A DNA stretch of 64,000 nt. Origin: an uncultured Prevotellaceae bacterium. Lineage in GTDB: Bacteria > Bacteroidota > Bacteroidia > Bacteroidales > Bacteroidaceae. The position numbers and the translations under genes are program-made. Positions 1 to 64,000 of the stretch are shown piece by piece. The notes beneath the pieces are model-generated. The model was not told the DNA's origin. It saw only the letters and a list, made by a program, of their open reading frames with translations, and made no database searches. Position 1 is the first letter of the stretch, and every line of letters starts with the position of its first letter. The stretch spans positions 1 to 64,000 of the forward strand of contig ONDH01000003.1 of assembly GCA_900316505.1 (NCBI GenBank). Direction: 5' to 3'.

Positions 1-56
1 AAGCCCGGGCGCGCCGATGGTACTGCACCGCAATGCGGGAGAGTAGGTCGCCGCCT
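1..56 (+). rRNA. rrf: 5S ribosomal RNA, 3' part only
   Basis: The window opens inside a 5S rRNA gene. The stretch with GATGGTACTGC and GGGAGAGTAGGTCGCCGCC is the conserved 3' half of bacterial 5S rRNA (helix IV and the closing helix). The 5' half, and presumably the 16S and 23S genes of the operon, lie upstream of the window. The exact 3' end is estimated to within a few bases. Confidence 0.9.
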
Positions 57-63
57 TCTTGAG

Positions 64-99
64 GGAGTCTCATGCAGAAATGCAAGGGACTCCTTTTTT
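64..99 (+). terminator. Rho-independent terminator of the rRNA operon
   Basis: A hairpin with GGAGTC pairing to GACTCC, extended inward through CATGCA/TGCA around a GAAA-type loop, is followed directly by a run of six T. It lies just after the 5S gene and should end the rRNA transcript. Confidence 0.8.
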
Positions 100-142
100 G
101 TGTTTTTCCCAATTCTACATCCAGAGGTATGTAGATGGTCTT

Positions 143-1066
143 TTATTTATGTATCGGTTTTTGTTGGAAGATGACGATATCTGCACAGGCTGTGTTGTTG
201 AGACGAATGTCAAGAAAATGTTTTAGGTCGTAATCATCATCAGCGCGGTAGATGATGGCTATGCTGTCAATCTGGTATGCGATGTTAAAGAATCTCCTGC
301 GATAGCGGTATTGCTGGATTGCATTGTTTATGTGTTGCATTTTCTTCCAGTTGATCGCTGTTTGTGGCTCTCCATGTTTGTCTGATGTGCGTGTTTTCAC
401 TTCTATAAAATGTATGGTGTTGTTTTTTAGGGCTACGATGTCTAATTCACATCCTCGATGAAGTCCCCAATTATGGTCAAGTATCTGATATCCATTTTTT
501 GTGAGATATAGGGCTGCCAGTTCTTCGCCAGTATCTCCAATCTCCTGTGCTGTTTTTCTCTTAAGTTTGCGAATATCCTTATATCTTGCCTCTTGTTGTT
601 CCACTTCCTCCTGAGTGAAGCATGTGCCATTTATGAAGATATGACGTATTGTGTATTCATTGCCTAAATATTTGCCAATCATCGTGTATCTCCTACTTTT
701 GGCAGTTTCTCTTTCGTGATCAATGATACAGATGGAATACCCTTTTTGTGTTCCTTTCTTTATCCGTTCAACACCTTTAAGGAATTGCTGGCTCTGAATT
801 ACTTTGCTGTATAGAATGGTTCCATTGTAGTTTCTTGTTTCTTTGGGGAAGATGCCAAAATGCATGTCAAATGGGAGGTAAACAATGTTGTGTCGATTCA
901 ATACCTGCTTCAGTTCATCAGCATGCGTGTTTGTCAGGCTCATTGTATAGGCTTGTGTACGACAGTCTACTACGCAATTGATATGGTATGGTTGTAGGAT
1001 GTGTACCAAATCTTTTGCATCTATGCTGGTATTTCCGTAGGTATAAATGACAGGGTTCCCCTCCAT
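143..1066 (-). CDS. DUF488 domain / YraN-family (UPF0102) fusion protein
   Basis: The 307-residue product joins two domains. Residues 1 to about 160 resemble DUF488: an N-terminal IYTYGNTSI strand, a VVDCR strand, and a late HIFING segment. Residues about 175-300 resemble the YraN/UPF0102 nuclease-like family: GDTGEELAALYL, then GCELDIVA and IEVKTR, which carry the E...D...ExK pattern of restriction-like folds. YraN proteins normally stand alone at about 115-125 residues, so the fusion is unusual. No neighbour suggests a pathway; it sits between the rRNA terminator and the gyrA unit. Function is unknown; nucleic-acid processing is an inference from the second domain only. Confidence 0.75.
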   Translation of the reverse strand: MEGNPVIYTYGNTSIDAKDLVHILQPYHINCVVDCRTQAYTMSLTNTHADELKQVLNRHNIVYLPFDMHFGIFPKETRNYNGTILYSKVIQSQQFLKGVERIKKGTQKGYSICIIDHERETAKSRRYTMIGKYLGNEYTIRHIFINGTCFTQEEVEQQEARYKDIRKLKRKTAQEIGDTGEELAALYLTKNGYQILDHNWGLHRGCELDIVALKNNTIHFIEVKTRTSDKHGEPQTAINWKKMQHINNAIQQYRYRRRFFNIAYQIDSIAIIYRADDDYDLKHFLDIRLNNTACADIVIFQQKPIHK

Positions 1067-1105
1067 CTTATGTTTTAGTTGTTATTGTGATTGCTTTTAT
1101 TCTGA

Positions 1106-1140
1106 AAGAGGATGTGTCAATCGTCATGACACATCCTCTT
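1106..1140 (-). terminator. Strong inverted repeat, terminator of the gyrA-TPR unit
   Basis: A perfect 14-bp stem (AAGAGGATGTGTCA with its complement) around a 7-base loop lies 48 bp past the stop of the TPR gene. On the minus strand it is followed by a weak T tract. It probably ends the gyrA-TPR transcript before the DUF488-YraN gene. Confidence 0.7.
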
Positions 1141-1187
1141 GATAGTATTTCATTACTTAACTTTCTTAAGTTCAGTTAATCCATTTA

Positions 1188-2531
1188 TTACTTAGCCTTG
1201 TAATACTTCTTGTATTTAGCGGCAAGAGCCGTTTGTTGCGTGTTGTTGTAGAGAATGTAAAGTGATTCTCCCCAGAACTCTGGCTCAGATGGGGTTGCAG
1301 CTTCGAGTTCCTTAAACAACTTGATGGCTTCTTCCAAATCAGCCTTTTTAGAGCCATTGGTTTGTGCAATCATCCATGCTGAACGTGCAGCCATAATCAA
1401 GCATCTTTCTTCATCTGGGAACTTAGCTTTAGCTGCCTGGTAGATTTCTTTAGCCTCCGCATACTTCTTCTCGTCAAAAGCCATCTGGCCATCCATCAGA
1501 TAGGCATTCACAGCGTTGTCTTCGTCTGAGAATTCATCCTTGATGAGTTGGATGGCTTTTTTGAGCTCCTCTTTGTCCTCACTTTTATAGCTACCACCAT
1601 TGTAGAGGTTCTGCATATGGATGAAAGCAAAGTTGGCACGCAGATCTTTCTGTTCAGGATCATCTTTCAATGCTTCAATACCAGCCACGAGATATTTGTT
1701 CTGCTTTGCCTTATCTGTCTCGCGATAGTAATTTGACAAAGAATTGTATGCCACACCCTTATACTTCGTGTTCATCAGGGCTTCATATACAGAAACAATG
1801 GTTTCTTCAGGTGTGCCTGGAATGTTGAGATAAGACTGGGCGCGGAAAACCTTTGCATAGGTCAGCCACTCGTCAATCTGCTCCCTTGTAAAGTTCTTGG
1901 TGAGCGTGTTCTTTTCCAAATCCTTCATGAGACTGGATTTCTCCATGATGTTGAGGAAGGTTTCAGCATACTTGACACCAGACTTCAGATCCTCCTGATT
2001 GTCGCTGTTGGATGCGTTCTGTGCAGCCTGCAATAAAGGGAGAGCAGCATTGGCAGCTTTAATCTGATTCTGCTGATGAATCTGTGCTTTCTCCTCTGGC
2101 TTCACCTTTTCGTCCTGAGACAAGTATTTGTCATAGTTCTGGCAGTAGTTGATGAGTTTCATGTTTGTCTCAAGGAACTGCTTTTTCAGTTGCTCGTTGT
2201 CAGGGTCAGCCTTTATTTCTGCGCTTTCCTTCTGATAGTATTCGTACTGAATGTCAGATGCAACCTTCCAGGTCTCTACATTCTGGTTGGTGTATTGGTT
2301 CTGTACTGCAGATTCAATCAAAGGAAGTGCTTCGGCAAGTTTCTCGAAATCCGTCTTGTCACGTCCATATTCTTTGTTAGGAATGGAGGTCTCATAGATA
2401 ACCTTCGCTTTTTTGAAAGTGGATTTTGCCTCTTTCTCAGCCTCTTTCTGTGCCTTCAAGGCTTCCTTGTCCTGTGCGTAAGCAGAGGAGAGAAGGAAAA
2501 GGCCGACCATCATCAAAACTAATTTTTTCAT
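1188..2531 (-). CDS. Secreted tetratricopeptide-repeat protein
   Basis: The 447-residue protein starts with a clear signal peptide (MKKLVLMMVGLFLLSSAYAQ), so it should be periplasmic or surface exposed. The rest is strongly helical, rich in Lys, Glu and Ala, with TPR-like helix pairs, clearest near residues 340-430 (AYLMDGQMAFDEKKYAEAKE). It follows gyrA after 44 bp on the same strand and ends at a strong terminator, so the two are probably cotranscribed. As I recall, a TPR protein downstream of gyrA is common in Bacteroidales. Its substrate or partner is unknown. Confidence 0.8.
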   Translation of the reverse strand: MKKLVLMMVGLFLLSSAYAQDKEALKAQKEAEKEAKSTFKKAKVIYETSIPNKEYGRDKTDFEKLAEALPLIESAVQNQYTNQNVETWKVASDIQYEYYQKESAEIKADPDNEQLKKQFLETNMKLINYCQNYDKYLSQDEKVKPEEKAQIHQQNQIKAANAALPLLQAAQNASNSDNQEDLKSGVKYAETFLNIMEKSSLMKDLEKNTLTKNFTREQIDEWLTYAKVFRAQSYLNIPGTPEETIVSVYEALMNTKYKGVAYNSLSNYYRETDKAKQNKYLVAGIEALKDDPEQKDLRANFAFIHMQNLYNGGSYKSEDKEELKKAIQLIKDEFSDEDNAVNAYLMDGQMAFDEKKYAEAKEIYQAAKAKFPDEERCLIMAARSAWMIAQTNGSKKADLEEAIKLFKELEAATPSEPEFWGESLYILYNNTQQTALAAKYKKYYKAK

Positions 2532-2575
2532 AATTGATACGGTTTTAATAAGTTTATAAATCAGGTTGTTTGTTC

Positions 2576-5143
2576 TTATTCTTCGGTGTTGTTTGTTTCT
2601 GGTGTTGTCACATCCTCTTCATTGATGTCTTCTGGCTCTTCTGAGTGTTCCACCACGCAGACAGAACTGATGACGTCATTACGCTTTTGGATGTCGATGA
2701 GTTTCACACCCTGGGTGTTGCGTGAAGACTTCTTGATGTCGCTCACAGCCAGACGAATCGTCACACCGCTCTTGTTGATAATCATGATGTCCTCATCTTC
2801 CATCACCTTCTTGATGGCAACAAGTTTGCCTGTCTTCTCGGTGATGTTGATGGTCTTGACACCCTTACCGTTGCGGTTCGTGATGCGGTATTCGCCAATG
2901 GTTGAACGCTTGCCGACACCCTTCTCGGAGAGTACCAGAATGGTAGGCATATCTGGATAGAGTTCTTCGTCTGTTCCATTCTCTTCGGCATTCTCGTCAT
3001 ACCCTTCTGGCTTGGTGAGGGCAATCATGCCTACGACTTCATCTTCTTCATCGTCATCAAGACGCATGGCCTTCACACCTGTGGCACCACGTCCCATGTT
3101 GCGGACAGTGCTTTCGTTGAAGCGGATGGCACGACCATTGTGGTTGGCAATGAGGATTTCGTCCTTACCGCTGGTCAGCAATACCTCAACCACCTCATCA
3201 CCTTCGTTCAAGTTGATGGCGATGATACCGTTGTTGCGTGGACGTGAGTAGTTGACGAACGCAGTCTTCTTGATGATGCCCTTGCGGGTACAGAAGATGA
3301 GGTTGTGGCTGTTCACCCATTCTTCATCGTTGATGTTCTCGATGCAGATGAATGCTGTCACCTTGTCGTCGCTGTCGATGTTCAGAAGGTTCTGGATGGC
3401 ACGTCCCTTATCGGTGCGTGAACCTTCTGGAATGTTGTACACCTTCATCCAGAAGCAGCGTCCCTTCTGTGTGAAGAACATCATGGTGTTGTGCGTATTG
3501 GCAGGATAGATGAACTCGATGAAGTCCTTGTCGCGTGCCGTTCCGCCCTTCACGCCAATACCACCACGAGCCTGTGTGCGGAACTCGGTGAGGGTAGTGC
3601 GCTTGATGTAGCCGAGGTGACTCACGGTCACGACCACCTCTTCCTTGGCATAGAACTGTTCTGGGTCGAAGTTTTCGCTGGCAGTCAAGTCAATCTCAGT
3701 CTTACGCTCATCACCCCATTTCTCCTTCACTTCGAGGAGTTCGTCCTTCATCACCTTCTTGCAGAGTTCTGGGTCATCCAGAATCTGCTGGAGATATTCA
3801 ATCAGCTTCATCAGGTCGTCATACTCTGTATGCAGTTTCTCCTGCTGTAGGCCCGTCAACTGGCTGAGTCGCATGTCCACTACATATTTCGCCTGTGCTT
3901 CATCGAATCCGAAACGCTCCATCAATCGTGTCTGAGCCTCCAGTGGCGTCTTTGATGACTTGATGATTTGTACCACCTCGTCAATGTTGTCGCTGGCGAT
4001 GATGAGTGCCTCGAGCAAGTGTGCACGCTCTTCTGCCTTTTGTTTGTCGAACTTCGTGCGGCGAATCACCACATCGTGGCGATGGTCGACGAAATATCGG
4101 ATGCAGTCTTTCAATGAGAGCTGCTTAGGACGGCGGTCTGCAATGGCGATGCAGTTCACAGCGAAGGTGCTCTGCAGATCGGTGAGTTTGAAGAGCTTGT
4201 TGCGCACCACGTTGGCATTGGCTTCACGCTTGATGTCGATGACGATACGCATACCTTCGCGGTCAGATTCATCGTTCACGTTGCTGATACCGTCAATCTT
4301 CTTCTCGTTCACAAGGGCAGCAATCTTCTTGATCAGCTCCGACTTGTTCACGTTGTATGGTATCTCGCTCACCACAATCTTATCGTGTGTGCCTTCTGAT
4401 TCAATTTCTGTTTTCGAACGGATAACGATACGGCCACGTCCTGTCTCATAAGCATCTCTGATACCATCTACACCACAGATGATGCCACCCGTCGGGAAGT
4501 CTGGACCTTTGATGTACTGCATCAAATCGAGGCTCGTCAGTTCTGGATTGTCGATGTAAGCCACACAACCGTCAATCACCTCGCTCAAGTTATGAGTAGG
4601 AATGTTGGTTGCCATACCGACAGCGATACCTGTGGCACCATTCACCAAAAGGTTAGGGATACGGGTGGGGAGCACAGTTGGTTCTTTCTCCGAGTTATCG
4701 AAGTTGTCAACCATGTCCACAGTCTCCTTGTCAATGTCCTGCAGCATCGCCTCACCGAGTTTGCTGAGACGAGCCTCCGTGTAACGCATGGCGGCAGCAC
4801 CGTCACCATCGACTGAACCGAAGTTACCTTGTCCGTCAACGAGCGTGTAACGCATTGCCCAAGGCTGAGCCAAACGAACGAGTGCACCATACACAGAGGA
4901 GTCGCCATGTGGGTGCAAGTGACCCAACACATCACCTACGATACGTGCACACTTTACAGTTGGCTTGTCCGAAGTGTTGCCGTGCTTGTCCATTGAGTAG
5001 AGAATGCGGCGGTGCACGGGCTTGAAACCGTCACGAACTTCAGGAAGGGCACGAGCTACAATCACCGACATTGAGTAGTCGATGTAGCTCTTCTTCATCG
5101 TTTCGTTGATCTCTACTTTAATAATTCTGTCTAAATCTTCCAT
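2576..5143 (-). CDS. gyrA: DNA gyrase subunit A
   Basis: This is the breakage-rejoining subunit of the type II topoisomerase that introduces negative supercoils. The 855 residues match the family length. The catalytic tyrosine is Tyr121 in AAMRYTEARLS, and the quinolone-resistance region lies around residues 66-105, with HPHGDSSVYG. The serine equivalent to E. coli Ser83 is present; the position equivalent to Asp87 is glycine, which I believe is normal for this phylum and should not be read as acquired resistance. The C-terminal beta-pinwheel follows, with a gyrase box-like QARGGIG, and the protein ends in an acidic tail. A TAACTTTG promoter lies upstream. Confidence 0.98.
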   Translation of the reverse strand: MEDLDRIIKVEINETMKKSYIDYSMSVIVARALPEVRDGFKPVHRRILYSMDKHGNTSDKPTVKCARIVGDVLGHLHPHGDSSVYGALVRLAQPWAMRYTLVDGQGNFGSVDGDGAAAMRYTEARLSKLGEAMLQDIDKETVDMVDNFDNSEKEPTVLPTRIPNLLVNGATGIAVGMATNIPTHNLSEVIDGCVAYIDNPELTSLDLMQYIKGPDFPTGGIICGVDGIRDAYETGRGRIVIRSKTEIESEGTHDKIVVSEIPYNVNKSELIKKIAALVNEKKIDGISNVNDESDREGMRIVIDIKREANANVVRNKLFKLTDLQSTFAVNCIAIADRRPKQLSLKDCIRYFVDHRHDVVIRRTKFDKQKAEERAHLLEALIIASDNIDEVVQIIKSSKTPLEAQTRLMERFGFDEAQAKYVVDMRLSQLTGLQQEKLHTEYDDLMKLIEYLQQILDDPELCKKVMKDELLEVKEKWGDERKTEIDLTASENFDPEQFYAKEEVVVTVSHLGYIKRTTLTEFRTQARGGIGVKGGTARDKDFIEFIYPANTHNTMMFFTQKGRCFWMKVYNIPEGSRTDKGRAIQNLLNIDSDDKVTAFICIENINDEEWVNSHNLIFCTRKGIIKKTAFVNYSRPRNNGIIAINLNEGDEVVEVLLTSGKDEILIANHNGRAIRFNESTVRNMGRGATGVKAMRLDDDEEDEVVGMIALTKPEGYDENAEENGTDEELYPDMPTILVLSEKGVGKRSTIGEYRITNRNGKGVKTINITEKTGKLVAIKKVMEDEDIMIINKSGVTIRLAVSDIKKSSRNTQGVKLIDIQKRNDVISSVCVVEHSEEPEDINEEDVTTPETNNTEE

Positions 5144-5286
5144 TGATTATGATTGATATTTTTGAAGTTGTCGTAGTTCATCGAAGTTAAAGACTAATGT
5201 CATGCTGGTGACAAAGTATCGTCGTTAACTTCTTTAACTTCGATTACTTCTTTAACTCCCATTTTCTTATATATTATATATGTGTA

Positions 5287-5318
5287 CAAAGTTACCTATT
5301 ATAATTGGAATAAACAAA
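5287..5318 (-). promoter_or_regulatory. gyrA promoter
   Basis: On the minus strand a -7 box TAACTTTG (5287-5294) lies 20 bp from a -33 box TTTG (5315-5318), which fits the Bacteroidota housekeeping promoter. It leaves a leader of about 140 bases before the gyrA ATG. Confidence 0.75.
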
Positions 5319-5344
5319 AAAAGAACGGCTTTTTAACCGTTCTT
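5315..5344 (-). terminator. Terminator of the PBP1A-kdsB unit
   Basis: On the minus strand the stem AAGAACGG/CCGTTCTT with a TTAAAAAG-type loop is followed by a run of seven T. It lies about 110 bp past the kdsB stop and overlaps the -33 box of the gyrA promoter. Confidence 0.8.
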
Positions 5345-5456
5345 AAAATAAAAAACCTTAAATTCGGCACGAAAGAAGCTCATTTTGCGATTCTCGATTC
5401 ATTTTCGAGGGGGTATCGTGCTCTTTGCTTCGTGCTCTTAGAGGAAAGAAATAGGG

Positions 5457-6224
5457 CTATTTCTCTTGTCTGTGTGATTGAAGGAACTTTTCAGCCCGTG
5501 CCAAATCCTCTGGTGTGTCGATGCCGATGGTCTCGATTTCACTGATGCCCACCTTGATTTTGTAACCATTCTCCAACCACCGCAGTTGCTCAAGTGATTC
5601 TGCCAATTCAAGACTTGATTGGGGCAGGGCTGTAATCTCTTTCAATACGTTGGCACGATAGGCGTAGAGACCGATGTGTTTGTAATAGGTATGCCCAGCA
5701 AGCCATTCTGAGTGTTCCTTCCCACGTGTGAATGGGATGATGCTGCGTGAAAAATAGAGAGCCTCCATCTTCTTGTTCACCACCACTTTGGGGGAATTCA
5801 CATTCTCCAGTGCCTCAAAGCCGTCTTCTGGTTTGAAGGGCTTGACGAGGGTGGCAATATCCACGCTCTCATCGTCGAAGCACTGACGGATGGCTTCCAA
5901 TTGCTGTGCCTGAATGAAGGGCTCATCACCTTGTATGTTGACAATCACGTCAAATCCTGCGCCAACCTTCGTGTAAGCTTCCTGCACTCGGTCGGTCCCG
6001 CTTTTGTGATTGACGCTGGTCATCACGGCTTTGCCGCCAAAGGCTTGCACTGCTGACATGATGCGCTCGTCGTCAGTTGCCACACACACATCATCGAGTA
6101 CACCTTCCACTTGGCGATACACCCGTTCAATCACGGTCTTTCCTCCCAACATCGCTAAAGGTTTTGCGGGGAAGCGTGTGGAGGCATATCTTGCTGGTAT
6201 AATTCCAATGAATTTCATGATCAA
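5457..6224 (-). CDS. kdsB: 3-deoxy-manno-octulosonate cytidylyltransferase
   Basis: This cytoplasmic enzyme couples Kdo to CMP (CTP + Kdo to CMP-Kdo + PPi), activating Kdo for the inner core of lipopolysaccharide. The 255 residues match the family length. The nucleotide-binding N-terminus IPARYASTRFPAKPLA is intact, as are CVATDDERI and the NIQGDEPF metal/substrate segment. It starts 18 bp after the PBP1A stop on the same strand, so the two envelope genes form a unit that ends at a terminator before gyrA. Confidence 0.97.
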   Translation of the reverse strand: MIMKFIGIIPARYASTRFPAKPLAMLGGKTVIERVYRQVEGVLDDVCVATDDERIMSAVQAFGGKAVMTSVNHKSGTDRVQEAYTKVGAGFDVIVNIQGDEPFIQAQQLEAIRQCFDDESVDIATLVKPFKPEDGFEALENVNSPKVVVNKKMEALYFSRSIIPFTRGKEHSEWLAGHTYYKHIGLYAYRANVLKEITALPQSSLELAESLEQLRWLENGYKIKVGISEIETIGIDTPEDLARAEKFLQSHRQEK

Positions 6225-6242
6225 ATAGCATTAAAGGGCTGA

Positions 6243-8657
6243 CTAAAAGAATTCTTCGTCATAATCGACGCGATCTTCCTCAATCGGATGTAACAATCCC
6301 TCTGCGCTTGGGAGACCCATCAGGTCGTTCTCACAAGGTTGATAATCTTCGGGAATGTCGAACTTGTCCTTTTCGCTGATGCCCAAGAGTTTGCTGTTAT
6401 AGATTTTTCTCATCAACTTTCCGAAGATAGGCAGGGCAGCTCTTGCACCTTGACCAAATGCCATGCTACCGAAGTGGATGTCGCGGTCATCACCGCCCAC
6501 CCAGCTGGCAACCACCAGTTTCGGGCAGAAACCGATAAACCAACCATCGGCGTTGCTGTTCGTCGTACCAGTCTTACCGCCCAAGTCGCCAGTAATGTGG
6601 TAAGCACCGCCACGCAATGCGCGACCTGTACCTTCATTGATAACTGCCTTGAGCATGTATATCATCTGGCATGCCTTTTCCTTCGAAAGCACCTCGTTCA
6701 TGCGTGGCGTGAAGTTGGCAATGACATTACCTTCGGAATCTTCGATGCGAGTGACAAGCAGTGGAGAGTAGTGGATACCCATACTTGGGAAGATGGTGTA
6801 GGCACTTGCCATCTCACCGATGCTCACATCACCGGAACCCAATGCAATGGTCAAGTTGGGTTGCATCGTATAAGTGGAAATCTTCAGCTGTTTTTCGAGG
6901 AAATCAATGAAGTTCTGTGGACGAATGAGGTTCAGCAGATACACGGATGCGTGGTTGTTAGAGTGGGCGAGTGCTGTCTTCAAAGGCACCATGCCGAGTG
7001 CGCCTCCCTTAGGTGTCCATCCTCCATAGTTCTTGGGACTTGCATCCACATAGTCGCAAGGTGTGAAACCTTGGCTTGAAAGTGCCAGCGAGTAGAGCAG
7101 GGGCTTGATGGTAGAACCCACCTGACGATGACCAGGACCCAGCACATTGTCATAGGCAAAGAAATCAAAGTTCAAACCAGGAACATATGCCTTCACCTGT
7201 CCGTTTTCAGGGTCAATGGCACATACGCCTGCACGCAGGAATCTCTTATAGTAGATGATGGAATCACGTGGAGTCATGCGCGTTTCAATCATCTCAGGCG
7301 TGTCGTATGAACTGCCATACTTGAACAAGCGCATATCGACAGGAGTGTTGAATGCCTGCATGATTTCCTGATCGCTCAATCCGTCAGCTTTCATCACACG
7401 GTAACGTTCACTCCTGCGCACATCTCTGTCGATGATTTGGTTCATCTTGTCCATCGAAATCTGCTTATAGGGACCCGTCTTTGAGTATCTGATTTCGTTC
7501 TCAAAAGCAGGTTGCAGATATTTCGCCACATGCTCAAAGAGCGCTTCCTCTGCCATCTTCTGCATGCGTGTGTCGATGCTCGTGTAAATCTTCAAACCAT
7601 CTGTGTAGATGTTATAGTGAGAACCATCTTTCTTCGTGTTCTTGTTGCACCAGCCATAAAGCGGGTCGGTTTCCCAAGCCACAGAGTCATCGTGATACTG
7701 CTGTCCCTGCCAAGAAGCATATTGACTGCGCTCAGGACGCTTTGCCATCATGATGACACGCAGGTGCTCACGGAAGTATGGTGCTGCACCTTCTTTGTGT
7801 GAGGTGATTTTGGGTTTGGGCAACAAAGAGAGAGGTTGTGTCTTCACCTCATCCATTTCTGCCTGTGTGATATAGCCCTCTTTCACCATCTGTCCCAACA
7901 CCACGTTGCGGCGTTCCACACAGCGTTCGCTCTGCAGAAATTCACCGTTTTCTCCACGCTTATAAGGATTGTAGAGCGACGGGTTCTTACACATGCCCAC
8001 CAAAGTGGCGCACTCGTTAAGATTCAGGTCGATGGGGTCTTTGCCGAAATAGGTTCTGCAGGCATTCTTCACGCCCACACCCATGTAGAGGAAGTCGAAA
8101 TAGTTGAGGTACATCGTCATGATTTCCTCTTTGGTGTAGTAGCGTTCCAATTGCACGGCGATGAACCATTCGATAGGTTTCTGCATCATACGTGCCCCAT
8201 CTGTGTGCGCCACATCAGAATAGAGCTGCTTCGCCAACTGTTGCGTGATGGTTGAACCACCACCGGCGCTCTTCTGTCCCATTATCAGGCGTTTCACCAC
8301 CGCACGTCCGATGGCTTTCACGTCAATGCCTGAATGCTCGTAGAAACGGGCATCCTCCGTTGCCACCAGTGCATTCACCAGATTCTCCGGCAGTGAGTCG
8401 TAGGGCACCATCAGACGGTTCTCACTTGCATAGCTCCAAGTGCCAATCTGCTTGTTGTCTGACGAATACACGCGCGAAGCATATTTGTTGATGGGGTTTT
8501 GAAGATCACTCACAGGGGGCAGTTTTCCAAGCCATCCCTGCGAAATGGCGAATACGCCAAAGAACATCAGAAAGATGATGATGAGTGTCACGATCCACCA
8601 TCCTTTGATGGCCTTATTCACACTTGATGTATCGTTCTCTTTTTTGCTGATACCCAT
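6243..8657 (-). CDS. mrcA: Bifunctional penicillin-binding protein 1A (glycosyltransferase/transpeptidase)
   Basis: This inner-membrane class A PBP polymerises glycan strands and cross-links peptides. The 804-residue product has a short cytoplasmic tail, one membrane segment (about 20-38), and a GT51 domain with the catalytic Glu in ATEDARFYEHSGID and GGSTITQQLAKQL. The transpeptidase domain has STIK (SxxK), SNN and KTGTT motifs. A longer start is possible at a TTG at 8702, but that codon lies inside the -7 promoter box, so it cannot be in the mRNA; the ATG at 8657 is chosen. kdsB follows after 18 bp. Confidence 0.95.
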   Translation of the reverse strand: MGISKKENDTSSVNKAIKGWWIVTLIIIFLMFFGVFAISQGWLGKLPPVSDLQNPINKYASRVYSSDNKQIGTWSYASENRLMVPYDSLPENLVNALVATEDARFYEHSGIDVKAIGRAVVKRLIMGQKSAGGGSTITQQLAKQLYSDVAHTDGARMMQKPIEWFIAVQLERYYTKEEIMTMYLNYFDFLYMGVGVKNACRTYFGKDPIDLNLNECATLVGMCKNPSLYNPYKRGENGEFLQSERCVERRNVVLGQMVKEGYITQAEMDEVKTQPLSLLPKPKITSHKEGAAPYFREHLRVIMMAKRPERSQYASWQGQQYHDDSVAWETDPLYGWCNKNTKKDGSHYNIYTDGLKIYTSIDTRMQKMAEEALFEHVAKYLQPAFENEIRYSKTGPYKQISMDKMNQIIDRDVRRSERYRVMKADGLSDQEIMQAFNTPVDMRLFKYGSSYDTPEMIETRMTPRDSIIYYKRFLRAGVCAIDPENGQVKAYVPGLNFDFFAYDNVLGPGHRQVGSTIKPLLYSLALSSQGFTPCDYVDASPKNYGGWTPKGGALGMVPLKTALAHSNNHASVYLLNLIRPQNFIDFLEKQLKISTYTMQPNLTIALGSGDVSIGEMASAYTIFPSMGIHYSPLLVTRIEDSEGNVIANFTPRMNEVLSKEKACQMIYMLKAVINEGTGRALRGGAYHITGDLGGKTGTTNSNADGWFIGFCPKLVVASWVGGDDRDIHFGSMAFGQGARAALPIFGKLMRKIYNSKLLGISEKDKFDIPEDYQPCENDLMGLPSAEGLLHPIEEDRVDYDEEFF

Positions 8658-8699
8658 AATGCTTTGTAAAGTTTCTGTTAGATGCTGTGAAATGTCATG

Positions 8700-8707
8700 C
8701 AAAGGTA
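8700..8707 (-). promoter_or_regulatory. -7 box for PBP1A
   Basis: TACCTTTG on the minus strand, 43 bp before the ATG chosen for the PBP1A gene. It overlaps the upstream TTG codon and so decides the start. Confidence 0.65.
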
Positions 8708-8844
8708 CGAATATTTCTTGATAGCCGAAAAGGAAAAAAGGAAAAAGCTATCCGAATAACCCTCAAAACAACACAGAAACGCTCATTAAACATAAAAAAA
8801 AGTGAAAAAAGCAGAAAAATGTTCTTTCTGTTAGAAAAAAGAAT

Positions 8845-8852
8845 TATCTTTG
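8845..8852 (+). promoter_or_regulatory. -7 box for the carboxymuconolactone decarboxylase-like gene
   Basis: TATCTTTG lies 28 bp before the ATG at 8881. No clear -33 TTTG is seen. The 178-bp gap between the divergent PBP1A gene and this one thus carries outward-facing promoters. Confidence 0.6.
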
Positions 8853-8880
8853 CAAAAACATCAAAACTTATAGTATAACC

Positions 8881-9663
8881 ATGACAGAAATTGGAATCAG
8901 CGAATACGCGCGTCAGCAGATAAGAAAACTCTTCTCTCAGCGCAATTCTGTAAACACGCTCAAGCGTGATCCGGAACTCACTCAAATCTTTGATAATTTT
9001 GCCTTCGATGAGGCACTGAAACTCACAAAGGAACCCGTGTTGGAAAAGACACGCTGCATGTGCATTCTTGCCAGCACCATTGGTTGCAACGCCATGCGAC
9101 AGTTTAAGGTGTATGTGGATGTGTGTCTCAATGTGGGCGTGAAGCCACGCGAAATCCGTGAGGTCATTTATCAGACAGTGCCTTATGTGGGTTTCTCCAA
9201 GATGATTGATTTCTTGCTGGAGATGAACGAGGTGTTTGATGATAACGACATCAAGTTGCCACTTGACAATCAAGGAACAACGACTGTTGAGAATCGCCGC
9301 GAAAAGGGACGTGAATACATTGATGGCATCTTCGGTGCTGGCACTGCTGAGCAGATGGAGAAGAATGTTCCTAAAGGTCAAGAACACATCGTTGAGTTCC
9401 TTGAGAGCTACTGTTTTGGTGACTTCTACACCCGTAACGGCATTGACATGCAGCACCGCGAACTTGTCACGTTCTGCCTTTTGGCATCAATGGGTGTTGC
9501 ACAGCCACAATTGGAACAGCATGGTTTTGGATGTAAGAACATGAAGATTAGCAAGAAGGAAATGGTGGCTGTCTTGACGGGTATGCTTCCATACATTGGC
9601 TTCCCAAAGACGCTCAATGCCCTCACTGCTATCAACAAGGCTTATCCGGAAGACGAGGAATAA
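8881..9663 (+). CDS. Carboxymuconolactone decarboxylase-family protein (two AhpD-like domains)
   Basis: The 260-residue product looks like two copies of the carboxymuconolactone decarboxylase/AhpD fold: residues about 30-115 and about 160-250, each with a pattern of IREVIYQTVPYVGFSK or VAVLTGMLPYIGFPK near its end. Members decarboxylate 4-carboxymuconolactone or act in peroxide defence through a CxxC motif; the first domain has CMCIL and I see no clean CxxC, so the activity is uncertain. It has its own promoter and runs into the convergent HAD gene, overlapping it by 32 bp. Confidence 0.85.
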   Translation: MTEIGISEYARQQIRKLFSQRNSVNTLKRDPELTQIFDNFAFDEALKLTKEPVLEKTRCMCILASTIGCNAMRQFKVYVDVCLNVGVKPREIREVIYQTVPYVGFSKMIDFLLEMNEVFDDNDIKLPLDNQGTTTVENRREKGREYIDGIFGAGTAEQMEKNVPKGQEHIVEFLESYCFGDFYTRNGIDMQHRELVTFCLLASMGVAQPQLEQHGFGCKNMKISKKEMVAVLTGMLPYIGFPKTLNALTAINKAYPEDEE

Positions 9664-10471
9664 ATTTGTCTAAAGCATCAGCTATCCCGTCGGCTTCGTT
9701 ACTTCCCGTAACGTAGTCGGCGGCTTTTTTTACCACCTCTTGTGCATTGGCCATAGCAATGCCCATTCCTGCAAATTCTATCATTCCGATGTCGTTGAAA
9801 CCATCGCCAAATGCCATCAGTTCCTCTCGTTGCAAACCGAGGTGAGTGAGAAGTGCAGCCAATCCCCGAGCCTTCTCAATGCCTTGTGGCACAATCTCCA
9901 GAAAGAACGGCTCGCTTCGATAGGCTTCCGCTTGTCCCTGCAGGTGTGTGGCCATTTCTTGCTCCAACTGTTGCAATGGTTCAGGATTGCCCACAATCAT
10001 GCACTTAGAGATGGGGTAGGTGATTTCTTTCAGAAAGTCGGGCACGGGATGTATGGGCATCTTGTTGCGCATGGATGTGAACTGCACATAAGGATTATTC
10101 TCCACATGATTACCTTCCGCCACAATGTGTTCGCCCACATAAGTCAGGATGCTGAATCCATGCTTACGAGCGCATTCGCATAGATAGGGCAGTACCTCTG
10201 GTTTGAGCGTCTGGGCATAGATTTCCTCTTTTGTTGCCCAGTTGCAGATGCCTCCACCGTTGTAGCTGATGACATAGCCGCCAAACTCTGCCAATCTCAG
10301 TGTGTCGGCATGAGGTGCTATGCCATAGGCAGGTCGGCCGGAACAGATGGTGACTTTCACTCCCTGCTTCTGCACACGGATGAGTGTCTCAATCGTGCGT
10401 GGTGAGATGGTTTGGTCACTTTTCACCAATGTCCCATCTATGTCAATGGCTATGAGTTTGTAGGCTTGCAT
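9632..10471 (-). CDS. HAD-superfamily hydrolase, Cof/YidA type
   Basis: The 279-residue product is a cytoplasmic sugar-phosphate phosphatase-like enzyme. The N-terminal AIDIDGTLVKSD carries the nucleophile Asp and the DxD motif; TICSGRP is motif II; GDGFNDIGMIEFAG is motif IV, followed by the family's usual end (VTGSNEADGIA). Size and cap arrangement fit the Cof subfamily (type IIB). The substrate cannot be told. Its 3' end overlaps the convergent neighbour, and the DNA for its VTGSNEADG segment also forms that neighbour's terminator. Confidence 0.92.
   Translation of the reverse strand: MQAYKLIAIDIDGTLVKSDQTISPRTIETLIRVQKQGVKVTICSGRPAYGIAPHADTLRLAEFGGYVISYNGGGICNWATKEEIYAQTLKPEVLPYLCECARKHGFSILTYVGEHIVAEGNHVENNPYVQFTSMRNKMPIHPVPDFLKEITYPISKCMIVGNPEPLQQLEQEMATHLQGQAEAYRSEPFFLEIVPQGIEKARGLAALLTHLGLQREELMAFGDGFNDIGMIEFAGMGIAMANAQEVVKKAADYVTGSNEADGIADALDKFIPRLPDKPC
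9689..9731 (+). terminator. Terminator of the CMD-like gene, embedded in the HAD coding region
   Basis: A 14-bp stem (GTCGGCTTCGTTAC with GTAACGTAGTCGGC; two G-T pairs and one mismatch) with loop TTCCC is followed by GGC and seven T on the plus strand. It lies 25 bp past the stop at 9663 and wholly inside the antisense HAD gene. Confidence 0.7.
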
Positions 10472-10475
10472 ATTG

Positions 10476-10483
10476 CAAAGGTA
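10476..10483 (-). promoter_or_regulatory. -7 box for the HAD gene
   Basis: TACCTTTG on the minus strand only 4 bp before the HAD ATG at 10471. If used, the mRNA would be almost leaderless. Confidence 0.5.
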
Positions 10484-10551
10484 CGAAATTTGAGTGAAAA
10501 GTGAAGTGTGTATAGTGAAAAATCTAAGTTACCGAAGCCAATGAGGGTTGC

Positions 10552-10666
10552 ACAGACGCAATTATGTCTTGCTCACAAGCGCATGCAAGTGTATTCCACA
10601 AACGAATGTAAGTCTTGCCCGTAAACGAACGTAAGTGTCCCTCACAAACGAGTTGCAAAACGTGGA
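10552..10666. repeat. Tandem array of five degenerate 23-bp units
   Basis: Units start at 10552, 10575, 10598, 10621 and 10644. Each begins with a form of ACAAACGAATGTAAG followed by eight bases that alternate between TCTTGCyC-like and TGTnnnCC-like. The outer units are more degenerate than the inner ones. There are no spacers, so this is not a CRISPR array. It lies between the HAD promoter and the promoter at 10731. Confidence 0.75.
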
Positions 10667-10944
10667 AAAGTCTACGATTTAGGACAAAACATTAGAAAAG
10701 TCTAACTTTTTCCGATTTATTTAGACTCTTTTTGTCTCCCCCTTTTTGTTCCGTAACTTTGTATCGGATTAGCATGTCTAAACTGGTTAAAAGGTTAAAT
10801 GGTTAAAAAGTAAAATTTTTGTTTTTGTATTGACGATTGTTATACTATTAATTCTCTGAGTTTCTCTTTGCTTTTTTGTTGGTTTTGAAATAATATGTAC
10901 CTTTATAATAAAAAAACATAGTCTAACCGAAAAAAATCAAGAGC
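10667..10944. other. Intergenic leader with a consensus promoter and no clear gene
   Basis: The stretch holds a full promoter (10731-10761), then three loose copies of GGTTAAA at 10786-10808 and A/T-rich sequence. No reading frame is convincing before 10945. Confidence 0.5.
10731..10761 (+). promoter_or_regulatory. Consensus promoter upstream of the 10945 small ORF
   Basis: TTTG (10731-10734), 19 bp, then TAACTTTG (10754-10761): one of the best promoter matches in the window. The first candidate reading frame begins about 180 bases downstream, so the transcript has a long leader or is a non-coding RNA. Confidence 0.65.
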
Positions 10945-11196
10945 ATGTACCGTGATTTGGAACAACATACGTTTAATTTTGCAATGCCATTCAAAAAAAA
11001 ATCAAAATCTGGCAATTATGGAGCAATCAGAAGAATCATCATAAAGGCAACTTCTGAAACCGTAGTGGTTTCGTTCATCCACTTCGGGGTGTGTGCTGGC
11101 ATTGGCATCCAGTTCATATCCATCCTTACCACCTTCCTCGTTTTTGTCTCCGCAACGGGACTACTCGCTGTTTCGCCTGTGAGGAGGGAGGAGTGA
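10945..11196 (+). CDS. Possible small membrane protein
   Basis: An 83-codon frame with an internal ATG at 10984 that would give 70 residues. The inner form starts with a basic stretch (MPFKKKSKSGNYGAIRR) and continues with about 40 hydrophobic residues (VCAGIGIQFISILTTFLVFV). This is the shape of a small single- or two-pass membrane peptide. I do not recognise a family. It follows a good promoter, but codon use is not decisive and an opposite frame is also open, so it may not be a gene. Confidence 0.3.
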   Translation: MYRDLEQHTFNFAMPFKKKSKSGNYGAIRRIIIKATSETVVVSFIHFGVCAGIGIQFISILTTFLVFVSATGLLAVSPVRREE

Positions 11197-11210
11197 AAAT
11201 GGTAAAGATA

Positions 11211-11242
11211 TTTGTTTGCTTGAGAGAAAATCCGTAAATTTG
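11211..11242 (+). promoter_or_regulatory. Promoter of the macro-like/nuclease-like pair
   Basis: TTTG (11211-11214), 20 bp, then TAAATTTG (11235-11242), 19 bp before the ATG at 11262. A near-perfect match to the Bacteroidota promoter. Confidence 0.75.
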
Positions 11243-11261
11243 CAAAGTAAAAGAAAGTGTT

Positions 11262-12398
11262 ATGATTATCAAGAAAAAACATCTCACCCCAGACTGGGTG
11301 GAGATATTGTCAAGCTGCGAAGTCTTTGTTTTTGGTAGTAATTTGGAAGGAAAACATTATGGCGGAGCAGCCCGAACTGCTTATGAAAAGTTTGGTGCAG
11401 AATGGGGTGTGGGTGACGGTCCAACAGGACGTTGCTATGCCATCCCCACTATGCACGGAGGTTTGGATGCCATTCGTCCTTATGTCAAAAAGTTCATTGA
11501 ATACGCTAAGGAACATCCAATGAACAGATTCCTGTTGACACGTGTAGGTTGTGGTATTGCAGGGTTCAAGGACATCGATATGGGACAATTATTCGAAGAT
11601 ATCATAGATGTACCCAACATTACATGGCCAAAAGAATGGGTTAGCTCTTTGGGAATTGGTGTGACCTTGGGGTTGAAGATTCCAAGAGGACGAGATGCTG
11701 CTCCACTGGTGGTTACAGACAAGAACCTGAAAGCTCTCTGTCAAAAACATCTGTATGAAATAGGTGCAGGAATAGATAGATTCCTTCCACGTGTAAAAAT
11801 CCGTTATGTGGAGGAACAAGGCAAATTTGGCTATAAGTATTTGGGGGACTTCTTTTTCTTTTATGATGATTTTTACGTTTGGGACAAGGATGAAAGGTGG
11901 GCTGAATACCATAATCAAGAACTGGTTGAGGAAATCTTTGGCGATGAATGTGTAGGGCGCGGATATGCTCACCGTGTTTTGTTTGCAGGTGTAGAAACGG
12001 AATTTTGCGATTACAAGGGTGAACAAATCTATACGGGCGATGTGATAAAAATTGAAGAAAAGAATGCCTTTGACAGATATTATGCAGTTGGTGCATTTGC
12101 CGATGAAGAAGGCAATGGAAACTATCAATTCATTCTCGACAATCATGGTTTTCTGTTGGAAGATTGCCGTCCAAATCGCTTCAAGATGACACGTGTCGGC
12201 ACCGTTTTCTTCCAACTTGACCCCTGCGATAGCATTAACATCAACGAGCAGGTGATGAAGTTCAACGGGTGGCGTGACACAGAGGAAGAACGCAAGAGAA
12301 AAGTGTTCAAGGCTCAATACACGCCCAACTTTGACCAGGAAGAATGGAAATATGACGGACTTGAGATTCTGGGAGTAGAATTTAACTGGAGGAAATAA
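11262..12398 (+). CDS. Macro-like A1S_2505-type domain with a YopX-like C-terminus
   Basis: Residues 15 to about 130 match the pattern of phage-associated A1S_2505-type proteins: FVFGSNLEGKHYGGAA, then GVGDGPTGRCYAIPT and TRVGCGIAGF, reminiscent of a macro (ADP-ribose-binding) fold. Residues about 225-330 look like a YopX domain (GEQIYTGDVIKIEE, then a VGTVFF end), a small phage domain. The 378-residue joined form is not one I know. It is followed after 2 bp by a nuclease-like gene, and both are served by a strong promoter. Function unknown; a role in phage conflict is an inference from the domains' usual homes. Confidence 0.7.
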   Translation: MIIKKKHLTPDWVEILSSCEVFVFGSNLEGKHYGGAARTAYEKFGAEWGVGDGPTGRCYAIPTMHGGLDAIRPYVKKFIEYAKEHPMNRFLLTRVGCGIAGFKDIDMGQLFEDIIDVPNITWPKEWVSSLGIGVTLGLKIPRGRDAAPLVVTDKNLKALCQKHLYEIGAGIDRFLPRVKIRYVEEQGKFGYKYLGDFFFFYDDFYVWDKDERWAEYHNQELVEEIFGDECVGRGYAHRVLFAGVETEFCDYKGEQIYTGDVIKIEEKNAFDRYYAVGAFADEEGNGNYQFILDNHGFLLEDCRPNRFKMTRVGTVFFQLDPCDSININEQVMKFNGWRDTEEERKRKVFKAQYTPNFDQEEWKYDGLEILGVEFNWRK

Positions 12399-12400
12399 TT

Positions 12401-13408
12401 ATGAGTACAAATATTGCCAATTGTCCCTTATGGATATTCCGATGCAATTTTAAGATTGACAACCCTGCTTATCAGGAGAAGGAGGGATGTTATAAAAAGA
12501 ACCTGTGCCCAATTCTTATTCTTGAGAATGAAACGTGGGATCAATATTGTTATGACAAACTTGTAGAAAAAGGAGAATCCAAGAATTCCATCAAATGGGA
12601 GGACTATATAAATTTTTTAGGGGAAAATGCTCAACCTCAGATAGTAAAGGCCACCAATATACCACGTTATCTGCTTTCTTTTTCGAGGCTACATGAACAA
12701 TCTCGGGAATCCGACATCTTGGTTGTCTTGGAATACTCTGAAACGAAGTATAGAAGAAAGATGGGAATCATAAAAAAGGGAACAACAATAGAAGAAATAA
12801 AGAGAAACAGGTATAAAATATACGCATTCCCATTATGTGATGTTCAAGAGATTGATTCCAAATATGATGCCATCTTTCGCGGGTTGCTTCCTATGAATCT
12901 AACTGCTTCTGCTTTATCGCATCATGTTCAAGGTGTAAAATGCGTTTTTGAAAGAAAAAGACCAAACAATATATCTTTAGATGTACTATCGAATTCCCAA
13001 ATCGAGGAGCTCTGTTTCATATGGTTGACTCGATTAGCTCCCCATAAAATCCGGATGACACGCCCGATAGTTTACTCTGGCAAGGGGAATATCCCAACCA
13101 TTGACATTTTAGGATTAAATCAGGATAAAGACATCCTTGCAGTGCAGGTGTCTTATACTAGCCAAGACCATCTTATTCTGGACAAGATTGGTAAACTCTT
13201 AGAATTTGTAGGCGATCTCAGAGTGATTTGTGTAAATCCTAACGATGAAAAGGAACTAATTAATGAAGTGGAAAACAAATATCGTAATCACAACAACCGC
13301 CATTCACTGGAAATAATTTCTCTATCAAGGGTCTGGAATGATTGCGTTAAAGACAAGGAGTGCAAATCTAAGATCGATAAAATGATAGACGAGCTATATG
13401 TCTTTTAA
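12401..13408 (+). CDS. Uncharacterised protein with a restriction-endonuclease-like C-terminus
   Basis: I do not recognise a named family over the 335 residues. The N-terminal part (1-200) has a cluster of Cys (CPLWIFRCNF, GCYKKNLCPI) and mixed strands. From about 195 on, the order SQIEELCFIWL, PTIDILG and ILAVQVSYTS gives an E...D...QxS pattern like the catalytic core of restriction-like nucleases (D...E/QxK), although the usual Lys is replaced. It is visibly more A/T-rich than its neighbours. The 2-bp gap from the macro-like gene implies a joint role. Confidence 0.6.
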   Translation: MSTNIANCPLWIFRCNFKIDNPAYQEKEGCYKKNLCPILILENETWDQYCYDKLVEKGESKNSIKWEDYINFLGENAQPQIVKATNIPRYLLSFSRLHEQSRESDILVVLEYSETKYRRKMGIIKKGTTIEEIKRNRYKIYAFPLCDVQEIDSKYDAIFRGLLPMNLTASALSHHVQGVKCVFERKRPNNISLDVLSNSQIEELCFIWLTRLAPHKIRMTRPIVYSGKGNIPTIDILGLNQDKDILAVQVSYTSQDHLILDKIGKLLEFVGDLRVICVNPNDEKELINEVENKYRNHNNRHSLEIISLSRVWNDCVKDKECKSKIDKMIDELYVF

Positions 13409-13537
13409 TTTTCACAAATTAAATTATTGTCTGGCATTCATATATATATCAGCAAAAGTGGCATTAGCACTAACATTGGAGTGAAAGGTGGCAGCGTTAC
13501 TTTGGACCCGAACCGATGTTGGTGGTATTGGTGGTAG
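13409..13537 (+). pseudogene. Remnant of a DUF4236-like gene
   Basis: Read from 13418, the frame gives IKLLSGIHIYISKSG, then ISTNIGVKGGSVTLD, before degenerating into Trp-rich residues and a stop at 13537. This is the hallmark of DUF4236 proteins (a Gly-[VIL]-x-[IL]-N-[IV]-SKSG core). No start codon precedes it in frame, a stop lies at 13406-13408, and the rest of the domain is missing. It is a decayed fragment downstream of the nuclease-like gene. Confidence 0.5.
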
Positions 13538-13639
13538 AAGAAGAGGCGTAGAGGAACGATGTAAGAGGGAAGAGGAGAGAAAAGATGACGAAAATATTTA
13601 ATTGACATCAATATTTTTAAAAAAGTCGTAACTTAATCG

Positions 13640-13647
13640 TATCTTTG
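13640..13647 (+). promoter_or_regulatory. -7 box for the 13674 gene and pcrA
   Basis: TATCTTTG lies 26 bp before the ATG at 13674. A -33 TTTG is not evident. Confidence 0.6.
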
Positions 13648-13673
13648 CACTCACAAAATAAAGAACAAAGCTT

Positions 13674-14081
13674 ATGAAGAAGTTGTTTGTGATAGGAATG
13701 CTGGCGCTGGTGGCTGTGAGCGGCTGGGCGCAGGAGCAGTTTCAGGGCATGTTTCAGTGTGAGGCGTTGAAAGCGTCGATGGTCATCAATTTGGCGGAAA
13801 AGAAGATTCCGTTGAAGGATTTTGATGGCGAGGACACGTATGGCTATGTGAAGGGAGAACTGAACGGCACATGGGTGATACTGAAGGTCAAGGAGGTGAA
13901 GGATAAGAAAGCAGTGGTGAGGATGGTGAGTGACATCGGCTATGATGCGCAGGATGTGGAGTTGAGGCTGACGGAGGATGGTGACATTGAGTTGCGGCTG
14001 ATGGGCGATCAGGTGATGAAGACGACCGAGAAGGGTAAGTATGTGAAGATGCCGAAGGTGTCGGTGTTTAAGAAAGAATGA
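13674..14081 (+). CDS. Small secreted protein of unknown function
   Basis: The 135 residues begin with a signal peptide (MKKLFVIGMLALVAVSGWAQ), so the mature product is exported. The remainder is rich in short beta strands (VILKVKEVKDKKAVVRMV, DVELRLTEDGDIELRLMG) with alternating charges, suggesting a small beta-barrel or lipocalin-like fold. I do not recognise the family. It has its own promoter, and pcrA begins 20 bp after its stop, so it may lead that operon. Confidence 0.7.
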   Translation: MKKLFVIGMLALVAVSGWAQEQFQGMFQCEALKASMVINLAEKKIPLKDFDGEDTYGYVKGELNGTWVILKVKEVKDKKAVVRMVSDIGYDAQDVELRLTEDGDIELRLMGDQVMKTTEKGKYVKMPKVSVFKKE

Positions 14082-14101
14082 AGGAGTGAAAGGTTGACAT
14101 T

Positions 14102-16474
14102 TTGGAAAACTATTTAGATACATTCAATCCGCCACAACGGGCGGCGGTGGAATATTGCGAGGGTCCTTCGCTGGTGATTGCCGGTGCAGGGTCGGGCAAG
14201 ACGAGGGTGCTGACCTACAAGATTGCCTATCTGATGCAGCAAGGCTACCAACCTTGGTCAATTTTGGCGTTGACGTTCACGAACAAGGCGGCTGGCGAGA
14301 TGAAGGAGCGCATTGCGAAGATAGTGGGGGAGGATTATGCACGGATGATATGGATGGGCACGTTCCACAGCATTTTTCTGCGCATCTTACGGCAGGAACA
14401 TGAGAAGATAGGTTTTTCGCAGAACTTCACCATTTATGATGCATCAGACAGCAAGAGTCTTATCAAGTCCATCATCAAGGAGATGGAATTGGATGATAAG
14501 ACGTATAAGCCTGGTAACGTGCAAGGTGTTATCAGCAATGCCAAGAACCAACTGGTGACTGCTGAGCAGTATGTGGGAAACCCTGCTAACCGGCAAGCGG
14601 ATGCACGGCATAACATGGCGATGTTGGGTCAGATTTTCCAACGCTACAGCAACCGGTGTCGCCAAAGTGATGCGATGGACTTCGATGACATCTTGCTTTA
14701 CACCTATCTGCTGTTTGAGCGCTATCCCGACGTGCTGGAGAAATGGGAACAGCGATTCAGATATGTGTTGGTGGATGAATATCAAGACACAAATTTTGCG
14801 CAGCACCGCATTGTGTGGCAACTGACGAAGAATCATCAGCATGTCTGTGTGGTAGGTGACGATGCACAAAGCATCTATAGCTTCCGGGGCGCCAATATCG
14901 ACAATATTCTGACTTTTCAGAAGATATACGAAGGGGCAAAGCTCTTCAAGTTGGAACGGAATTACCGCTCAACGCAGAATATCGTGGAGGCTGCCAACAG
15001 TCTTATCAAGAAGAACAGCCATCAAATTCACAAGGACATCTTTTCGGAGAATGACAGAGGTGAGAAACTGCATGTGATGGACACACATTCAGACCTTGAG
15101 GAGGCAAAGATGGTGGTGAATGCCATTCGTGGCATCAAGCGTAGGGAAGGGTGCGAATATTCGGATTTTGCTGTCTTGTACCGCACGAATGCACAGAGCC
15201 GTGTGTTTGAGGATACGCTTCGCAAGGAGGCAATGCCTTACCGCATTTATGGTGGGTTGTCGTTCTATCAGCGCAAGGAAATAAAGGATGTCATCGCCTA
15301 CTTCCGATTGGCGGTGAATCCCAATGACGAGGAAGCTTTCAAGCGCGTCATCAACTATCCTGCAAGAGGAATAGGGCAGACAACGGTGAGCAAGATATTG
15401 CAGACGGCAACGACGCATGATGTGAGCCTTTGGACAGTGATAGGTACACCGGAGCAGTATGAGTTGGGAGTGAACAAAGGTACGCTCACGAAGATAGGAC
15501 AATTCCGAGAACTGATTGAATCATTCATCGAACAAGCACGGACACTTCCTGCCAATCAAGTGGGTGCTGCTATTGTGAAACAGAGTGGCATCATTGCTGA
15601 CATCTATCAGGACACAACACCGGAAAACTTGTCGCGTCAGGAGAATGTGGAGGAGTTGATGAACGGCATGAGTGATTTTTGCGATATGCGCATGGAGGAA
15701 GGCAATGAAAACATCTCACTGAGCGATTATCTGTCGGAGGTGTCGTTGATGAGCGATGTGGACAGCGATAAAGGTGATGATGGACATAAAATCACGCTCA
15801 TGACCATTCATTCGGCAAAAGGATTGGAATTCAACACAGTGTTTGTGGTAGGTTTGGAAGAAGGACTGTTTCCCAGTGACATGGTGTCGGGCAACCCACG
15901 AGAGATGGAAGAGGAACGCCGCTTGTTCTACGTGGCCATCACACGCGCCAAAACTCATTGCTACCTCTCCTATGCACAATGCCGTTTCCGTTACGGACAG
16001 ATGGAGTTTTCTTCTCCCAGCCGCTTTCTCAAAGACATAGACTCTAAATATCTTGACAAGCAGCAAAGTATGTTCTCCTTCCGTAAGAGCATGGAAGATG
16101 AAGTGAGTCTTCCTTGGCAACGGAAGGGAGGCCTGTTTGGCGGTGGTGAACGGCAGGAGTCGTCACGTCCTTTCCGACCGGCCATCCCATCCGCCAAACC
16201 CGTTCCATCGGCAAGACCTGCATCTACAAGATTTGCATCTACAATGCCATTGTCAGCAAGACCTGTGTCATCCGTTTCTCAAGCGTCCGCATCGCTACCA
16301 CGTGGAGGTGAAGGATTGAAAGAAGGAAACATCATCCTCCATAACCGCTTCGGGCGAGGAGAAGTTCTTCGTGTTGAAGGCACTGGTGACAATACCAAAG
16401 CCACCGTTCAGTTTGAGAATGTGGGCACGAAGCAATTATTGCTGAAATTCGCAAAATTTGAAGTGATAGATTGA
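14102..16474 (+). CDS. pcrA: UvrD/PcrA-type ATP-dependent DNA helicase
   Basis: A superfamily 1A 3'-5' helicase for excision repair and recombination control. The 790 residues carry the full motif set: Walker A AGAGSGKTRVLT, TFTNKAAGEM, DEYQDTN, GDDAQSIYSFRGA, TIHSAKGLEF and LFYVAITRAK. A Ser/Arg/Pro-rich linker (about 690-735) precedes a small C-terminal domain. The start is a TTG: the sole upstream in-frame ATG runs into a stop, and LENYLDTFNPPQRAAV matches the usual family N-terminus. nspC begins 1 bp after its stop. Confidence 0.95.
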   Translation: MENYLDTFNPPQRAAVEYCEGPSLVIAGAGSGKTRVLTYKIAYLMQQGYQPWSILALTFTNKAAGEMKERIAKIVGEDYARMIWMGTFHSIFLRILRQEHEKIGFSQNFTIYDASDSKSLIKSIIKEMELDDKTYKPGNVQGVISNAKNQLVTAEQYVGNPANRQADARHNMAMLGQIFQRYSNRCRQSDAMDFDDILLYTYLLFERYPDVLEKWEQRFRYVLVDEYQDTNFAQHRIVWQLTKNHQHVCVVGDDAQSIYSFRGANIDNILTFQKIYEGAKLFKLERNYRSTQNIVEAANSLIKKNSHQIHKDIFSENDRGEKLHVMDTHSDLEEAKMVVNAIRGIKRREGCEYSDFAVLYRTNAQSRVFEDTLRKEAMPYRIYGGLSFYQRKEIKDVIAYFRLAVNPNDEEAFKRVINYPARGIGQTTVSKILQTATTHDVSLWTVIGTPEQYELGVNKGTLTKIGQFRELIESFIEQARTLPANQVGAAIVKQSGIIADIYQDTTPENLSRQENVEELMNGMSDFCDMRMEEGNENISLSDYLSEVSLMSDVDSDKGDDGHKITLMTIHSAKGLEFNTVFVVGLEEGLFPSDMVSGNPREMEEERRLFYVAITRAKTHCYLSYAQCRFRYGQMEFSSPSRFLKDIDSKYLDKQQSMFSFRKSMEDEVSLPWQRKGGLFGGGERQESSRPFRPAIPSAKPVPSARPASTRFASTMPLSARPVSSVSQASASLPRGGEGLKEGNIILHNRFGRGEVLRVEGTGDNTKATVQFENVGTKQLLLKFAKFEVID

Positions 16475-16475
16475 C

Positions 16476-17648
16476 ATGACCTTACTTGAAAAAAACATAG
16501 AAAAGATACCTTCTCCTTGCTATGTGATGGAGGAGTCGCTTTTGCGCCGCAATCTTACGCTGATCCGTAGTGTGGCACAGCGTGCCGATGTGGAAATCAT
16601 CTTGGCATTCAAGGCTTTTGCCTTATGGAAGAGCTTTCCGTTTTTCCGTGAGTACATCAGCCATACGACGGCTTCGTCGTTGTTTGAGGCACGTTTGGCA
16701 AAAGAGGAGTTTGGAAGTAAGGCACATACATATTCCCCAGCTTATACCGAAGAGGAATTCGATGAGATACTTGATTGCTCCAGCCACATTACGTTCAATT
16801 CGATGAGCCAATACATGCGGTTCGCTCCGAAGGTGCAGGGTAAGGCATCTATCGGCATTCGTGTCAATCCTGAATATAGCGAGATAGAAACCGAACTCTA
16901 CAATCCTTGTGCGCCAGGATCTCGTTTCGGTGTTTTGGCAAAAGACCTACCTGAGCAGTTGCCAACAGACATACAGGGATTTCACATTCATTGCCATTGC
17001 GAATCAGGCAGTGATGTGTTTGCACGTACATTGGAGCATATTGAAGAGAAGTTCTCGAAATGGTTTCCGCAACTCCAATGGATTAATTTCGGTGGTGGGC
17101 ATTTGATGACACGTAAGGATTACGATGTGGAATTGCTCATCAAAACCTTGCAAGACTTCCATACCCGCTATCCACATCTGAGAATCATCCTGGAACCAGG
17201 CAGTGCCTTTGCGTGGCAAACCGGACCACTCGTGACTAAGGTGGTGGACATCGTGGAGAATGCTGGCATCAAGACCGCAATCATCAATGCCAGCTTCACC
17301 TGTCACATGCCCGATTGTCTGGAGATGCCCTACCAGCCAGCCATACGCCATGCGGAGATGGTCGATTTCAATTGTCAATTGTCAACTGTCAATTGTCAAT
17401 TGTCAACTGTCTACCGAATCGGTGGCAACTCTTGTCTTTCTGGTGACTTTATGGGCTATTGGCGTTTTGACCATGAATTGCAGATTGGGGAAACCCTGAT
17501 TTTCGAAGATATGATACACTATACCACCGTGAAGACAACGATGTTCAACGGTATTGGGCATCCTTCCATCGGCATGTTGCATGAGGATGGAACGTTCGAA
17601 CTTTTTCGCCGTTACACATACGAAGACTATCGTGATAGGATGTGCTGA
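16476..17648 (+). CDS. nspC: Carboxynorspermidine/carboxyspermidine decarboxylase, with an inserted repeat
   Basis: A PLP-dependent, alanine-racemase-fold decarboxylase that makes (nor)spermidine from its carboxy form. The PLP lysine is Lys46 in LAFKAFALWK; the HCHCESGSD, GGGH and YRIGGNSCLSGDF segments are present. Residues 299-312 are two copies of the heptapeptide NCQLSTV, encoded by two perfect copies of a 21-bp unit that belongs to an intergenic repeat family seen elsewhere in the window. They sit in the loop just before YRIGGNSC and keep the frame open. Whether the enzyme tolerates them is unknown. It is translationally coupled to pcrA. Confidence 0.93.
   Translation: MTLLEKNIEKIPSPCYVMEESLLRRNLTLIRSVAQRADVEIILAFKAFALWKSFPFFREYISHTTASSLFEARLAKEEFGSKAHTYSPAYTEEEFDEILDCSSHITFNSMSQYMRFAPKVQGKASIGIRVNPEYSEIETELYNPCAPGSRFGVLAKDLPEQLPTDIQGFHIHCHCESGSDVFARTLEHIEEKFSKWFPQLQWINFGGGHLMTRKDYDVELLIKTLQDFHTRYPHLRIILEPGSAFAWQTGPLVTKVVDIVENAGIKTAIINASFTCHMPDCLEMPYQPAIRHAEMVDFNCQLSTVNCQLSTVYRIGGNSCLSGDFMGYWRFDHELQIGETLIFEDMIHYTTVKTTMFNGIGHPSIGMLHEDGTFELFRRYTYEDYRDRMC
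17369..17410. repeat. Two tandem copies of a 21-bp TGTCAA-type repeat inside nspC
   Basis: The unit runs CAATTGTCAATTGTCAACTG plus T; copies lie at 17369-17389 and 17390-17410 without a mismatch. The same motif recurs in intergenic positions near 60.6, 61.9 and 62.0 kb. Confidence 0.9.
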
Positions 17649-17674
17649 AGTATGCAGATACAAAAGAAAAATAT

Positions 17675-17710
17675 GAAAGGGGCTTGGCAATGCATTGCCA
17701 AGCCCCTTTC
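17675..17710. terminator. Bidirectional terminator between nspC and the outer-membrane barrel gene
   Basis: A perfect 36-bp palindrome built on GAAAGGGGCTTGGCAAT and its complement, with A and T residues at the flanks on both sides, lies 27 bp after nspC and 30 bp after the convergent gene. Confidence 0.85.
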
Positions 17711-17739
17711 TGCTATCAAAAGAAATGAAAAAATGATTG

Positions 17740-20673
17740 TCAGAATCTTCCGCCTCCTCCGAAGCCGCCGCCCCCACCGAAGCCGCCGCCTCCTCCGAAG
17801 CCACCTCCGCCACCGAAGCCGCCGCCACCAAAATCGCCTCCTCCGAAGCCGCGCATTTCGCGAAGGTCACGACGTGCTGAAGCAGAGCCAAACAAGTTGA
17901 ATCTCCAGATGAAGTGTGCCATGACATAGCTGTAAATGGCGTTGGTTTCACGGTCGGAGCGTGATTCGGCAGAGATATTACGGCTAATGTTGCTGCGACG
18001 GTTGAGAATATCTCGAGCCTCAATGGAGATGGTAGCCTGCTTCCTGTAGAGGAATCGGTAGCTAATCTGTGCATTCCAAATGAGTTCGTTGGTGTTCATC
18101 TCAGCGGACGAATAGCCACGACGAGAACTCATGTTAATGTCAGTGGAGAATCCGAAGCCATTGTTGAAGTTACCTGTAGAGGAAAGACCGTAGTTGAAGT
18201 TGTAGGTGTCCTGATTGCCCGTTTCAACCATGCGGTTCTTGGTTTTGTTGTAGTTGAAGTTTCCGTTAGCACGGATGTCGAAGTTGTTAAGCCGCAAAGT
18301 GATGCTCAAACGTTCGCGGACACTCATGTCCTTCGTGTTGTTCTTGAATGTCTCTTGATTCTGATAGAGGTAACTGACGCGGTTATTGAAAGAGAGGTCG
18401 GTGCTGGCATTCATGGAAAGCTTACTCCAGAATAATGGTGTATTGAAACCGATTGTTCCATTGATGTTCCAGTTTCCGTTGATATTCTCTGGGCGTGAAC
18501 GCTGTCCACCCGTCACTTCATTGTATTCTGTGCGTTGCGCGATACTGTTGCGTGTAGTACCGTATGAGAAACTACTGTTAATACTCTGCTGGGTGGCCTG
18601 GAAATAATTGTTGTAGTCGAGATTGAAGTTGTGGGTGAACGACGGTTTCAGGTTTGGATTACCCTCTCGGATATTGAGGGGGTTACTGTTATCAGTAAGA
18701 GTGAAGAGGTCGGTCATCTCTGGCTGGCTGGTGTTGCCTCTATATGTGAAACGCAAGGTTTGCTGGCGACTGAATCGAAGGCGGGCGTTCAACGTAGGAG
18801 AGACACGGGAGATGTTACGGCTGGCAATGGTGTCGAGTCCTTGATATTGGTAAATCATCTTCTGGTTCTGTGCTTCGATGCGCACACCTGCACTGATGTT
18901 GAGGAGCGAAGTGATGTATCGCAAAGAGAACTCGAGGTTGTGAGTCTTGTTGATGTTGTCAGTGTAACGGGAAAGGGAATCGCTTAAAAAGTCCTGATAG
19001 TAGGGGGGCAACGATCCGTAACGTTCGTAATAGTCCCAAATTTCCTGACCTTTTTCGTCATCCTTGGCAAAATCGTAGGTCTGTCCATCGGAATGACGCT
19101 TGGAATATTGGTAATTATAGTTTGCCTGAGCAATGAGGTTGCGGAGAATAGGCTCTGAGTAAGTAAGTCCTACACTGTAGTTCTTGTTGTCAGATGGGTT
19201 GTTGCGCAGACGGAAAGTGAGGTCTTCGCGCCCGTTCTGTTGGTAGTAAGTGACATTGCTCCAGTTATAGTTTTTATTTTTGTTCTCACTAAGGGTCCCG
19301 TTGGCACGAATGCTGACATTACGTCCGTTGCTGCCCGTAACGGCCGAAGGACCAAACCATGGGCCACCACCCAAACGACGGTTTAACAAGAGATTGCCGC
19401 TTAGGTTGTAATTGTCACCATCGCTCCAGTTAGAGGACTCGTTGAAGTTTACTTTGATGTCATCCGTGATACGGTCATGTTGACCGAGCGGGTCGGTCAC
19501 GCCATTTTGGTATGGATCGTCGTTAAACGTGGCTGACGAACTGCCAGATGAACTCTTCGTCTTGCCGGTGGAGATACGGGGCTGGAATTGGAGGGTGGTA
19601 AGAGAATCGATCCTCCACTCGATGCGGAAGTCACTGTTGAAATTGTTATTGCGATTTCTGCTGCTGTTAAGACTGTTGCTGTAAGAGGCGGCACGAACGA
19701 AGTTTTGGTTGCTGCTTTTGGTGTAGGAGTGGCTCTTGTTATAGTTGAAACGGAAATTTCCTCCAAATTCAAAATTCGGGGTGTCAAAAACCAATCTTCC
19801 ACCGATTTGTCGTGCTGTGGCATTACCATTACTGCCTGTATTGTTCTGCGATCCCAGCACATTTCCCTGCATGGTATCAGAGAAACGGTTGATCATAAAT
19901 CTACCCGAATAGAGTTTTTCCGTGCCATAACCCGCATCTAAGTTTCCAAACCATCCTTGTTGGAATCCTTTCTTGATAGTCAGGTCAAGCACGGTCTCTT
20001 CTTCTCCGTCATCAATGCCTGTGATACGGCTGAAGTCAGACTGTCTGTCGTAGGTCTTCACCTTGTCCACAATCTCTGCGGGCAGATTCTTCATGGACAT
20101 ATTTTGGTCATTTCCAAAGAATTCCTTGCCACCTACAAGGATTCTCCTGACGGTCTTACCATTCACCTTGATGGTGCCATCTTCTACTGTTACGCCTGGT
20201 AGTTTCTTGATGAGATCTTCCAACACGCTGCCTTCTGGTACCTTGAATGCATCGGCATTGAAGATGAGTGTGTCATCCTTCATCTCCATTTCTTTCAGTT
20301 CACCCGTCACCACAGCCTGAGTTAGTTGGATGCTGCTCTGGGTCATCATGATGGTGCCAATGGCTTGGTTGCCCTTGGTATCCTTACGTTTCACGGAAAT
20401 GGCACGATAGAAGTCGTTGTAGCCGACGTAAGAGACTTTTAGGATGTAGTTGCCGTCTCTCACGCTCTTTACAGAGAAAGTTCCGTCTTTTGTGGTGGCG
20501 TTACCAGCCACCAAACGTGTCGTGTCTGTACTCATGATTCTAACGGTACTGGCAATCAATGCCTCACCGGTTTCGCTGTCAATCACCTTACCCGTCAGGG
20601 TGGATTGCGCATAGGATACGATTGTAGCAATCGATAGACTTAAAAAAAGAATAGTTCTTTTGGAAAATGCCAT
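17740..20673 (-). CDS. Large outer-membrane beta-barrel protein with carboxypeptidase-like plug
   Basis: The 977-residue product has a signal peptide (MAFSKRTILFLSLSIATIVSYAQ), a carboxypeptidase-regulatory-like domain (about 25-105, TLTGKVIDSETGEALIAS), a TonB-receptor plug-like region (LIKKLPGVTVEDGTIKVNGK), and a long barrel rich in Asn and Tyr. It ends with a stretch of about 35 residues made almost only of Gly and Phe (GGGGFGGGGGFGG type). The frame is open upstream to 20862, but that part crosses a tRNA gene and its terminator, so ATG 20673 with the signal peptide is chosen. The cargo is unknown; it belongs to the outer-membrane beta-barrel family rather than classic SusC. Confidence 0.88.
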   Translation of the reverse strand: MAFSKRTILFLSLSIATIVSYAQSTLTGKVIDSETGEALIASTVRIMSTDTTRLVAGNATTKDGTFSVKSVRDGNYILKVSYVGYNDFYRAISVKRKDTKGNQAIGTIMMTQSSIQLTQAVVTGELKEMEMKDDTLIFNADAFKVPEGSVLEDLIKKLPGVTVEDGTIKVNGKTVRRILVGGKEFFGNDQNMSMKNLPAEIVDKVKTYDRQSDFSRITGIDDGEEETVLDLTIKKGFQQGWFGNLDAGYGTEKLYSGRFMINRFSDTMQGNVLGSQNNTGSNGNATARQIGGRLVFDTPNFEFGGNFRFNYNKSHSYTKSSNQNFVRAASYSNSLNSSRNRNNNFNSDFRIEWRIDSLTTLQFQPRISTGKTKSSSGSSSATFNDDPYQNGVTDPLGQHDRITDDIKVNFNESSNWSDGDNYNLSGNLLLNRRLGGGPWFGPSAVTGSNGRNVSIRANGTLSENKNKNYNWSNVTYYQQNGREDLTFRLRNNPSDNKNYSVGLTYSEPILRNLIAQANYNYQYSKRHSDGQTYDFAKDDEKGQEIWDYYERYGSLPPYYQDFLSDSLSRYTDNINKTHNLEFSLRYITSLLNISAGVRIEAQNQKMIYQYQGLDTIASRNISRVSPTLNARLRFSRQQTLRFTYRGNTSQPEMTDLFTLTDNSNPLNIREGNPNLKPSFTHNFNLDYNNYFQATQQSINSSFSYGTTRNSIAQRTEYNEVTGGQRSRPENINGNWNINGTIGFNTPLFWSKLSMNASTDLSFNNRVSYLYQNQETFKNNTKDMSVRERLSITLRLNNFDIRANGNFNYNKTKNRMVETGNQDTYNFNYGLSSTGNFNNGFGFSTDINMSSRRGYSSAEMNTNELIWNAQISYRFLYRKQATISIEARDILNRRSNISRNISAESRSDRETNAIYSYVMAHFIWRFNLFGSASARRDLREMRGFGGGDFGGGGFGGGGGFGGGGGFGGGGGFGGGGRF

Positions 20674-20770
20674 GTTAGTTAGCTTTGTTTTTTGTTTGTT
20701 TTGGTTTTGGTTTGCGTTATATATGACCATGTTGGCCCCAAAAAGTTTAATGGAGTGACGGGAAAAGTGC

Positions 20771-20806
20771 AAAAAAGAAGAGAGCTTCGAATGAAACTCT
20801 CTTCTT
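20771..20806 (-). terminator. Terminator of the tRNA-Asp pair
   Basis: On the minus strand a 10-bp stem AAGAAGAGAG/CTCTCTTCTT with a 12-base loop is followed by a run of six T. It lies 10 bp past the 3' end of the second tRNA. Confidence 0.85.
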
Positions 20807-20816
20807 GGAAAGATTG

Positions 20817-20890
20817 CGGTGCGTACGAGACTCGAACTCGTGACCCCATGCGTGACAGGCATGTATTCTAACCTACTGAACTAACGCACC
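20817..20890 (-). tRNA. tRNA-Asp (GTC), second copy
   Basis: The minus strand folds as a cloverleaf: acceptor GGTGCGT/ACGCACC, anticodon loop CTGTCAC with anticodon GTC, and T arm GAGTTCGAGTCTC. CCA is not encoded. The 74 bases are identical to the copy at 20938-21011. Confidence 0.93.
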
Positions 20891-20937
20891 ATTGTTTTCT
20901 TTTTGATTTATAGACCTCGGAAAACTATTGGTCTTTG

Positions 20938-21011
20938 CGGTGCGTACGAGACTCGAACTCGTGACCCCATGCGTGACAGGCATGTATTCTAACCTACTGA
21001 ACTAACGCACC
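20938..21011 (-). tRNA. tRNA-Asp (GTC), first copy
   Basis: Same sequence as the gene at 20817-20890, 47 bp upstream of it on the same transcript. The promoter with both boxes lies just before it. Confidence 0.93.
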
Positions 21012-21053
21012 AATTTATTCTGTTTTTGGAACCTCTGTTCCCGTTAGCGAGTG

Positions 21054-21084
21054 CAAAGGTACGACATTTTGCGAAACTGACAAA
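21054..21084 (-). promoter_or_regulatory. Promoter of the tRNA-Asp pair
   Basis: On the minus strand TTTG (21081-21084), 19 bp, then TACCTTTG (21054-21061): a full consensus promoter, 43 bp before the first tRNA. Confidence 0.8.
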
Positions 21085-21252
21085 GAAAATCTGATTTTTT
21101 TTCATTGTAAACGAAAAAACTCCTTTTCTGTTAAAGTAGATGTGGTACGATGTCTTACATTTGTGAACTGTTTCCTTCCTCTTGCACGACAATAAAAGTT
21201 AAAACTTTTGGTTTTCCCGCTTATTATATATATGTATTTTGTATTTTTTTTG

Positions 21253-21260
21253 TACCTTTG
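21253..21260 (+). promoter_or_regulatory. -7 box of the envelope chaperone operon
   Basis: TACCTTTG lies 32 bp before the ATG at 21293, in very A/T-rich sequence. It overlaps the TTG at 21239-21292 extension of the reading frame and supports the ATG as start. Confidence 0.6.
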
Positions 21261-21292
21261 CAGTCAAATTTGTCAAATACGAAAATGTACAA

Positions 21293-22726
21293 ATGAAAAA
21301 GATAACGTTTTTTGTAACTTCTCTGATGACGGGTCTATCGGCTGTGGCACAGACGGCAGACCCTGTTATTATGCGCATCAATGGCACAAACATCACGAGG
21401 AGTGAGTTCGAGTATTCATATAACAAGAACAATTCTGACGGTGTGCTGGACAAGAAGACAGTGGAGGAATATGTGCCTTTGTATGTCGATTTTAAGTTGA
21501 AGGTGGCGGAAGCAGAAAGCCAACGGATTGACACGTTGGGTTCTATCCGTAAGGAGTTGGATGGCTACAAGGAGCAAATGGTTGTTCCGACTATTGTGGA
21601 TTCGGCTTATATAGAGCGTGAGGCACGCAAGACGTATGACAATACGGCTGCCCGTTATGAAGGTCAGGACCTGCTGACAGCAAGCCATATCTTGGTGCTG
21701 ATGCGCCAAGATGCGACAACGGAACAGCAGACAACTGCTAAGTTACGGATTGACAGCATCTACAACGTGTTGAAAGCTGTGCCGAAAGAAGAACTGGCAA
21801 AACGGTTTGCAGAAATCGCCAAAGAGAAGAGCGATGACAAAGGTTCTGCTCAGCGTGGCGGTGCTTTGGGGCAGTTTGGTAAAGGCATGATGATTCCGGA
21901 CTTTGAGAATGCTGCTTATGCATTGAAGGCGGGTGAGATGTCTGCACCAGTGAAGAGCACGGTGGGTTGGCACATCATCTATATGGAGGACAGACATCCA
22001 TTTGAATCATACGAGTATCATCATGCCAATATCATTAAGTTCTTGGAACAGCGTGGCATCAAAGAGGCATCGGCGAATGCATATCTCGATTCGGTGGCGA
22101 ACGAACGTCGTGTTACAAGAGCTGAATTGGTGGACGAACTCCACAAGCAGATGATGGAGAAGGATGCGGAACTGAAGAATTTGTCACAGGAATATTATGA
22201 CGGTACCTTGATGTATGAGGTGACGAAAAAAGATGTATGGGACAAGGCTCAGCAGAATACGACAGGTCAGGAATCCTATTTTAAGGCTCATAAGAAAGAA
22301 TATGCCTGGGATGCGCCCCGATTTTGCGGCATCGTGATTCATACGAAGGATGCTGCTACCATGGCGAAGGTGAAGAAACTGTTAAAGGACGTGGCTGAAG
22401 AGGATTGGGCAAAGAAGGCTGTATCGCTGAACAATGATTCTGTAAGATTTGTCCGTGTGGAGCGTGGCATTTTCAAGCAAGGGGATAATCAGAATGTGGA
22501 CAAATTAGCGTTTAAGCAAAAGAACACCTTGAAACCGATGGATGGCTATCCGGAAACAGCTATTTGGGGCAAGGTGGTTAAGGCTCCTCGTACGATGAAG
22601 GATGTGAAGGGGCAGGTGGTGACTGACTACCAGAACGCACAGGAGAAATTGTGGGTGGAAGGATTGAGAAAGAAGTATGCAGTGGAAGTGTTTGATGATG
22701 TGGTCAAGACGGTAAATAAGCATTGA
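21293..22726 (+). CDS. Periplasmic parvulin-type peptidylprolyl isomerase
   Basis: The 477-residue product has a signal peptide (MKKITFFVTSLMTGLSAVAQ), a SurA-like N-terminal chaperone region, and a PpiC rotamase domain at about 120-240 (ASHILVLMRQ, GGALGQFGKGMMIPDFENAAYAL, VGWHIIYMEDR). A second, weaker repeat may lie in the C-terminal half. It should help outer-membrane proteins fold. A further 18 codons upstream are open from a TTG but give no signal peptide and cross the promoter, so the ATG is preferred. It heads an operon with surA, the OstA-like gene and mutL. Confidence 0.9.
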   Translation: MKKITFFVTSLMTGLSAVAQTADPVIMRINGTNITRSEFEYSYNKNNSDGVLDKKTVEEYVPLYVDFKLKVAEAESQRIDTLGSIRKELDGYKEQMVVPTIVDSAYIEREARKTYDNTAARYEGQDLLTASHILVLMRQDATTEQQTTAKLRIDSIYNVLKAVPKEELAKRFAEIAKEKSDDKGSAQRGGALGQFGKGMMIPDFENAAYALKAGEMSAPVKSTVGWHIIYMEDRHPFESYEYHHANIIKFLEQRGIKEASANAYLDSVANERRVTRAELVDELHKQMMEKDAELKNLSQEYYDGTLMYEVTKKDVWDKAQQNTTGQESYFKAHKKEYAWDAPRFCGIVIHTKDAATMAKVKKLLKDVAEEDWAKKAVSLNNDSVRFVRVERGIFKQGDNQNVDKLAFKQKNTLKPMDGYPETAIWGKVVKAPRTMKDVKGQVVTDYQNAQEKLWVEGLRKKYAVEVFDDVVKTVNKH

Positions 22727-22727
22727 T

Positions 22728-24080
22728 ATGGATATTCGGAATTTTTTGATAGGCATGTTTGCCACTTGCTCATTGATGGCATCTGCACAGGAGCGGAAAA
22801 ACGTGATAGACGAAGTGATATGGGTGGTCGGTGATGAGGCCATTCTGAAGTCGGATGTGGAGAACGCCCGTATGGAATTCTTACAGCAGGGACAGCGCTT
22901 TGAGGGTGACCCGTATTGTGTGATTCCAGAACAACTGGCCGTGCAGAAACTATTCCTGCATCAAGCAGCCATTGACTCGGTGACTGTATCGGATGCGGAT
23001 GTGTTTCAGGAGGTGGATATGAGGCTGAATGCCGTGCTGCTGGATTTTGGCTCGCGTGAGAAGCTGGAGGAATATTCGGGTAAAAGCTTGACTCAGATCC
23101 GTGAACAGATGTTCAATTCGTATAAGGACAAGAAGATGGTGGAGAGAGTACAAAGGAGTCTTGTTGAGAATGTGAAAGTAACGCCAGCGCAGGTGCGCCG
23201 TTATTTCAAAGACATGCCAGAAGACAGCATTCCGTTCATCCCGACGAAGGTGGAGTGTCAGATTATTACGCGTGAACCCGTTATTCCGATTGAGGAGATT
23301 GAACATGTGAAGGATGATTTGCGTAGCTATACAGAACGAATAAATAATGGAAGTGCACAGTTTTCGACACTGGCATTGCTCTATTCAGAGGACAAACTGT
23401 CTGCTCAGCAGGGAGGTGAGTTGGGTTTTGCCGGTCGCGGCAGTTATGTGCCCGAGTTTGCAAATGTGGCATTCAACTTGACGGATCCAAAGGCTGTGTC
23501 GAAGATTGTAGAGACGGAATTCGGTTTTCATATCATTCAACTGATAGAAAAGCGAGGTGATATGATCAATTGTCGTCATATCCTGCGCAAGCCTCGTGTG
23601 TCGACGGAGGCTTTACAAAAGTGCGTAAATGATTTGGATTCGATTGCCGCTGAGATTAACAAGGGATTGTATACCTTTGATGAATGTGTGTCTGTAGTGT
23701 CGTATGACAAAGACACTCGCAACAATTATGGTCTGTTGTTCGACGAGGAGACAGGATTGTCAAAATATGAGATGAAAGACCTCCCTACGGAGGTGGCTCG
23801 TACCGTTGCAGGCATGAAGGTTGGAGAGATATCAAAGCCTTTCATTATGGTGAACAAAAAGGGCAAGGAGGTTGTGGCAATCGTGAAACTGAAGAACAGG
23901 GTGAATGGACACCGTGCCACGATGGCTGAGGATTATCAGGAACTGCAGAATGTGGTGATGAATAAACTATGCGATGAGAAATTGGAGCAGTGGATTCGAG
24001 ACAAACAGAAGACAACTTATATCCATATCAATGAGGATTGGCAGAACTGTGAGTTCCAATATTCTGGATGGATTAAGTGA
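22728..24080 (+). CDS. surA: SurA-like periplasmic chaperone/peptidylprolyl isomerase
   Basis: A 450-residue exported protein (signal peptide ending near SLMASAQ) with the SurA layout: N-terminal chaperone domain beginning VIDEVIWVVGDEAILKSDVE, first parvulin domain at about 165-270 (GGELGFAGRGSYVPEFANVA, ETEFGFHIIQLIEKRG), a second degenerate parvulin domain, and a C-terminal helix. The start lies 1 bp after the preceding stop, so translation is coupled to the first isomerase gene. Confidence 0.92.
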   Translation: MDIRNFLIGMFATCSLMASAQERKNVIDEVIWVVGDEAILKSDVENARMEFLQQGQRFEGDPYCVIPEQLAVQKLFLHQAAIDSVTVSDADVFQEVDMRLNAVLLDFGSREKLEEYSGKSLTQIREQMFNSYKDKKMVERVQRSLVENVKVTPAQVRRYFKDMPEDSIPFIPTKVECQIITREPVIPIEEIEHVKDDLRSYTERINNGSAQFSTLALLYSEDKLSAQQGGELGFAGRGSYVPEFANVAFNLTDPKAVSKIVETEFGFHIIQLIEKRGDMINCRHILRKPRVSTEALQKCVNDLDSIAAEINKGLYTFDECVSVVSYDKDTRNNYGLLFDEETGLSKYEMKDLPTEVARTVAGMKVGEISKPFIMVNKKGKEVVAIVKLKNRVNGHRATMAEDYQELQNVVMNKLCDEKLEQWIRDKQKTTYIHINEDWQNCEFQYSGWIK

Positions 24081-24101
24081 TAGTTGACAGTTGGATGTTC
24101 T

Positions 24102-25733
24102 ATGCAGAAGGGTGGTGCGAATACACGTGTGAGACTGCTGGTCGGAGGCTTGTGTCTGTCGGTCATTGGCACACTCTTTGCTGTGCATCCTGATGGGGAA
24201 CCTCGTAAGAAGTCGAGCGAAGAGGTAAAACTGATTCACAGCGATGTGCTCTACAAGAACCAGATGGATGTGCGTGCTGATGTGCTGGTGGGACATGTGA
24301 AGCTGTACCATGATGGTATGTACCTCGATTGCGACAGCGCACGCTTCTATAAGGATGATAACACCTTCAATGCGTATGGGCATGTGAAAATGGTGCAGGG
24401 AGACACGTTGACACTGACCAGTGACACCTTGCTGTATAATGGTCCGATGATGCAGGCGCATGCACAGGGTCATGCTGTGCTGACACATCGTAAAACCAAG
24501 TTGGTGACTGATATTATTGATTATGACCGGTTGGAGGGCGTAGGGTTCTATCCACGGCATGGCACACTTTATGATGGGGATAATGTGCTAAATTCCGACT
24601 ATGGACAATATACGCCAGCCTTGAATGAGGCAATCTTTAAGGACAATGTTGTGCTTGAGAACCCGAAGTTTGACTTGAAGACGAATGAGTTGTATTATTA
24701 CGCGGATACGAAGGTGGCAAGGATTGTTTCTGAAACCAATATCATTTCGTCGGACAGCACTTTCGTGTATGCCTTGCGTGGCGATTATAACACACAGACG
24801 GGAGAGGCAAACTTGATGGATCGGTCGCATGTGTATAAGGATATGCGTGACATTGTGGGGGACAGCCTCTTTTTTGATGATGAGACGGGGGTGAGCGAGG
24901 CTTTTGGCGATGTGGTGCTGATAGATGTGGAGAACAAGTGTATGTTGACGGGTGACTATTGTCGTTATGAAGATAAGACAGGCATGGCACTGGCTACGGA
25001 CAATGCTGTGTGTTATGAGTTCTCAGAGGGAGATACCCTTTATGTGCATGGTGACACGTTGAAGATGGTGAGTTACAACCAGAAGACGGATTCTGTGTAC
25101 CGTGATTTATTCGCTTATCATAAGGTAAGGATGTTCAGAAAGGACTTTCAGGGTGTGTGTGATTCGTTGGTGTCACATGAAAGAGATTCCTGCACGTATC
25201 TGTATGGACAGCCTATCCTTTGGAATGAGGGTCAACAAGTGTTTGGTGAGGAAATTCGTGTGTATAACAATGATAGTACGGTGGAGTGGATTCATATCAT
25301 CAACCAGGCAATGACCATCGAACAAGTGGATTCTGTGTCGTATAATCAGGTTGCGGCGAAGGAAATGTTCTGCTATTTTGTGGATGGCGTGATAGAGCAT
25401 AACAATGCGAAGGGAAATGTGTATGTGGTCTATTTTATGGAAGAGGATGATGGCAGTCGTATTGGCATGAATTATACGGAAACGCCAGAACTGAATCTCT
25501 TTATGGTGGATAAGAAAGTGAACAAGATATGGATGTCCACGCCTTCCGGAGTGATGTATCCTCCTTTCGCTATTCCTGAGGACAGACGGTATTTGACGGG
25601 ATTCGCATGGTTTGACTATATCCGTCCGAAAAACAAGGATGACATCTTCGGTTGGAGAGGCAAGAAGAAAGAACAGGAACTGAAGAAAACGGAACGACGG
25701 GCTGTCCCGAAACAACATTTGGAGAATTTGTAG
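24102..25733 (+). CDS. OstA/LptA-like periplasmic protein
   Basis: The 543-residue product has an N-terminal hydrophobic segment (LLVGGLCLSVIGTLFAV) and many short beta repeats of the OstA/LptA jelly-roll type (LYKNQMDVRADVLVGHVKLYH, ARFYKDDNTFNAYGHVKM, GDTLTLTSDTLLYNG). LptA-like proteins carry lipopolysaccharide across the periplasm, which fits its place after two outer-membrane chaperones. The frame is open from a TTG at 24084, but that codon lies in a short TTGACAGTTG repeat, so the ATG at 24102 is more likely. Confidence 0.87.
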   Translation: MQKGGANTRVRLLVGGLCLSVIGTLFAVHPDGEPRKKSSEEVKLIHSDVLYKNQMDVRADVLVGHVKLYHDGMYLDCDSARFYKDDNTFNAYGHVKMVQGDTLTLTSDTLLYNGPMMQAHAQGHAVLTHRKTKLVTDIIDYDRLEGVGFYPRHGTLYDGDNVLNSDYGQYTPALNEAIFKDNVVLENPKFDLKTNELYYYADTKVARIVSETNIISSDSTFVYALRGDYNTQTGEANLMDRSHVYKDMRDIVGDSLFFDDETGVSEAFGDVVLIDVENKCMLTGDYCRYEDKTGMALATDNAVCYEFSEGDTLYVHGDTLKMVSYNQKTDSVYRDLFAYHKVRMFRKDFQGVCDSLVSHERDSCTYLYGQPILWNEGQQVFGEEIRVYNNDSTVEWIHIINQAMTIEQVDSVSYNQVAAKEMFCYFVDGVIEHNNAKGNVYVVYFMEEDDGSRIGMNYTETPELNLFMVDKKVNKIWMSTPSGVMYPPFAIPEDRRYLTGFAWFDYIRPKNKDDIFGWRGKKKEQELKKTERRAVPKQHLENL

Positions 25734-25774
25734 GGTTTCAACAGTTTACACATATTATATATATATAATAATAT

Positions 25775-26071
25775 ATGGGAATGTTTACAACACGGAAACC
25801 TCGTGGTTTTCATCATAACTATATCTACTACGACCCGAGGAAGGAAAAACTGAAGGAAATAGATGAACGTGCAAAACGTGAGTTGGGGATTCTCCCTCCG
25901 AAAGAATTTTCTCCAGAGGACATCCGTGGAAAGTTTGTGCAGGCGACTAAGCATCTGAAACGAAGGAAAGAGAGTGGCAAGAAACCTGTCTCGTATGGGG
26001 TGCTTATTGTTGCGATTGTGCTCTTGCTGCTTCTGATGCATTATTTATATACAGGGAAATATTTTTTCTGA
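25775..26071 (+). CDS. Small single-pass membrane protein between the OstA-like gene and mutL
   Basis: The 98 residues have a basic, aromatic N-terminal half (GFHHNYIYYDPRKEKLKEID), a linker, and one C-terminal membrane segment (VLIVAIVLLLLLMHYLY). It looks like a tail-anchored protein with the N-terminus in the cytoplasm. As I recall, a gene of this kind is often found at this place in Bacteroidales, but it has no known function. Confidence 0.75.
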   Translation: MGMFTTRKPRGFHHNYIYYDPRKEKLKEIDERAKRELGILPPKEFSPEDIRGKFVQATKHLKRRKESGKKPVSYGVLIVAIVLLLLLMHYLYTGKYFF

Positions 26072-26098
26072 TCAGTTATTCATTGAAAACAACGAACA

Positions 26099-27988
26099 GT
26101 GAACGATATCATTCATCTTTTGCCTGATTCTGTCGCCAACCAGATTGCTGCTGGTGAAGTGGTGCAACGCCCGTCTTCCATCATCAAGGAGATGGTCGAG
26201 AATTCTATTGATGCCGGTGCCAGGAATGTGAAGGTGCTGGTGACGGATGGTGGTAAGACGAATGTGCAGGTGATAGATGATGGGAAGGGTATGTCTGAAA
26301 CGGATGCACGACTTTCATTTGAGCGACATGCAACATCTAAGATTCAGAAGGCCTCAGACTTGTTTAACTTGACAACGATGGGTTTCCGAGGAGAGGCATT
26401 GGCGAGTATTGCAGCGGTGGCTCAAGTGGAACTGAAGACAAGGCGCAGGGATGATGAGTTGGGCACAATGATCCAAATAGCAGGTTCGCAAATAGAGAAA
26501 CAAGAACCTGTTGCGTGTCCTGCTGGTAGCAACTTCTCTGTGCGGAACCTGTTCTTTAATGTGCCAGCACGGAGAAAGTTCCTGAAATCTAATCAGACCG
26601 AACTGACCAACGTGGTGGCAGATTTCCAACGTATCGTCCTGGTGCACCCTGATATCTCTTTTACATTATATAATAATGGGGTGGAGATGTATAATTTGCC
26701 AGAAGCATCTGTGCGGCAAAGAATCATAGATGTGTTTGGCAAGAAAATTAATGCGGACTTGTTACCGATAGAGGTGGAGACATCGTTGGTGAGCATTTCG
26801 GGTTATGTGGGTAAACCAGAGTCGTCGAAGAAGAAGGGCACGCACCAATATTTCTTTGTGAATGGCCGATACATGCGTCACCCTTATTTCCATAGTGCCG
26901 TGATGAAAGCCTATGAGAATTTGATACCTGCGGGTGAACATGTGTCTTACTTCATTTATTTTGCAGTGGATGCTGCTGCCATTGATGTCAATGTGCACCC
27001 GACAAAAACTGAGATTAAGTTCGACAACGAACAGCCAATTTGGCAAGTGCTGTCTGCTGCGGTGCGAGAGACGCTTGGACAGTTCTGCAACGTGCCGATG
27101 ATAGATTTTGACGTGGAGGGGAAACCCGATATCCCTGTAATGGGCACGATGACAACCATCCCGCAGCAACCAAAGCTGGCTCCATCAACATATAATCCAT
27201 TTAAGAATGGTGATGCACAATCTTCTTATTCTCGCTCGAATGGATGGGAGAAGTTGTACAATAAGTACGCTGTTCCCGAAAGAGATGGAAATGATGCTTC
27301 GTTGGTTGATGTGAATCCCGAAAAGGATTTGCCAATAGGGGGTGATGTCTTGGATGAAAGCCATCTCCAGAGTTCTTTATGGAATACTGCTGCGTTGGAT
27401 AAGGGAACGGAACTGATGCCTTTTGATGTTTCTGTGCAGAAATTTCAATATAAGGGACGCTATATCATTCTTCCGAGCGCCAACGGGCTCATGGTGGTGA
27501 ATCAACATCGAGCTCATGTTCGTGTGCTGTTTGACCAAAATATGCAATGTATTACTACTGGTGGCCGCCCATCTCAAAAGGAACTTTTTCCAATGGTCTT
27601 GCAATTCGAACCTTCTGATTGTGTGGTGCTCGAGGATTTAATGGAGGATGTTTGCAGCTTGGGCTTTGATTTGTCGAATCTGGGTGGTGGCTCCTATTCC
27701 GTCAATGGCGTCCCTGCGGGATTGGAGGGAATTGACATCCAGACATTGCTTCACGACATGATTGTTGCGGCAAAGGAGAAAACCAATGATATCAGAAAGG
27801 ACGCACAGGAGGCACTGGCACTGACCATGGCGGAAAATGCAGCCATTGTATATGGACAGATTCTCTCGATGGCGGAAATGGAACGTCTTCTACAAGATTT
27901 GTTTGCCACAAAGAGTCCTGCAAGGACTCCTGACGGGAAACAGATTTATATTGTTATAGAGGATAAAACGCTGAATGCGCCCTTTTAA
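26099..27988 (+). CDS. mutL: DNA mismatch repair protein MutL
   Basis: MutL links MutS recognition to downstream excision. The 629-residue product has the GHKL ATPase motifs NSIDAGA, DDGKGMSE and TTMGFRGEALASI, then the transducer domain and a dimerisation domain. Translation starts at a GTG; NDIIHLLPDSVANQIAAGEV is the usual N-terminus. The endonuclease motif DQHAxxExxxxE of nicking MutL proteins appears here as NQHRAHVRVLFD, with the acidic residues replaced, and I see no CxPxGRP, so nicking activity is doubtful. Confidence 0.96.
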   Translation: MNDIIHLLPDSVANQIAAGEVVQRPSSIIKEMVENSIDAGARNVKVLVTDGGKTNVQVIDDGKGMSETDARLSFERHATSKIQKASDLFNLTTMGFRGEALASIAAVAQVELKTRRRDDELGTMIQIAGSQIEKQEPVACPAGSNFSVRNLFFNVPARRKFLKSNQTELTNVVADFQRIVLVHPDISFTLYNNGVEMYNLPEASVRQRIIDVFGKKINADLLPIEVETSLVSISGYVGKPESSKKKGTHQYFFVNGRYMRHPYFHSAVMKAYENLIPAGEHVSYFIYFAVDAAAIDVNVHPTKTEIKFDNEQPIWQVLSAAVRETLGQFCNVPMIDFDVEGKPDIPVMGTMTTIPQQPKLAPSTYNPFKNGDAQSSYSRSNGWEKLYNKYAVPERDGNDASLVDVNPEKDLPIGGDVLDESHLQSSLWNTAALDKGTELMPFDVSVQKFQYKGRYIILPSANGLMVVNQHRAHVRVLFDQNMQCITTGGRPSQKELFPMVLQFEPSDCVVLEDLMEDVCSLGFDLSNLGGGSYSVNGVPAGLEGIDIQTLLHDMIVAAKEKTNDIRKDAQEALALTMAENAAIVYGQILSMAEMERLLQDLFATKSPARTPDGKQIYIVIEDKTLNAPF

Positions 27989-28106
27989 TCGCCTAAAAAG
28001 GGACTTTTGGAAGGCAAAAGTGTTAATAAATGCAAAAAATCTGCATAAAAAAACATTTTTTTTACATTTTTTTTGTTTTTGTGACATTCGAATAAAGTAA
28101 AATACT

Positions 28107-28114
28107 TAACTTTG
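28107..28114 (+). promoter_or_regulatory. -7 box of ompA
   Basis: TAACTTTG lies 122 bp before the OmpA ATG, giving a leader of about 115 bases. The nearest TTTG is 25 bp upstream, longer than usual. Confidence 0.6.
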
Positions 28115-28236
28115 CATCACGATTAGTGTGAAATAGTGCTTTGATGGCAAGATGTGCCGAAAGGGACCTTCACCTGATAAACGAGAAAAAAGTTTTAAGA
28201 AAATATTAATTATTGTTTTATTAAAAATTTGTTTTT

Positions 28237-29415
28237 ATGAAAAAGTTAATGATGGCGTTGGCCTTTGTAGGTCTCTGTACTGCTGCTAATGCACAGTGCG
28301 ATGAGTTTGCAACTCCAACAACTAACAAGTACAGTGTGGCAACTAACTCTTTCTGGTCAAACTGGTTTGTTCAGGCAGGTGTAGATGCTAACATCGTAAG
28401 TATTTATGGCCAAGGTGATTTCTTCAAGAAGGACTGGCACAATGGTCGTTCCTATGGTTTTGACCTTGCTGTAGGTAAGTGGTTCACTCCTGGTATTGGT
28501 GTACGTGGTAAGATCAATTGGGAGAATGGCGCTTTCTATCACGCATTCCGTAACCTTGATCACGTTTGGGAAATGCCAGATGCTCACAAGGGTGGCTATG
28601 CAGCACTTTACTTCGACACTGAGTTCAACATGAGCAACATCTTCTGTGGTTACAGCGATACTCGTGTTTGGAACTTGATTCTTTACCCACGTATGGGTGT
28701 CATCCGCAGCTTCGGTGCAAACAACTATGCTCCAGCTCTTGGTGGAGGTCTTGAATCAGCATGGAAAATCTCAAAGCGTGTGGGCGTTTACGTAGATGCA
28801 GCTTTGGTGTTCACAACAGAAGGTTTCAATCCTGCTGTTCCAATGAGTAACGAAAACAAATGGTGGAGATCTAACCCACTTGCTTCTATTGACCTCGGTA
28901 TCACTTACAACATTGGTAAGACTGGTTGGTCTAAGGCTGTTTCTCTCGAGGACTACGAGGCTCTCTCTGCTGAAGCATGCTCTAAGCTCGCTGCTCTCCG
29001 TGCACAGCTCAAGGCTGAGCAGGATGAGAACGCACGTCTGCGCAATGAACTCGCTAAGTGGGCTAACCACAAGTGCCCAGAGGTTACAGGCAACGTAACT
29101 ACAGGTTCTACTTCTGTATTCTTCGACCTCAACTCTGCTAAGATCAACTCTAAGAAGGATCTTATCAACCTCGAGGCTGTTGCAGCTGCTGCTAAGAATG
29201 CAAAGGCTACAGTTGTTGTAAGAGGTTCTGCAGATAGCAAGACTGGTTCTTCTGCTTACAACCAGAAACTCTCTGAGGCTCGTGCACAGGCTGTTGCTGA
29301 CGAACTCGTTAGCCTCGGTGTAGATCGTTCTAAGATCCAGGTTTCAGGTGTTGGCGGTGTTGCAGAAGTTGAGCCATTCAACCTCAACCGTCGTGCAATC
29401 GTAACTCTTAAGTAA
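28237..29415 (+). CDS. ompA: OmpA-family outer-membrane protein
   Basis: The 392-residue product has a signal peptide (MKKLMMALAFVGLCTAANAQ), an eight-stranded barrel-like N-terminal domain, a short coiled coil (about 245-280, KLAALRAQLKAEQDENARLR), and a C-terminal OmpA peptidoglycan-binding domain (STSVFFDLNSAKINSKKD, VVRGSADSKTG, LSEARAQAVADEL, NLNRRAIVTL). It tethers the outer membrane to murein. Its codon choice (CTC, GTT and GCT favoured) differs from the neighbours and suggests high expression. It is flanked by its own promoter and a strong terminator. Confidence 0.95.
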   Translation: MKKLMMALAFVGLCTAANAQCDEFATPTTNKYSVATNSFWSNWFVQAGVDANIVSIYGQGDFFKKDWHNGRSYGFDLAVGKWFTPGIGVRGKINWENGAFYHAFRNLDHVWEMPDAHKGGYAALYFDTEFNMSNIFCGYSDTRVWNLILYPRMGVIRSFGANNYAPALGGGLESAWKISKRVGVYVDAALVFTTEGFNPAVPMSNENKWWRSNPLASIDLGITYNIGKTGWSKAVSLEDYEALSAEACSKLAALRAQLKAEQDENARLRNELAKWANHKCPEVTGNVTTGSTSVFFDLNSAKINSKKDLINLEAVAAAAKNAKATVVVRGSADSKTGSSAYNQKLSEARAQAVADELVSLGVDRSKIQVSGVGGVAEVEPFNLNRRAIVTLK

Positions 29416-29439
29416 TAGAGTTTATACATATCAATAGCG

Positions 29440-29477
29440 GGAGAGCGTGCCTTTGGTACGCTCTCCTTGTTTTTTTT
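29440..29477 (+). terminator. Terminator of ompA
   Basis: A perfect 12-bp stem (GGAGAGCGTGCC paired with GGTACGCTCTCC apart from one mismatch) and a TTT loop are followed by TTG and eight T. Confidence 0.9.
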
Positions 29478-29519
29478 GCCTTCTTTTTGCAAAAAATGAA
29501 AAAAAAGAACTTGTTTTAT

Positions 29520-29550
29520 TTTGCTAGTTCAAATAAAAGTCGTACCTTTG
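29520..29550 (+). promoter_or_regulatory. Promoter of the tRNA-Pro/tRNA-Val pair
   Basis: TTTG (29520-29523), 19 bp, then TACCTTTG (29543-29550), 40 bp before tRNA-Pro. Confidence 0.8.
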
Positions 29551-29590
29551 CAGTGCTTTTGAGAAAAGAGGCTTGAAAGTTGTTGAAAAT

Positions 29591-29663
29591 CGGGATGTAG
29601 TACAGTTGGTAGTATACTTGGTTTGGGACCAAGGGGTCGCACGTTCGAGTCGTGTCATCCCGA
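29591..29663 (+). tRNA. tRNA-Pro (TGG)
   Basis: Acceptor CGGGATG/CATCCCG, anticodon stem CTTGG/CCAAG with loop TTTGGGA (anticodon TGG), T arm ACGTTCGAGTCGT-like. The next three bases are CCA, so the 3' CCA may be encoded. Confidence 0.93.
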
Positions 29664-29671
29664 CCAACAAA

Positions 29672-29746
29672 GGGCGCTTAGCTCAGTTGGTTCAGAGCGT
29701 CTGCCTTACAAGCAGAGGGTCGGCGGTTCGAATCCGTCAGCGCCCA
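29672..29746 (+). tRNA. tRNA-Val (TAC)
   Basis: Acceptor GGGCGCT/AGCGCCC, anticodon stem TCTGC/GCAGA with loop CTTACAA (anticodon TAC), T arm with GGTTCGAATCC. It lies 8 bp after tRNA-Pro. Confidence 0.94.
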
Positions 29747-29816
29747 CAGACAGACGAATCGTCAACTTAGTCAATCTTTGTTAGGTGAATAGACGAAACG
29801 TCAGTGAAGTCAAGAT

Positions 29817-29849
29817 AGACGATAGAGTTTTTCTCTGTCGTCTTTTTTT
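29817..29849 (+). terminator. Terminator of the tRNA-Pro/tRNA-Val pair
   Basis: An 11-bp stem (AGACGATAGAG with CTCTGTCGTCT, one G-T pair) and a TTTTT loop are followed by a run of seven T that includes the end of the stem. Confidence 0.85.
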
Positions 29850-29928
29850 GTGTCCTTGGCTGATATAAAAAATGTAAAAACATATCATGTTCCACGCATC
29901 TTTTAGTGTTTGTTCCACATAAAATGCT

Positions 29929-29936
29929 TATCTTTG
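29929..29936 (+). promoter_or_regulatory. -7 box of the parAB operon
   Basis: TATCTTTG, 117 bp before the parA ATG. A TTTG lies only 16 bp upstream and overlaps the second TGTTCCAC half-site, which could allow autoregulation. Confidence 0.5.
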
Positions 29937-30052
29937 CACTGAGAATTGAATGAAGAATAATCAGACTCATAAAGCACTGTTTATATGTGCTTGATTTACA
30001 TGTTCATGTAAGTTCTCTTGTGTTTTTTAAGGATTTGACAAGGAGAAAGAAT

Positions 30053-30820
30053 ATGGGAAAAATTATAGCAATGGCTAATCAGAAAGGTGGCGTGGGAAAG
30101 ACAACTACTGCCATCAACTTAGCTGCAAGCTTGGCTGCCCTGGAAAAGAAGGTGCTTGTTGTGGATGCCGACCCACAAGCAAATGCTTCTTCTGGTTTAG
30201 GAGTTGATATTCAGAAAGTGGATACATCAATTTATGATTGTATAATTAGTTCAGCTAACCCTCACGAGGCTATCTATACAACGGATATAGACGGGTTGGA
30301 TGTGATACCCAGTCATATTGATTTAGTGGGGGCAGAGATTGAAATGCTGAATTTGGCGAAACGTGAAATGGTGTTGAAACGCATTTTAGATCCATTACGT
30401 TCTGAATATGATTATATATTGATTGACTGTTCACCCTCTTTGGGCATTATCACAGTCAATTCCTTAACAGCGGCTGATTCAGTAATTATCCCGGTGCAAT
30501 GCGAGTATTTTGCATTGGAGGGAATCAGTAAGTTGCTGAATACAATTAGAATCATTAAGTCAAAGTTGAATGCCAATCTGGAGATTGAAGGATTCCTGTT
30601 GACGATGTATGATTCGCGTTTGAAATTGGCCAACCAAATTTATGGTGATGTGAAGCGCCACTTTCAGGAGTTGGTGTTCAAAACAGTGATTCAGCGCAAT
30701 GTTAAGCTGTCGGAGGCACCGAGCCATGGAATTCCGTGCATCTTGTATGATGCCACTTCTAATGGTGCCAAGAACTATGTGTCTTTGGCAAAGGAGATCG
30801 TTGCCCATGACGCGAAATAA
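30053..30820 (+). CDS. parA: Chromosome-partitioning ATPase ParA/Soj
   Basis: A Walker-type ATPase that moves ParB-parS complexes along the nucleoid. The 255 residues match the chromosomal ParA length and start [10 protein letters not shown]. The deviant Walker A is [16 protein letters not shown]; the [13 protein letters not shown] and [14 protein letters not shown] segments are intact. The ATG at 30053 is chosen over an upstream ATG (29987) that would add 22 unrelated residues. parB follows after 35 bp. Confidence 0.96.
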
Positions 30821-30855
30821 TGCAGTTACGAATGATACATGATAATAGATAAGAT

Positions 30856-31743
30856 ATGGCAGTAAGAAAGAAGTTTGGTCCAGCTTTGGGGCGTGGTCTC
30901 GATGCACTTATCTCAACAGAAGATGTGAGGACAGAAGGATCCTCGACCATTAATGAAATAGACATTAGTCTGATAGAACGAAATCCAAATCAGCCTCGTC
31001 GTGAGTTTGATGAGGAAGCCTTGAAGGAGTTGGCGGATTCGATTGCTGAAATTGGCATCATCCAGCCCATCACTTTGCGTGAGCTGGACAATGGTCGTTA
31101 TCAGATTATTGCGGGTGAGCGACGCTGGCGTGCTTCCCAGAAGGCTGGTCTTTCATCCATTCCCGCTTATATTCGCACCGCCAGTGACGAGAAGGTGATG
31201 GAGATGGCGCTTATTGAGAATATTCAGCGTCAGGATTTGAACTCTATCGAAATCGCATTGGCCTATCAGCACTTGATTGATGAGTATAATCTTACCCAAG
31301 AAAAATTGAGTGAGCGGGTGGGTAAGAAACGTGCAACTGTAGCTAATTACCTGCGCTTGTTGAAACTGCCAGCACCAGTGCAGGTGGCAATACAGAACCA
31401 TCATATTGATACAGGTCATGCACGTGCCCTGCTGGCATTGGATGACCCACGGACTCAATTGAAGTTGTTCAAGGAGATACAGGACAGAGGTTATTCTGTT
31501 CGTCAGGTGGAGGAACTGATAAAAAAGATTAACGATGGTACTCACGGACATCCTACTAATGCGCAGGTTGCTGTAAAGTCAAATCAGATGACGGAGGAAT
31601 TGGATGCCTTGCGTGGATTGCTCTCTCGACAATTGGGTGTGGAAGCGAAGATGTCTTGCTCTCCGAAAGGTGGAGGTAAAGTGTCTATTCCTTTCAAGGA
31701 TGTGGATGATTTACGCCGTATCGTTTCTCTTTTCCAAAAATAG
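30856..31743 (+). CDS. parB: Chromosome-partitioning protein ParB
   Basis: A 295-residue CTPase/DNA-binding protein that loads at parS sites. It has the N-terminal RNPNQPRREFD (box I), the GERRWRASQKAGL and NIQRQDLNSIEIA boxes, and a central helix-turn-helix (LTQEKLSERVGKKRATVANYL read in part). A C-terminal dimerisation domain follows. It is the second gene of the parAB-DUF5683-mltD-spoT run, a recurrent order in Bacteroidales. Confidence 0.96.
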   Translation: MAVRKKFGPALGRGLDALISTEDVRTEGSSTINEIDISLIERNPNQPRREFDEEALKELADSIAEIGIIQPITLRELDNGRYQIIAGERRWRASQKAGLSSIPAYIRTASDEKVMEMALIENIQRQDLNSIEIALAYQHLIDEYNLTQEKLSERVGKKRATVANYLRLLKLPAPVQVAIQNHHIDTGHARALLALDDPRTQLKLFKEIQDRGYSVRQVEELIKKINDGTHGHPTNAQVAVKSNQMTEELDALRGLLSRQLGVEAKMSCSPKGGGKVSIPFKDVDDLRRIVSLFQK

Positions 31744-31755
31744 GATAAAATACAG

Positions 31756-32598
31756 ATGTTGAGACAGATTGCCCGTACATATAAGATTTGTGTCGCATTG
31801 TTGTTGATGCTTCTTCCTTTGGATATTTGCTCTCAGGAAACAGCAGAGGATGGCGTAATTCCGATGGCACGTTCCCGACGGGAGGGAAAGAAGCGTGTCG
31901 CTTTAGACTCTTTGACTATTGACACCCTTCATTATGGGGATGTGGTGCTGACTGGACAGATTGATTCCATCCGTGGAGAAGAGGAATATATAACGTTGAT
32001 GGGTGAACAGAAGGATAGCTCTGTAGTTCGTTTTTCCATCTCTGCAGATTCCTTGCTGAAGTATGCTGGCCACAAGAAGAAGGATCGTTTCATTCCCGAC
32101 CCGAAGAAGGCCTTGTGGCTTGCTATTGTCTTTCCAGGTGGAGGACAAATTTACAATCGAAAGTATTGGAAACTCCCCTTGGTGTATGGCGGGTTCTTGG
32201 GATGTATTTATGCAATGACATGGAACAATACGATGTATCGGGATTATTCTCAGGCATATATTGACATCATGGATAGTGATGAAAACACGAAGAGTTACGA
32301 GAATTTCATTCCTGTTCGATATGATGTAAAAGCAAATCAGGCACACTTGCAGGATGTCTTCAGACGCAAGAAGAATTATTATCGCCGCTTTCGCGATTTG
32401 AGCATGTTCTGTATGATAGGGGTTTATGCATTGTCCATCATTGATGCCTATGTGGATGCAGAATTGTCTAGTTTTGATATTAGTCGTGATTTGACCATGA
32501 AGGTAAGTCCGACCGTCATCAACGAGAAGTATTCTGCAATGCGTGCTTCGGGTTTGAGTTCTAGCGCTTACGGCTTGCAATGTAGTTTTAATTTTTGA
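31756..32598 (+). CDS. DUF5683-family membrane protein
   Basis: The 280-residue product has an N-terminal signal or anchor (ICVALLLMLLPLDIC), a charged region with short repeats, and a conserved-looking C-terminal membrane part starting PDPKKALWLAIVFPGGGQIYNRKYWKLP, with two or three hydrophobic segments. The GGGQIYNRKYWK pattern is what I associate with DUF5683. It follows parB after 12 bp. No molecular function is known. Confidence 0.8.
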   Translation: MLRQIARTYKICVALLLMLLPLDICSQETAEDGVIPMARSRREGKKRVALDSLTIDTLHYGDVVLTGQIDSIRGEEEYITLMGEQKDSSVVRFSISADSLLKYAGHKKKDRFIPDPKKALWLAIVFPGGGQIYNRKYWKLPLVYGGFLGCIYAMTWNNTMYRDYSQAYIDIMDSDENTKSYENFIPVRYDVKANQAHLQDVFRRKKNYYRRFRDLSMFCMIGVYALSIIDAYVDAELSSFDISRDLTMKVSPTVINEKYSAMRASGLSSSAYGLQCSFNF

Positions 32599-32619
32599 AA
32601 ACCAAATGATTAAGAATAT

Positions 32620-33954
32620 ATGAAAAAGAAAATTGTTGTTACGTGTTTCTCCATTTTGTTCGCTTCGTGTTGCTTTGCTCAGGATGAGGTGTTTACTGAT
32701 GATGACAGCGTGAAAGCGGAGGCTTTTGACATGCCAGAGGGAATGCTCATCAGTGAAGATGAATTGATGAAAGATCCTTCCAATATCAATAACTTATCTG
32801 AGGGAATAGGCGTGAATCGAGTATTGTCCTATGATGATTCAGTGCTGGTGAGCAGGCTCTCACGCATTCCAACTACGATTGAGATGCCGCTGAATGATGT
32901 CACCCGTAAGTTCATTGACAACTACAGTACGCGCATGAAGGGCTCTGTTGCCATCATGCTGGGTTCTGCCAATTTCTACAATCCCATCTTTGAAGAGGCA
33001 TTAGAGCGTTATGGATTACCATTGGAACTCAGATACTTGCCTGTGATTGAATCAGCATTGCGTCCCACAGCTACATCAAGGGCTGGTGCAGCTGGTTTGT
33101 GGCAGTTCATGATTGGTACGGGTAAACGCTATGGGTTGGAGGTGAACACTTTGGTGGATGAACGCCGTGATCCGATTAAGTCTAGTGAGGCAGCTGCACA
33201 CTATCTGAGTGACCTTTATGATATGTTTGGAGATTGGGGATTGGCCATTGCTGCCTACAACTGCGGTGAAGGAAATGTTCAGAAAGCTCTCACACGTTCA
33301 GGCAATCAAGAAGGAGCTGATTTTTGGTCAATTTACAACCGTCTTCCTCGTGAGACTCGTGGTTATGTTCCGGCATTTATTGCGGCAACATACATTATGA
33401 ATTACTACTGTGAACATGGTATTGTACCTCACGAAGCCACATTGCCATTGGAGTCCGACACAGTTGTGGTCAGTCGCGAGGTGAGTTTTGCCCAGATTGC
33501 ATCTAAATGCCATGTGTCGGTGGATGAACTTCGGGCTATCAATCCTCAATATCGCAAGGATATTGTACCTGCTGATTACACGTTGCGTTTGCCAGCAGGT
33601 TCTATCGAGGACTTCATCCTCTATGAGGACAGCATCTATGGAGTGAATGTTAGGAACGGTATGTTGTCTTCGGGAACTCGCCGCTCCATAACGGAAGACG
33701 TTGAGAGCACCCCTATGGAACAGATTCCTGCGAGCACGACTCGGAACGTGGCTGCGAACAATAAAAAATCTTCACGTTCTTCACGCTCTTCGCGTTCCCG
33801 TAAACAGCAACAGACACGGAATGTGGCTGTGAAAAGTGGTGACACCCTATCTGCTATTGCAAAGAAGAATGGTACGACTGTTGCTAAATTGCGTCAGCTC
33901 AATGGCATCAAGGGCGATATGATACGACCTGGTCAGAAGGTGCGCGTGAAGTAA
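32620..33954 (+). CDS. mltD: Membrane-bound lytic murein transglycosylase (MltD-like) with LysM
   Basis: This cleaves the MurNAc-GlcNAc bond of peptidoglycan. The 444 residues have a signal peptide (about 1-20, Cys-rich SCCFAQ end), an SLT domain at about 120-250 with the catalytic Glu in YLPVIESALRPTATSRAGA, then GLWQFM and AYNCGEGNV. A first LysM-like segment lies near 290-325, a Ser/Arg-rich linker follows, and a C-terminal LysM domain (VKSGDTLSAIAKKNGTTVAK) ends the protein. Confidence 0.94.
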   Translation: MKKKIVVTCFSILFASCCFAQDEVFTDDDSVKAEAFDMPEGMLISEDELMKDPSNINNLSEGIGVNRVLSYDDSVLVSRLSRIPTTIEMPLNDVTRKFIDNYSTRMKGSVAIMLGSANFYNPIFEEALERYGLPLELRYLPVIESALRPTATSRAGAAGLWQFMIGTGKRYGLEVNTLVDERRDPIKSSEAAAHYLSDLYDMFGDWGLAIAAYNCGEGNVQKALTRSGNQEGADFWSIYNRLPRETRGYVPAFIAATYIMNYYCEHGIVPHEATLPLESDTVVVSREVSFAQIASKCHVSVDELRAINPQYRKDIVPADYTLRLPAGSIEDFILYEDSIYGVNVRNGMLSSGTRRSITEDVESTPMEQIPASTTRNVAANNKKSSRSSRSSRSRKQQQTRNVAVKSGDTLSAIAKKNGTTVAKLRQLNGIKGDMIRPGQKVRVK

Positions 33955-34009
33955 TTTGCCACGTGCATGAGTGTTTTTGTATGGAGAATGAACAAATGAA
34001 AGGAAGCTT

Positions 34010-36253
34010 ATGGATGACGTAATCATGACGAATACAGAGCAAGAGGAACAGCTGGTCAATGCTGAGTTCCAAAAGTTGATAGATGCATATCTGGCAAGTC
34101 CGCATCGAAAGAAAGTGGACCTCATCACCAAAGCTTTCAATTTCGCCAAACATGCACACAAAGGTGTACGTCGTCTGTCTGGCGAACCATACATCATGCA
34201 CCCTATTTCTGTGGCGCAAATAGTTTGTATTGAAATAGGATTGGGCTCCACGTCCATCTGTTCAGCCCTCCTTCACGATGTGGTAGAGGATACAGATTAC
34301 ACTGTGGAAGATATCGAAAACATGTTTGGTCCGAAGATTGCCCAGATTGTGGATGGCTTGACCAAAATCTCGGGTGGCATCTTTGGTGACCATGCATCGG
34401 CTCAGGCTGAGAATTTCAAGAAACTTCTGCTGACGATGAGCGATGATATTCGTGTCATTCTCATTAAGATAGCTGACCGCCTGCATAATATGCGGACATT
34501 GGGTAGTCAAGCGGTTAACAAGCAGTACAAGATTGCCGGTGAGACGCTTTACATCTATGCACCGCTTGCCAATCGTCTCGGGTTGAATTCCATCAAGACG
34601 GAATTGGAGGACTTGAGTTTCAGGTTTGAACATCCAGATGAGTACAAGGAGATAGAGACGAAGTTACTGGCTACGCAAGCTGAACGTGACACTGTCTTCG
34701 ACCAGTTTGCCAGCCCGATTCGTGCCCAGTTGGATAGTATGGGACTCAACTATGAGATGAAGCAGCGTGTGAAGACGCCTTATTCCATTTGGCGGAAGAT
34801 GCAAACGAAGCATATCCCTTTCGAAGAGATATACGATATCCTCGCCGCACGTATCATCTTTGACCCGCAAGATGTTGATACAGAACTAAATGACTGTTTT
34901 AATATTTATGTTCAGCTCTGTAAGATATACACCTCTCACCCAGATCGTACACGTGATTGGGTAAGTCATCCTAAAGCCAATGGGTATCAGGCGCTTCATG
35001 TCACACTAATGTCCAAACAAGGTGAGTGGATTGAGGTGCAGATTCGTTCTCGTCGGATGGATGAAATAGCAGAGAAGGGTTTTGCGGCACATTGGAAATA
35101 TAAAGATGGCGAGAAGACCGAAACATCTTCTGAGAAGGAGTTGGACAAGTGGCTTGCCACCATCAAAGAGATATTGGATGACCCGCAGCCTGATGCGATG
35201 GATTTTCTTGACACCATCAAGTTGAATTTGTTTGCGTCAGAAATTTTTGTCTTCACACCGAAAGGCGACATACGTACGATGCCTGCTGGCAGCACCACCC
35301 TTGACTTTGCTTTCAGCATCCATACGTTTGTCGGCAGCCATTGCATTGGTGCAAAGGTGAACCACAAATTGGTGCCCATCAGTTATAAGCTGAACAGTGG
35401 TGACCAGGTGGAGATTCTTACTTCCAAGTCGGTGCATCCCACCCGTGAATGGCTAAATATAGCTACGACAGCCAAAGCAACGACCAAGATTCTTTCTATC
35501 CTTCGGAAGGAAGAACGTGAACTGCGCAAGAAGGGTGAACAGGATTTGGATGAGTTTCTGGAAAAGAATGACATCATCAGAGATTCGTTGATTGTTGATA
35601 AGTTGTCTTCCTTCCATCAGTTGTCGAAACCAGATGCCTTGTATGTCGCTATAGGTGAAGGTAAGGTAAAACTTGGACGTGCCGACTTGGACATGCTGAA
35701 AGGGAAGGGCGAGACGGGTGGATGGAAGAAATTATTCTCTTTCGGAAAGAAGACGGCGAAGCAAGTTGTAAAGAAAAAGAACACGGTGGGTCCTGATTTC
35801 GATAGAAAACAGACCCTTTCCCTGACCGAAGACACTGTCCAGAACAATTATACATTGTGTGATTGTTGCAAGCCGATTCCTGGTGATGTGGTGATGGGCT
35901 ATATCGATGATGACAAACATATCATCATCCATAAGTTGCAATGTCCTAATGCTGAGAAACTGAAGGCAAATCACGGCAATCGGGTGTTGGCTGCGAAATG
36001 GGAGATGAGCCGTATGTCTTTGTTCCCGGTTTCCATCCATGTGAAGGGCTTTGACAAATTGGGGCTTCTCCATGAGATGACGCAAGTGATATCCCAATTA
36101 CACGGTGTTAATATCCGTAAATTGGAAGTGGAATGCGATGACGGCATCTTTGAGTGTATGGTGCAGATGTATGTGCATGACACGAAAGAGGTAGATGATA
36201 TCATAGGAGGACTTCGTGAGATACAGGATGTGAAGGAGGCCTCTCGTATATAA
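34010..36253 (+). CDS. relA: Bifunctional (p)ppGpp synthetase/hydrolase, Rel/SpoT
   Basis: The stringent-response enzyme makes and degrades (p)ppGpp. The 747 residues have the full long-RSH layout: HD hydrolase with LLHDVVEDTDYT (about 80-100) and the KIADRLHNMRTL segment, synthetase with RVKTPYSIWRKM and HPKANGYQALHVT (about 240-345), TGS (about 405-465, FVFTPKGDIRTMPAGST), a helical/zinc-finger part, and a C-terminal ACT domain. Both catalytic motifs are intact, so both activities are expected. Start may be ATG 34010 or ATG 34025. Confidence 0.96.
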   Translation: MDDVIMTNTEQEEQLVNAEFQKLIDAYLASPHRKKVDLITKAFNFAKHAHKGVRRLSGEPYIMHPISVAQIVCIEIGLGSTSICSALLHDVVEDTDYTVEDIENMFGPKIAQIVDGLTKISGGIFGDHASAQAENFKKLLLTMSDDIRVILIKIADRLHNMRTLGSQAVNKQYKIAGETLYIYAPLANRLGLNSIKTELEDLSFRFEHPDEYKEIETKLLATQAERDTVFDQFASPIRAQLDSMGLNYEMKQRVKTPYSIWRKMQTKHIPFEEIYDILAARIIFDPQDVDTELNDCFNIYVQLCKIYTSHPDRTRDWVSHPKANGYQALHVTLMSKQGEWIEVQIRSRRMDEIAEKGFAAHWKYKDGEKTETSSEKELDKWLATIKEILDDPQPDAMDFLDTIKLNLFASEIFVFTPKGDIRTMPAGSTTLDFAFSIHTFVGSHCIGAKVNHKLVPISYKLNSGDQVEILTSKSVHPTREWLNIATTAKATTKILSILRKEERELRKKGEQDLDEFLEKNDIIRDSLIVDKLSSFHQLSKPDALYVAIGEGKVKLGRADLDMLKGKGETGGWKKLFSFGKKTAKQVVKKKNTVGPDFDRKQTLSLTEDTVQNNYTLCDCCKPIPGDVVMGYIDDDKHIIIHKLQCPNAEKLKANHGNRVLAAKWEMSRMSLFPVSIHVKGFDKLGLLHEMTQVISQLHGVNIRKLEVECDDGIFECMVQMYVHDTKEVDDIIGGLREIQDVKEASRI

Positions 36254-36282
36254 ACAAATATAAAAACAGGAAAGGCAATAAT

Positions 36283-37350
36283 ATGAATATGAAATACGTT
36301 ATAATGTGTGTGATGGGTATGGCTGTTTCACTCAGCGGTCTTGCACAAAGAATATCATTTGACAAGACGGTTGTGAATGCAGGCTCTACCATCTGGAAGA
36401 AACCTGTGACGGCGGTGTTCAAGTTTACGAACAAGGATAAGTCCCCGTTGTTGATTAGGGATGTAGATGCAGGATGTGGATGCCTGACAACAAAGTGGAC
36501 GAGAGAGCCTTTGATGAAGGGTGATGATGGTGAGATAAGCATTACGTATGATGCCATGATGCTGGGACATTTTGATCGGTACATCGATGTCTATACGAAT
36601 GCGGGCGAAAAACCCGTGCGCATTCGTATGAAAGCCTTGGTGAACAATGGAGAGAAGAAAACGTTGGAGGAACTCTATCCATACAGTATAGATGACATCT
36701 TGTTGAGCACCAACAATGTGGAGTTCATGGATGTGAGTTCTGGTGATTCAGTCAAGGCGGAAATTGAACTGTTGAACAATGGGGAGACCGTTTATACGCC
36801 AATGCTGATGCACCTTCCTGCTTACATCACAGCTGAATATCAGCCAGAGATGATTGCTCGTGGCCGTCGGGGAAAGATTGAGCTGACGTTGCACAGTGAC
36901 AAGTTGCAAGACTTGGGTTTGAACCAGACAAGCATCTATTTGGCACGCTTCTCGGGTGACAAAGTGGGCTCCAATAATGAAATTGCGGTGTCTGCCGTAC
37001 TCTTGCCGGATTTGCATTTTGCTGAAGAATTTACCCGGAAACCTAATTTCCAAATTTCCACCACCGAACTGCACATCGGGAAGTTGGGTAAGAAGACCAA
37101 GTTGACTGGCACTGTGAAGTTGAGCAATAAGGGGACAGGTGTATTGAAACTGAGCAAGATACAGGCGTTCAACCAAGCCATTACGGTGTCGTTGCCTAAG
37201 ACGGAGCTGCAGCCAGGTGAGGAAGTGAAGATGAGTGTGACAGTCAATGCAAGGTTCTTGGGAATGTCCAAGGCACAACCCCGTGTGTTGATTATAACGA
37301 ACGACACCAAGAAACCGAAAGAAGTGGTGAATGTACATTTTGAGAAATAG
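36283..37350 (+). CDS. Exported DUF1573-domain protein
   Basis: The 355-residue protein has a signal peptide (ending SLSGLAQ) and at least two immunoglobulin-like DUF1573 segments: FKFTNKDKSPLLIRDVDAGCGC (read in part) near 45-70 and KLSNKGTGVLKLSKIQAF near 285. DUF1573 proteins are frequent in Bacteroidota and presumed periplasmic; their role is not established. It begins 29 bp after spoT and 9 bp before meaB. Confidence 0.85.
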   Translation: MNMKYVIMCVMGMAVSLSGLAQRISFDKTVVNAGSTIWKKPVTAVFKFTNKDKSPLLIRDVDAGCGCLTTKWTREPLMKGDDGEISITYDAMMLGHFDRYIDVYTNAGEKPVRIRMKALVNNGEKKTLEELYPYSIDDILLSTNNVEFMDVSSGDSVKAEIELLNNGETVYTPMLMHLPAYITAEYQPEMIARGRRGKIELTLHSDKLQDLGLNQTSIYLARFSGDKVGSNNEIAVSAVLLPDLHFAEEFTRKPNFQISTTELHIGKLGKKTKLTGTVKLSNKGTGVLKLSKIQAFNQAITVSLPKTELQPGEEVKMSVTVNARFLGMSKAQPRVLIITNDTKKPKEVVNVHFEK

Positions 37351-37359
37351 AAAAAGAAG

Positions 37360-38463
37360 ATGATGGAACATCCTGAAAACAGCGCTGAATATGCAGGCTT
37401 GCAAGTGAATGCAGGTGTGGCACAGCCATCCATTGTGAACCCCTATCTGAAGCAGATGAGGAAGAAGAGGCAGAAGTTATACACTCCTGCCGAATATGTT
37501 GATGGCATCTTGAAGGGGAATGTGAGCATGTTGAGTCAAGCCGTCACGCTGATTGAGAGTGTGTTGCCCGAACATCAGACGATTGCGCAAGAGGTGATAG
37601 AGAAGTGCCTTCCATATTCTGGCAATTCCGTGCGGATTGGTATCAGTGGCGTGCCAGGTGCGGGTAAATCTACCAGCATCGATGCTTTTGGTGTGCATTT
37701 GTTGGAGAATTATGGAGGGAAATTGGCGGTCTTGGCCATTGACCCTTCTTCCGAGAAGACCAAGGGTAGTATTTTGGGCGACAAAACCCGTATGGAAAAA
37801 TTGGCGGTGCATCCAAAGTCGTTCATCCGTCCAAGTCCGACGGCGGGTAGTTTGGGTGGTGTGGCTCGCAAGACACGTGAGACCATCATCCTATGCGAAG
37901 CGGCTGGTTATGACAACATCTTTGTTGAGACAGTGGGCGTTGGACAGAGTGAGACGGCTTGTCATTCTATGGTCGATTATTTCCTGCTGATTCAGTTGGC
38001 AGGCACGGGTGATGAATTGCAAGGTATTAAGCGAGGCATTATGGAGATTGCGGATGGCATCGTCATCAACAAGGCAGATGGAAGTAATGTGGATAAGGCC
38101 GAATTGGCGGCATCCCATTTCAGAAATGCGCTCCACCTCTTCCCTGTGCCTGATAGTGGTATTGTACCCGAAGTTATGTGCTATTCGGGTTTCTACGAAT
38201 TACACATTGATGAAGTGTTGGAGATGATTTTCCGATACATCCGTCAGGTAAAGGAAAACGGCTATTTCCAGTATCGCAGGAATGAGCAATCCAAATACTG
38301 GATGTATGAGAGCATCAATGAACATTTGAGGAATAGTTTCTACTATAATCCATCCATCAAGCAAATGATAGGCAATATGGAGAAAGAGGTGCTGGGAGGA
38401 CAGATAACCTCGTTCGTGGCAGCTAAGAAACTGTTAGACACCTATTATGAGACGATTAAATAG
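37360..38463 (+). CDS. meaB: Methylmalonyl-CoA mutase-associated GTPase MeaB
   Basis: A G3E-family GTPase that protects and reloads the B12 cofactor of methylmalonyl-CoA mutase. The 367 residues carry Walker A GVPGAGKSTSIDAFG, LAIDPSS, GGVARKTRETI, VETVGVGQSE and NKADGSNV. The mutase genes are not in the window. Its last 17 bases overlap the porQ start, so the two are translationally coupled. Confidence 0.95.
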   Translation: MMEHPENSAEYAGLQVNAGVAQPSIVNPYLKQMRKKRQKLYTPAEYVDGILKGNVSMLSQAVTLIESVLPEHQTIAQEVIEKCLPYSGNSVRIGISGVPGAGKSTSIDAFGVHLLENYGGKLAVLAIDPSSEKTKGSILGDKTRMEKLAVHPKSFIRPSPTAGSLGGVARKTRETIILCEAAGYDNIFVETVGVGQSETACHSMVDYFLLIQLAGTGDELQGIKRGIMEIADGIVINKADGSNVDKAELAASHFRNALHLFPVPDSGIVPEVMCYSGFYELHIDEVLEMIFRYIRQVKENGYFQYRRNEQSKYWMYESINEHLRNSFYYNPSIKQMIGNMEKEVLGGQITSFVAAKKLLDTYYETIK

Positions 38464-39397
38464 ACACATTATTAGTTTGGCATTTCTCTCTCTTGCCACT
38501 TGTATGTGTGCACAGGAAGGGAAAATGGGGTATCAGTTCCTGAACATTCCTGTCAGTGCCCATTCTGCGGCATTGGGAGGTGCCAATATCAGCATCATTG
38601 AGGATGATGCCAGTATGATGTGGACAAATGCCGCCTTGCTTACGAATGTGTCTGACAACAGCATCTTGCTGGGGTATAATTCTTATATCCGTTCCAGCCA
38701 CCTGATGTCGGCTGGTTATACGAAGGCGATTGGAGAGAGAGGCACATGGGCATTGGGCGCTCAGATGTTGGATTATGGTAAGATGGATGAGACGGATGAA
38801 CAGGGTTCTGTTGTAGGAAGCTTTTCTGCCAAAGACTTGAATTTCCAGACATCTTATTCTTATATGTTGAGCGATTACTGGAGTGGTGCCATCACGGCGA
38901 AGGTCTTGCTGAGTAACTATGCCAACTATTCCAGCACGGCTTTAGGGGCAGATTTGGCACTGAACTATTTTGACGAGGCACACGGCTTCTCTTTCTCTGC
39001 CGTCGGACGAAATCTTGGCGGTCAGGTCAAGTCTTTATACGATGATGGTGTCAAAGAATCCATGCCTTTTGATTTGGCTTTTGGCTTGAGTAAAGACTTT
39101 GCCAATGCTCCTTTGCGGGTGTCGTTGACAGCTGACGATGTGACGCATTGGGATGATGTGAAGTTCATTCAGCATTTTGTGTTGGGTATGGACATATTGC
39201 CTTCCAGCAACACATGGGTGGCGTTAGGCTATAATTTTCGTCGCGCGCATGAAATGAAGGTGGCTGACAAGAGCAATTGGGCAGGCTTCAGCATCGGAGC
39301 AGGTTTGAATGTGAAGAAATTCAAGGTGGGTGTTGCCTATGGGAACTACCATGTTGCGGCATCCTCCTTCTTGATAAATGCAGGTTTTTCATTATGA
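38447..39397 (+). CDS. porQ: Type IX secretion system-associated outer-membrane protein PorQ
   Basis: The 316-residue product has a signal peptide ([15 protein letters not shown]) and a PorV/PorQ-like FadL-type barrel: [32 protein letters not shown], and repeated [13 protein letters not shown]-like strands. PorQ assists the type IX secretion system of Bacteroidota. Other T9SS genes are not in this window. It overlaps meaB at the start and cmk at the stop (ATGA). Confidence 0.88.
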
Positions 39398-40110
39398 AGA
39401 AGATTATTATTGCGATAGATGGCCACTCGAGTTGCGGTAAAAGCACGATGGCGAAGCAGTTGGCAAAAGACATCGGTTATGTGTATGTGGACACAGGAGC
39501 CATGTACCGTGCTGTGACACTATATGCCATGCGGAATGGTATGTATCCTGATGCAGGCATTCAGGAAGAGGAACTGAAGGCAGCTGTTGAGGCTGGTAAG
39601 ATTCAGATATCTTTCAAATTCAATGCAGAGACGGGACGTCCCGATACCTATTTGAATGGTGAGAAGGTGGAAGATGAGATTCGTCAGATGGAGGTGAGCA
39701 ACCGTGTTAGTCCTGTGGCTGCTTTACCGTTTGTTCGTGCCTTGTTGACACAACAACAGCAGGAGATGGGTAAAGAGAAGGGCATTGTGATGGACGGAAG
39801 AGATATTGGCACGGCTGTTTTTCCGCAAGCAGAGATGAAAGTGTTCGTCACGGCATCGGCAAGGGTGCGTGCTCAACGTCGCTTTGATGAACTGATGGGC
39901 AAGGCGAAGACGCAGGAAGAATTGGCTGCCCTTAACTATGAGGAAGTGCTGAAGAATGTGGAGGAGCGTGATTACATCGATTCTCACCGCGAAGTGGCTC
40001 CTCTGCGACAAGCTGAAGACGCGTTGGTGCTCGATAACTCCGACATGACACGCGAGGAACAGAGTGCCTGGCTGTTGGCAAAGTATCAGGAAATTGTAGC
40101 GAAATGCTGA
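39394..40110 (+). CDS. cmk: Cytidylate kinase
   Basis: Phosphorylates CMP and dCMP with ATP. The 238 residues carry the P-loop [15 protein letters not shown], then [28 protein letters not shown] and [12 protein letters not shown]. The frame is open 39 codons upstream, inside porQ, but ATG 39394 overlaps the porQ stop as ATGA and gives the usual N-terminus. Its stop overlaps the ispH start by 7 bp. Confidence 0.97.
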
Positions 40111-40955
40111 TAGAGATAGATGAAGGGTCAGGGTTCTGCTTTGGGGTGACGACAGCCATCAAGAAAGCAGAAGAGGAATTGGCAAAGAGTGGTTCACTCT
40201 ATTGCCTCGGTGACATTGTGCATAATGGTCGTGAGGTGGAGCGCTTGAAGAAGATGGGACTGACGACGGTGGAGCATAGTGACCTTGACTCTTTACATGA
40301 CATCAAGATGCTTCTTCGTGCTCATGGTGAACCTCCCCAGACCTACATGAAAGCAAAAGAGCAGAACATCCGTGTGATTGATGCCACTTGTCCTGTGGTG
40401 CTCAACTTGCAGAAACGAATCCGCAAGGCATACGAAGCAGGTGGACAGATTGTTATCTATGGAAAGAATGGTCATGCTGAGGTAGTGGGATTGGTGGGAC
40501 AAACGGACGGTACAGCCATTGTTATTGAGAATATGAACGATGCCAAGAAACTGGATTTGAGTCGTGATATCCAATTGTTTTCGCAGACGACGAAATCTCT
40601 GGAAGGATTCCGTGATATTGTTAGTTACATTGAGGCGAACATGAAGGATGGGGCGCACTTTCAGTATTTCGACACCATCTGCCGTCAGGTGGCAAACCGT
40701 ATTCCTCACATCATGGATTTTGCCTCCCGTCACGGAGTGATTCTCTTTGTGTGCGGCAAGAAAAGTTCTAATGGGAAAGTGCTGTACAACCAGTGTTTAT
40801 CCGTCAACCCGAACACCTATATGATTGATTCCCCTTCTGAAATCGACTTCAAATGGTTCGAGGGATTTGATTCGGTGGGCATCTGTGGAGCGACAAGCAC
40901 TCCCAAGTGGTTGATGGAAGAGTGTAAACAAAAGATTGAGAATGAAGAAACTTGA
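40104..40955 (+). CDS. ispH: 4-hydroxy-3-methylbut-2-enyl diphosphate reductase
   Basis: Last enzyme of the non-mevalonate isoprenoid pathway, an iron-sulphur protein that makes IPP and DMAPP. The 283 residues have the three cluster cysteines in GFCFGV, ATCPVV and [10 protein letters not shown], and the TxxT-type substrate motif near LFSQTTKS. The start overlaps cmk and the stop overlaps the ketoisomerase gene. Confidence 0.97.
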
Positions 40956-41352
40956 CTACGAAATCATTGAGTTGCCAAAGATTGTTGACCCGCGTGGCAA
41001 TTTGACTGTGGCAGAGCAGATGAAGAATGTGCCGTTCGACATCAAGCGCGTCTATTGGACTTACGATGTGCCTGGCGGTGAGAGTCGTGGAGGTCATGCG
41101 CACAAAAATCTTTACCAATTGGTGGTGGCAATGAGTGGCAGTTTCATCGTGAACCTTGACAATGGGGAAGAGCGTGCGACCATCTTGCTCAATCATCCTT
41201 GGCAGGGATTGCTCATCAAACCTAACACTTGGCGAACATTGGAGGATTTCTCTAGTGGTGCTGTGTGTTTGGTGTTGGCGAGTGAACATTTTGATTTAGA
41301 CGATTATATTTACGACTACGACGAGTTCCTTGAGTATGTTCGAAATCTGTAG
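40942..41352 (+). CDS. fdtA: dTDP-sugar 3,4-ketoisomerase, FdtA/QdtA-like
   Basis: The 136-residue cupin matches the FdtA/QdtA family, which converts dTDP-4-keto-6-deoxyglucose to the 3-keto sugar. The N-terminus LPKIVDPRGNLTVAEQ, YWTYDVPGGESRGGHAHK with the catalytic His pair, and the C-terminal VLASEHFDLDDYIYDYDEFL are all typical. The ATG at 40942, not the TTG six bases before, is chosen. It overlaps ispH by 14 bp and the next gene by 17 bp. RmlA and RmlB, which would supply the substrate, are not in the window. Confidence 0.9.
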   Translation: MKKLDYEIIELPKIVDPRGNLTVAEQMKNVPFDIKRVYWTYDVPGGESRGGHAHKNLYQLVVAMSGSFIVNLDNGEERATILLNHPWQGLLIKPNTWRTLEDFSSGAVCLVLASEHFDLDDYIYDYDEFLEYVRNL

Positions 41353-42268
41353 ATATACACCGGAGAAACAGGCGGAGTGGGACGCATTTATTGCCAAGAG
41401 CAAGAACGGGACCTTTCTTATGTACAGAGGATATATGGATTATCACTCTGACCGGTTTGCGGATTGCTCGTTGATGTTCTATCAGAAAGGGAAACTCTAT
41501 GCAGTGTTGCCGGCAAATCTCAATGGAGACACCCTTTTTTCACATCAGGGATTGACCTATGGTGGGGTGGTGATGGATGGGAAATGCACCGCAGCAGACA
41601 TTCTGCATTTGATGGAGGAAATGAATGGCTGGTTGCAAGCCCTTGGTGTCAAAAAGGTTGTTTACAAGCCTGTTCCCCATATTTATAGTTCTATGCCTGC
41701 AGAAGAAGACCTGTATGCGATTTTCCGATGCGGAGGCAATTTGGTGGCACGTGGCATTTCCACCTGCATTGAGATACCTGCACATAGGAAATGGCGTCAA
41801 AATCGGCGCACGGCACTTCATAAATCAGAGACAGAAGGCATCACGGTGGCAGTATCTGATGATTTGGCATCTTTTTGGAGAATCCTCGACACGAATTTAG
41901 TTCATACGCACGGCATACATCCTGTGCATACATTGGACGAGATGAGTAAGCTTAAAGGTTCCTTCCCTCACAACATCGTCTTGTGGGGGGCAAAGAATGC
42001 TCAAGGTGAGATGGTTGCGGGCATATTGGTGTACTTGACCACTCACGTGATTCATTCACAATACATTGCTGCCACTCCAGAGGGAAAGGCATCAGGTGCT
42101 GTTGATGCCATCATGCATGAGATGCTGAAACAAAACTATAGGTATTTCGATTTTGGCATTTCCACAGAAAAAGGAGGACAGTACCTCAACGAGAAATTGA
42201 TTTTCCAAAAAGAAGGCTTTGGTGGTAGAGGCATCTGTTACGATACGTATGAATATACCTTATCTTGA
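41336..42268 (+). CDS. GNAT/FemAB-like acyltransferase
   Basis: The 310-residue product resembles the GNAT/FemAB-type acyltransferases found in surface-polysaccharide loci: TFLMYRGYMDYHSDRFADCS near the start, YKPVPHIYSSMPAEEDLYAI, WRQNRRTALHKSE, and YFDFGISTEKGGQYLNEKL near the end, the last being a conserved signature of the group. Between a ketoisomerase and an aminotransferase, it could N-acylate the 3-amino-3,6-dideoxyhexose they make, replacing the hexapeptide FdtC; that is an inference. It overlaps both neighbours. Confidence 0.8.
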   Translation: MFEICRYTPEKQAEWDAFIAKSKNGTFLMYRGYMDYHSDRFADCSLMFYQKGKLYAVLPANLNGDTLFSHQGLTYGGVVMDGKCTAADILHLMEEMNGWLQALGVKKVVYKPVPHIYSSMPAEEDLYAIFRCGGNLVARGISTCIEIPAHRKWRQNRRTALHKSETEGITVAVSDDLASFWRILDTNLVHTHGIHPVHTLDEMSKLKGSFPHNIVLWGAKNAQGEMVAGILVYLTTHVIHSQYIAATPEGKASGAVDAIMHEMLKQNYRYFDFGISTEKGGQYLNEKLIFQKEGFGGRGICYDTYEYTLS

Positions 42269-43421
42269 TTTGAAAGCGGTGACTGCTCTGCATGGTGAGG
42301 AGATTCAGAAAGCTGTTGCAGAGGTGGTAGGTGGCGGATGGTACCTGCAAGGGGCGGCTGTGCAGCAATTCGAACAGCATTATGCTGCCTACATCGGTAC
42401 GCGGCACTGTGTGGGAGTGGCAAACGGACTTGATGCACTCACTCTCACTCTGAGGGCTTATAAGGAAATGGGGCGGATAGGAGATGGTGATGAAGTGCTC
42501 GTTCCCGCCAACACTTTCATTGCCACCGTTTTGGCTATCACAGAGAATGGATTGACCCCCGTTTTCATAGATGTCGATGCAGATACCCTTGACCTCAACC
42601 TTGACCAATTGCAACAATCCCTCACTTCCAAGACAAAAGCCTTGATGCTCGTTCACCTCTATGGTCGCTGCACCTACAACGAATCTATCCGTGCCTTTTG
42701 TCAAGCGAATGGTTTGTTGCTGATTGAAGACAATGCGCAGGCACATGGATGTGCCTATCTCTCCTCCTGCACCCCGCATGGTCAATTGTCATCCGTCAAT
42801 TGTCATCCATCAACTCTTCCAAAGACCGGTTCTTTGGGCGATGTTGCTTGTCACAGCTTTTATCCAGGCAAGAACCTCGGTGCTTTGGGTGATGGAGGAG
42901 CGGTGACCACTGATGATGAAGAGTTGGCACAAATCATCCGTTCCATCGCCAACTATGGTTTTGAGAAAAAATATGTAGCTGCCTACAAGGGAAGAAACAG
43001 CCGTTTGGATGAAGTGCAGGCAGCTGTGCTCGATGTGAAACTCCGTTATTTGGATGAAGATAATGACCGAAGGCAAGCTATTGCACATGCCTATTATACC
43101 CATATTCAGCATGAGACGATACACATGCCCCGCTTAATGAAGGCAGGCACAAATGTCTATCACATCTTTCCTGTCTTCACTCCTCATCGCGATGCCCTTC
43201 AGCGCTATCTGCAAGAAAAAGGCATTCACGCCCTCATTCATTACCCTGTTCCTCCCCATCGGCAAACTTGCTATAGGGAATACCACCATCTTACACTTCC
43301 CGTCACCGAGCGTCTTGCGCATGAAGAATTGAGCCTTCCTCTCCATCCCGCTTTGACCGACGTCGAAGTTTCCTACATCATCGAAACTCTCAACTCTTTT
43401 TCCCCCACTGTCAATAATTAA
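42249..43421 (+). CDS. fdtB: DegT/DnrJ/EryC1/StrS-family sugar aminotransferase, with an inserted repeat
   Basis: A PLP-dependent aminotransferase of 390 residues, probably adding the amino group to the 3-keto-6-deoxysugar made by FdtA. It has NIPYLDLKAV at the start, GVANGLDAL, EDNAQAHGC, and the PLP lysine in HSFYPGKNLGALGDGGAV. Between AHGC and KTGSLGD lie about 18 extra residues (SSCTPHGQLSSVNCHPSTLP) encoded by a copy of the TGTCAA-type intergenic repeat. ATG 42249 lies inside the preceding gene. The symbol rests on context; the enzyme's exact sugar is unproven. Confidence 0.9.
   Translation: MNIPYLDLKAVTALHGEEIQKAVAEVVGGGWYLQGAAVQQFEQHYAAYIGTRHCVGVANGLDALTLTLRAYKEMGRIGDGDEVLVPANTFIATVLAITENGLTPVFIDVDADTLDLNLDQLQQSLTSKTKALMLVHLYGRCTYNESIRAFCQANGLLLIEDNAQAHGCAYLSSCTPHGQLSSVNCHPSTLPKTGSLGDVACHSFYPGKNLGALGDGGAVTTDDEELAQIIRSIANYGFEKKYVAAYKGRNSRLDEVQAAVLDVKLRYLDEDNDRRQAIAHAYYTHIQHETIHMPRLMKAGTNVYHIFPVFTPHRDALQRYLQEKGIHALIHYPVPPHRQTCYREYHHLTLPVTERLAHEELSLPLHPALTDVEVSYIIETLNSFSPTVNN
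42771..42815. repeat. Copy of the composite CCCGCATGG/TGTCAA repeat inside the aminotransferase gene
   Basis: The stretch contains CCCCGCATGGTCAATTGTCA and two further TCAATTGTCATCC-like units. The CCCGCATGG-plus-TGTCAA order matches the intergenic copy at 62046-62090. The reading frame is kept. Confidence 0.75.
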
Positions 43422-43439
43422 ATCTCAACAATATAAACT

Positions 43440-44420
43440 ATGGCTGAAATCAAAACAATCGGAATTGTCACTTCGGGCAATGATGCCCCTGGTATGAACA
43501 GCGCTATTCGTGCCGTCACACGTGGCGCTATCTATAACGGGCTTAAAGTGAAAGCCGTTCTTCATGGATATAAAGGGCTCATCGAAGGCGACATCGTTGA
43601 GTTTGAAACCCAGAGCGTCAGCAATATCATTCAGTATGGTGGTACAATCCTCAAATCTTCCCCGTCAAAGGAGTTCAAGAATTCCGAAGGGAGAAAGAAA
43701 GCATACGAAAACTTGGTGAAGGAAGGCATTGACGCTTTGATTGTGATAGGTGGTGATGGCACCATTCAGGGTGCACGCATCTTTGCGCAGGAATTCAACT
43801 ATCCTTGCATCGCCATCCCAGCCACTATCGACAATAACCTCTGTGGCACCGACACCACTATTGGCTATGACACAGCTCTCAATACCATCATGCAGACGGT
43901 TGATAAAATCCGCGACACTGCCACCAGTCACGAATGTCTTTTCTTTGTCGAAGTGATGGGTGACGGTGCAGGTTTCCTTGCTCTCAACAGTGGTATTGCA
44001 GCAGGTGTGGAAGAAGCTATCGTGCCCACTGTGGAAGTGGAAGATGAACAGCTTCGCCATTTCATTCAGCAGGGATTCCGCAAGACCAAAGGAAGTTCCA
44101 TTGTGCTTGTGGCAGCCAACGAACAGACAGGAGGAGCCATGCATTATGCCGAACTTGCCAAGAGCCAATACCCCAATCTTGATGTGCGTGTTTCCATTAT
44201 TGGGCATGCTCAACGTGGAGGACACCCCACTGCTCACGACCGCATCATAGCCAGTCGCATGGGAGCAGCTTCCATTCAAGCCATCCTCAAAGGACTTCGC
44301 AATGTGATGGTCGGCATTGATAATGATGAAATCGTCTATGTTCCCTTCTCTCGTGCCATCAAGGAAAACCGTGCTATTGACCGCAATCTCCTTGACATTC
44401 TTCACAACATCTCCATTTGA
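43440..44420 (+). CDS. pfkA: 6-phosphofructokinase homologue with divergent active site
   Basis: The 326 residues align along their whole length with PfkA ([60 protein letters not shown]). The catalytic base Asp131 in TIDNN is kept, as are the GGDGT loop and the QRGG arginine. Several usual residues are replaced: Asn14 for Gly in the SGGD motif, Pro75 where an ATP-contacting Arg is normal, Ala128 and Asn133 in what is usually PGTIDND, Cys166 for the Arg of the HER segment, and Asp175 for Arg in VEVMGR. It may be a paralogue with altered activity. It ends the long operon. Confidence 0.85.
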
Positions 44421-44449
44421 GAAGGAGACATCTTTTTTTACAGTTTCCG

Positions 44450-44481
44450 AATCCTCGTCTTTTATGAAGGCGGGGATTTTT
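44450..44481 (+). terminator. Terminator at the end of the long parA-pfkA run
   Basis: A 12-bp stem (AATCCTCGTCTT with AAGGCGGGGATT, two G-T pairs) with a short TTATG loop is followed by TTT. It lies 30 bp past pfkA. Confidence 0.65.
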
Positions 44482-44498
44482 ATATCAAGAACAGTGAC

Positions 44499-45191
44499 CT
44501 ATAGGGAACCAAGTAAAAAGCGTAATACCACCTCATTGAAAGTGTCAGGGTTCTTATTCGCTATAAAATGATTGCCTGGTATAATCGAAAGCATTGCCTC
44601 TGGAATGGATTTTGCGATCAATCGGGTATGGCTGTCTTTAATCATGTCTTTTTCCCCGGCAATTACCAGTGTCGGATTTTGAATACAAGAGAGTTCTTCG
44701 GCTTTGACATTGGGATCATTTACCATCAACCCCAGCATTTCTGCGTTTTTTCTGGCTGCAGGACTCTTTGTGGCAAATAGTTTCGCTATTCGATAGCCGA
44801 TTTCGATGGGAATCTGCACTTTTCTTTTTACACCAGAGGCATTGAGATTGGCACCATTGAGAATCAGTTTTTCCACTCGCTCTGGGTGCATCAAGGCAAA
44901 GACCATCGCAATGTTGCCACCATCGGAGAAACCAAGGATGTGAGCCTTTTCTATCTGATGGAGGTTCATAAAATCCAAAAGGTCTTCTGCAAATTGGCGT
45001 ATGGAGAAAGAGGCTTCACCACGAGGTGTCTGCCCATGACCGCGTGTGTCAATGGCGATTACCCGGAAATGTTTTGCAAAGGGCTCCATTTGATGCACAA
45101 AGTAGCCACAATCCTCACCGTTTCCGTGTAGCAGAATAAGAGGAAACCCAGTTCCTTTTTCAATATAATAATGATTAATGTCCATCATCAT
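44499..45191 (-). CDS. Alpha/beta-fold hydrolase
   Basis: The 230-residue product has the alpha/beta-hydrolase layout: oxyanion segment LILLHGNGED, DTRGHGQTPRG, nucleophile Ser in LGFSDGGNIA, acid in VIAGEKDMI, and His in IPGNHFIA. Substrate unknown. Three consecutive Met codons (45191, 45188, 45185) could each serve as start. It is a single gene, convergent with pfkA. Confidence 0.9.
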   Translation of the reverse strand: MMMDINHYYIEKGTGFPLILLHGNGEDCGYFVHQMEPFAKHFRVIAIDTRGHGQTPRGEASFSIRQFAEDLLDFMNLHQIEKAHILGFSDGGNIAMVFALMHPERVEKLILNGANLNASGVKRKVQIPIEIGYRIAKLFATKSPAARKNAEMLGLMVNDPNVKAEELSCIQNPTLVIAGEKDMIKDSHTRLIAKSIPEAMLSIIPGNHFIANKNPDTFNEVVLRFLLGSL

Positions 45192-45222
45192 ATACCTTTA
45201 GGTGTCACAGGTCGGCACTCAT

Positions 45223-45291
45223 AACGAAATAATATGCGCTGTAAGAACGAAATATTATGCGCTGGGTGCGTGAAATGTGATGCGCACCGTG
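45223..45291. repeat. Tandem array of three 23-bp units flanked by an inverted repeat
   Basis: Units lie at 45223-45245, 45246-45268 and 45269-45291; the first two begin AACGAAATAATATGCGCTG or one base different, and the third is degenerate. An 8-bp inverted repeat, GTCGGCAC (45211-45218) and GTGCCGAC (45289-45296), brackets the array. Confidence 0.75.
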
Positions 45292-45313
45292 CCGACGTAG
45301 GGGACGAGACGGT

Positions 45314-46531
45314 TTATCGCTGATAACAGAAATAGTGCTTACGGATTTTTTTAGTGGCAAGCGATGTGCTCAGCATGTCGCTTGCTTCCGTTAGGTCGCG
45401 TGTGGTGCCGTCGTTGAAGCGGATTTCGATTTGGTCATCGTCGAGGCTGTACATGTCTTTTCCTACTTCAATGTTGGAAATGAGATAGTTGGCATCGTCG
45501 AGGGAAATGTGGTAGCGTTGTGCCAGTTCCTCGAGCTTTTCTTGTTTGTGCTCGTCGGAGAAGGGCTCGTCGCTCATCTCCACCTTGAAGATGTTGCGGT
45601 TGATGAAATCTTTGGCGAGCAAGGAAAGGATGGGGTCGGGATGGTCACACCACACCTTCATGGCTGACCAAATGTCGTTGTCATCAAGGGTGAGATAATG
45701 CTTTAAGCAATCGGGGTTGCTGAAGAAGGTGTTGCGGTCAATCGTGTTGTAGAGGAAGAAGCGAAGGGCAGGGGAGGCAAAGAGTTCCATTCCTTGATGA
45801 GCCAGTTGCTTGGCACGTAGGAGGGCGTTAATCATCACGTGCTCGGCAGCTACGGAGGTCTTGTGCAGATACACCTGCCAGTACATGAGGCGGCGGCTGA
45901 CGAGGTAGTTCTCGATGGAGTAGATGCCTTTCTTGTCCACCACCAGTTGGTCATCCACCATATCGAGCATGTCGATGATGCGTGAGGAACCGATGTTGGC
46001 TTCGTTCACCCCCGTGAAGAAGGCATCGCGCTTGAGGTAGTCAAGCCTGTCCATGTCGAGTTGTGAGGAGATGAGCTGGTGGAGGAAGCGTTTGGGGTAT
46101 TCGTCCTTGAAAATCTTGATGGCGAGAGAGAGTTGTCCGCGAAACTCGTCATTCATCTGTTCCATCACCATCAGCGAGATGTCCTCATGACTCACACCGC
46201 TGATGAGAGTGTGTTCCAATACATGACTGAACGGCCCGTGCCCGATGTCGTGCAAGAGGATGGCTGCCTGCACCGCTTCTGCCTCGCTGTCGAAGATGAA
46301 GTGTCCTTTCTGTTGCAGGGAAAAGATAGCCTTTCCCATCAGGTGGAAAGCACCCAACGAATGCTGAAAACGGGTGTGTTGTGCCCCTGGATAAACGATG
46401 TTGGCACCTCCCAGTTGCTTGATGCGGCTGAGACGGTAGAAGGCGGGATGGCGCACGATGTCGAGCAGCAAGCCGCGAGGTACGCGGATGAAGCCGAACA
46501 CGGGGTCGTTGATGATTTTAGCGGACTGCAC
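45314..46531 (-). CDS. HD-domain phosphohydrolase
   Basis: The 405 residues match the dGTPase-like HD family (YdhJ/SAMHD-like): QHTRFQHSLGAFHL supplies the first His, LLHDIGHGPFSHVLEH the HD pair, and DYLKRDAFFTGV a later acidic site. Members hydrolyse nucleotides such as dNTPs, but the substrate here is not shown by the sequence. It appears to be transcribed alone. Confidence 0.9.
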   Translation of the reverse strand: MQSAKIINDPVFGFIRVPRGLLLDIVRHPAFYRLSRIKQLGGANIVYPGAQHTRFQHSLGAFHLMGKAIFSLQQKGHFIFDSEAEAVQAAILLHDIGHGPFSHVLEHTLISGVSHEDISLMVMEQMNDEFRGQLSLAIKIFKDEYPKRFLHQLISSQLDMDRLDYLKRDAFFTGVNEANIGSSRIIDMLDMVDDQLVVDKKGIYSIENYLVSRRLMYWQVYLHKTSVAAEHVMINALLRAKQLAHQGMELFASPALRFFLYNTIDRNTFFSNPDCLKHYLTLDDNDIWSAMKVWCDHPDPILSLLAKDFINRNIFKVEMSDEPFSDEHKQEKLEELAQRYHISLDDANYLISNIEVGKDMYSLDDDQIEIRFNDGTTRDLTEASDMLSTSLATKKIRKHYFCYQR

Positions 46532-46840
46532 GATGAGAATTAGGAATTAGGAGTTAGGAAAGATGCGGCTGAGCGAGTACAGAGGTCAAACTGTTTGAAC
46601 TATGCCGAGCGTGAGCATCTTCGGCGAAGCCAATTAGGAGTTGCCATGCGGGATGCAAGCATCGCATTAGCTCAACTGTCAAATGTGGCTGAGGTTTTAT
46701 TGCGGCAAGCCGCCGAAAGAATAATAGGTAAAAACAAGTAAAAATAGATAAAAATATTATTCTTTATTTTTTATGTCTTTTTTTATATTTTTCTTTCGGT
46801 GCCAACGGCGCAATTAACTTTTGATGTTTATGTTTCACTG
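46532..46840. other. Repeat-rich intergenic region between the HD gene and pyrF
   Basis: No gene is seen in 309 bases. They contain an AATTAGGAATTAGGAGTTAG repeat (46538-46560), a TCAAACTGTTTGA palindrome near 46587, a second AATTAGGAGTT, the composite hairpin/TGTCAA repeat (46640-46684), and an A/T-rich stretch with AAGAATAAT...ATTATTCTT (about 46717-46765). Confidence 0.6.
46640..46684. repeat. Composite REP-like repeat, plus orientation
   Basis: GTTGCCATGCGGGATGCAAG continues with CATCGCATTAGCTCAACTGT. The GATG...CATC arms form a short hairpin. Copies of the same composite lie at 50606 (plus) and 62019-62073 (minus). Confidence 0.75.
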
Positions 46841-47656
46841 TCAACTTAAAAGCTTTGCCATTTGCTCTGCCACCTTTTTCGCTTCTTCGCCTGCCACCTC
46901 GGCAAACTTTTCGGTTTTGTCGGCATAGATGATGGCGCGTGAGGAGTTGACGATGAGACCGCAATCCTTGGTCATGCCATACTTGCACACCTCTTCGAGG
47001 CTTCCACCTTGTGCGCCGATGCCGGGAACGAGCAGGAAGTGGTCGGGAGCAATCTTGCGGACGTCCTCAAACATCTTGCCTTGTGTGGCACCTACGACGT
47101 ACATCATGTTGTCGGCATTTCCCCATTCCTGACTCTTCTTCAGCACTTTCTCAAACAGGCGTTCGCCGTTCTGGTCGGTGGTGAGTTGGAAGTCGTGGCT
47201 ACCCTTGTTGGAGGTGAGTGCCAAGAGAATCACCCATTTGCCTGGGTACTGGAGGAATGGTGTCACGCTGTCCTCGCCCATGTAGGGAGCCACCGTGAGG
47301 GCATCGAGGTTGATTTCCTCGAAGAAGGTGCGGGCATACATCGCGCTGGTGTTGCCGATGTCGCCACGTTTGGCATCCGCGATGATGAAGTGCTGGGGAT
47401 AGTTCTCGTTGAGGTACGTGATGGTCTTCTCGAACGAAATCCAGCCCTTCACGCCCATGCTCTCGTAGAAAGCGAGGTTGGGCTTGTATGCCACGCAATA
47501 GGGTGCTGTGGCGTCGATGATGGCCTTGTTGAAGGCAAAGATGGGGTCTTCCTCCTTCAGCAGGTGCTCAGGAATCTTCTTGATGTCGGTGTCGAGACCT
47601 ACACACAGGAAGGTCTTCTTCGTGAAAATCTGGTTGATGAGTTCTTTGCGTGTCAT
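46841..47656 (-). CDS. pyrF: Orotidine 5'-phosphate decarboxylase
   Basis: Last step of UMP synthesis. The 271-residue product is the longer PyrF type: [17 protein letters not shown] at the start, [16 protein letters not shown] with the catalytic Lys-Asp pair, [11 protein letters not shown] and [14 protein letters not shown]. It lies 17 bp after the DUF4153 gene, and this gene lies 9 bp after prfA, so the three are one transcription unit. Confidence 0.96.
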
Positions 47657-47673
47657 ATTGTTGTATGTTTTAG

Positions 47674-49416
47674 TTATTTCTTTTGTAGGACAAACCCCGT
47701 GACGTCAACCATGATGCTCTCGACCTTGTTCGTGCGAGAGTCGTTCAATGGGCTGATGCTGAAATGGGTCACCATGTATATATTGTGATTCGATGCACAA
47801 GGCAATGGGAAAGGCGCTGGCATAGAGTGTTTGTGAGCACGGAGTGTGTCGAGATTGACGAAGACGGTGTCAAGGGCTTCGCCTCTGAATTCAGCGACTA
47901 ACTGAACGATGTTCTGGTTGGGAGGAACTGTGACAGTCGGCGTGTAAACCCTGAATATCTTTTCGTATCCCTCTGATATGTCGATGGCAAAGTCCTCACA
48001 GCCGTTGCCGATATAGTAATTTTCTAAGATTGTTGATTGAGACGGTGTGTCGCTGAGGAAGTCGTAGTAGAAGTAAACCTCTGTGGTGTCCTTCACGTAG
48101 GCATCCGTGTAGTGGCTTCCGAAATATTCCCTCATGTATCTCATCTTGTCGTTCAGCTCGACAGCCTCCTCCTTGGTCAGGATGTGGAGGAGATGCTTGT
48201 ATTGCCGTTCGTTGAGCGGGAACTTCCTTACTCTTATCATGTCTGTGCTATACAGCATCTTCCTGATCTTGCTGTCCATGCAGTTGCGCGTGATGCTGAA
48301 ATAGTTGATAGGGAAAGCCGATGTGAGCAGGAAGATGAGGGCGAAGGAAATGGTGATCCAGTTGATGCGTCGTGCCTTGGTCTGGAAGAGCGTGATGCAG
48401 ACGAAGTAGAACCACAGGTTGAGGGTGATGAGGTAGAGGCGGCTGATGGTGACGCCGTAGTCGCTGAAACGGCGGATGATGCCGACCGTCATGAGCAGCA
48501 GCAGTGGCAGTATTGCCACAGGCAGATAGCGGGCGATGAAGTTGTCCGTGTTCTTGTTCTGCAACTTGCGGACAGGATAAAGTCCAAACTCAATGAGGAT
48601 GAGTCCCGCCATTGACACCACGACCAACATCGACACCTTGCCGTTGGGCAGTTCCCAACGAATGAGAATGAGGGTGGCATAGATGTATAGGACGATGATG
48701 TACAGCCCCTCTAACCCCAGGAACAGATAGCGTATGACGGCATTGAGGAAGTTGGAATCGAGGGGTTTCCTGTCGAACTTCTGCTCTCCCTGAGGAATGC
48801 GTCCGAGGAAAAGGAGCGTAGGCAGAAGCATGCCTATCAGCGTCTCTGCAATGAGCATCCATTTATACCCAAGGTCGATGTTGAAAAGGAAGTTGAAGGA
48901 TGTGAGCAGCAACACGAAGCCGCCAGACAGCACGTTGCCAATGAAATAGCAAATGATGGAGTTGAGGATAAGCCTCTTGGTGAAGTTCCACGAAGCGATG
49001 TTGTCTCTCTCCTTGAAGAACGAGAGGAAGAACAGCGAAAGCCATAGGGAGAGAATGGTGGCAGCGTGCGCCACGTAGAGTTCCCAGTTGGTTTGTCTCT
49101 CATCGCCTGTGGTGTGGTAAATATAGAAGGCATCAGCCAGCAACAGGAGGTGTGCCACGATGTTGACAATCAGCACCGTCCGTTGTTTCCGCCCGTCCTC
49201 TGCCCACAGACGCAAAGTGAGCGACAGCAGATACCCCACCGACAAATAGTAGACGATCGTGCCATTTGCTTGTCCGCTGAGCGTCTTCTCCTCATCAATA
49301 ATAAGGAAGATGAGGAATAGCGTCAAAGCCGTGATGAAAGCAACGGCAACGGGAAAACGCTTGATGCAATTCTGCAAAGCATTGATGATGGCTTCTGGGG
49401 CACTGGATAGCTTCAT
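47674..49416 (-). CDS. DUF4153-type multi-pass membrane protein
   Basis: The 580-residue product has about ten hydrophobic segments between residues 20 and 380 (such as [16 protein letters not shown] and [11 protein letters not shown]) and a soluble C-terminal domain of about 200 residues beginning [17 protein letters not shown]. The N-terminal pattern fits DUF4153, a Bacteroidota membrane family without a known role. It is wedged between prfA and pyrF, which I recall as adjacent in related genomes. Confidence 0.8.
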
Positions 49417-49425
49417 GATAGTTGC

Positions 49426-50538
49426 TTATAATTCCGCTTCCTTCAACCGCTCTGCATTTTCCGCCACGATGAGGTGGTCGATGCAGTCCTGGATGTCGCC
49501 ATCCATGAAGGCGGCGAGGTTGTAGATGGTGTAGTTGATGCGGTGGTCGGTGATGCGACCCTGCGGATAGTTGTAGGTGCGAATCTTTGCCGAGCGGTCA
49601 CCTGTGGAGACGAGCGTCTTGCGGCGAGAAGCGATGTCGTCGATGTACTTCTGATGTTCGCGGTCATAGATGTAGGTGCGCAGACGGGCAAGGGCACGTT
49701 CCTTATTCTTCGGCTGGTCACGCGTTTCCGTACACTCCACCAGAATCTCCTCCTTCTCGCCCGTGTTCGGGTTTGTCCACATATAGCGGGCACGCACACC
49801 CGACTCCACCTTGTTCACATTCTGACCACCAGCACCCGACGAGCGGAAGGTGTCCCACTTGATTTCACCCTCGTTAATCTGCACGTCGAAAGCCTCCGCT
49901 TCGGGCAATACAGCCACCGTAGCAGCCGAAGTGTGTACACGTCCCTGCGTCTCGGTGACAGGCACACGCTGCACACGATGCACCCCCGACTCATACTTCA
50001 TCGTGCCATACACATTCTCGCCCGTCACGTTGCAGATGATTTCCTTGTAGCCACCCACGGCGCCCTCCGAGAACGAAGACACCGTGAGGTGCCAGCCCTT
50101 CATCTCGCAGTATTTCGAGTACATGCGGAAGAGGTCGCCCGCAAACAGAGCCGCCTCGTCGCCACCCGTACCGCCACGGATTTCCAGCGTCACGTTCTTG
50201 CTGTCCTCAGGGTCGGCAGGGATGAGCAGGAGCTTGATTTCCTCCTCCAGCTCAGGGATACGCTTCTCGTTCACGGCGATTTCCTCACGTGCCATCTCCT
50301 TCATTTCGGGGTCATCCTCCATCGAGAGCATCTCCTTCGCCTCCTCCAAGCCCTTCACCGCGTTGATATACTCCTGTCGGGCTTCCATGATGTCCTCCAG
50401 GTTCTTGTATTCCTTTGTCAGCTGCACATACCGCTTCTGGTCGGCAATGACATTGGGGTCGGTAATGAGGGTTGACACCTCCTCAAATCGAGGCACCAAC
50501 CCCTCCAATTTTTCCAGTATCGTATTTTCTGTTGCCAT
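49426..50538 (-). CDS. prfA: Peptide chain release factor 1
   Basis: Recognises UAA and UAG and triggers peptide release. The 370 residues carry the recognition loop in RVPVTETQGRVHTS (PxT type, as in RF1) and the catalytic GGQ in SGAGGQNVNKVESGVR. A TAACTTTG -7 box lies 20 bp before the ATG. Confidence 0.97.
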   Translation of the reverse strand: MATENTILEKLEGLVPRFEEVSTLITDPNVIADQKRYVQLTKEYKNLEDIMEARQEYINAVKGLEEAKEMLSMEDDPEMKEMAREEIAVNEKRIPELEEEIKLLLIPADPEDSKNVTLEIRGGTGGDEAALFAGDLFRMYSKYCEMKGWHLTVSSFSEGAVGGYKEIICNVTGENVYGTMKYESGVHRVQRVPVTETQGRVHTSAATVAVLPEAEAFDVQINEGEIKWDTFRSSGAGGQNVNKVESGVRARYMWTNPNTGEKEEILVECTETRDQPKNKERALARLRTYIYDREHQKYIDDIASRRKTLVSTGDRSAKIRTYNYPQGRITDHRINYTIYNLAAFMDGDIQDCIDHLIVAENAERLKEAEL

Positions 50539-50557
50539 AGTGTCGTTATTTTGGGTG

Positions 50558-50565
50558 CAAAGTTA
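50558..50565 (-). promoter_or_regulatory. -7 box of the prfA operon
   Basis: TAACTTTG on the minus strand, 19 bp before the prfA ATG. The -33 position falls inside the adjoining AATTGAAAATTG repeat. Confidence 0.65.
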
Positions 50566-50572
50566 CTGCTTT

Positions 50573-50656
50573 TAATTGAAAATTGAAAATTGATAATTGA
50601 AAATTTGCCATGTGGAGTGTAAGCATCGCGTTAGCCTAACTGTCAACCGTCAACTG
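50573..50656. repeat. Composite repeat at the left edge of the accessory island, plus orientation
   Basis: It starts with AATTGAAAATTGATAATTG units, continues with GCCATGTGGAGTGTAAGCAT and CGCGTTAGCCTAACTG, and ends with TCAACCGTCAACTG. It matches the composite at 46640 and, inverted, the one at 62019-62073. Confidence 0.75.
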
Positions 50657-50769
50657 TAACGCTGTGGCAAAGCACAAAATACATCGTGTGTGGGACTTGT
50701 ATGACGAGAAAAATGTCTATCTCACGTGAAATATTCCTCCTAAAGGAGTGAATTTTCAGATTTTATGCT

Positions 50770-50777
50770 TACCTTTG
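50770..50777 (+). promoter_or_regulatory. -7 box of the toxin-antitoxin pair
   Basis: TACCTTTG, 27 bp before the antitoxin ATG. A CACGTG-centred near-palindrome (50718-50733) lies upstream. Confidence 0.6.
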
Positions 50778-50804
50778 TGCCCGAATCATTAACGAAATCA
50801 TTAT

Positions 50805-51074
50805 ATGGCAACAGCTGCAACCAACAAACTATGGGCATACATCGAAAGCCTTTCGCTTTCTCGCAGAGACCGCAACTGGTTGGCTGGAAAGCTTTTGGAG
50901 CCATCTTTCCAAGCAGACCCTTATGAGGTGAGCCCATCAGGTGACTCTTTTTTTGCAGACAGCCGCAATGTGAAGGCTGTCGAGCGCGATATTGCAGAGG
51001 CTCATCGCCCCAATGCGAAATTCACTCGTCTGGAGAGTAAGGAAGACATTATGGCCATGATTAATGATTTGTAG
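50805..51074 (+). CDS. Antitoxin of a YoeB-type toxin-antitoxin pair
   Basis: The 89-residue product is small and charged, with a helical N-terminus (TNKLWAYIESLSLSRRDRNW) and a disordered-looking middle, as expected for an antitoxin that wraps its toxin. The family is recognised mainly from its place 3 bp before a YoeB-like toxin. It should repress its own promoter, bind the toxin and be degraded faster than it. Confidence 0.75.
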   Translation: MATAATNKLWAYIESLSLSRRDRNWLAGKLLEPSFQADPYEVSPSGDSFFADSRNVKAVERDIAEAHRPNAKFTRLESKEDIMAMINDL

Positions 51075-51077
51075 TTC

Positions 51078-51359
51078 ATGACTTACGTTGTATATCTCTC
51101 AGAACAAGCGAAGAAGGAACTTGCTGTCATCAAACGTAGCGGCGACAAGAAGACTGTCAAGAAAGTGGCTGACTTGCTGCTTGAATTGCAGGAGCATCCG
51201 CGTACAGGTACTGGACAGGTTGAGCATTTGAAGCACTTCGTCTATGAAGAAACATGGTCGAGGCGCATCAACAAGCAGTACCGAATGATTTACGAAATTC
51301 ACGACTTTGAAGTGTATGTCTCTGTTGTCTCACTGCGATCTCATTACGGTGACAAGTAA
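51078..51359 (+). CDS. yoeB: Txe/YoeB-family mRNA interferase toxin
   Basis: The 93-residue product has the YoeB pattern: YVVYLSEQAKKELAVIKRSG, HPRTGTGQVEHLKH, ETWSRRINKQYRMIYEI, and the C-terminal SHYGDK with the catalytic His-Tyr pair. These RelE-fold toxins cut mRNA on the ribosome. The usual His of the KHRLVY segment is Gln-Tyr here (KQYRMIY). It sits at the edge of the accessory island, next to prfA. Confidence 0.9.
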   Translation: MTYVVYLSEQAKKELAVIKRSGDKKTVKKVADLLLELQEHPRTGTGQVEHLKHFVYEETWSRRINKQYRMIYEIHDFEVYVSVVSLRSHYGDK

Positions 51360-51544
51360 AATAACTCCAATGATTCGCCATGTCAGACCTGAAATATCTG
51401 CCTGTAAGTACTACCGTAACTGTCGTTGTTTTGAGTGCAACATTACGAAAAACGAGCGAAATGTTTGGGTGTTGCCGATATGCATTGTCTGAGTGTAAAC
51501 CACACAATTAATCTTTTGGGGGCAATTGAAAAATGATAAAAATA

Positions 51545-51580
51545 AAGAACCCGTGCAGTGTTCTGTGCGGGTTCTTGTTT
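51545..51580. terminator. Bidirectional terminator between the toxin gene and the primase unit
   Basis: A 13-bp stem AAGAACCCGTGCA/TGTGCGGGTTCTT has T-rich sequence on both sides (TTGTTTT on plus, TTTATTTTT on minus). It can end both convergent units. Confidence 0.8.
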
Positions 51581-51626
51581 TGATGTGCCGATGTGTGGTG
51601 CTTTGGTGCAGGGAATTTCGTGGTTT

Positions 51627-52064
51627 TCACTTTCCTTCCTTTTCTAACTGTAGCGGTGTAGCGGTGAGACGCTTACGTGGTTTCTTATTCACATTCAGCG
51701 GTGTGCTCTTCGGAAACGCGATGCTGTAGGCGCTGTCGAGGGCTTTCAAATTGACCTTATAGTAGCTGATGCCCAGTTTCACACTGACGATGGCCCTTAG
51801 CAGTTCACGATGCTTGCGCGGATAGAGCGACGGAGGCGGAAGTTCGTCCCATCCCGCCTGTTCGCAGCGGTTGCACACCTCCCAGATAAAGTCGTCGTTA
51901 GCCTCAAAGCCGAACCACGTTTTCAGCACCCTGCGGATGCAGAAGCGCTTGTACTGACCTCCGAGGAGGCGCCTCGTGCGCTCCAGCCGAAGCCAGAGCT
52001 GCACGAAGCATTCTTGGGTGTTCTCGATTTTCATCATTGCGGTAGCAAAATTTTCATTTTTCAC
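51627..52064 (-). CDS. Hypothetical protein downstream of the primase-helicase
   Basis: The 145 residues are not recognised. The middle is helical with aromatic residues (CFVQLWLRLERTRRLLGGQ, VLKTWFGFEANDDFIWEVC) and the C-terminus is basic. The first ATG lies in a GTGAAAAGTGAAAAATG repeat, so a start at Met10 (52037) is also plausible. It begins 11 bp after the primase stop and is probably its partner. Confidence 0.55.
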   Translation of the reverse strand: MKNENFATAMMKIENTQECFVQLWLRLERTRRLLGGQYKRFCIRRVLKTWFGFEANDDFIWEVCNRCEQAGWDELPPPSLYPRKHRELLRAIVSVKLGISYYKVNLKALDSAYSIAFPKSTPLNVNKKPRKRLTATPLQLEKEGK

Positions 52065-52075
52065 TTTTCACTTCT

Positions 52076-54352
52076 CTATACCTTTCCTCCGAATTTTTTC
52101 TTGTACGTTTCTGTCTTGCAGTAACGACCGGTCACCTCATCGTAGGCGATGTAGCCGCGACTCTGCCAACTGCGCAGTGTACCGTCACCACTGCCCGTCT
52201 TGCCCTGCTGCTGGCGCATCTGGTAGTACTGCTCCTTGGTGAACTCATCGGGCAGCAGCTCCAGCAAGTTCTGAGGACCCGACTGACGCTGAATTTCCAC
52301 CTCCTCACGAAGTTCGCGCTCCAACTGCTGACCAAAGTACAGCATCTTGCACCAGAGATTATACTGCTGCGTCCAGCGGACAAATTCCGCAATCTCGTGC
52401 GACCACTTGTAGCCGTGAGCCACGTAGAGCACCATCCCCTTCAGCCAGGCAATCACGTTGGCACGATAAGAGAAGACGCGGTAAGCCTCGCTCTCGTAGA
52501 GCTTTGCAGCATCCTTGTTCTCCTGCTTCATGTCGAGCGAGAGACGCTTGGCTTGCGGACACTCAATGAGCCCGTTGGCAGCCTCCAGTCGGTCAATGTA
52601 GGGTTTCAGTTCCTGTGCAAACGTGTGGTCGTAGATGCCCAGAATGGGAGCTGTATCATCGTCATCATCAGCCTTGATGATAGTCGATACATCCAGTCGG
52701 CTCACCGTACCGTCGTTCACCATCTTGAAGAAGAATTTCCTTGCATTAGGTGGAGTGGTGGAGGCGTTGAAGTTCCATCTCAAGGGCGCGATACCAGAGA
52801 CCGAATCAGCACCCACGCGCTCCTGACCGGCATCAGAGTTGTCAAACGCCTTACGAATCAGCAAGCCCACCTCATCAGCAGTACCCTTCGACGTCACCTT
52901 CTTCAGACCCTCAATCTCATCCACGATGGTGTAGATGAATCGCTGCCCGTTGTTGTTGGCATCCACGATGCGCTGATTGAAGACCGCATCCGTCAGGTTG
53001 TCAATCAACATCTGGATGCAGATGTCCGTCGGACGTGGGTCTTTCTTCTGCTTCGCTCCAGGGTTCTTCTGTTTCCACTCGGCTTCGCGCTGACGATTAG
53101 GAATATCTCGCTGACGAATATCCTCCATGATGTACTCAATCGGCTTTTTAATCGTCCCCTTACCGATACTTTGCCTACCAATCAAGACATTCATAAATGT
53201 CGCCTCGTGCTCCACATTGTCCCAGTAGCGGAACTTCACGCCGTGCAGGTGAACACCCAGTGCTGGGAACACCGCATTAGCCACAGCAGGCTTGTAGAAC
53301 CAGGGCACGTTCTTCGTCAGCAGGCGTATCAGTGGTGGCAGTTTCTTCGGCATCGGTGGAGGGGTGGTCAGCGTACCGCCACAAGCTTTCACACCAGCCT
53401 GCGATTTCAGTGCCCCCAGCACCTGCTTCAATCGGAAAGGCATCCCCTTGCGAGGCTCCTTCAGTGCGTTCTCGATGGTCTTGCGCCACTCAGCCAAATC
53501 CTCCTGCGAACAACTGCCATCAGGCTTTGCCCAGTAGTTAGGAACGACCGACAGCAGCTTCTCCAGCGAATACCCACAGATGCTGCGGAGAGTCACCGCC
53601 AGCTCGAAAGTCAGCACGTTGCGGTCGCCATCTGTAGGCTCCTTTCCATCGTTGTACAGTTCCCAGTACTTCGCGATGATGTCCTTGAACAGCACGCCGT
53701 TGTACCGAGCCTCTGGGTCATAGGCTGTTTGAGAACTGCAACACTGCAACACTGCAACAGCATCCTCTGTCTTCTCTGCCATCTTCGCAGGGGTAGCATC
53801 AAAAATGCTGTCGTCCAAGAACAGCAATTCATCGTCATCAGCTGTCGTAGTGAAAAAGACCCTCGTAATGTCCTTCGCACCCTCGTCGAACTTCACGCCC
53901 AGCACGTCGCTTGCCCACTTCAAGTTCTCCTCCTGTGAGAGCTCTTCGTGGCGACGGAACACAAGGTGGTAGCCCTTCGATGCCGAACGCTCCAGCATGA
54001 GCAACCCCAATGCCTCCCGTTTCGCCATCACCAGTGCTGGCACACTCGCCATCTTCTCATCCATCCAAGCCTTCTTTTCCTCCTCTGAAAGCCCTTCGGG
54101 AGCCACGAAGTCAATGTCCATTCCCACCGACTTGGAGGGAGTCTTGCACCCCTTCAGAGCACCATCCTCACCGGGGATGCACGAGTAGTTCATCTGAATG
54201 AGCCGATGCTTCTGCCGAGTGTCACCCTCTCTCACCTGTTTCAGAATCGCCTTTTGTTTCTCACTGCCACGCAGACGCAGATACTCGTCTCGTGTGAGGA
54301 CGGGGCGCATCACTTTCGCCCCATCCTGATATGTTACATAATATACACTCAT
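52076..54352 (-). CDS. Primase-helicase of the VirE/BT4734-like mobile-element type
   Basis: The 758 residues look like an archaeo-eukaryotic-type primase joined to a helicase-like ATPase. Asp79/Asp81 in GMDIDF, His129 in SKGYHLVF and the later DITRVFF fit the primase catalytic order. A Walker A-like GRQSIGKGT (392-400) and hhhDE (478-479, YTIVDEIEG) fit a DUF3987-like helicase. Such genes replicate or mobilise islands in Bacteroidota. Residues about 197-208 (DAVAVLQCCSSQ) are encoded by a repeat nearly identical to one at 60462-60499. Function on this island is inferred. Confidence 0.8.
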   Translation of the reverse strand: MSVYYVTYQDGAKVMRPVLTRDEYLRLRGSEKQKAILKQVREGDTRQKHRLIQMNYSCIPGEDGALKGCKTPSKSVGMDIDFVAPEGLSEEEKKAWMDEKMASVPALVMAKREALGLLMLERSASKGYHLVFRRHEELSQEENLKWASDVLGVKFDEGAKDITRVFFTTTADDDELLFLDDSIFDATPAKMAEKTEDAVAVLQCCSSQTAYDPEARYNGVLFKDIIAKYWELYNDGKEPTDGDRNVLTFELAVTLRSICGYSLEKLLSVVPNYWAKPDGSCSQEDLAEWRKTIENALKEPRKGMPFRLKQVLGALKSQAGVKACGGTLTTPPPMPKKLPPLIRLLTKNVPWFYKPAVANAVFPALGVHLHGVKFRYWDNVEHEATFMNVLIGRQSIGKGTIKKPIEYIMEDIRQRDIPNRQREAEWKQKNPGAKQKKDPRPTDICIQMLIDNLTDAVFNQRIVDANNNGQRFIYTIVDEIEGLKKVTSKGTADEVGLLIRKAFDNSDAGQERVGADSVSGIAPLRWNFNASTTPPNARKFFFKMVNDGTVSRLDVSTIIKADDDDDTAPILGIYDHTFAQELKPYIDRLEAANGLIECPQAKRLSLDMKQENKDAAKLYESEAYRVFSYRANVIAWLKGMVLYVAHGYKWSHEIAEFVRWTQQYNLWCKMLYFGQQLERELREEVEIQRQSGPQNLLELLPDEFTKEQYYQMRQQQGKTGSGDGTLRSWQSRGYIAYDEVTGRYCKTETYKKKFGGKV
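53725..53762. repeat. Copy of the GTTGCAGT repeat inside the primase gene
   Basis: On the minus strand three GTTGCAGT units are followed by a TTCTCAAACAG end. Thirty bases (53733-53762) are identical, on the opposite strand, to 60462-60491, and the following 8 differ by two. Confidence 0.85.
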
Positions 54353-54376
54353 ACGTCATTCACAGTTTTAAGAGTT

Positions 54377-54760
54377 TTACCATTGTGTTTCCGAGCGTCT
54401 CGTCTTGATGAACGCCGCCTGTTCCTCCGTCTCCTCCCGATGCAAAGCCTCGATGAGTGCTTTACCCAATTTCTTAGGGAAGCGCAGTTGGAAGATAATG
54501 CTGCCCCGTGTTTCCTTCACCTCGCCATGTGCAGTCGTGAAGAGCCTTGTGTAGCGGCTTCCGCTGTCCTTCGCATACGGATGAAAATGGCTTGTTCCCG
54601 ATTCGTCGGTCACCATCCGTCCCTTCTGACTTGCTTCGTTACCTCCCACCACGATGTGCTGTCCCAGCTCGAACGCACAGGGGTAGATGTTGATGCTGCC
54701 GTTCTGACAGAAAACTGTTTGTGTCTCCATCTGGAGATTGTTGATGAAAATGTTGTTCAT
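54377..54760 (-). CDS. Hypothetical protein upstream of the primase-helicase
   Basis: The 127-residue product is unrecognised. It begins with a beta-rich stretch (METQTVFCQNGSINIYPC from Met11), has a Gly/Ser/His-rich middle, and ends in a helical, charged tail. It lies 24 bp before the primase gene on the same strand. Met1 (54760) or Met11 (54730) may be the start. Confidence 0.6.
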   Translation of the reverse strand: MNNIFINNLQMETQTVFCQNGSINIYPCAFELGQHIVVGGNEASQKGRMVTDESGTSHFHPYAKDSGSRYTRLFTTAHGEVKETRGSIIFQLRFPKKLGKALIEALHREETEEQAAFIKTRRSETQW

Positions 54761-54929
54761 GTTGTGATACTTCTAATTTTAATTTGAGAATTAAAAGCAT
54801 CGTGCGCACGTTGCCGTAGTCGATGAAGATGTGTTTGCAACCACATTGCTTCATGTCTGTGAGAGTTTGTCGGAACTGTTCAAACTGATGGGCGCAAAGA
54901 AGTAGCACCCCTGAAAGTTCGGAAGCCAT
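54639..54929 (-). CDS. Possible small gene heading the primase unit
   Basis: From ATG 54929 a 96-codon frame begins MASELSGVLLLCAHQFEQF and continues with MKQCGCKHIFIDYGNVRTM, which reads like real protein for about 55 residues. The last 40 residues overlap the next gene in another frame and look random, so the natural stop may have been lost by a frameshift. A promoter-like site lies just upstream. Treated as uncertain. Confidence 0.35.
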   Translation of the reverse strand: MASELSGVLLLCAHQFEQFRQTLTDMKQCGCKHIFIDYGNVRTMLLILKLKLEVSQHEQHFHQQSPDGDTNSFLSERQHQHLPLCVRAGTAHRGGR

Positions 54930-54957
54930 TTTTGTGCTTCTTTTCCTTTCGACGGTG

Positions 54958-54987
54958 CAAAGTTCGGGAGAATGCCACAAAGCCAAA
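54958..54987 (-). promoter_or_regulatory. Promoter-like site of the primase unit
   Basis: On the minus strand TTTG (54984-54987), 18 bp, then GAACTTTG (54958-54965), which differs from TAnnTTTG at the first base. The ATG at 54929 follows after 28 bp. Confidence 0.5.
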
Positions 54988-55049
54988 ATTGCAAGAAGAA
55001 GAAAGTTCTGTCAATGTTTTGTTGGTATTTTGTCAGTTGAAAATCAGCA

Positions 55050-55084
55050 AGAAAAAAGACGTTGACAAAACTTGTCAACGTCTT
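55050..55084 (-). terminator. Terminator of the restriction-modification operon
   Basis: On the minus strand a perfect 13-bp stem (AAGACGTTGACAA and complement) with a 3-base loop is followed by a run of T. It lies 24 bp past the stop at 55109 and separates the operon from the primase promoter. Confidence 0.85.
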
Positions 55085-55108
55085 CCTTCTTTTAATCTTT
55101 ATTTCTTG

Positions 55109-56071
55109 TCAGAGTTTCATCACAGATTGTGTTGAGATGATCTTCTCAATTCTTTCACATTGTTTTTTCGTGAACACACAGGTTGACCCTCCGTAATCCT
55201 TACACTTGGCAATGTAGTCGCGGTGTGGCTTGTCTTCGATGGCATCTCTAATTTTACTCACGTTGTTTTCAATCAGCGTGTCTTTCTTTCCGTCCCTCTC
55301 GATGTGCATATCCTTCATCAAGCCTAAAACGTTGCACACCATTTTCAGATTCTTTCCCCAAGCATTGTTCCGAGGATCCACCTTTTTTAGCAGTTCCATC
55401 ATACCATTTTCCGCACAGATGGCTCGCCAGATGGATTCGTATGTATCCCACTCGATTTTGCACAATGCTCTTACTCCTTTCGTCTGTTCCAGCACATCCT
55501 TCACCATTGCTTCAATCTCTCCACGTGCCACCTCATCCATACGTTCCAAGGAATTCTCCATCTGCATGTAGTCGGTGATAGGAAGAATAATCTTCTTTCC
55601 CTCATTGTCATACCGCTTTCGGGTGAAAGCCTGAATGAGTTTCTCTGGATATTCCTTGTATTGAGGATTGGTGATAATTGTTGCAAGTGCCCTGCACATA
55701 GCCTTGTGAGGATGGTTTTCCGCATCTTCGCCAGCGTCGCACAATTGAGAGAACAGCACCGTCATCACACACAGAGCTGTTGCTGTCGCCTCATCCTCGC
55801 TTCGTTCCGTCCGCTTCTCGCCATTCTGAAAAACGCTGTATCTATCCATCAATTCCTTCATGAAGAAGTGCATCTCCATGTCGCGGTGCTCTGGGACTTC
55901 CGATAACCGCACACGTAATGACTCTGCCTCATTCCAGATTTCCACAGGATTCAAATCGCCCTTCAATTCTAATCGGGTGAGCGTTTCCACCCATGTACGG
56001 AACAAAGCGTCACCGAGATACCGATGACGATAACTGTCCAACTTTTCCTGCGTGAATCTGATGAAAGCCAT
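55109..56071 (-). CDS. Unrecognised protein, fifth gene of the restriction-modification operon
   Basis: The 320-residue product matches no family I know. It is almost wholly helical and charged, with no signal peptide or membrane segment: FIRFTQEKLDSYRHRYLG at the start, a long amphipathic middle (SLERMDEVARGEIEAMVKDV), and a C-terminal segment (HRDYIAKCKDYGGSTCVFTK) with two Cys. It starts 2 bp after the stop of the fourth gene and ends at a strong terminator. A role with the upstream nuclease and methyltransferases is inferred from the spacing alone. Confidence 0.7.
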   Translation of the reverse strand: MAFIRFTQEKLDSYRHRYLGDALFRTWVETLTRLELKGDLNPVEIWNEAESLRVRLSEVPEHRDMEMHFFMKELMDRYSVFQNGEKRTERSEDEATATALCVMTVLFSQLCDAGEDAENHPHKAMCRALATIITNPQYKEYPEKLIQAFTRKRYDNEGKKIILPITDYMQMENSLERMDEVARGEIEAMVKDVLEQTKGVRALCKIEWDTYESIWRAICAENGMMELLKKVDPRNNAWGKNLKMVCNVLGLMKDMHIERDGKKDTLIENNVSKIRDAIEDKPHRDYIAKCKDYGGSTCVFTKKQCERIEKIISTQSVMKL

Positions 56072-56073
56072 AA

Positions 56074-56991
56074 CTACTCGAATACATCTGGCAAATTCTT
56101 CATGAATATTTTCACCTTGTCGTATGGTGTCGTTGCAATGTTCTTCAGCATTGTTTGGTCACCCACCAACTGTTCGAAAACTTTATCGTCCAGTTCTTTC
56201 ACCACATATTGTCCCTTGCCACAAAAGATACGTTTTTCCCCATTTGGATACATAACAATCCATGCACCCGTTCCCGAAGCGCCATCCACCAACACTTCTT
56301 TCCGTTCCTTGTTTTTCTCAAGGTCGAGCGCACCGCCTTCGTCTGCACCAAATGAAAATTCGAGGTCACTGTTCCAATCGTCACGCACTTCTGTCAAGAA
56401 TCCATCCATCACCTTCCTCAACCGTTCAAGATTCAGATGAGGGAAATGGAACGTGATCTTTTTGAATCCTTTGGGATATTCCTTCACAATTCGCCAGAAC
56501 TCATGCTTGGGGTATGGAGCCTCCAGCAGCACCTTCAGGCGGTATCGTTTCAGCAGCACGTTCAGAGTTGCCTCCAGAATGCCCGCCACCGTTTGTGCCC
56601 TCTGAAACACCTTCGTCTTCTTCTCTATCGCAATTCGCTGAATGCCCTTGCGGTTGTCGATAATCACGAGGCAATTCCGATAATCCCTCACAATCTCCTC
56701 CTTCAATTGCTCTGTCGTGATGCTCAGGTTCCGCACATTCGCCACTCGCATCACATACACCTCATCCTGTGGCTCCGCAATCTGCTTGTGCCAATACTCC
56801 CATCCCCGTTTGTTCACAAATTGTATCGTGTTCTGATAGTCACAATGCAATACCTCACTCAGAATCTCCTGCTTCCTCGCAAAAGACTCTTCCACATCCA
56901 CCGCCTCCCAACCAGGGAACTGAATCTGATACTGCTCATCTGGCTCGATGATGCGGGCAAACTGATAGTTGTAGATGACGAAATTAGCCAT
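56074..56991 (-). CDS. Unrecognised protein, fourth gene of the restriction-modification operon
   Basis: The 305-residue product is not recognised. It mixes strands and helices: FVIYNYQFARI at the start, a segment with conserved look (EEIVRDYRNCLVIIDNRKG, about 118-136), a helical middle (AGILEATLNVLLKRYRLKVL), and a beta-rich C-terminal part (GAWIVMYPNGEKRIFCGKG). No catalytic signature is evident. It lies 15 bp after the HNH gene and 2 bp before the fifth gene, so the last two are surely coexpressed. Confidence 0.7.
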   Translation of the reverse strand: MANFVIYNYQFARIIEPDEQYQIQFPGWEAVDVEESFARKQEILSEVLHCDYQNTIQFVNKRGWEYWHKQIAEPQDEVYVMRVANVRNLSITTEQLKEEIVRDYRNCLVIIDNRKGIQRIAIEKKTKVFQRAQTVAGILEATLNVLLKRYRLKVLLEAPYPKHEFWRIVKEYPKGFKKITFHFPHLNLERLRKVMDGFLTEVRDDWNSDLEFSFGADEGGALDLEKNKERKEVLVDGASGTGAWIVMYPNGEKRIFCGKGQYVVKELDDKVFEQLVGDQTMLKNIATTPYDKVKIFMKNLPDVFE

Positions 56992-57006
56992 AGTGAATCA
57001 TTTTAT

Positions 57007-58029
57007 TTACATTCTTCTTATCTGTGCAAAAGTCTGAAAGACATGTTCACGGTGATGATTAAGAAATGCAATGTTGGGCTTAAAGAAATCCACCGTTGGT
57101 ACAAAGATGTGTTTGCCATTAAATTCCTCATAAAAATCCGTTCCTCTCAATTGATTGGCCACTTGTACGTTATAATTTGAATCAATTGTGAAGAAACCCT
57201 TGTCAAACGCAAAATGCATGTCACGGCAAAGAGCTATTCCATTACAGGGAAGGAATTTACCATTGTGTGCCTGTGGTTTGATGTGGGCAGCTTCCAAATT
57301 ACACAAATCACCGTAACGAATAACTTTATGAGTGATTGCACATTTATAATTATATGCAAATAAAACAAATTGACGGAACGTGACGCTATTGAAAAGTTGA
57401 CTGCCCATTTGTTGCTCCAAGATGTTAATACCGTCTTCTTCATGCGCCAAAATGTCTGTGGAGACGGAAGCCAAATATCCTTCAGCGTCATTACTTACAG
57501 CGATAAGGGTCTCATCTCCAATAGACGGCTTTTCGATGAAATTTAACTCTCCCTCATATATGACATTGGAGCAATGAGGTTTACGAGCCTTTTCTTGTAA
57601 ATAATTACTCAAAATATCATACCCTTCTTCACCGTTTCTAATACGTGTAAGGCTATAGATTATTTCTTCTCCGATTTCAAATTTTTCGAAAACAGCTAAA
57701 TCATCTGTTTTAAAAAACAACTCTGGGTCAATTTGTGAATTCATATACAGACGCACCTCATCACGTGGATTGTTTCCCGCATAATCAATAAGAGAGTGCT
57801 TCTGATTGTGGTAGTCAATTGTACAAAGTACTTTCACTGTCTCTTCTTCATATGTTGGAACAATGAAGACAGGTGCCTTGTCATTTAATGCAACAGAGGA
57901 AAGGTGAGGAAAGAAATCAAGACACTCTTTTGATATTAGGAAATAACGTCCACGTTGTGGCTTTCCTGCATTTCTCTCAACGGAGCCCATTTCTTGACTC
58001 CCTACCTTGTGAATGTAATATTGTGCCAT
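57007..58029 (-). CDS. HNH endonuclease, likely the restriction enzyme of the operon
   Basis: The 340-residue product has a C-terminal HNH domain: Cys230 in YKCAITHK, NLEAAHIKPQ with His249, NGIALCRDMHFAFDKGFF with Asn263, His272 and Asp276. The N-terminal 200 residues are unrecognised and could be the DNA-recognition part. It starts 4 bp after the second cytosine methyltransferase, so it should cut the site those enzymes protect. The DNA is more A/T-rich than the housekeeping genes around the island. Confidence 0.82.
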   Translation of the reverse strand: MAQYYIHKVGSQEMGSVERNAGKPQRGRYFLISKECLDFFPHLSSVALNDKAPVFIVPTYEEETVKVLCTIDYHNQKHSLIDYAGNNPRDEVRLYMNSQIDPELFFKTDDLAVFEKFEIGEEIIYSLTRIRNGEEGYDILSNYLQEKARKPHCSNVIYEGELNFIEKPSIGDETLIAVSNDAEGYLASVSTDILAHEEDGINILEQQMGSQLFNSVTFRQFVLFAYNYKCAITHKVIRYGDLCNLEAAHIKPQAHNGKFLPCNGIALCRDMHFAFDKGFFTIDSNYNVQVANQLRGTDFYEEFNGKHIFVPTVDFFKPNIAFLNHHREHVFQTFAQIRRM

Positions 58030-58033
58030 AATA

Positions 58034-59299
58034 TTAAAATTTTAAGAATTTTTCTCGATATTTTGTTGTCACTTTGTATAATCCTTGTGCTATCATTTTC
58101 GCAAATTGTGGAGGGACAGCATTTCCTATCATTTTATACTGATACATCATTGCGCCAAGAAACTCAAAGTCATCGTCAAATGATTGCAAACGAGCCGCTT
58201 CCCGTACTGTTATAGAACGAGCTTGTTGGGGATCAGGATGAATATGGCGCATTCCGTCCTTATACAAATGTGCGGGGATTGTGTTACTTGGCTCATTTTC
58301 CCGAAGAACATAATACTTATGAATGTTGCTCTTTTTTCCCGTCACTTGTGTATACAACTCTTTCAGTTTTTCGATGCTCACATATTCCATGCTACCAGAT
58401 TTAATGTCTTCGGCAAGCATCTCAAAGACCTCAATGTCACGTTTGCTATGGAATCGTGGAACATGATTCAAATATCCCTCAGAAACAATGGGATGATGGG
58501 AAAACTTCTGCCCATTTATCTTTAGAATTTCTTCTGAAGGAAAAATCTTAGGAAGGTCACCGATGGCCTCCTTTACTGTTGTCCTTTTTTTCTTGAAGGA
58601 TGGAATAATATTATGATAGAAGTCTTGAAGGATTTGGCTACAGGTGTCGTCCAATATACCCTCTCCTTGACATCCAAATGTTGCCTCACGGACACCGAGG
58701 ATAATCACTCGACGTCGATGTTGCGGTATGCCAAAATCTGATACGTCAAATACGGCTTCTTTCAAATTTGAGATGATTCTATACCCAGCCTCACTGAATG
58801 CTCTGCGTATAATTCGTGTAATAGGTTCCCCTGTCGGAGCAGCACTTAACAACCCCATCACGTTTTCGAACACGAAGAAATCGGGTTGATAGTGGTTTAC
58901 GACTTTGATGTAACTTTCAAATAGGAAATTGCGATAATCTTCACGCATACCATGCTCATCTCGGATTCTTCCGGCAAGAGAATATGCTTGACATGGAGGA
59001 CCACCAATGATGACATCTACCTTCCTTCCGTTCACTAGAGCATCAAGGCCATCATGACTTCCATATTCTGCATCCATAAAACCATCAAAGAGTTCTTCTG
59101 TTCTCTGAATGTCAAAACGTATAACTTCGTTTGTGGCGTTTTCATGTCCCCATTTTGTTTTTAACCGATGAGCGAGTGTCGTACACATGGGCTTTTCCCA
59201 CTCTACACATCCTAACACACGATAATGCCCCTCTTGAGCAAAACCATCAGTCATGCCACCGCATCCGGCAAACAAATCAATCGTGTTCAATGCCACCAT
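58034..59299 (-). CDS. DNA (cytosine-5) methyltransferase, second of two
   Basis: The 421 residues carry the m5C methyltransferase motifs in order: motif I IDLFAGCGGMTDGF, motif IV GGPPCQAYSLAG with catalytic Cys103, motif VI VFENVMG, motif VIII QHRRRVIILG, a variable target-recognition region (about 215-355), and motifs IX-X (ARLQSFDDDF, IGNAVPPQFAK). It begins 1 bp after the stop of the first methyltransferase. Its target region is unlike that of its neighbour, so it should recognise or act on a different strand or site. Confidence 0.95.
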   Translation of the reverse strand: MVALNTIDLFAGCGGMTDGFAQEGHYRVLGCVEWEKPMCTTLAHRLKTKWGHENATNEVIRFDIQRTEELFDGFMDAEYGSHDGLDALVNGRKVDVIIGGPPCQAYSLAGRIRDEHGMREDYRNFLFESYIKVVNHYQPDFFVFENVMGLLSAAPTGEPITRIIRRAFSEAGYRIISNLKEAVFDVSDFGIPQHRRRVIILGVREATFGCQGEGILDDTCSQILQDFYHNIIPSFKKKRTTVKEAIGDLPKIFPSEEILKINGQKFSHHPIVSEGYLNHVPRFHSKRDIEVFEMLAEDIKSGSMEYVSIEKLKELYTQVTGKKSNIHKYYVLRENEPSNTIPAHLYKDGMRHIHPDPQQARSITVREAARLQSFDDDFEFLGAMMYQYKMIGNAVPPQFAKMIAQGLYKVTTKYREKFLKF

Positions 59300-59300
59300 G

Positions 59301-60365
59301 TTACAGATATTTTTTTAGTTCTAAGGCTATCGCTTTTGACATCAAAGGTGGAACAGCATTTCCAACTTGGCGATTTTGTTGGGTGCGATTTCCAAGAAAG
59401 ACGAAATCATCAGGGAAAGATTGCAAACGTGCGTTTTCTCTCACCGTCGGGCAACGATTCCATTGATAGTGAAAGTGATTTCTGTGTCCTGTGTCGATAG
59501 TGCCAGACGGCTTGTAACTACAATAACGAGTCCATGCCACATGAAAATTGCGACTTTCGCCAACCCCTTTGGGCAAATCTTTATAATTGCCTCCGTCTGG
59601 TACTTGTGCAATGGTCGCTTTGACGAAGTCCTTGTGATTTACGGCAACATGGTTGTATAATACATCATTGTCACCACGCATCATACGTTGATAGTCAGTT
59701 TGAGGCTGATACGAGTATTCTGAAACTTCCGCACCCAATTCATCCACAAGTGAGGGGAGGTCACTTATGGCTTCTTTGCAGGTGACATATTTATCAGCTG
59801 ATAAATATGGGACAGGGAATGTGAATGCTTGCTCGGCATCCCTTATTCCAATGAAAACAAGTCTGTGCCTAATTTGTGGAACACCATAATCGGCAGCACA
59901 AAGAATCTTGCAATTCATTTTGTATCCCATGTCTTTGAAACGTTTTAAGATTTCATCCTTCACCTCTCCTTTATACAGGGTAGCCATACCAGGCACATTC
60001 TCAATCATGAAAGCCTTGGGGCGGTAATGCCTTACGGTTTCAATCATGGCTAAATAGAGTTTGTTACGTTCATCATCAAACTGCCTTCTACCTGTCAAAC
60101 TGAAACCTTGACAAGGAGGGCCACCAATGATGACATCAATCGTCTGGCCATTTATTGCCTTGTCAATTTCTTCATAAGTCTCTTTTTGCGATAAATCTGC
60201 CTTTAATGCAACAGCACCGTGATGATTACGTTCGTATGTACGTAATGCTGCCTCGTCGAAATCCACGCCCAAACGTACATCGTATCCTGCCATCTCGAAA
60301 CCCAGAGACAGCCCTCCGCATCCGCAGAACAAGTCCAACACTGTATGTCGTTTCTTCTTTGCCAT
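59301..60365 (-). CDS. DNA (cytosine-5) methyltransferase, first of two
   Basis: The 354 residues have motif I VLDLFCGCGGLSLGF, motif IV GGPPCQGFSLTGRR with Cys85, motif VI MIENVPG, motif VIII RHRLVFIG, a target-recognition region (about 195-295), and ENARLQSFPDDF and VGNAVPPLMSK at the end. The frame is open to an ATG at 60413, but a TATCTTTG box lies at 60391-60398, so the ATG at 60365 (MAKKKRHTVLDLF) is chosen. It heads a five-gene operon. Confidence 0.95.
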   Translation of the reverse strand: MAKKKRHTVLDLFCGCGGLSLGFEMAGYDVRLGVDFDEAALRTYERNHHGAVALKADLSQKETYEEIDKAINGQTIDVIIGGPPCQGFSLTGRRQFDDERNKLYLAMIETVRHYRPKAFMIENVPGMATLYKGEVKDEILKRFKDMGYKMNCKILCAADYGVPQIRHRLVFIGIRDAEQAFTFPVPYLSADKYVTCKEAISDLPSLVDELGAEVSEYSYQPQTDYQRMMRGDNDVLYNHVAVNHKDFVKATIAQVPDGGNYKDLPKGVGESRNFHVAWTRYCSYKPSGTIDTGHRNHFHYQWNRCPTVRENARLQSFPDDFVFLGNRTQQNRQVGNAVPPLMSKAIALELKKYL

Positions 60366-60390
60366 TTTTTTTTGTTTTCTTTTCACGCCA

Positions 60391-60398
60391 CAAAGATA
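60391..60398 (-). promoter_or_regulatory. -7 box of the restriction-modification operon
   Basis: TATCTTTG on the minus strand, 25 bp before the ATG of the first methyltransferase. It excludes the upstream ATG at 60413. Confidence 0.65.
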
Positions 60399-60461
60399 CA
60401 GCTTTTCCTTCACATCACCAACACCCTCACTGATTTATTTTACAGAAACGGGCTCTGCACT

Positions 60462-60605
60462 TGCTGTTGCAGTGTTGCAGTGTTGCAGTTCCAAAACAGA
60501 TTCTGCGATAGTCAAAATTTAACTCTATATTTATATATAAATATAGAAGTATTTTTAGGGATGGGAAATGCCTCTCGAGAACTGCAACACTGCAACAGTG
60601 CAACA
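60462..60605. mobile_element. MITE-like inverted-repeat element
   Basis: The left arm (60462-60491) is made of GTTGCAGT units and the right arm (60577-60605) is its imperfect inverse (GAACTGCAACACTGCAACAG). Between them lies a perfect 22-bp palindrome (60525-60546) of CTATATTTATA and its complement. No transposase is encoded. The left arm is nearly identical to a segment inside the primase gene. Confidence 0.5.
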
Positions 60606-60610
60606 ATAAG

Positions 60611-60648
60611 TTGACAGTTGACAGTTGAGAGTTGACAGTTACCATGCG
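60611..60648. repeat. TTGACAGTTGACAG repeat next to the MITE-like element
   Basis: Four TTGACAG/TTGAGAG units in a row are followed by TTACCATGCGGAG, the beginning of the composite repeat's hairpin part. Confidence 0.8.
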
Positions 60649-60761
60649 GAGAGTTGGGGGGATGTGGAGCCGGGGGAGTGGGGGAGAAAGTCGATAGTGG
60701 TGTGGTGATTTTTTCTTGAAAAAAATGGGGGGATGATTCGTGAACCGCAATCTGGGTGTCG

Positions 60762-60769
60762 TACCTTTG
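60762..60769 (+). promoter_or_regulatory. -7 box of the DUF5675-HU unit
   Basis: TACCTTTG, about 193 bp before the DUF5675 ATG. The leader between contains the 23-bp tandem array. Confidence 0.6.
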
Positions 60770-60804
60770 CATTGTGATTGAAAATGAGGCGAAGGGACAG
60801 CGAC

Positions 60805-60873
60805 GCAGAGGTAATTACGGCAGCGAGGGAGAGGTAATGACGGGAACGGCGCAGAGGTAATGACGGAAGCGGA
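60805..60873. repeat. Tandem array of three 23-bp units in the DUF5675 leader
   Basis: Units at 60805-60827, 60828-60850 and 60851-60873 share GCAGAGGTAATGACGG followed by a variable AAGCG-like end. Degenerate units appear to flank them on both sides (60782 and 60874). Confidence 0.75.
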
Positions 60874-60962
60874 GGAGAGGAGAGTGAGGATTTGAATGTG
60901 CCTCAATAACTAAATTGGAAAATAAATCGTACATTGTAATTTGTCAAATTGTAAATGAAATT

Positions 60963-61424
60963 ATGGTTATCAGATTGAAGAGATATTATGGGGACAACCA
61001 CGTGACGAAGAGTCGGATGGAGGTTGTGATGGAGGGCGAGACGGCACCAAGGTTGGTGTGTGAGGCTCGTGAACCGAGATTCAAGGAATACACGGAGGTG
61101 TTTGAGGGTGCGGCGAAGTATTGTCTGCCGGTGGGCAAGTGGCAGTTGAGGGTGGGCGGAAGCCCGTACTCGCCAATGGGGCTGAGGGTGGCGAAGTGCC
61201 CCGGACACAGGCAGGTGTATATCGGTCACAACTGGATGAGGCAGTGGGAGGTGGGGCGTGTCCTCATCGGCTACCCGACGGAGGCGGAACTGCCTGAGGA
61301 GGTGGAAATAGAGAACGGCGAGGAGTGCTGCAGGGAGTTGGAAAAGCTGGTGTATGAGGCGTTTGGAAATGGGGAGGAAATGTGGTTGGAAATTGACAAT
61401 ATAGCAGTTGCAACGACTATATAA
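60963..61424 (+). CDS. DUF5675-family protein
   Basis: The 153-residue product starts RLKRYYGDNHVTKSRMEV and has AREPRFKEYTEVFEGAAKYC, LPVGKWQLRVG and a KCPGHRQVYIGHNWM core, the pattern of DUF5675, often found in phage or island cassettes near amidase and HU genes. A role like that of a cell-wall-active phage protein is possible but unproven. The ATG at 60963 is chosen; the frame is open 16 codons upstream without support. Confidence 0.85.
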   Translation: MVIRLKRYYGDNHVTKSRMEVVMEGETAPRLVCEAREPRFKEYTEVFEGAAKYCLPVGKWQLRVGGSPYSPMGLRVAKCPGHRQVYIGHNWMRQWEVGRVLIGYPTEAELPEEVEIENGEECCRELEKLVYEAFGNGEEMWLEIDNIAVATTI

Positions 61425-61475
61425 GTGATTGAAAGATGATTGTTTAACAAGTAAAAAAGAAAGGAGAAACGAATT

Positions 61476-61910
61476 ATGGGACTTCAGTATCGTAAGGCAA
61501 AGGTGAAACTGACTTATCTTGAGGGCAAGCCAGAGGTGTACAAGCTGCAGCAGCTGACTTATCCTGCTGTGACGGACACGCAGCTGATTGCGGAAATCAG
61601 CCAGTCGCAGGGTGTGAACTCTTCGCAGACGAAGGCGGTGGTGGACGCGCTGCTCAACCGTCTGGTGCACTACATGGAGATTGGTCACGGTGTCTCCCTC
61701 GGCAAGTTCGGCTCGTTCAAGCCTGTGTTCACTTCGAAGACGGCAAAGACTGCTGAGGAGGCGGACGAGGACACCATCAAGGTGAAGAAAATCATGTTCT
61801 ATCCTGGCGGCTCATTCAAGGAGATGCTCAAGAACCTCTCTGTGGGCGCGGCTGCCGAGAAGACTTGGGACGACGGCACTTATACGCCGAAGCCAACTCC
61901 AGAGCCTTAG
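61476..61910 (+). CDS. HU-family DNA-binding protein (Bacteroidota type)
   Basis: The 144-residue product has the HU-like fold: helical DTQLIAEISQSQGVNSSQTK and AVVDALLNRLVHYMEIGHGV, then SLGKFGSFKPVF, the conserved strand pair before the DNA-binding arm. A Pro-rich tail ends it. It lies 51 bp after DUF5675. In Bacteroidota such HU-like genes recur beside primase genes of mobile islands. Confidence 0.88.
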   Translation: MGLQYRKAKVKLTYLEGKPEVYKLQQLTYPAVTDTQLIAEISQSQGVNSSQTKAVVDALLNRLVHYMEIGHGVSLGKFGSFKPVFTSKTAKTAEEADEDTIKVKKIMFYPGGSFKEMLKNLSVGAAAEKTWDDGTYTPKPTPEP

Positions 61911-61912
61911 GC

Positions 61913-61937
61913 AGTTGACAATTGACAGTTGACAGTT
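61913..61937. repeat. TTGACAATTGACAGTTGACAG repeat after the HU gene
   Basis: Three units of the TTGACA family begin 3 bp after the HU stop codon. Confidence 0.8.
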
Positions 61938-61963
61938 TGGTAAAGCCTGATGAAAATCATGAA

Positions 61964-61992
61964 AAAAGACCCTCAGTGATGGGGGTCTTTTA
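61964..61992 (+). terminator. Terminator of the DUF5675-HU unit
   Basis: A 9-bp stem AAAAGACCC/GGGTCTTTT with loop TCAGTGATGG lies 54 bp after the HU stop. Confidence 0.8.
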
Positions 61993-62007
61993 GTGTTTCA
62001 GTGCTAC

Positions 62008-62093
62008 AATTGACAGTTGACAGTTGGGCTTACGCGATGCTTACATCCCGCATGGTAACTGTCAATTGTCAACTTTCACCTGTCAACTTCAAT
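62008..62093. repeat. Composite repeat at the right edge of the island, minus orientation
   Basis: Plus strand: CAATTGACAGTTGACAGTTG, then GGCTTACGCGATGCTTACAT, CCCGCATGG, and AACTGTCAATTGTCAACTTT. It is the inverse of the copies at 46640 and 50606 and reaches the purM stop codon at 62089. Confidence 0.8.
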
Positions 62094-63333
62094 AGTTGAA
62101 TTCTCCGAATTCGCTCTTGATGGTGAGTGATTTCTTGCCTTCCTCGATGTGGCCAACAATCTGGGCGTCAATGTTGAAGGACTTGCTGATGGCAATGACC
62201 TTGTCGGCATTTTCGGGGGAGAGATAGACTTCGAGACGGTGTCCCATGTTGAACACCTTGTACATCTCTGCCCAGTCGGTGCCTGACTCTTTGGCGATGG
62301 CCTTGAAGAGGGGAGGAACGGGGAACATGTTGTCCTTGATGACGCGGCAATTGTCGCCCACGAAGTGCAGCACCTTCGTCTGTGCGCCGCCTGTGCAGTG
62401 AACCATTCCGTGGATGTCCTGACGCATCTCGTCGAGGAGCTTCTTCACCACAGGAGCATAGGTGCGGGTGGGGGAGAGGACGAGTTTGCCGGCATTGACG
62501 GGTGCGCCCTCCACGGGGTCGGTGAGCTTGTAGGAACCCGAATAGACGAGTTCGTCAGGCACTGCTTTGTCGTAAGATTCGGGGTATTTCTCTGCCAGAT
62601 ATTTGGCAAAGACATCGTGACGTGCGGAGGTGAGTCCGTTGCTACCCATACCGCCATTGTATTCCTTTTCGTAAGTGGCTTGTCCACAAGATGATAAGCC
62701 TACAATCACATCGCCCGGACGGATGTTGGCGTTGTTGATGACATCGCTGCGCTTCATGCGGCAGGTGACGGTGCTATCGACAATGATGGTGCGCACGAGG
62801 TCGCCCACGTCGGCTGTCTCACCGCCCGTTGCATAGATGCCGATGCCCATCTTGCGCATTTCGGCAAGGAGTTCGTCGGTGCCGTTGATGATGGCAGAGA
62901 TGACTTCGCCGGGGATGAGCATCTTGTTGCGCCCGATGGTGCTGGAAACGAGGATGTTGTCCACTGCACCCACGCAGAGGAGGTCGTCGGTGTTCATGAT
63001 GAGCGCATCCTGTGCGATGCCCTTCCACACGGAGAGGTCGCCCGTCTCCTTCCAGTACATGTAAGCCAGCGAGGACTTGGTGCCAGCGCCATCGGCGTGC
63101 ATGATGTTGCAGTATTCGGGGTCGCCTCCGAGGATGTCGGGGATGATTTTGCAGAATGCCTGAGGGAAAATGCCCTTGTCGATGTTTTTGATGGCATTAT
63201 GTACATCTTCTTTCGCGGCACTCACACCGCGCATCATGTATCTTTGGTTGGCTTCGCCTTCCTTTTTCACGACTCGGCCAAACGAACGAGTTTGTTGGCT
63301 CTCGCTGTTCAATCGGTTGTTGTCAATCGTCAT
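62089..63333 (-). CDS. purM: Phosphoribosylformylglycinamidine cyclo-ligase (AIR synthase)
   Basis: Fifth step of purine synthesis: FGAM + ATP to AIR. The 414-residue product is the Bacteroidota PurM type: RGVSAAKEDVHNAIKN, MHADGAGTKSSLAYMYW, NTDDLLCVGAVDNI and MVHCTGGAQTKVLHF. The first 31 residues (MTIDNNRLNSESQQTRSFGR and on) are not part of the usual start, which lies near Met32-Met33; the -7 box at 63374-63381 puts ATG 63333 in the mRNA, so the longer form is given. As I recall, purM and prfA are neighbours in Bacteroides; here the island lies between them. Confidence 0.93.
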   Translation of the reverse strand: MTIDNNRLNSESQQTRSFGRVVKKEGEANQRYMMRGVSAAKEDVHNAIKNIDKGIFPQAFCKIIPDILGGDPEYCNIMHADGAGTKSSLAYMYWKETGDLSVWKGIAQDALIMNTDDLLCVGAVDNILVSSTIGRNKMLIPGEVISAIINGTDELLAEMRKMGIGIYATGGETADVGDLVRTIIVDSTVTCRMKRSDVINNANIRPGDVIVGLSSCGQATYEKEYNGGMGSNGLTSARHDVFAKYLAEKYPESYDKAVPDELVYSGSYKLTDPVEGAPVNAGKLVLSPTRTYAPVVKKLLDEMRQDIHGMVHCTGGAQTKVLHFVGDNCRVIKDNMFPVPPLFKAIAKESGTDWAEMYKVFNMGHRLEVYLSPENADKVIAISKSFNIDAQIVGHIEEGKKSLTIKSEFGEFNY

Positions 63334-63373
63334 TTTTGTAGTCTTTTTTTATCTATTTGTTTGTTTTATGGTG

Positions 63374-63381
63374 CAAAGGTA
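63374..63381 (-). promoter_or_regulatory. -7 box of purM
   Basis: TACCTTTG on the minus strand, 40 bp before ATG 63333. Confidence 0.6.
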
Positions 63382-63424
63382 GTGAAAAATTGGGAGAAAT
63401 TATCTCTATGTCGAAAATCTTTAC

Positions 63425-63432
63425 TAAATTTG
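63425..63432 (+). promoter_or_regulatory. -7 box of lpxD
   Basis: TAAATTTG, 30 bp before the lpxD ATG at 63463. With the purM box it forms a divergent promoter pair 43 bp apart. Confidence 0.6.
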
Positions 63433-63462
63433 CAAACATATTACGTACTAAAAGAACAATAA

Positions 63463-64000
63463 ATGGTTTTTACTGCACAACAAATAGCAGGTTATACAGG
63501 TGGAACTGTTGAGGGTGATCCCAATGCGACGATTGGCACTTTCGCGAAGATTGAAGAAGGTGTTGAAGGTGCCCTCTCTTTTCTGGCTAATCCCCAATAC
63601 GAAGAATACATTTACGAGACAAAGTCCAGCGTGGTGCTTGTGAACAAGGACTTCCAGCCCGCTCGGGAGGTGAAGGCGACACTGGTGCGCGTGGACAATG
63701 CATACGAATCGGTGGCAAAGCTCCTGCAGCTGTATCAGAGCATGCAGCAGAAGCGTGTGGGCATCGACTCATTGGCATTCATCGACAAGACAGCCAAGAT
63801 TGGCAAGGACTGCTACATCGGTCCTTTCGTGGCGATTGGCGCGAATGTGGAGATTGGTGACGGCGTGGTGATTCATCCGCATGCCACGATAGGCCCTAAC
63901 TCAAAGGTGGGCAACAACACGGAGATTTACAGCAATGCGGTCATCTATCACGGTTGCATCGTGGGCAGCAACTGCATCCTGCATGCCGGTTGCGTGATTG
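63463..64000 (+). CDS. lpxD: UDP-3-O-acylglucosamine N-acyltransferase LpxD, cut by the window end
   Basis: Third enzyme of lipid A synthesis, adding the N-linked hydroxyacyl chain to UDP-3-O-acylglucosamine. The first 179 residues are present: MVFTAQQIAGYTGGTVEGDP, SFLANPQYEEYIYETKSSVV (the uridine-binding N-terminal domain), then the hexapeptide repeats of the left-handed beta helix (AKIGKDCYIGPFVAIGANVE, ATIGPNSKVG). The C-terminal half lies beyond the window. Confidence 0.94.
   Translation, partial: MVFTAQQIAGYTGGTVEGDPNATIGTFAKIEEGVEGALSFLANPQYEEYIYETKSSVVLVNKDFQPAREVKATLVRVDNAYESVAKLLQLYQSMQQKRVGIDSLAFIDKTAKIGKDCYIGPFVAIGANVEIGDGVVIHPHATIGPNSKVGNNTEIYSNAVIYHGCIVGSNCILHAGCVI

Follow-up and report, generated by a model that had tools for sequence, protein, structure and literature searches.

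A recurrent two-gene pair beside restriction-modification systems of Bacteroidales, with a first protein predicted to be RexA-like

Rex exclusion is the oldest abortive system to have been described, yet its trigger is unsettled. Five Rex systems have been described, all of which are phage- or prophage-borne, and the proposed view is that RexA responds to phage proteins or to DNA-protein complexes and then activates RexB (PMC12894663). The domains of lambda RexA are hinged, and its crystals captured the closed state; its fold is shared with the recombination-associated DNA-binding protein RdgC as well as with the relatives Iml3 and Chl4, and a biasing effect of RexA on the CI-Cro switch of lambda has also been reported (PMC11077077). 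Analysis of capKS loci has described restriction-modification (R-M) genes located upstream, followed by capKS and then by abortive modules that include DUF4747/CarolAnn, an arrangement for which layered immunity has been proposed with restriction damage as the cue (EMBO J 2026, PMC13373217). When we searched the literature for R-M in combination with RexA-like proteins, a paper on RexAB of P. putida was the sole result. If a Rex-like pair were repeatedly tied to R-M, this would hint at what triggers the sensor, namely DNA that is foreign or has been cut.

Here we describe a five-gene operon (genes A to E) in a 64,000-nucleotide stretch of DNA from an uncultured Prevotellaceae bacterium, hereafter the window. 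We conclude with moderate confidence that its last two genes, D and E, constitute an undescribed and recurrent R-M-associated pair located beside an ordinary R-M system, with the first protein of the pair predicted to be RexA-like.

The operon and its restriction-modification genes

The operon (55109-60365) consists of five open frames on the minus strand that are separated by 1, 4, 15 and 2 bp (Table 1), as an earlier note on this DNA had described. Its reading of a single promoter box and a strong terminator was likewise borne out, with the sequence TATCTTTG present at 60398-60391 and a 20-pair hairpin at 55091-55049 that is the longest within the 6 kb searched. The -7 promoter box of Bacteroidota is TAnnTTTG, and TATCTTTG, which we take to be this box, agrees with it. 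The G+C content is 0.38-0.43 in A-C, 0.46-0.48 in D-E and 0.54 in the downstream gene F, and because of these differences the operon looks pieced together from differing origins. Two repeats lie 5' of the operon: a 33-nt inverted repeat at 60459-60611 (91% complementary, arms 87 nt apart, core CTGTTGCAGTGTTGCAGT) and three tandem copies at 60801-60880 with a spacing of 23 nt.

Table 1. Features of the operon and of the adjoining resident locus, in window coordinates
Feature	Description	Position	Strand	Basis
Promoter	-7 box, Bacteroidota type	60391..60398	-	read from sequence
A	C5-cytosine DNA methyltransferase 1, 354 aa	59301..60365	-	ATG at 60365; PF00145
B	C5-cytosine DNA methyltransferase 2, 421 aa	58034..59299	-	PF00145
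C	HNH restriction endonuclease (putative), 340 aa	57007..58029	-	HNH_2 PF13391
D	predicted RexA/RdgC-type fold, 305 aa	56074..56991	-	AlphaFold2 + Foldseek
E	predicted all-helical partner of D, 320 aa	55109..56071	-	adjacency to D, AlphaFold2
Terminator	intrinsic terminator at operon end, 20-pair stem + T tail	55049..55091	-
G	small conserved gene of resident locus, 127 aa	54377..54760	-
F	primase/helicase-like protein of resident locus, 758 aa	52076..54352	-

Both A and B match the Pfam DNA_methylase family (PF00145; E 3.8e-71 and 1.2e-54, respectively) and the PADLOC model MTase_II (E 1e-119 for each), with intact PCQ and ENV motifs. The C protein matches HNH_2 (PF13391, E 2.7e-8), with the HNH domain located at residues 230-283, and additionally exhibits a match of residues 215-332 to the NCBIfam model PT-DNA_restrict that falls under that model's cut-off and a distant match to the solved HNH endonuclease 6yex. 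The N-terminal 200 residues of C have no assigned domain, a match to the BfiI DNA-binding domain at E 0.17 being no more than a lead. The two PF00145 matches and the HNH_2 match support the proposal of the earlier note that two m5C methyltransferases are accompanied by an HNH protein acting as the restriction enzyme, so that A-B-C plausibly forms a type II R-M system with a separate HNH nuclease. Type II systems with asymmetric sites often need two methyltransferases, one for each strand, and the site recognised here may be of this kind, an idea that the earlier note raised.

Homologues of these genes occur in three other genomes. A is 72% identical to its homologue in L051 and 67% identical to that in L053, B is 62-67% identical to homologues in L051, L052 and L053, and homologues of C follow B in the same three loci at 42-53% identity, with the order A-B-C maintained in L051 and L053. 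D-E is absent beside all three. In its strong form, the inference of the earlier note that D and E are dedicated partners would make them subunits of the R-M system of the window, a proposal with which the tight operon, with gaps of 15 and 2 bp around D, is in keeping. However, not only do A-B-C homologues exist without D-E in these genomes, but D-E also follows unrelated R-M systems, with a pair that is 82-84% identical located behind an EcoRII system in L096. Based on the neighbourhoods of both modules we reject dedicated subunits as highly improbable.

Distribution of D-E and its restriction neighbours

Searches of Pfam, NCBIfam, PADLOC and PHROGs gave nothing significant for D or E, for which the earlier note had also recognised no family; a Pfam search with 17 members of each family also gave nothing significant, and a sequence search among solved structures gave no match for either protein. 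A toxin-antitoxin reading was rejected since neither protein resembles any family of toxins or antitoxins, the only hit being PHD_like at E 0.094 for D, and D and E match no PADLOC model of BREX, DISARM or another named defence system. Within the bacterial family to which the window belongs, 40 of 399 genomes have a homologue of D, as do 6 of 392 genomes sampled across the order, with carriers that include Muribaculum sp. An289, Leyella stercorea, Bacteroides ilei and many Prevotellaceae/Bacteroidaceae MAGs. A search for D in phage and plasmid records found none, as did a search of viral contigs for RexB-like and D patterns. If D-E is a Rex-like pair tied to restriction, Bacteroidales would gain an undescribed defence family with a prevalence of about 10% in the family of the window.

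D and E form a recurrent pair, which supports the suggestion of the earlier note that a second two-gene defence or control module shares the operon. A recognisable E adjoins D in 38 of 44 D loci (a count that includes the near-identical L054 and L093), and an E profile search located 27 places, about 24 of which are beside a D. Among the D loci with no recognisable E, the gene after D in L099, L102 and L113 encodes a protein of 152-153 aa in which hydropathy analysis indicates several hydrophobic stretches. The neighbour of D in L106 is an unrecognised gene of 340 aa in which E-like motifs can be seen by eye, and in L115 D runs directly into type I R-M genes. The remaining E matches include one in L190 (8015-9205), where an E-like gene without D diverges from the operon of a type I R-M system and precedes an F homologue. 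D has a conserved VIIDNR motif; in E it is the N-terminal half that is conserved, with the C-terminal half varying in sequence and length.

Rather than occurring mostly without methyltransferases, an outcome that would have refuted the proposal of the earlier note, D is associated with R-M genes of many types. In an automatic count, an R-M gene is located within 6 kb upstream of D in 22 of 38 loci, versus 1 of 36 for an equal downstream control window. A manual tally found that 35 of 47 informative loci adjoin an R-M, BREX or restriction-type nuclease gene, with the 12 that do not being L042, L047, L049, L054, L100, L101, L102, L103, L106, L114, L116 and L185. Typing of these neighbours with Pfam and locally built profiles revealed a diverse collection of systems (Table 2), and further R-M kinds exist beyond the listed types. 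Since 72 m5C genes are distributed across 20 carrier genomes, adjacency to an m5C gene by chance would be expected in about 1% of windows. Two of the neighbouring systems have features of their own. In L177 (4836-12738) the type I system that follows D-E has several HsdS genes, which face in opposite directions, an arrangement suggestive of specificity switching by inversion. In L097 (11182-12209) a PstI-type nuclease is preceded by an m5C methyltransferase gene that a frameshift or an assembly error has broken into two frames.

Table 2. Types of restriction-associated genes found beside D
Type	Loci
HNH	window, L091
EcoRII	L096
HpaII	L092
SacI	L048
PstI/BsuBI	L097
DpnII	L037
IIG-like	L041, L099, L105, L107, L111
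Type III	L038, L112
Type I	L039, L055, L115, L177
m5C/Eco57I fusion with HNH	L113
GIY-YIG + helicase	L040, L050
BREX PglZ	L109

Short gaps separate D-E from R-M genes in the window, L096, L092, L040 and L182, which suggests that in these loci the two are on one transcript. Such a shared transcript, together with the reported bias of the CI-Cro switch by RexA (PMC11077077), would be in line with D-E being a regulator of the neighbouring R-M system that, for example, holds back restriction after transfer of the cassette to a new host. We regard such a role as quite improbable, as D-E is promoter-distal in the window, is divergent from R-M in L055, L056, L094, L104, L105, L107 and L110, has no HTH family match, and would need to serve unrelated promoters; additionally, the A-B-C module exists without it.

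Analysis of the R-M association is complicated by the resident locus in which many of the pairs are found. Homologues of F are downstream of D in most D loci, and in many loci F is followed by a CHC2/toprim primase, as occurs in integrative elements. Within the genus of the window F is 73-95% identical at the same site, and G has counterparts of 69-95% identity in the corresponding position of L041, L048, L092, L096, L098, L119 and L120. F resembles DUF3987 weakly and by way of a relative, a gene in L043 with the same type of neighbourhood matching DUF3987 at E 0.008 only. The distal edge of the F locus in the window (50805-51359) has a small two-gene unit encoding 89 and 93 aa proteins, the second of which appears RelE-like by eye, that is perhaps a toxin-antitoxin pair. 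D-E could be a passenger or regulator of a mobile or hotspot locus defined by F and G, with R-M as a frequent cargo there. Indeed, F loci of the same genus that lack D-E have R-M in 11 of 23 cases, so the hotspot accounts for part of the R-M association. Comparison of this frequency with the manual tally of 35 of 47 gives a Fisher p of 0.035, a value that is optimistic as the criteria are not fully identical, with the D loci having received extra Pfam scans of their neighbours. When only methyltransferases are considered the frequency is not significantly higher with D-E (31 of 47 versus 11 of 23, p 0.20). However, R-M also adjoins D in 9 of about 13 informative loci that lack F (among them L045, L050, L099, L113, L115, L177, L183 and L188), and distance matrices indicate that D tracks E (rho 0.68) far better than it tracks F (rho 0.35). 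Furthermore, G and F in L092 and L048 are 81-94% identical while their D belongs to a distant subfamily (20-28% identical). Taken together, we consider it unlikely that D-E is only such a passenger or regulator.

The exchange of modules is most apparent at one site of the genus, where a block consisting of an HU-like gene, p169, a variable segment, G, F and H can be compared among loci, with some contigs not reaching both flanks. The variable segment contains HNH R-M and D-E in the window, EcoRII and the close D-E relative noted above in L096, HpaII and a distant D-E in L092, SacI and a distant D-E in L048, and a IIG gene and D-E in L041. In L119 it contains DpnII and a pair unrelated to D-E (415 and 134 aa), and in the single case of L120 it is empty, with neither R-M nor D-E and with G located about 700 bp from p169. 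Because these contents differ at one site, we conclude that R-M and the pair are swapped, either jointly or separately, with L092 and L048, which keep G and F but carry a distant D, indicating independent exchange of D-E. Other gene pairs were observed in comparable positions. The 415/134 aa pair that follows the DpnII-type R-M in L119 (7034-8682), in place of D-E, is possibly another R-M companion pair. A conserved pair of about 340-350 and 391-395 aa is located between R-M and the F locus in L149 (8390-10653) and L152 (8546-10856), where D-E is absent, and L151 has the second gene only of this pair.

Predicted structures of D and E and a proposed role

An AlphaFold2 model of D (pLDDT 89, pTM 0.87) is composed of seven strands, followed by a domain of four strands and helices, and then C-terminal helices, which is the same order of elements as published for RexA (PMC11077077). 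Among solved structures, Foldseek identified lambda RexA (8twq) as the top match to D (E 2.5e-3, probability 0.72, whole-chain TM 0.24), with Iml3 and Chl4 occupying ranks 2, 4 and 6 (including Iml3 4it3 and Chl4 8ow1). The closed, hinged state of the RexA crystal may depress whole-chain superposition with the D model. Three phage proteins with a D-like fold are also present in BFVD (E down to 2e-17, best TM 0.67). At the profile level, a profile of 43 D proteins compared with an actinophage RexA-like family (CarolAnn gp44, Sbash gp30, Sejanus gp46, which are annotated as RexA family, and one Rhodococcus protein) gave an hhalign score of 26.6 against a shuffle maximum of 21.7, with a probability of 3.8%, in a control that is lenient for hhalign as unrelated pairs likewise exceed their shuffles. 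This similarity is weak and extends over about 100 columns, with E 0.011 for one comparison. No hhalign match was obtained between D and lambda RexA, a failure that says little because lambda RexA fails equally against the accepted actinophage RexA-like proteins. The predicted RexA-like fold of D is a tentative assignment, the match being a modest one. The model of E (pLDDT 84, pTM 0.65) is all helical and has no match among solved structures, and E shows neither membrane topology nor a known effector domain. On the Rhodococcus plasmid in L189 (6965-14987), about 1.8 kb separate a RexA-like gene from a cluster in convergent orientation that encodes a GIY-YIG nuclease, a helicase and a DNA methyltransferase.

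The fold that RexA shares with RdgC (PMC11077077) raises the question of whether D-E could be a helper of R-M at the level of DNA, with D as a clamp that covers DNA and prevents cut phage DNA from being repaired by recombination (or shields the host chromosome) and E as its partner. Such a helper would serve any R-M system, since all make breaks, and R-M neighbours of unrelated specificity and type would fit a common step after cleavage. However, RdgC is absent among the structure matches listed for D, and the three loci in which E has given way to a hydrophobic, RexB-like protein speak for an effector more than for a repair factor. We thus view this role as having a real but small chance of being correct.

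The explanation that we favor, which we put forward tentatively and at somewhat less than an even chance, is that the operon combines the A-B-C type II R-M system with D-E as a portable, Rex-like two-gene exclusion module that has a changed second component. In this arrangement R-M would act first against phage. D, presumably a DNA-binding dimer, would sense phage DNA or intermediates of replication, recombination or breakage and would then activate E, as RexA is proposed to do for RexB. E, in place of the membrane protein RexB, would be an effector or transducer that halts the cell or the infection, a role proposed because of its position and its replacement by a RexB-like protein in relatives. 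D-E would consequently act on phage that escape restriction, on modified phage, or on phage that leave cut DNA. More speculatively, and with considerable doubt, such pairs may represent a general second layer of defense in which a RexA-fold DNA sensor with an exchangeable partner (soluble E or a RexB-like membrane protein) is portable across R-M types and triggered by restriction products or escaping phage. The loci described above provide natural experiments for these ideas, with the same pair beside different R-M systems at one site and one R-M module either with or without the pair.

Comparison with described systems

As compared to described type II R-M systems with two methyltransferases and an HNH nuclease, A, B and C belong to the expected families, and it is the extra D-E pair that sets the window operon apart. 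Similarities of D-E to lambda RexA/RexB include being a two-gene unit, the fold predicted for D, which is tentatively RexA-like, the layout of strands and helices in D, and the D relatives in L099, L102 and L113 that precede a small RexB-like hydrophobic protein. In contrast, D has no detectable sequence similarity to lambda RexA, E is helical, apparently soluble and about 300 aa in length whereas RexB is a small four-pass membrane protein, and D-E is in a chromosomal or mobile locus beside R-M and primase-like genes, with no CI repressor beside it.

The Rex-like systems of CarolAnn (gp43-44), Sbash (gp30-31) and Butters (gp30-31), which include DUF4747, are linked to D-E by the weak resemblance that D shows, in profile comparison, to the CarolAnn/Sbash/Sejanus family. 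They differ in that D does not match Pfam DUF4747, that the second component is another one, and that the D-E of the window is not phage-borne. Finally, the loci that combine R-M, capKS and abortive modules (PMC13373217) have R-M genes that precede an abortive module, Rex-like or of another kind, within one locus, as in the window with D-E as the putative module. The difference is that the 15 bp between R-M and D in the window leave no room for capK or capS, and R-M would here lead directly into a Rex-like module without capKS.
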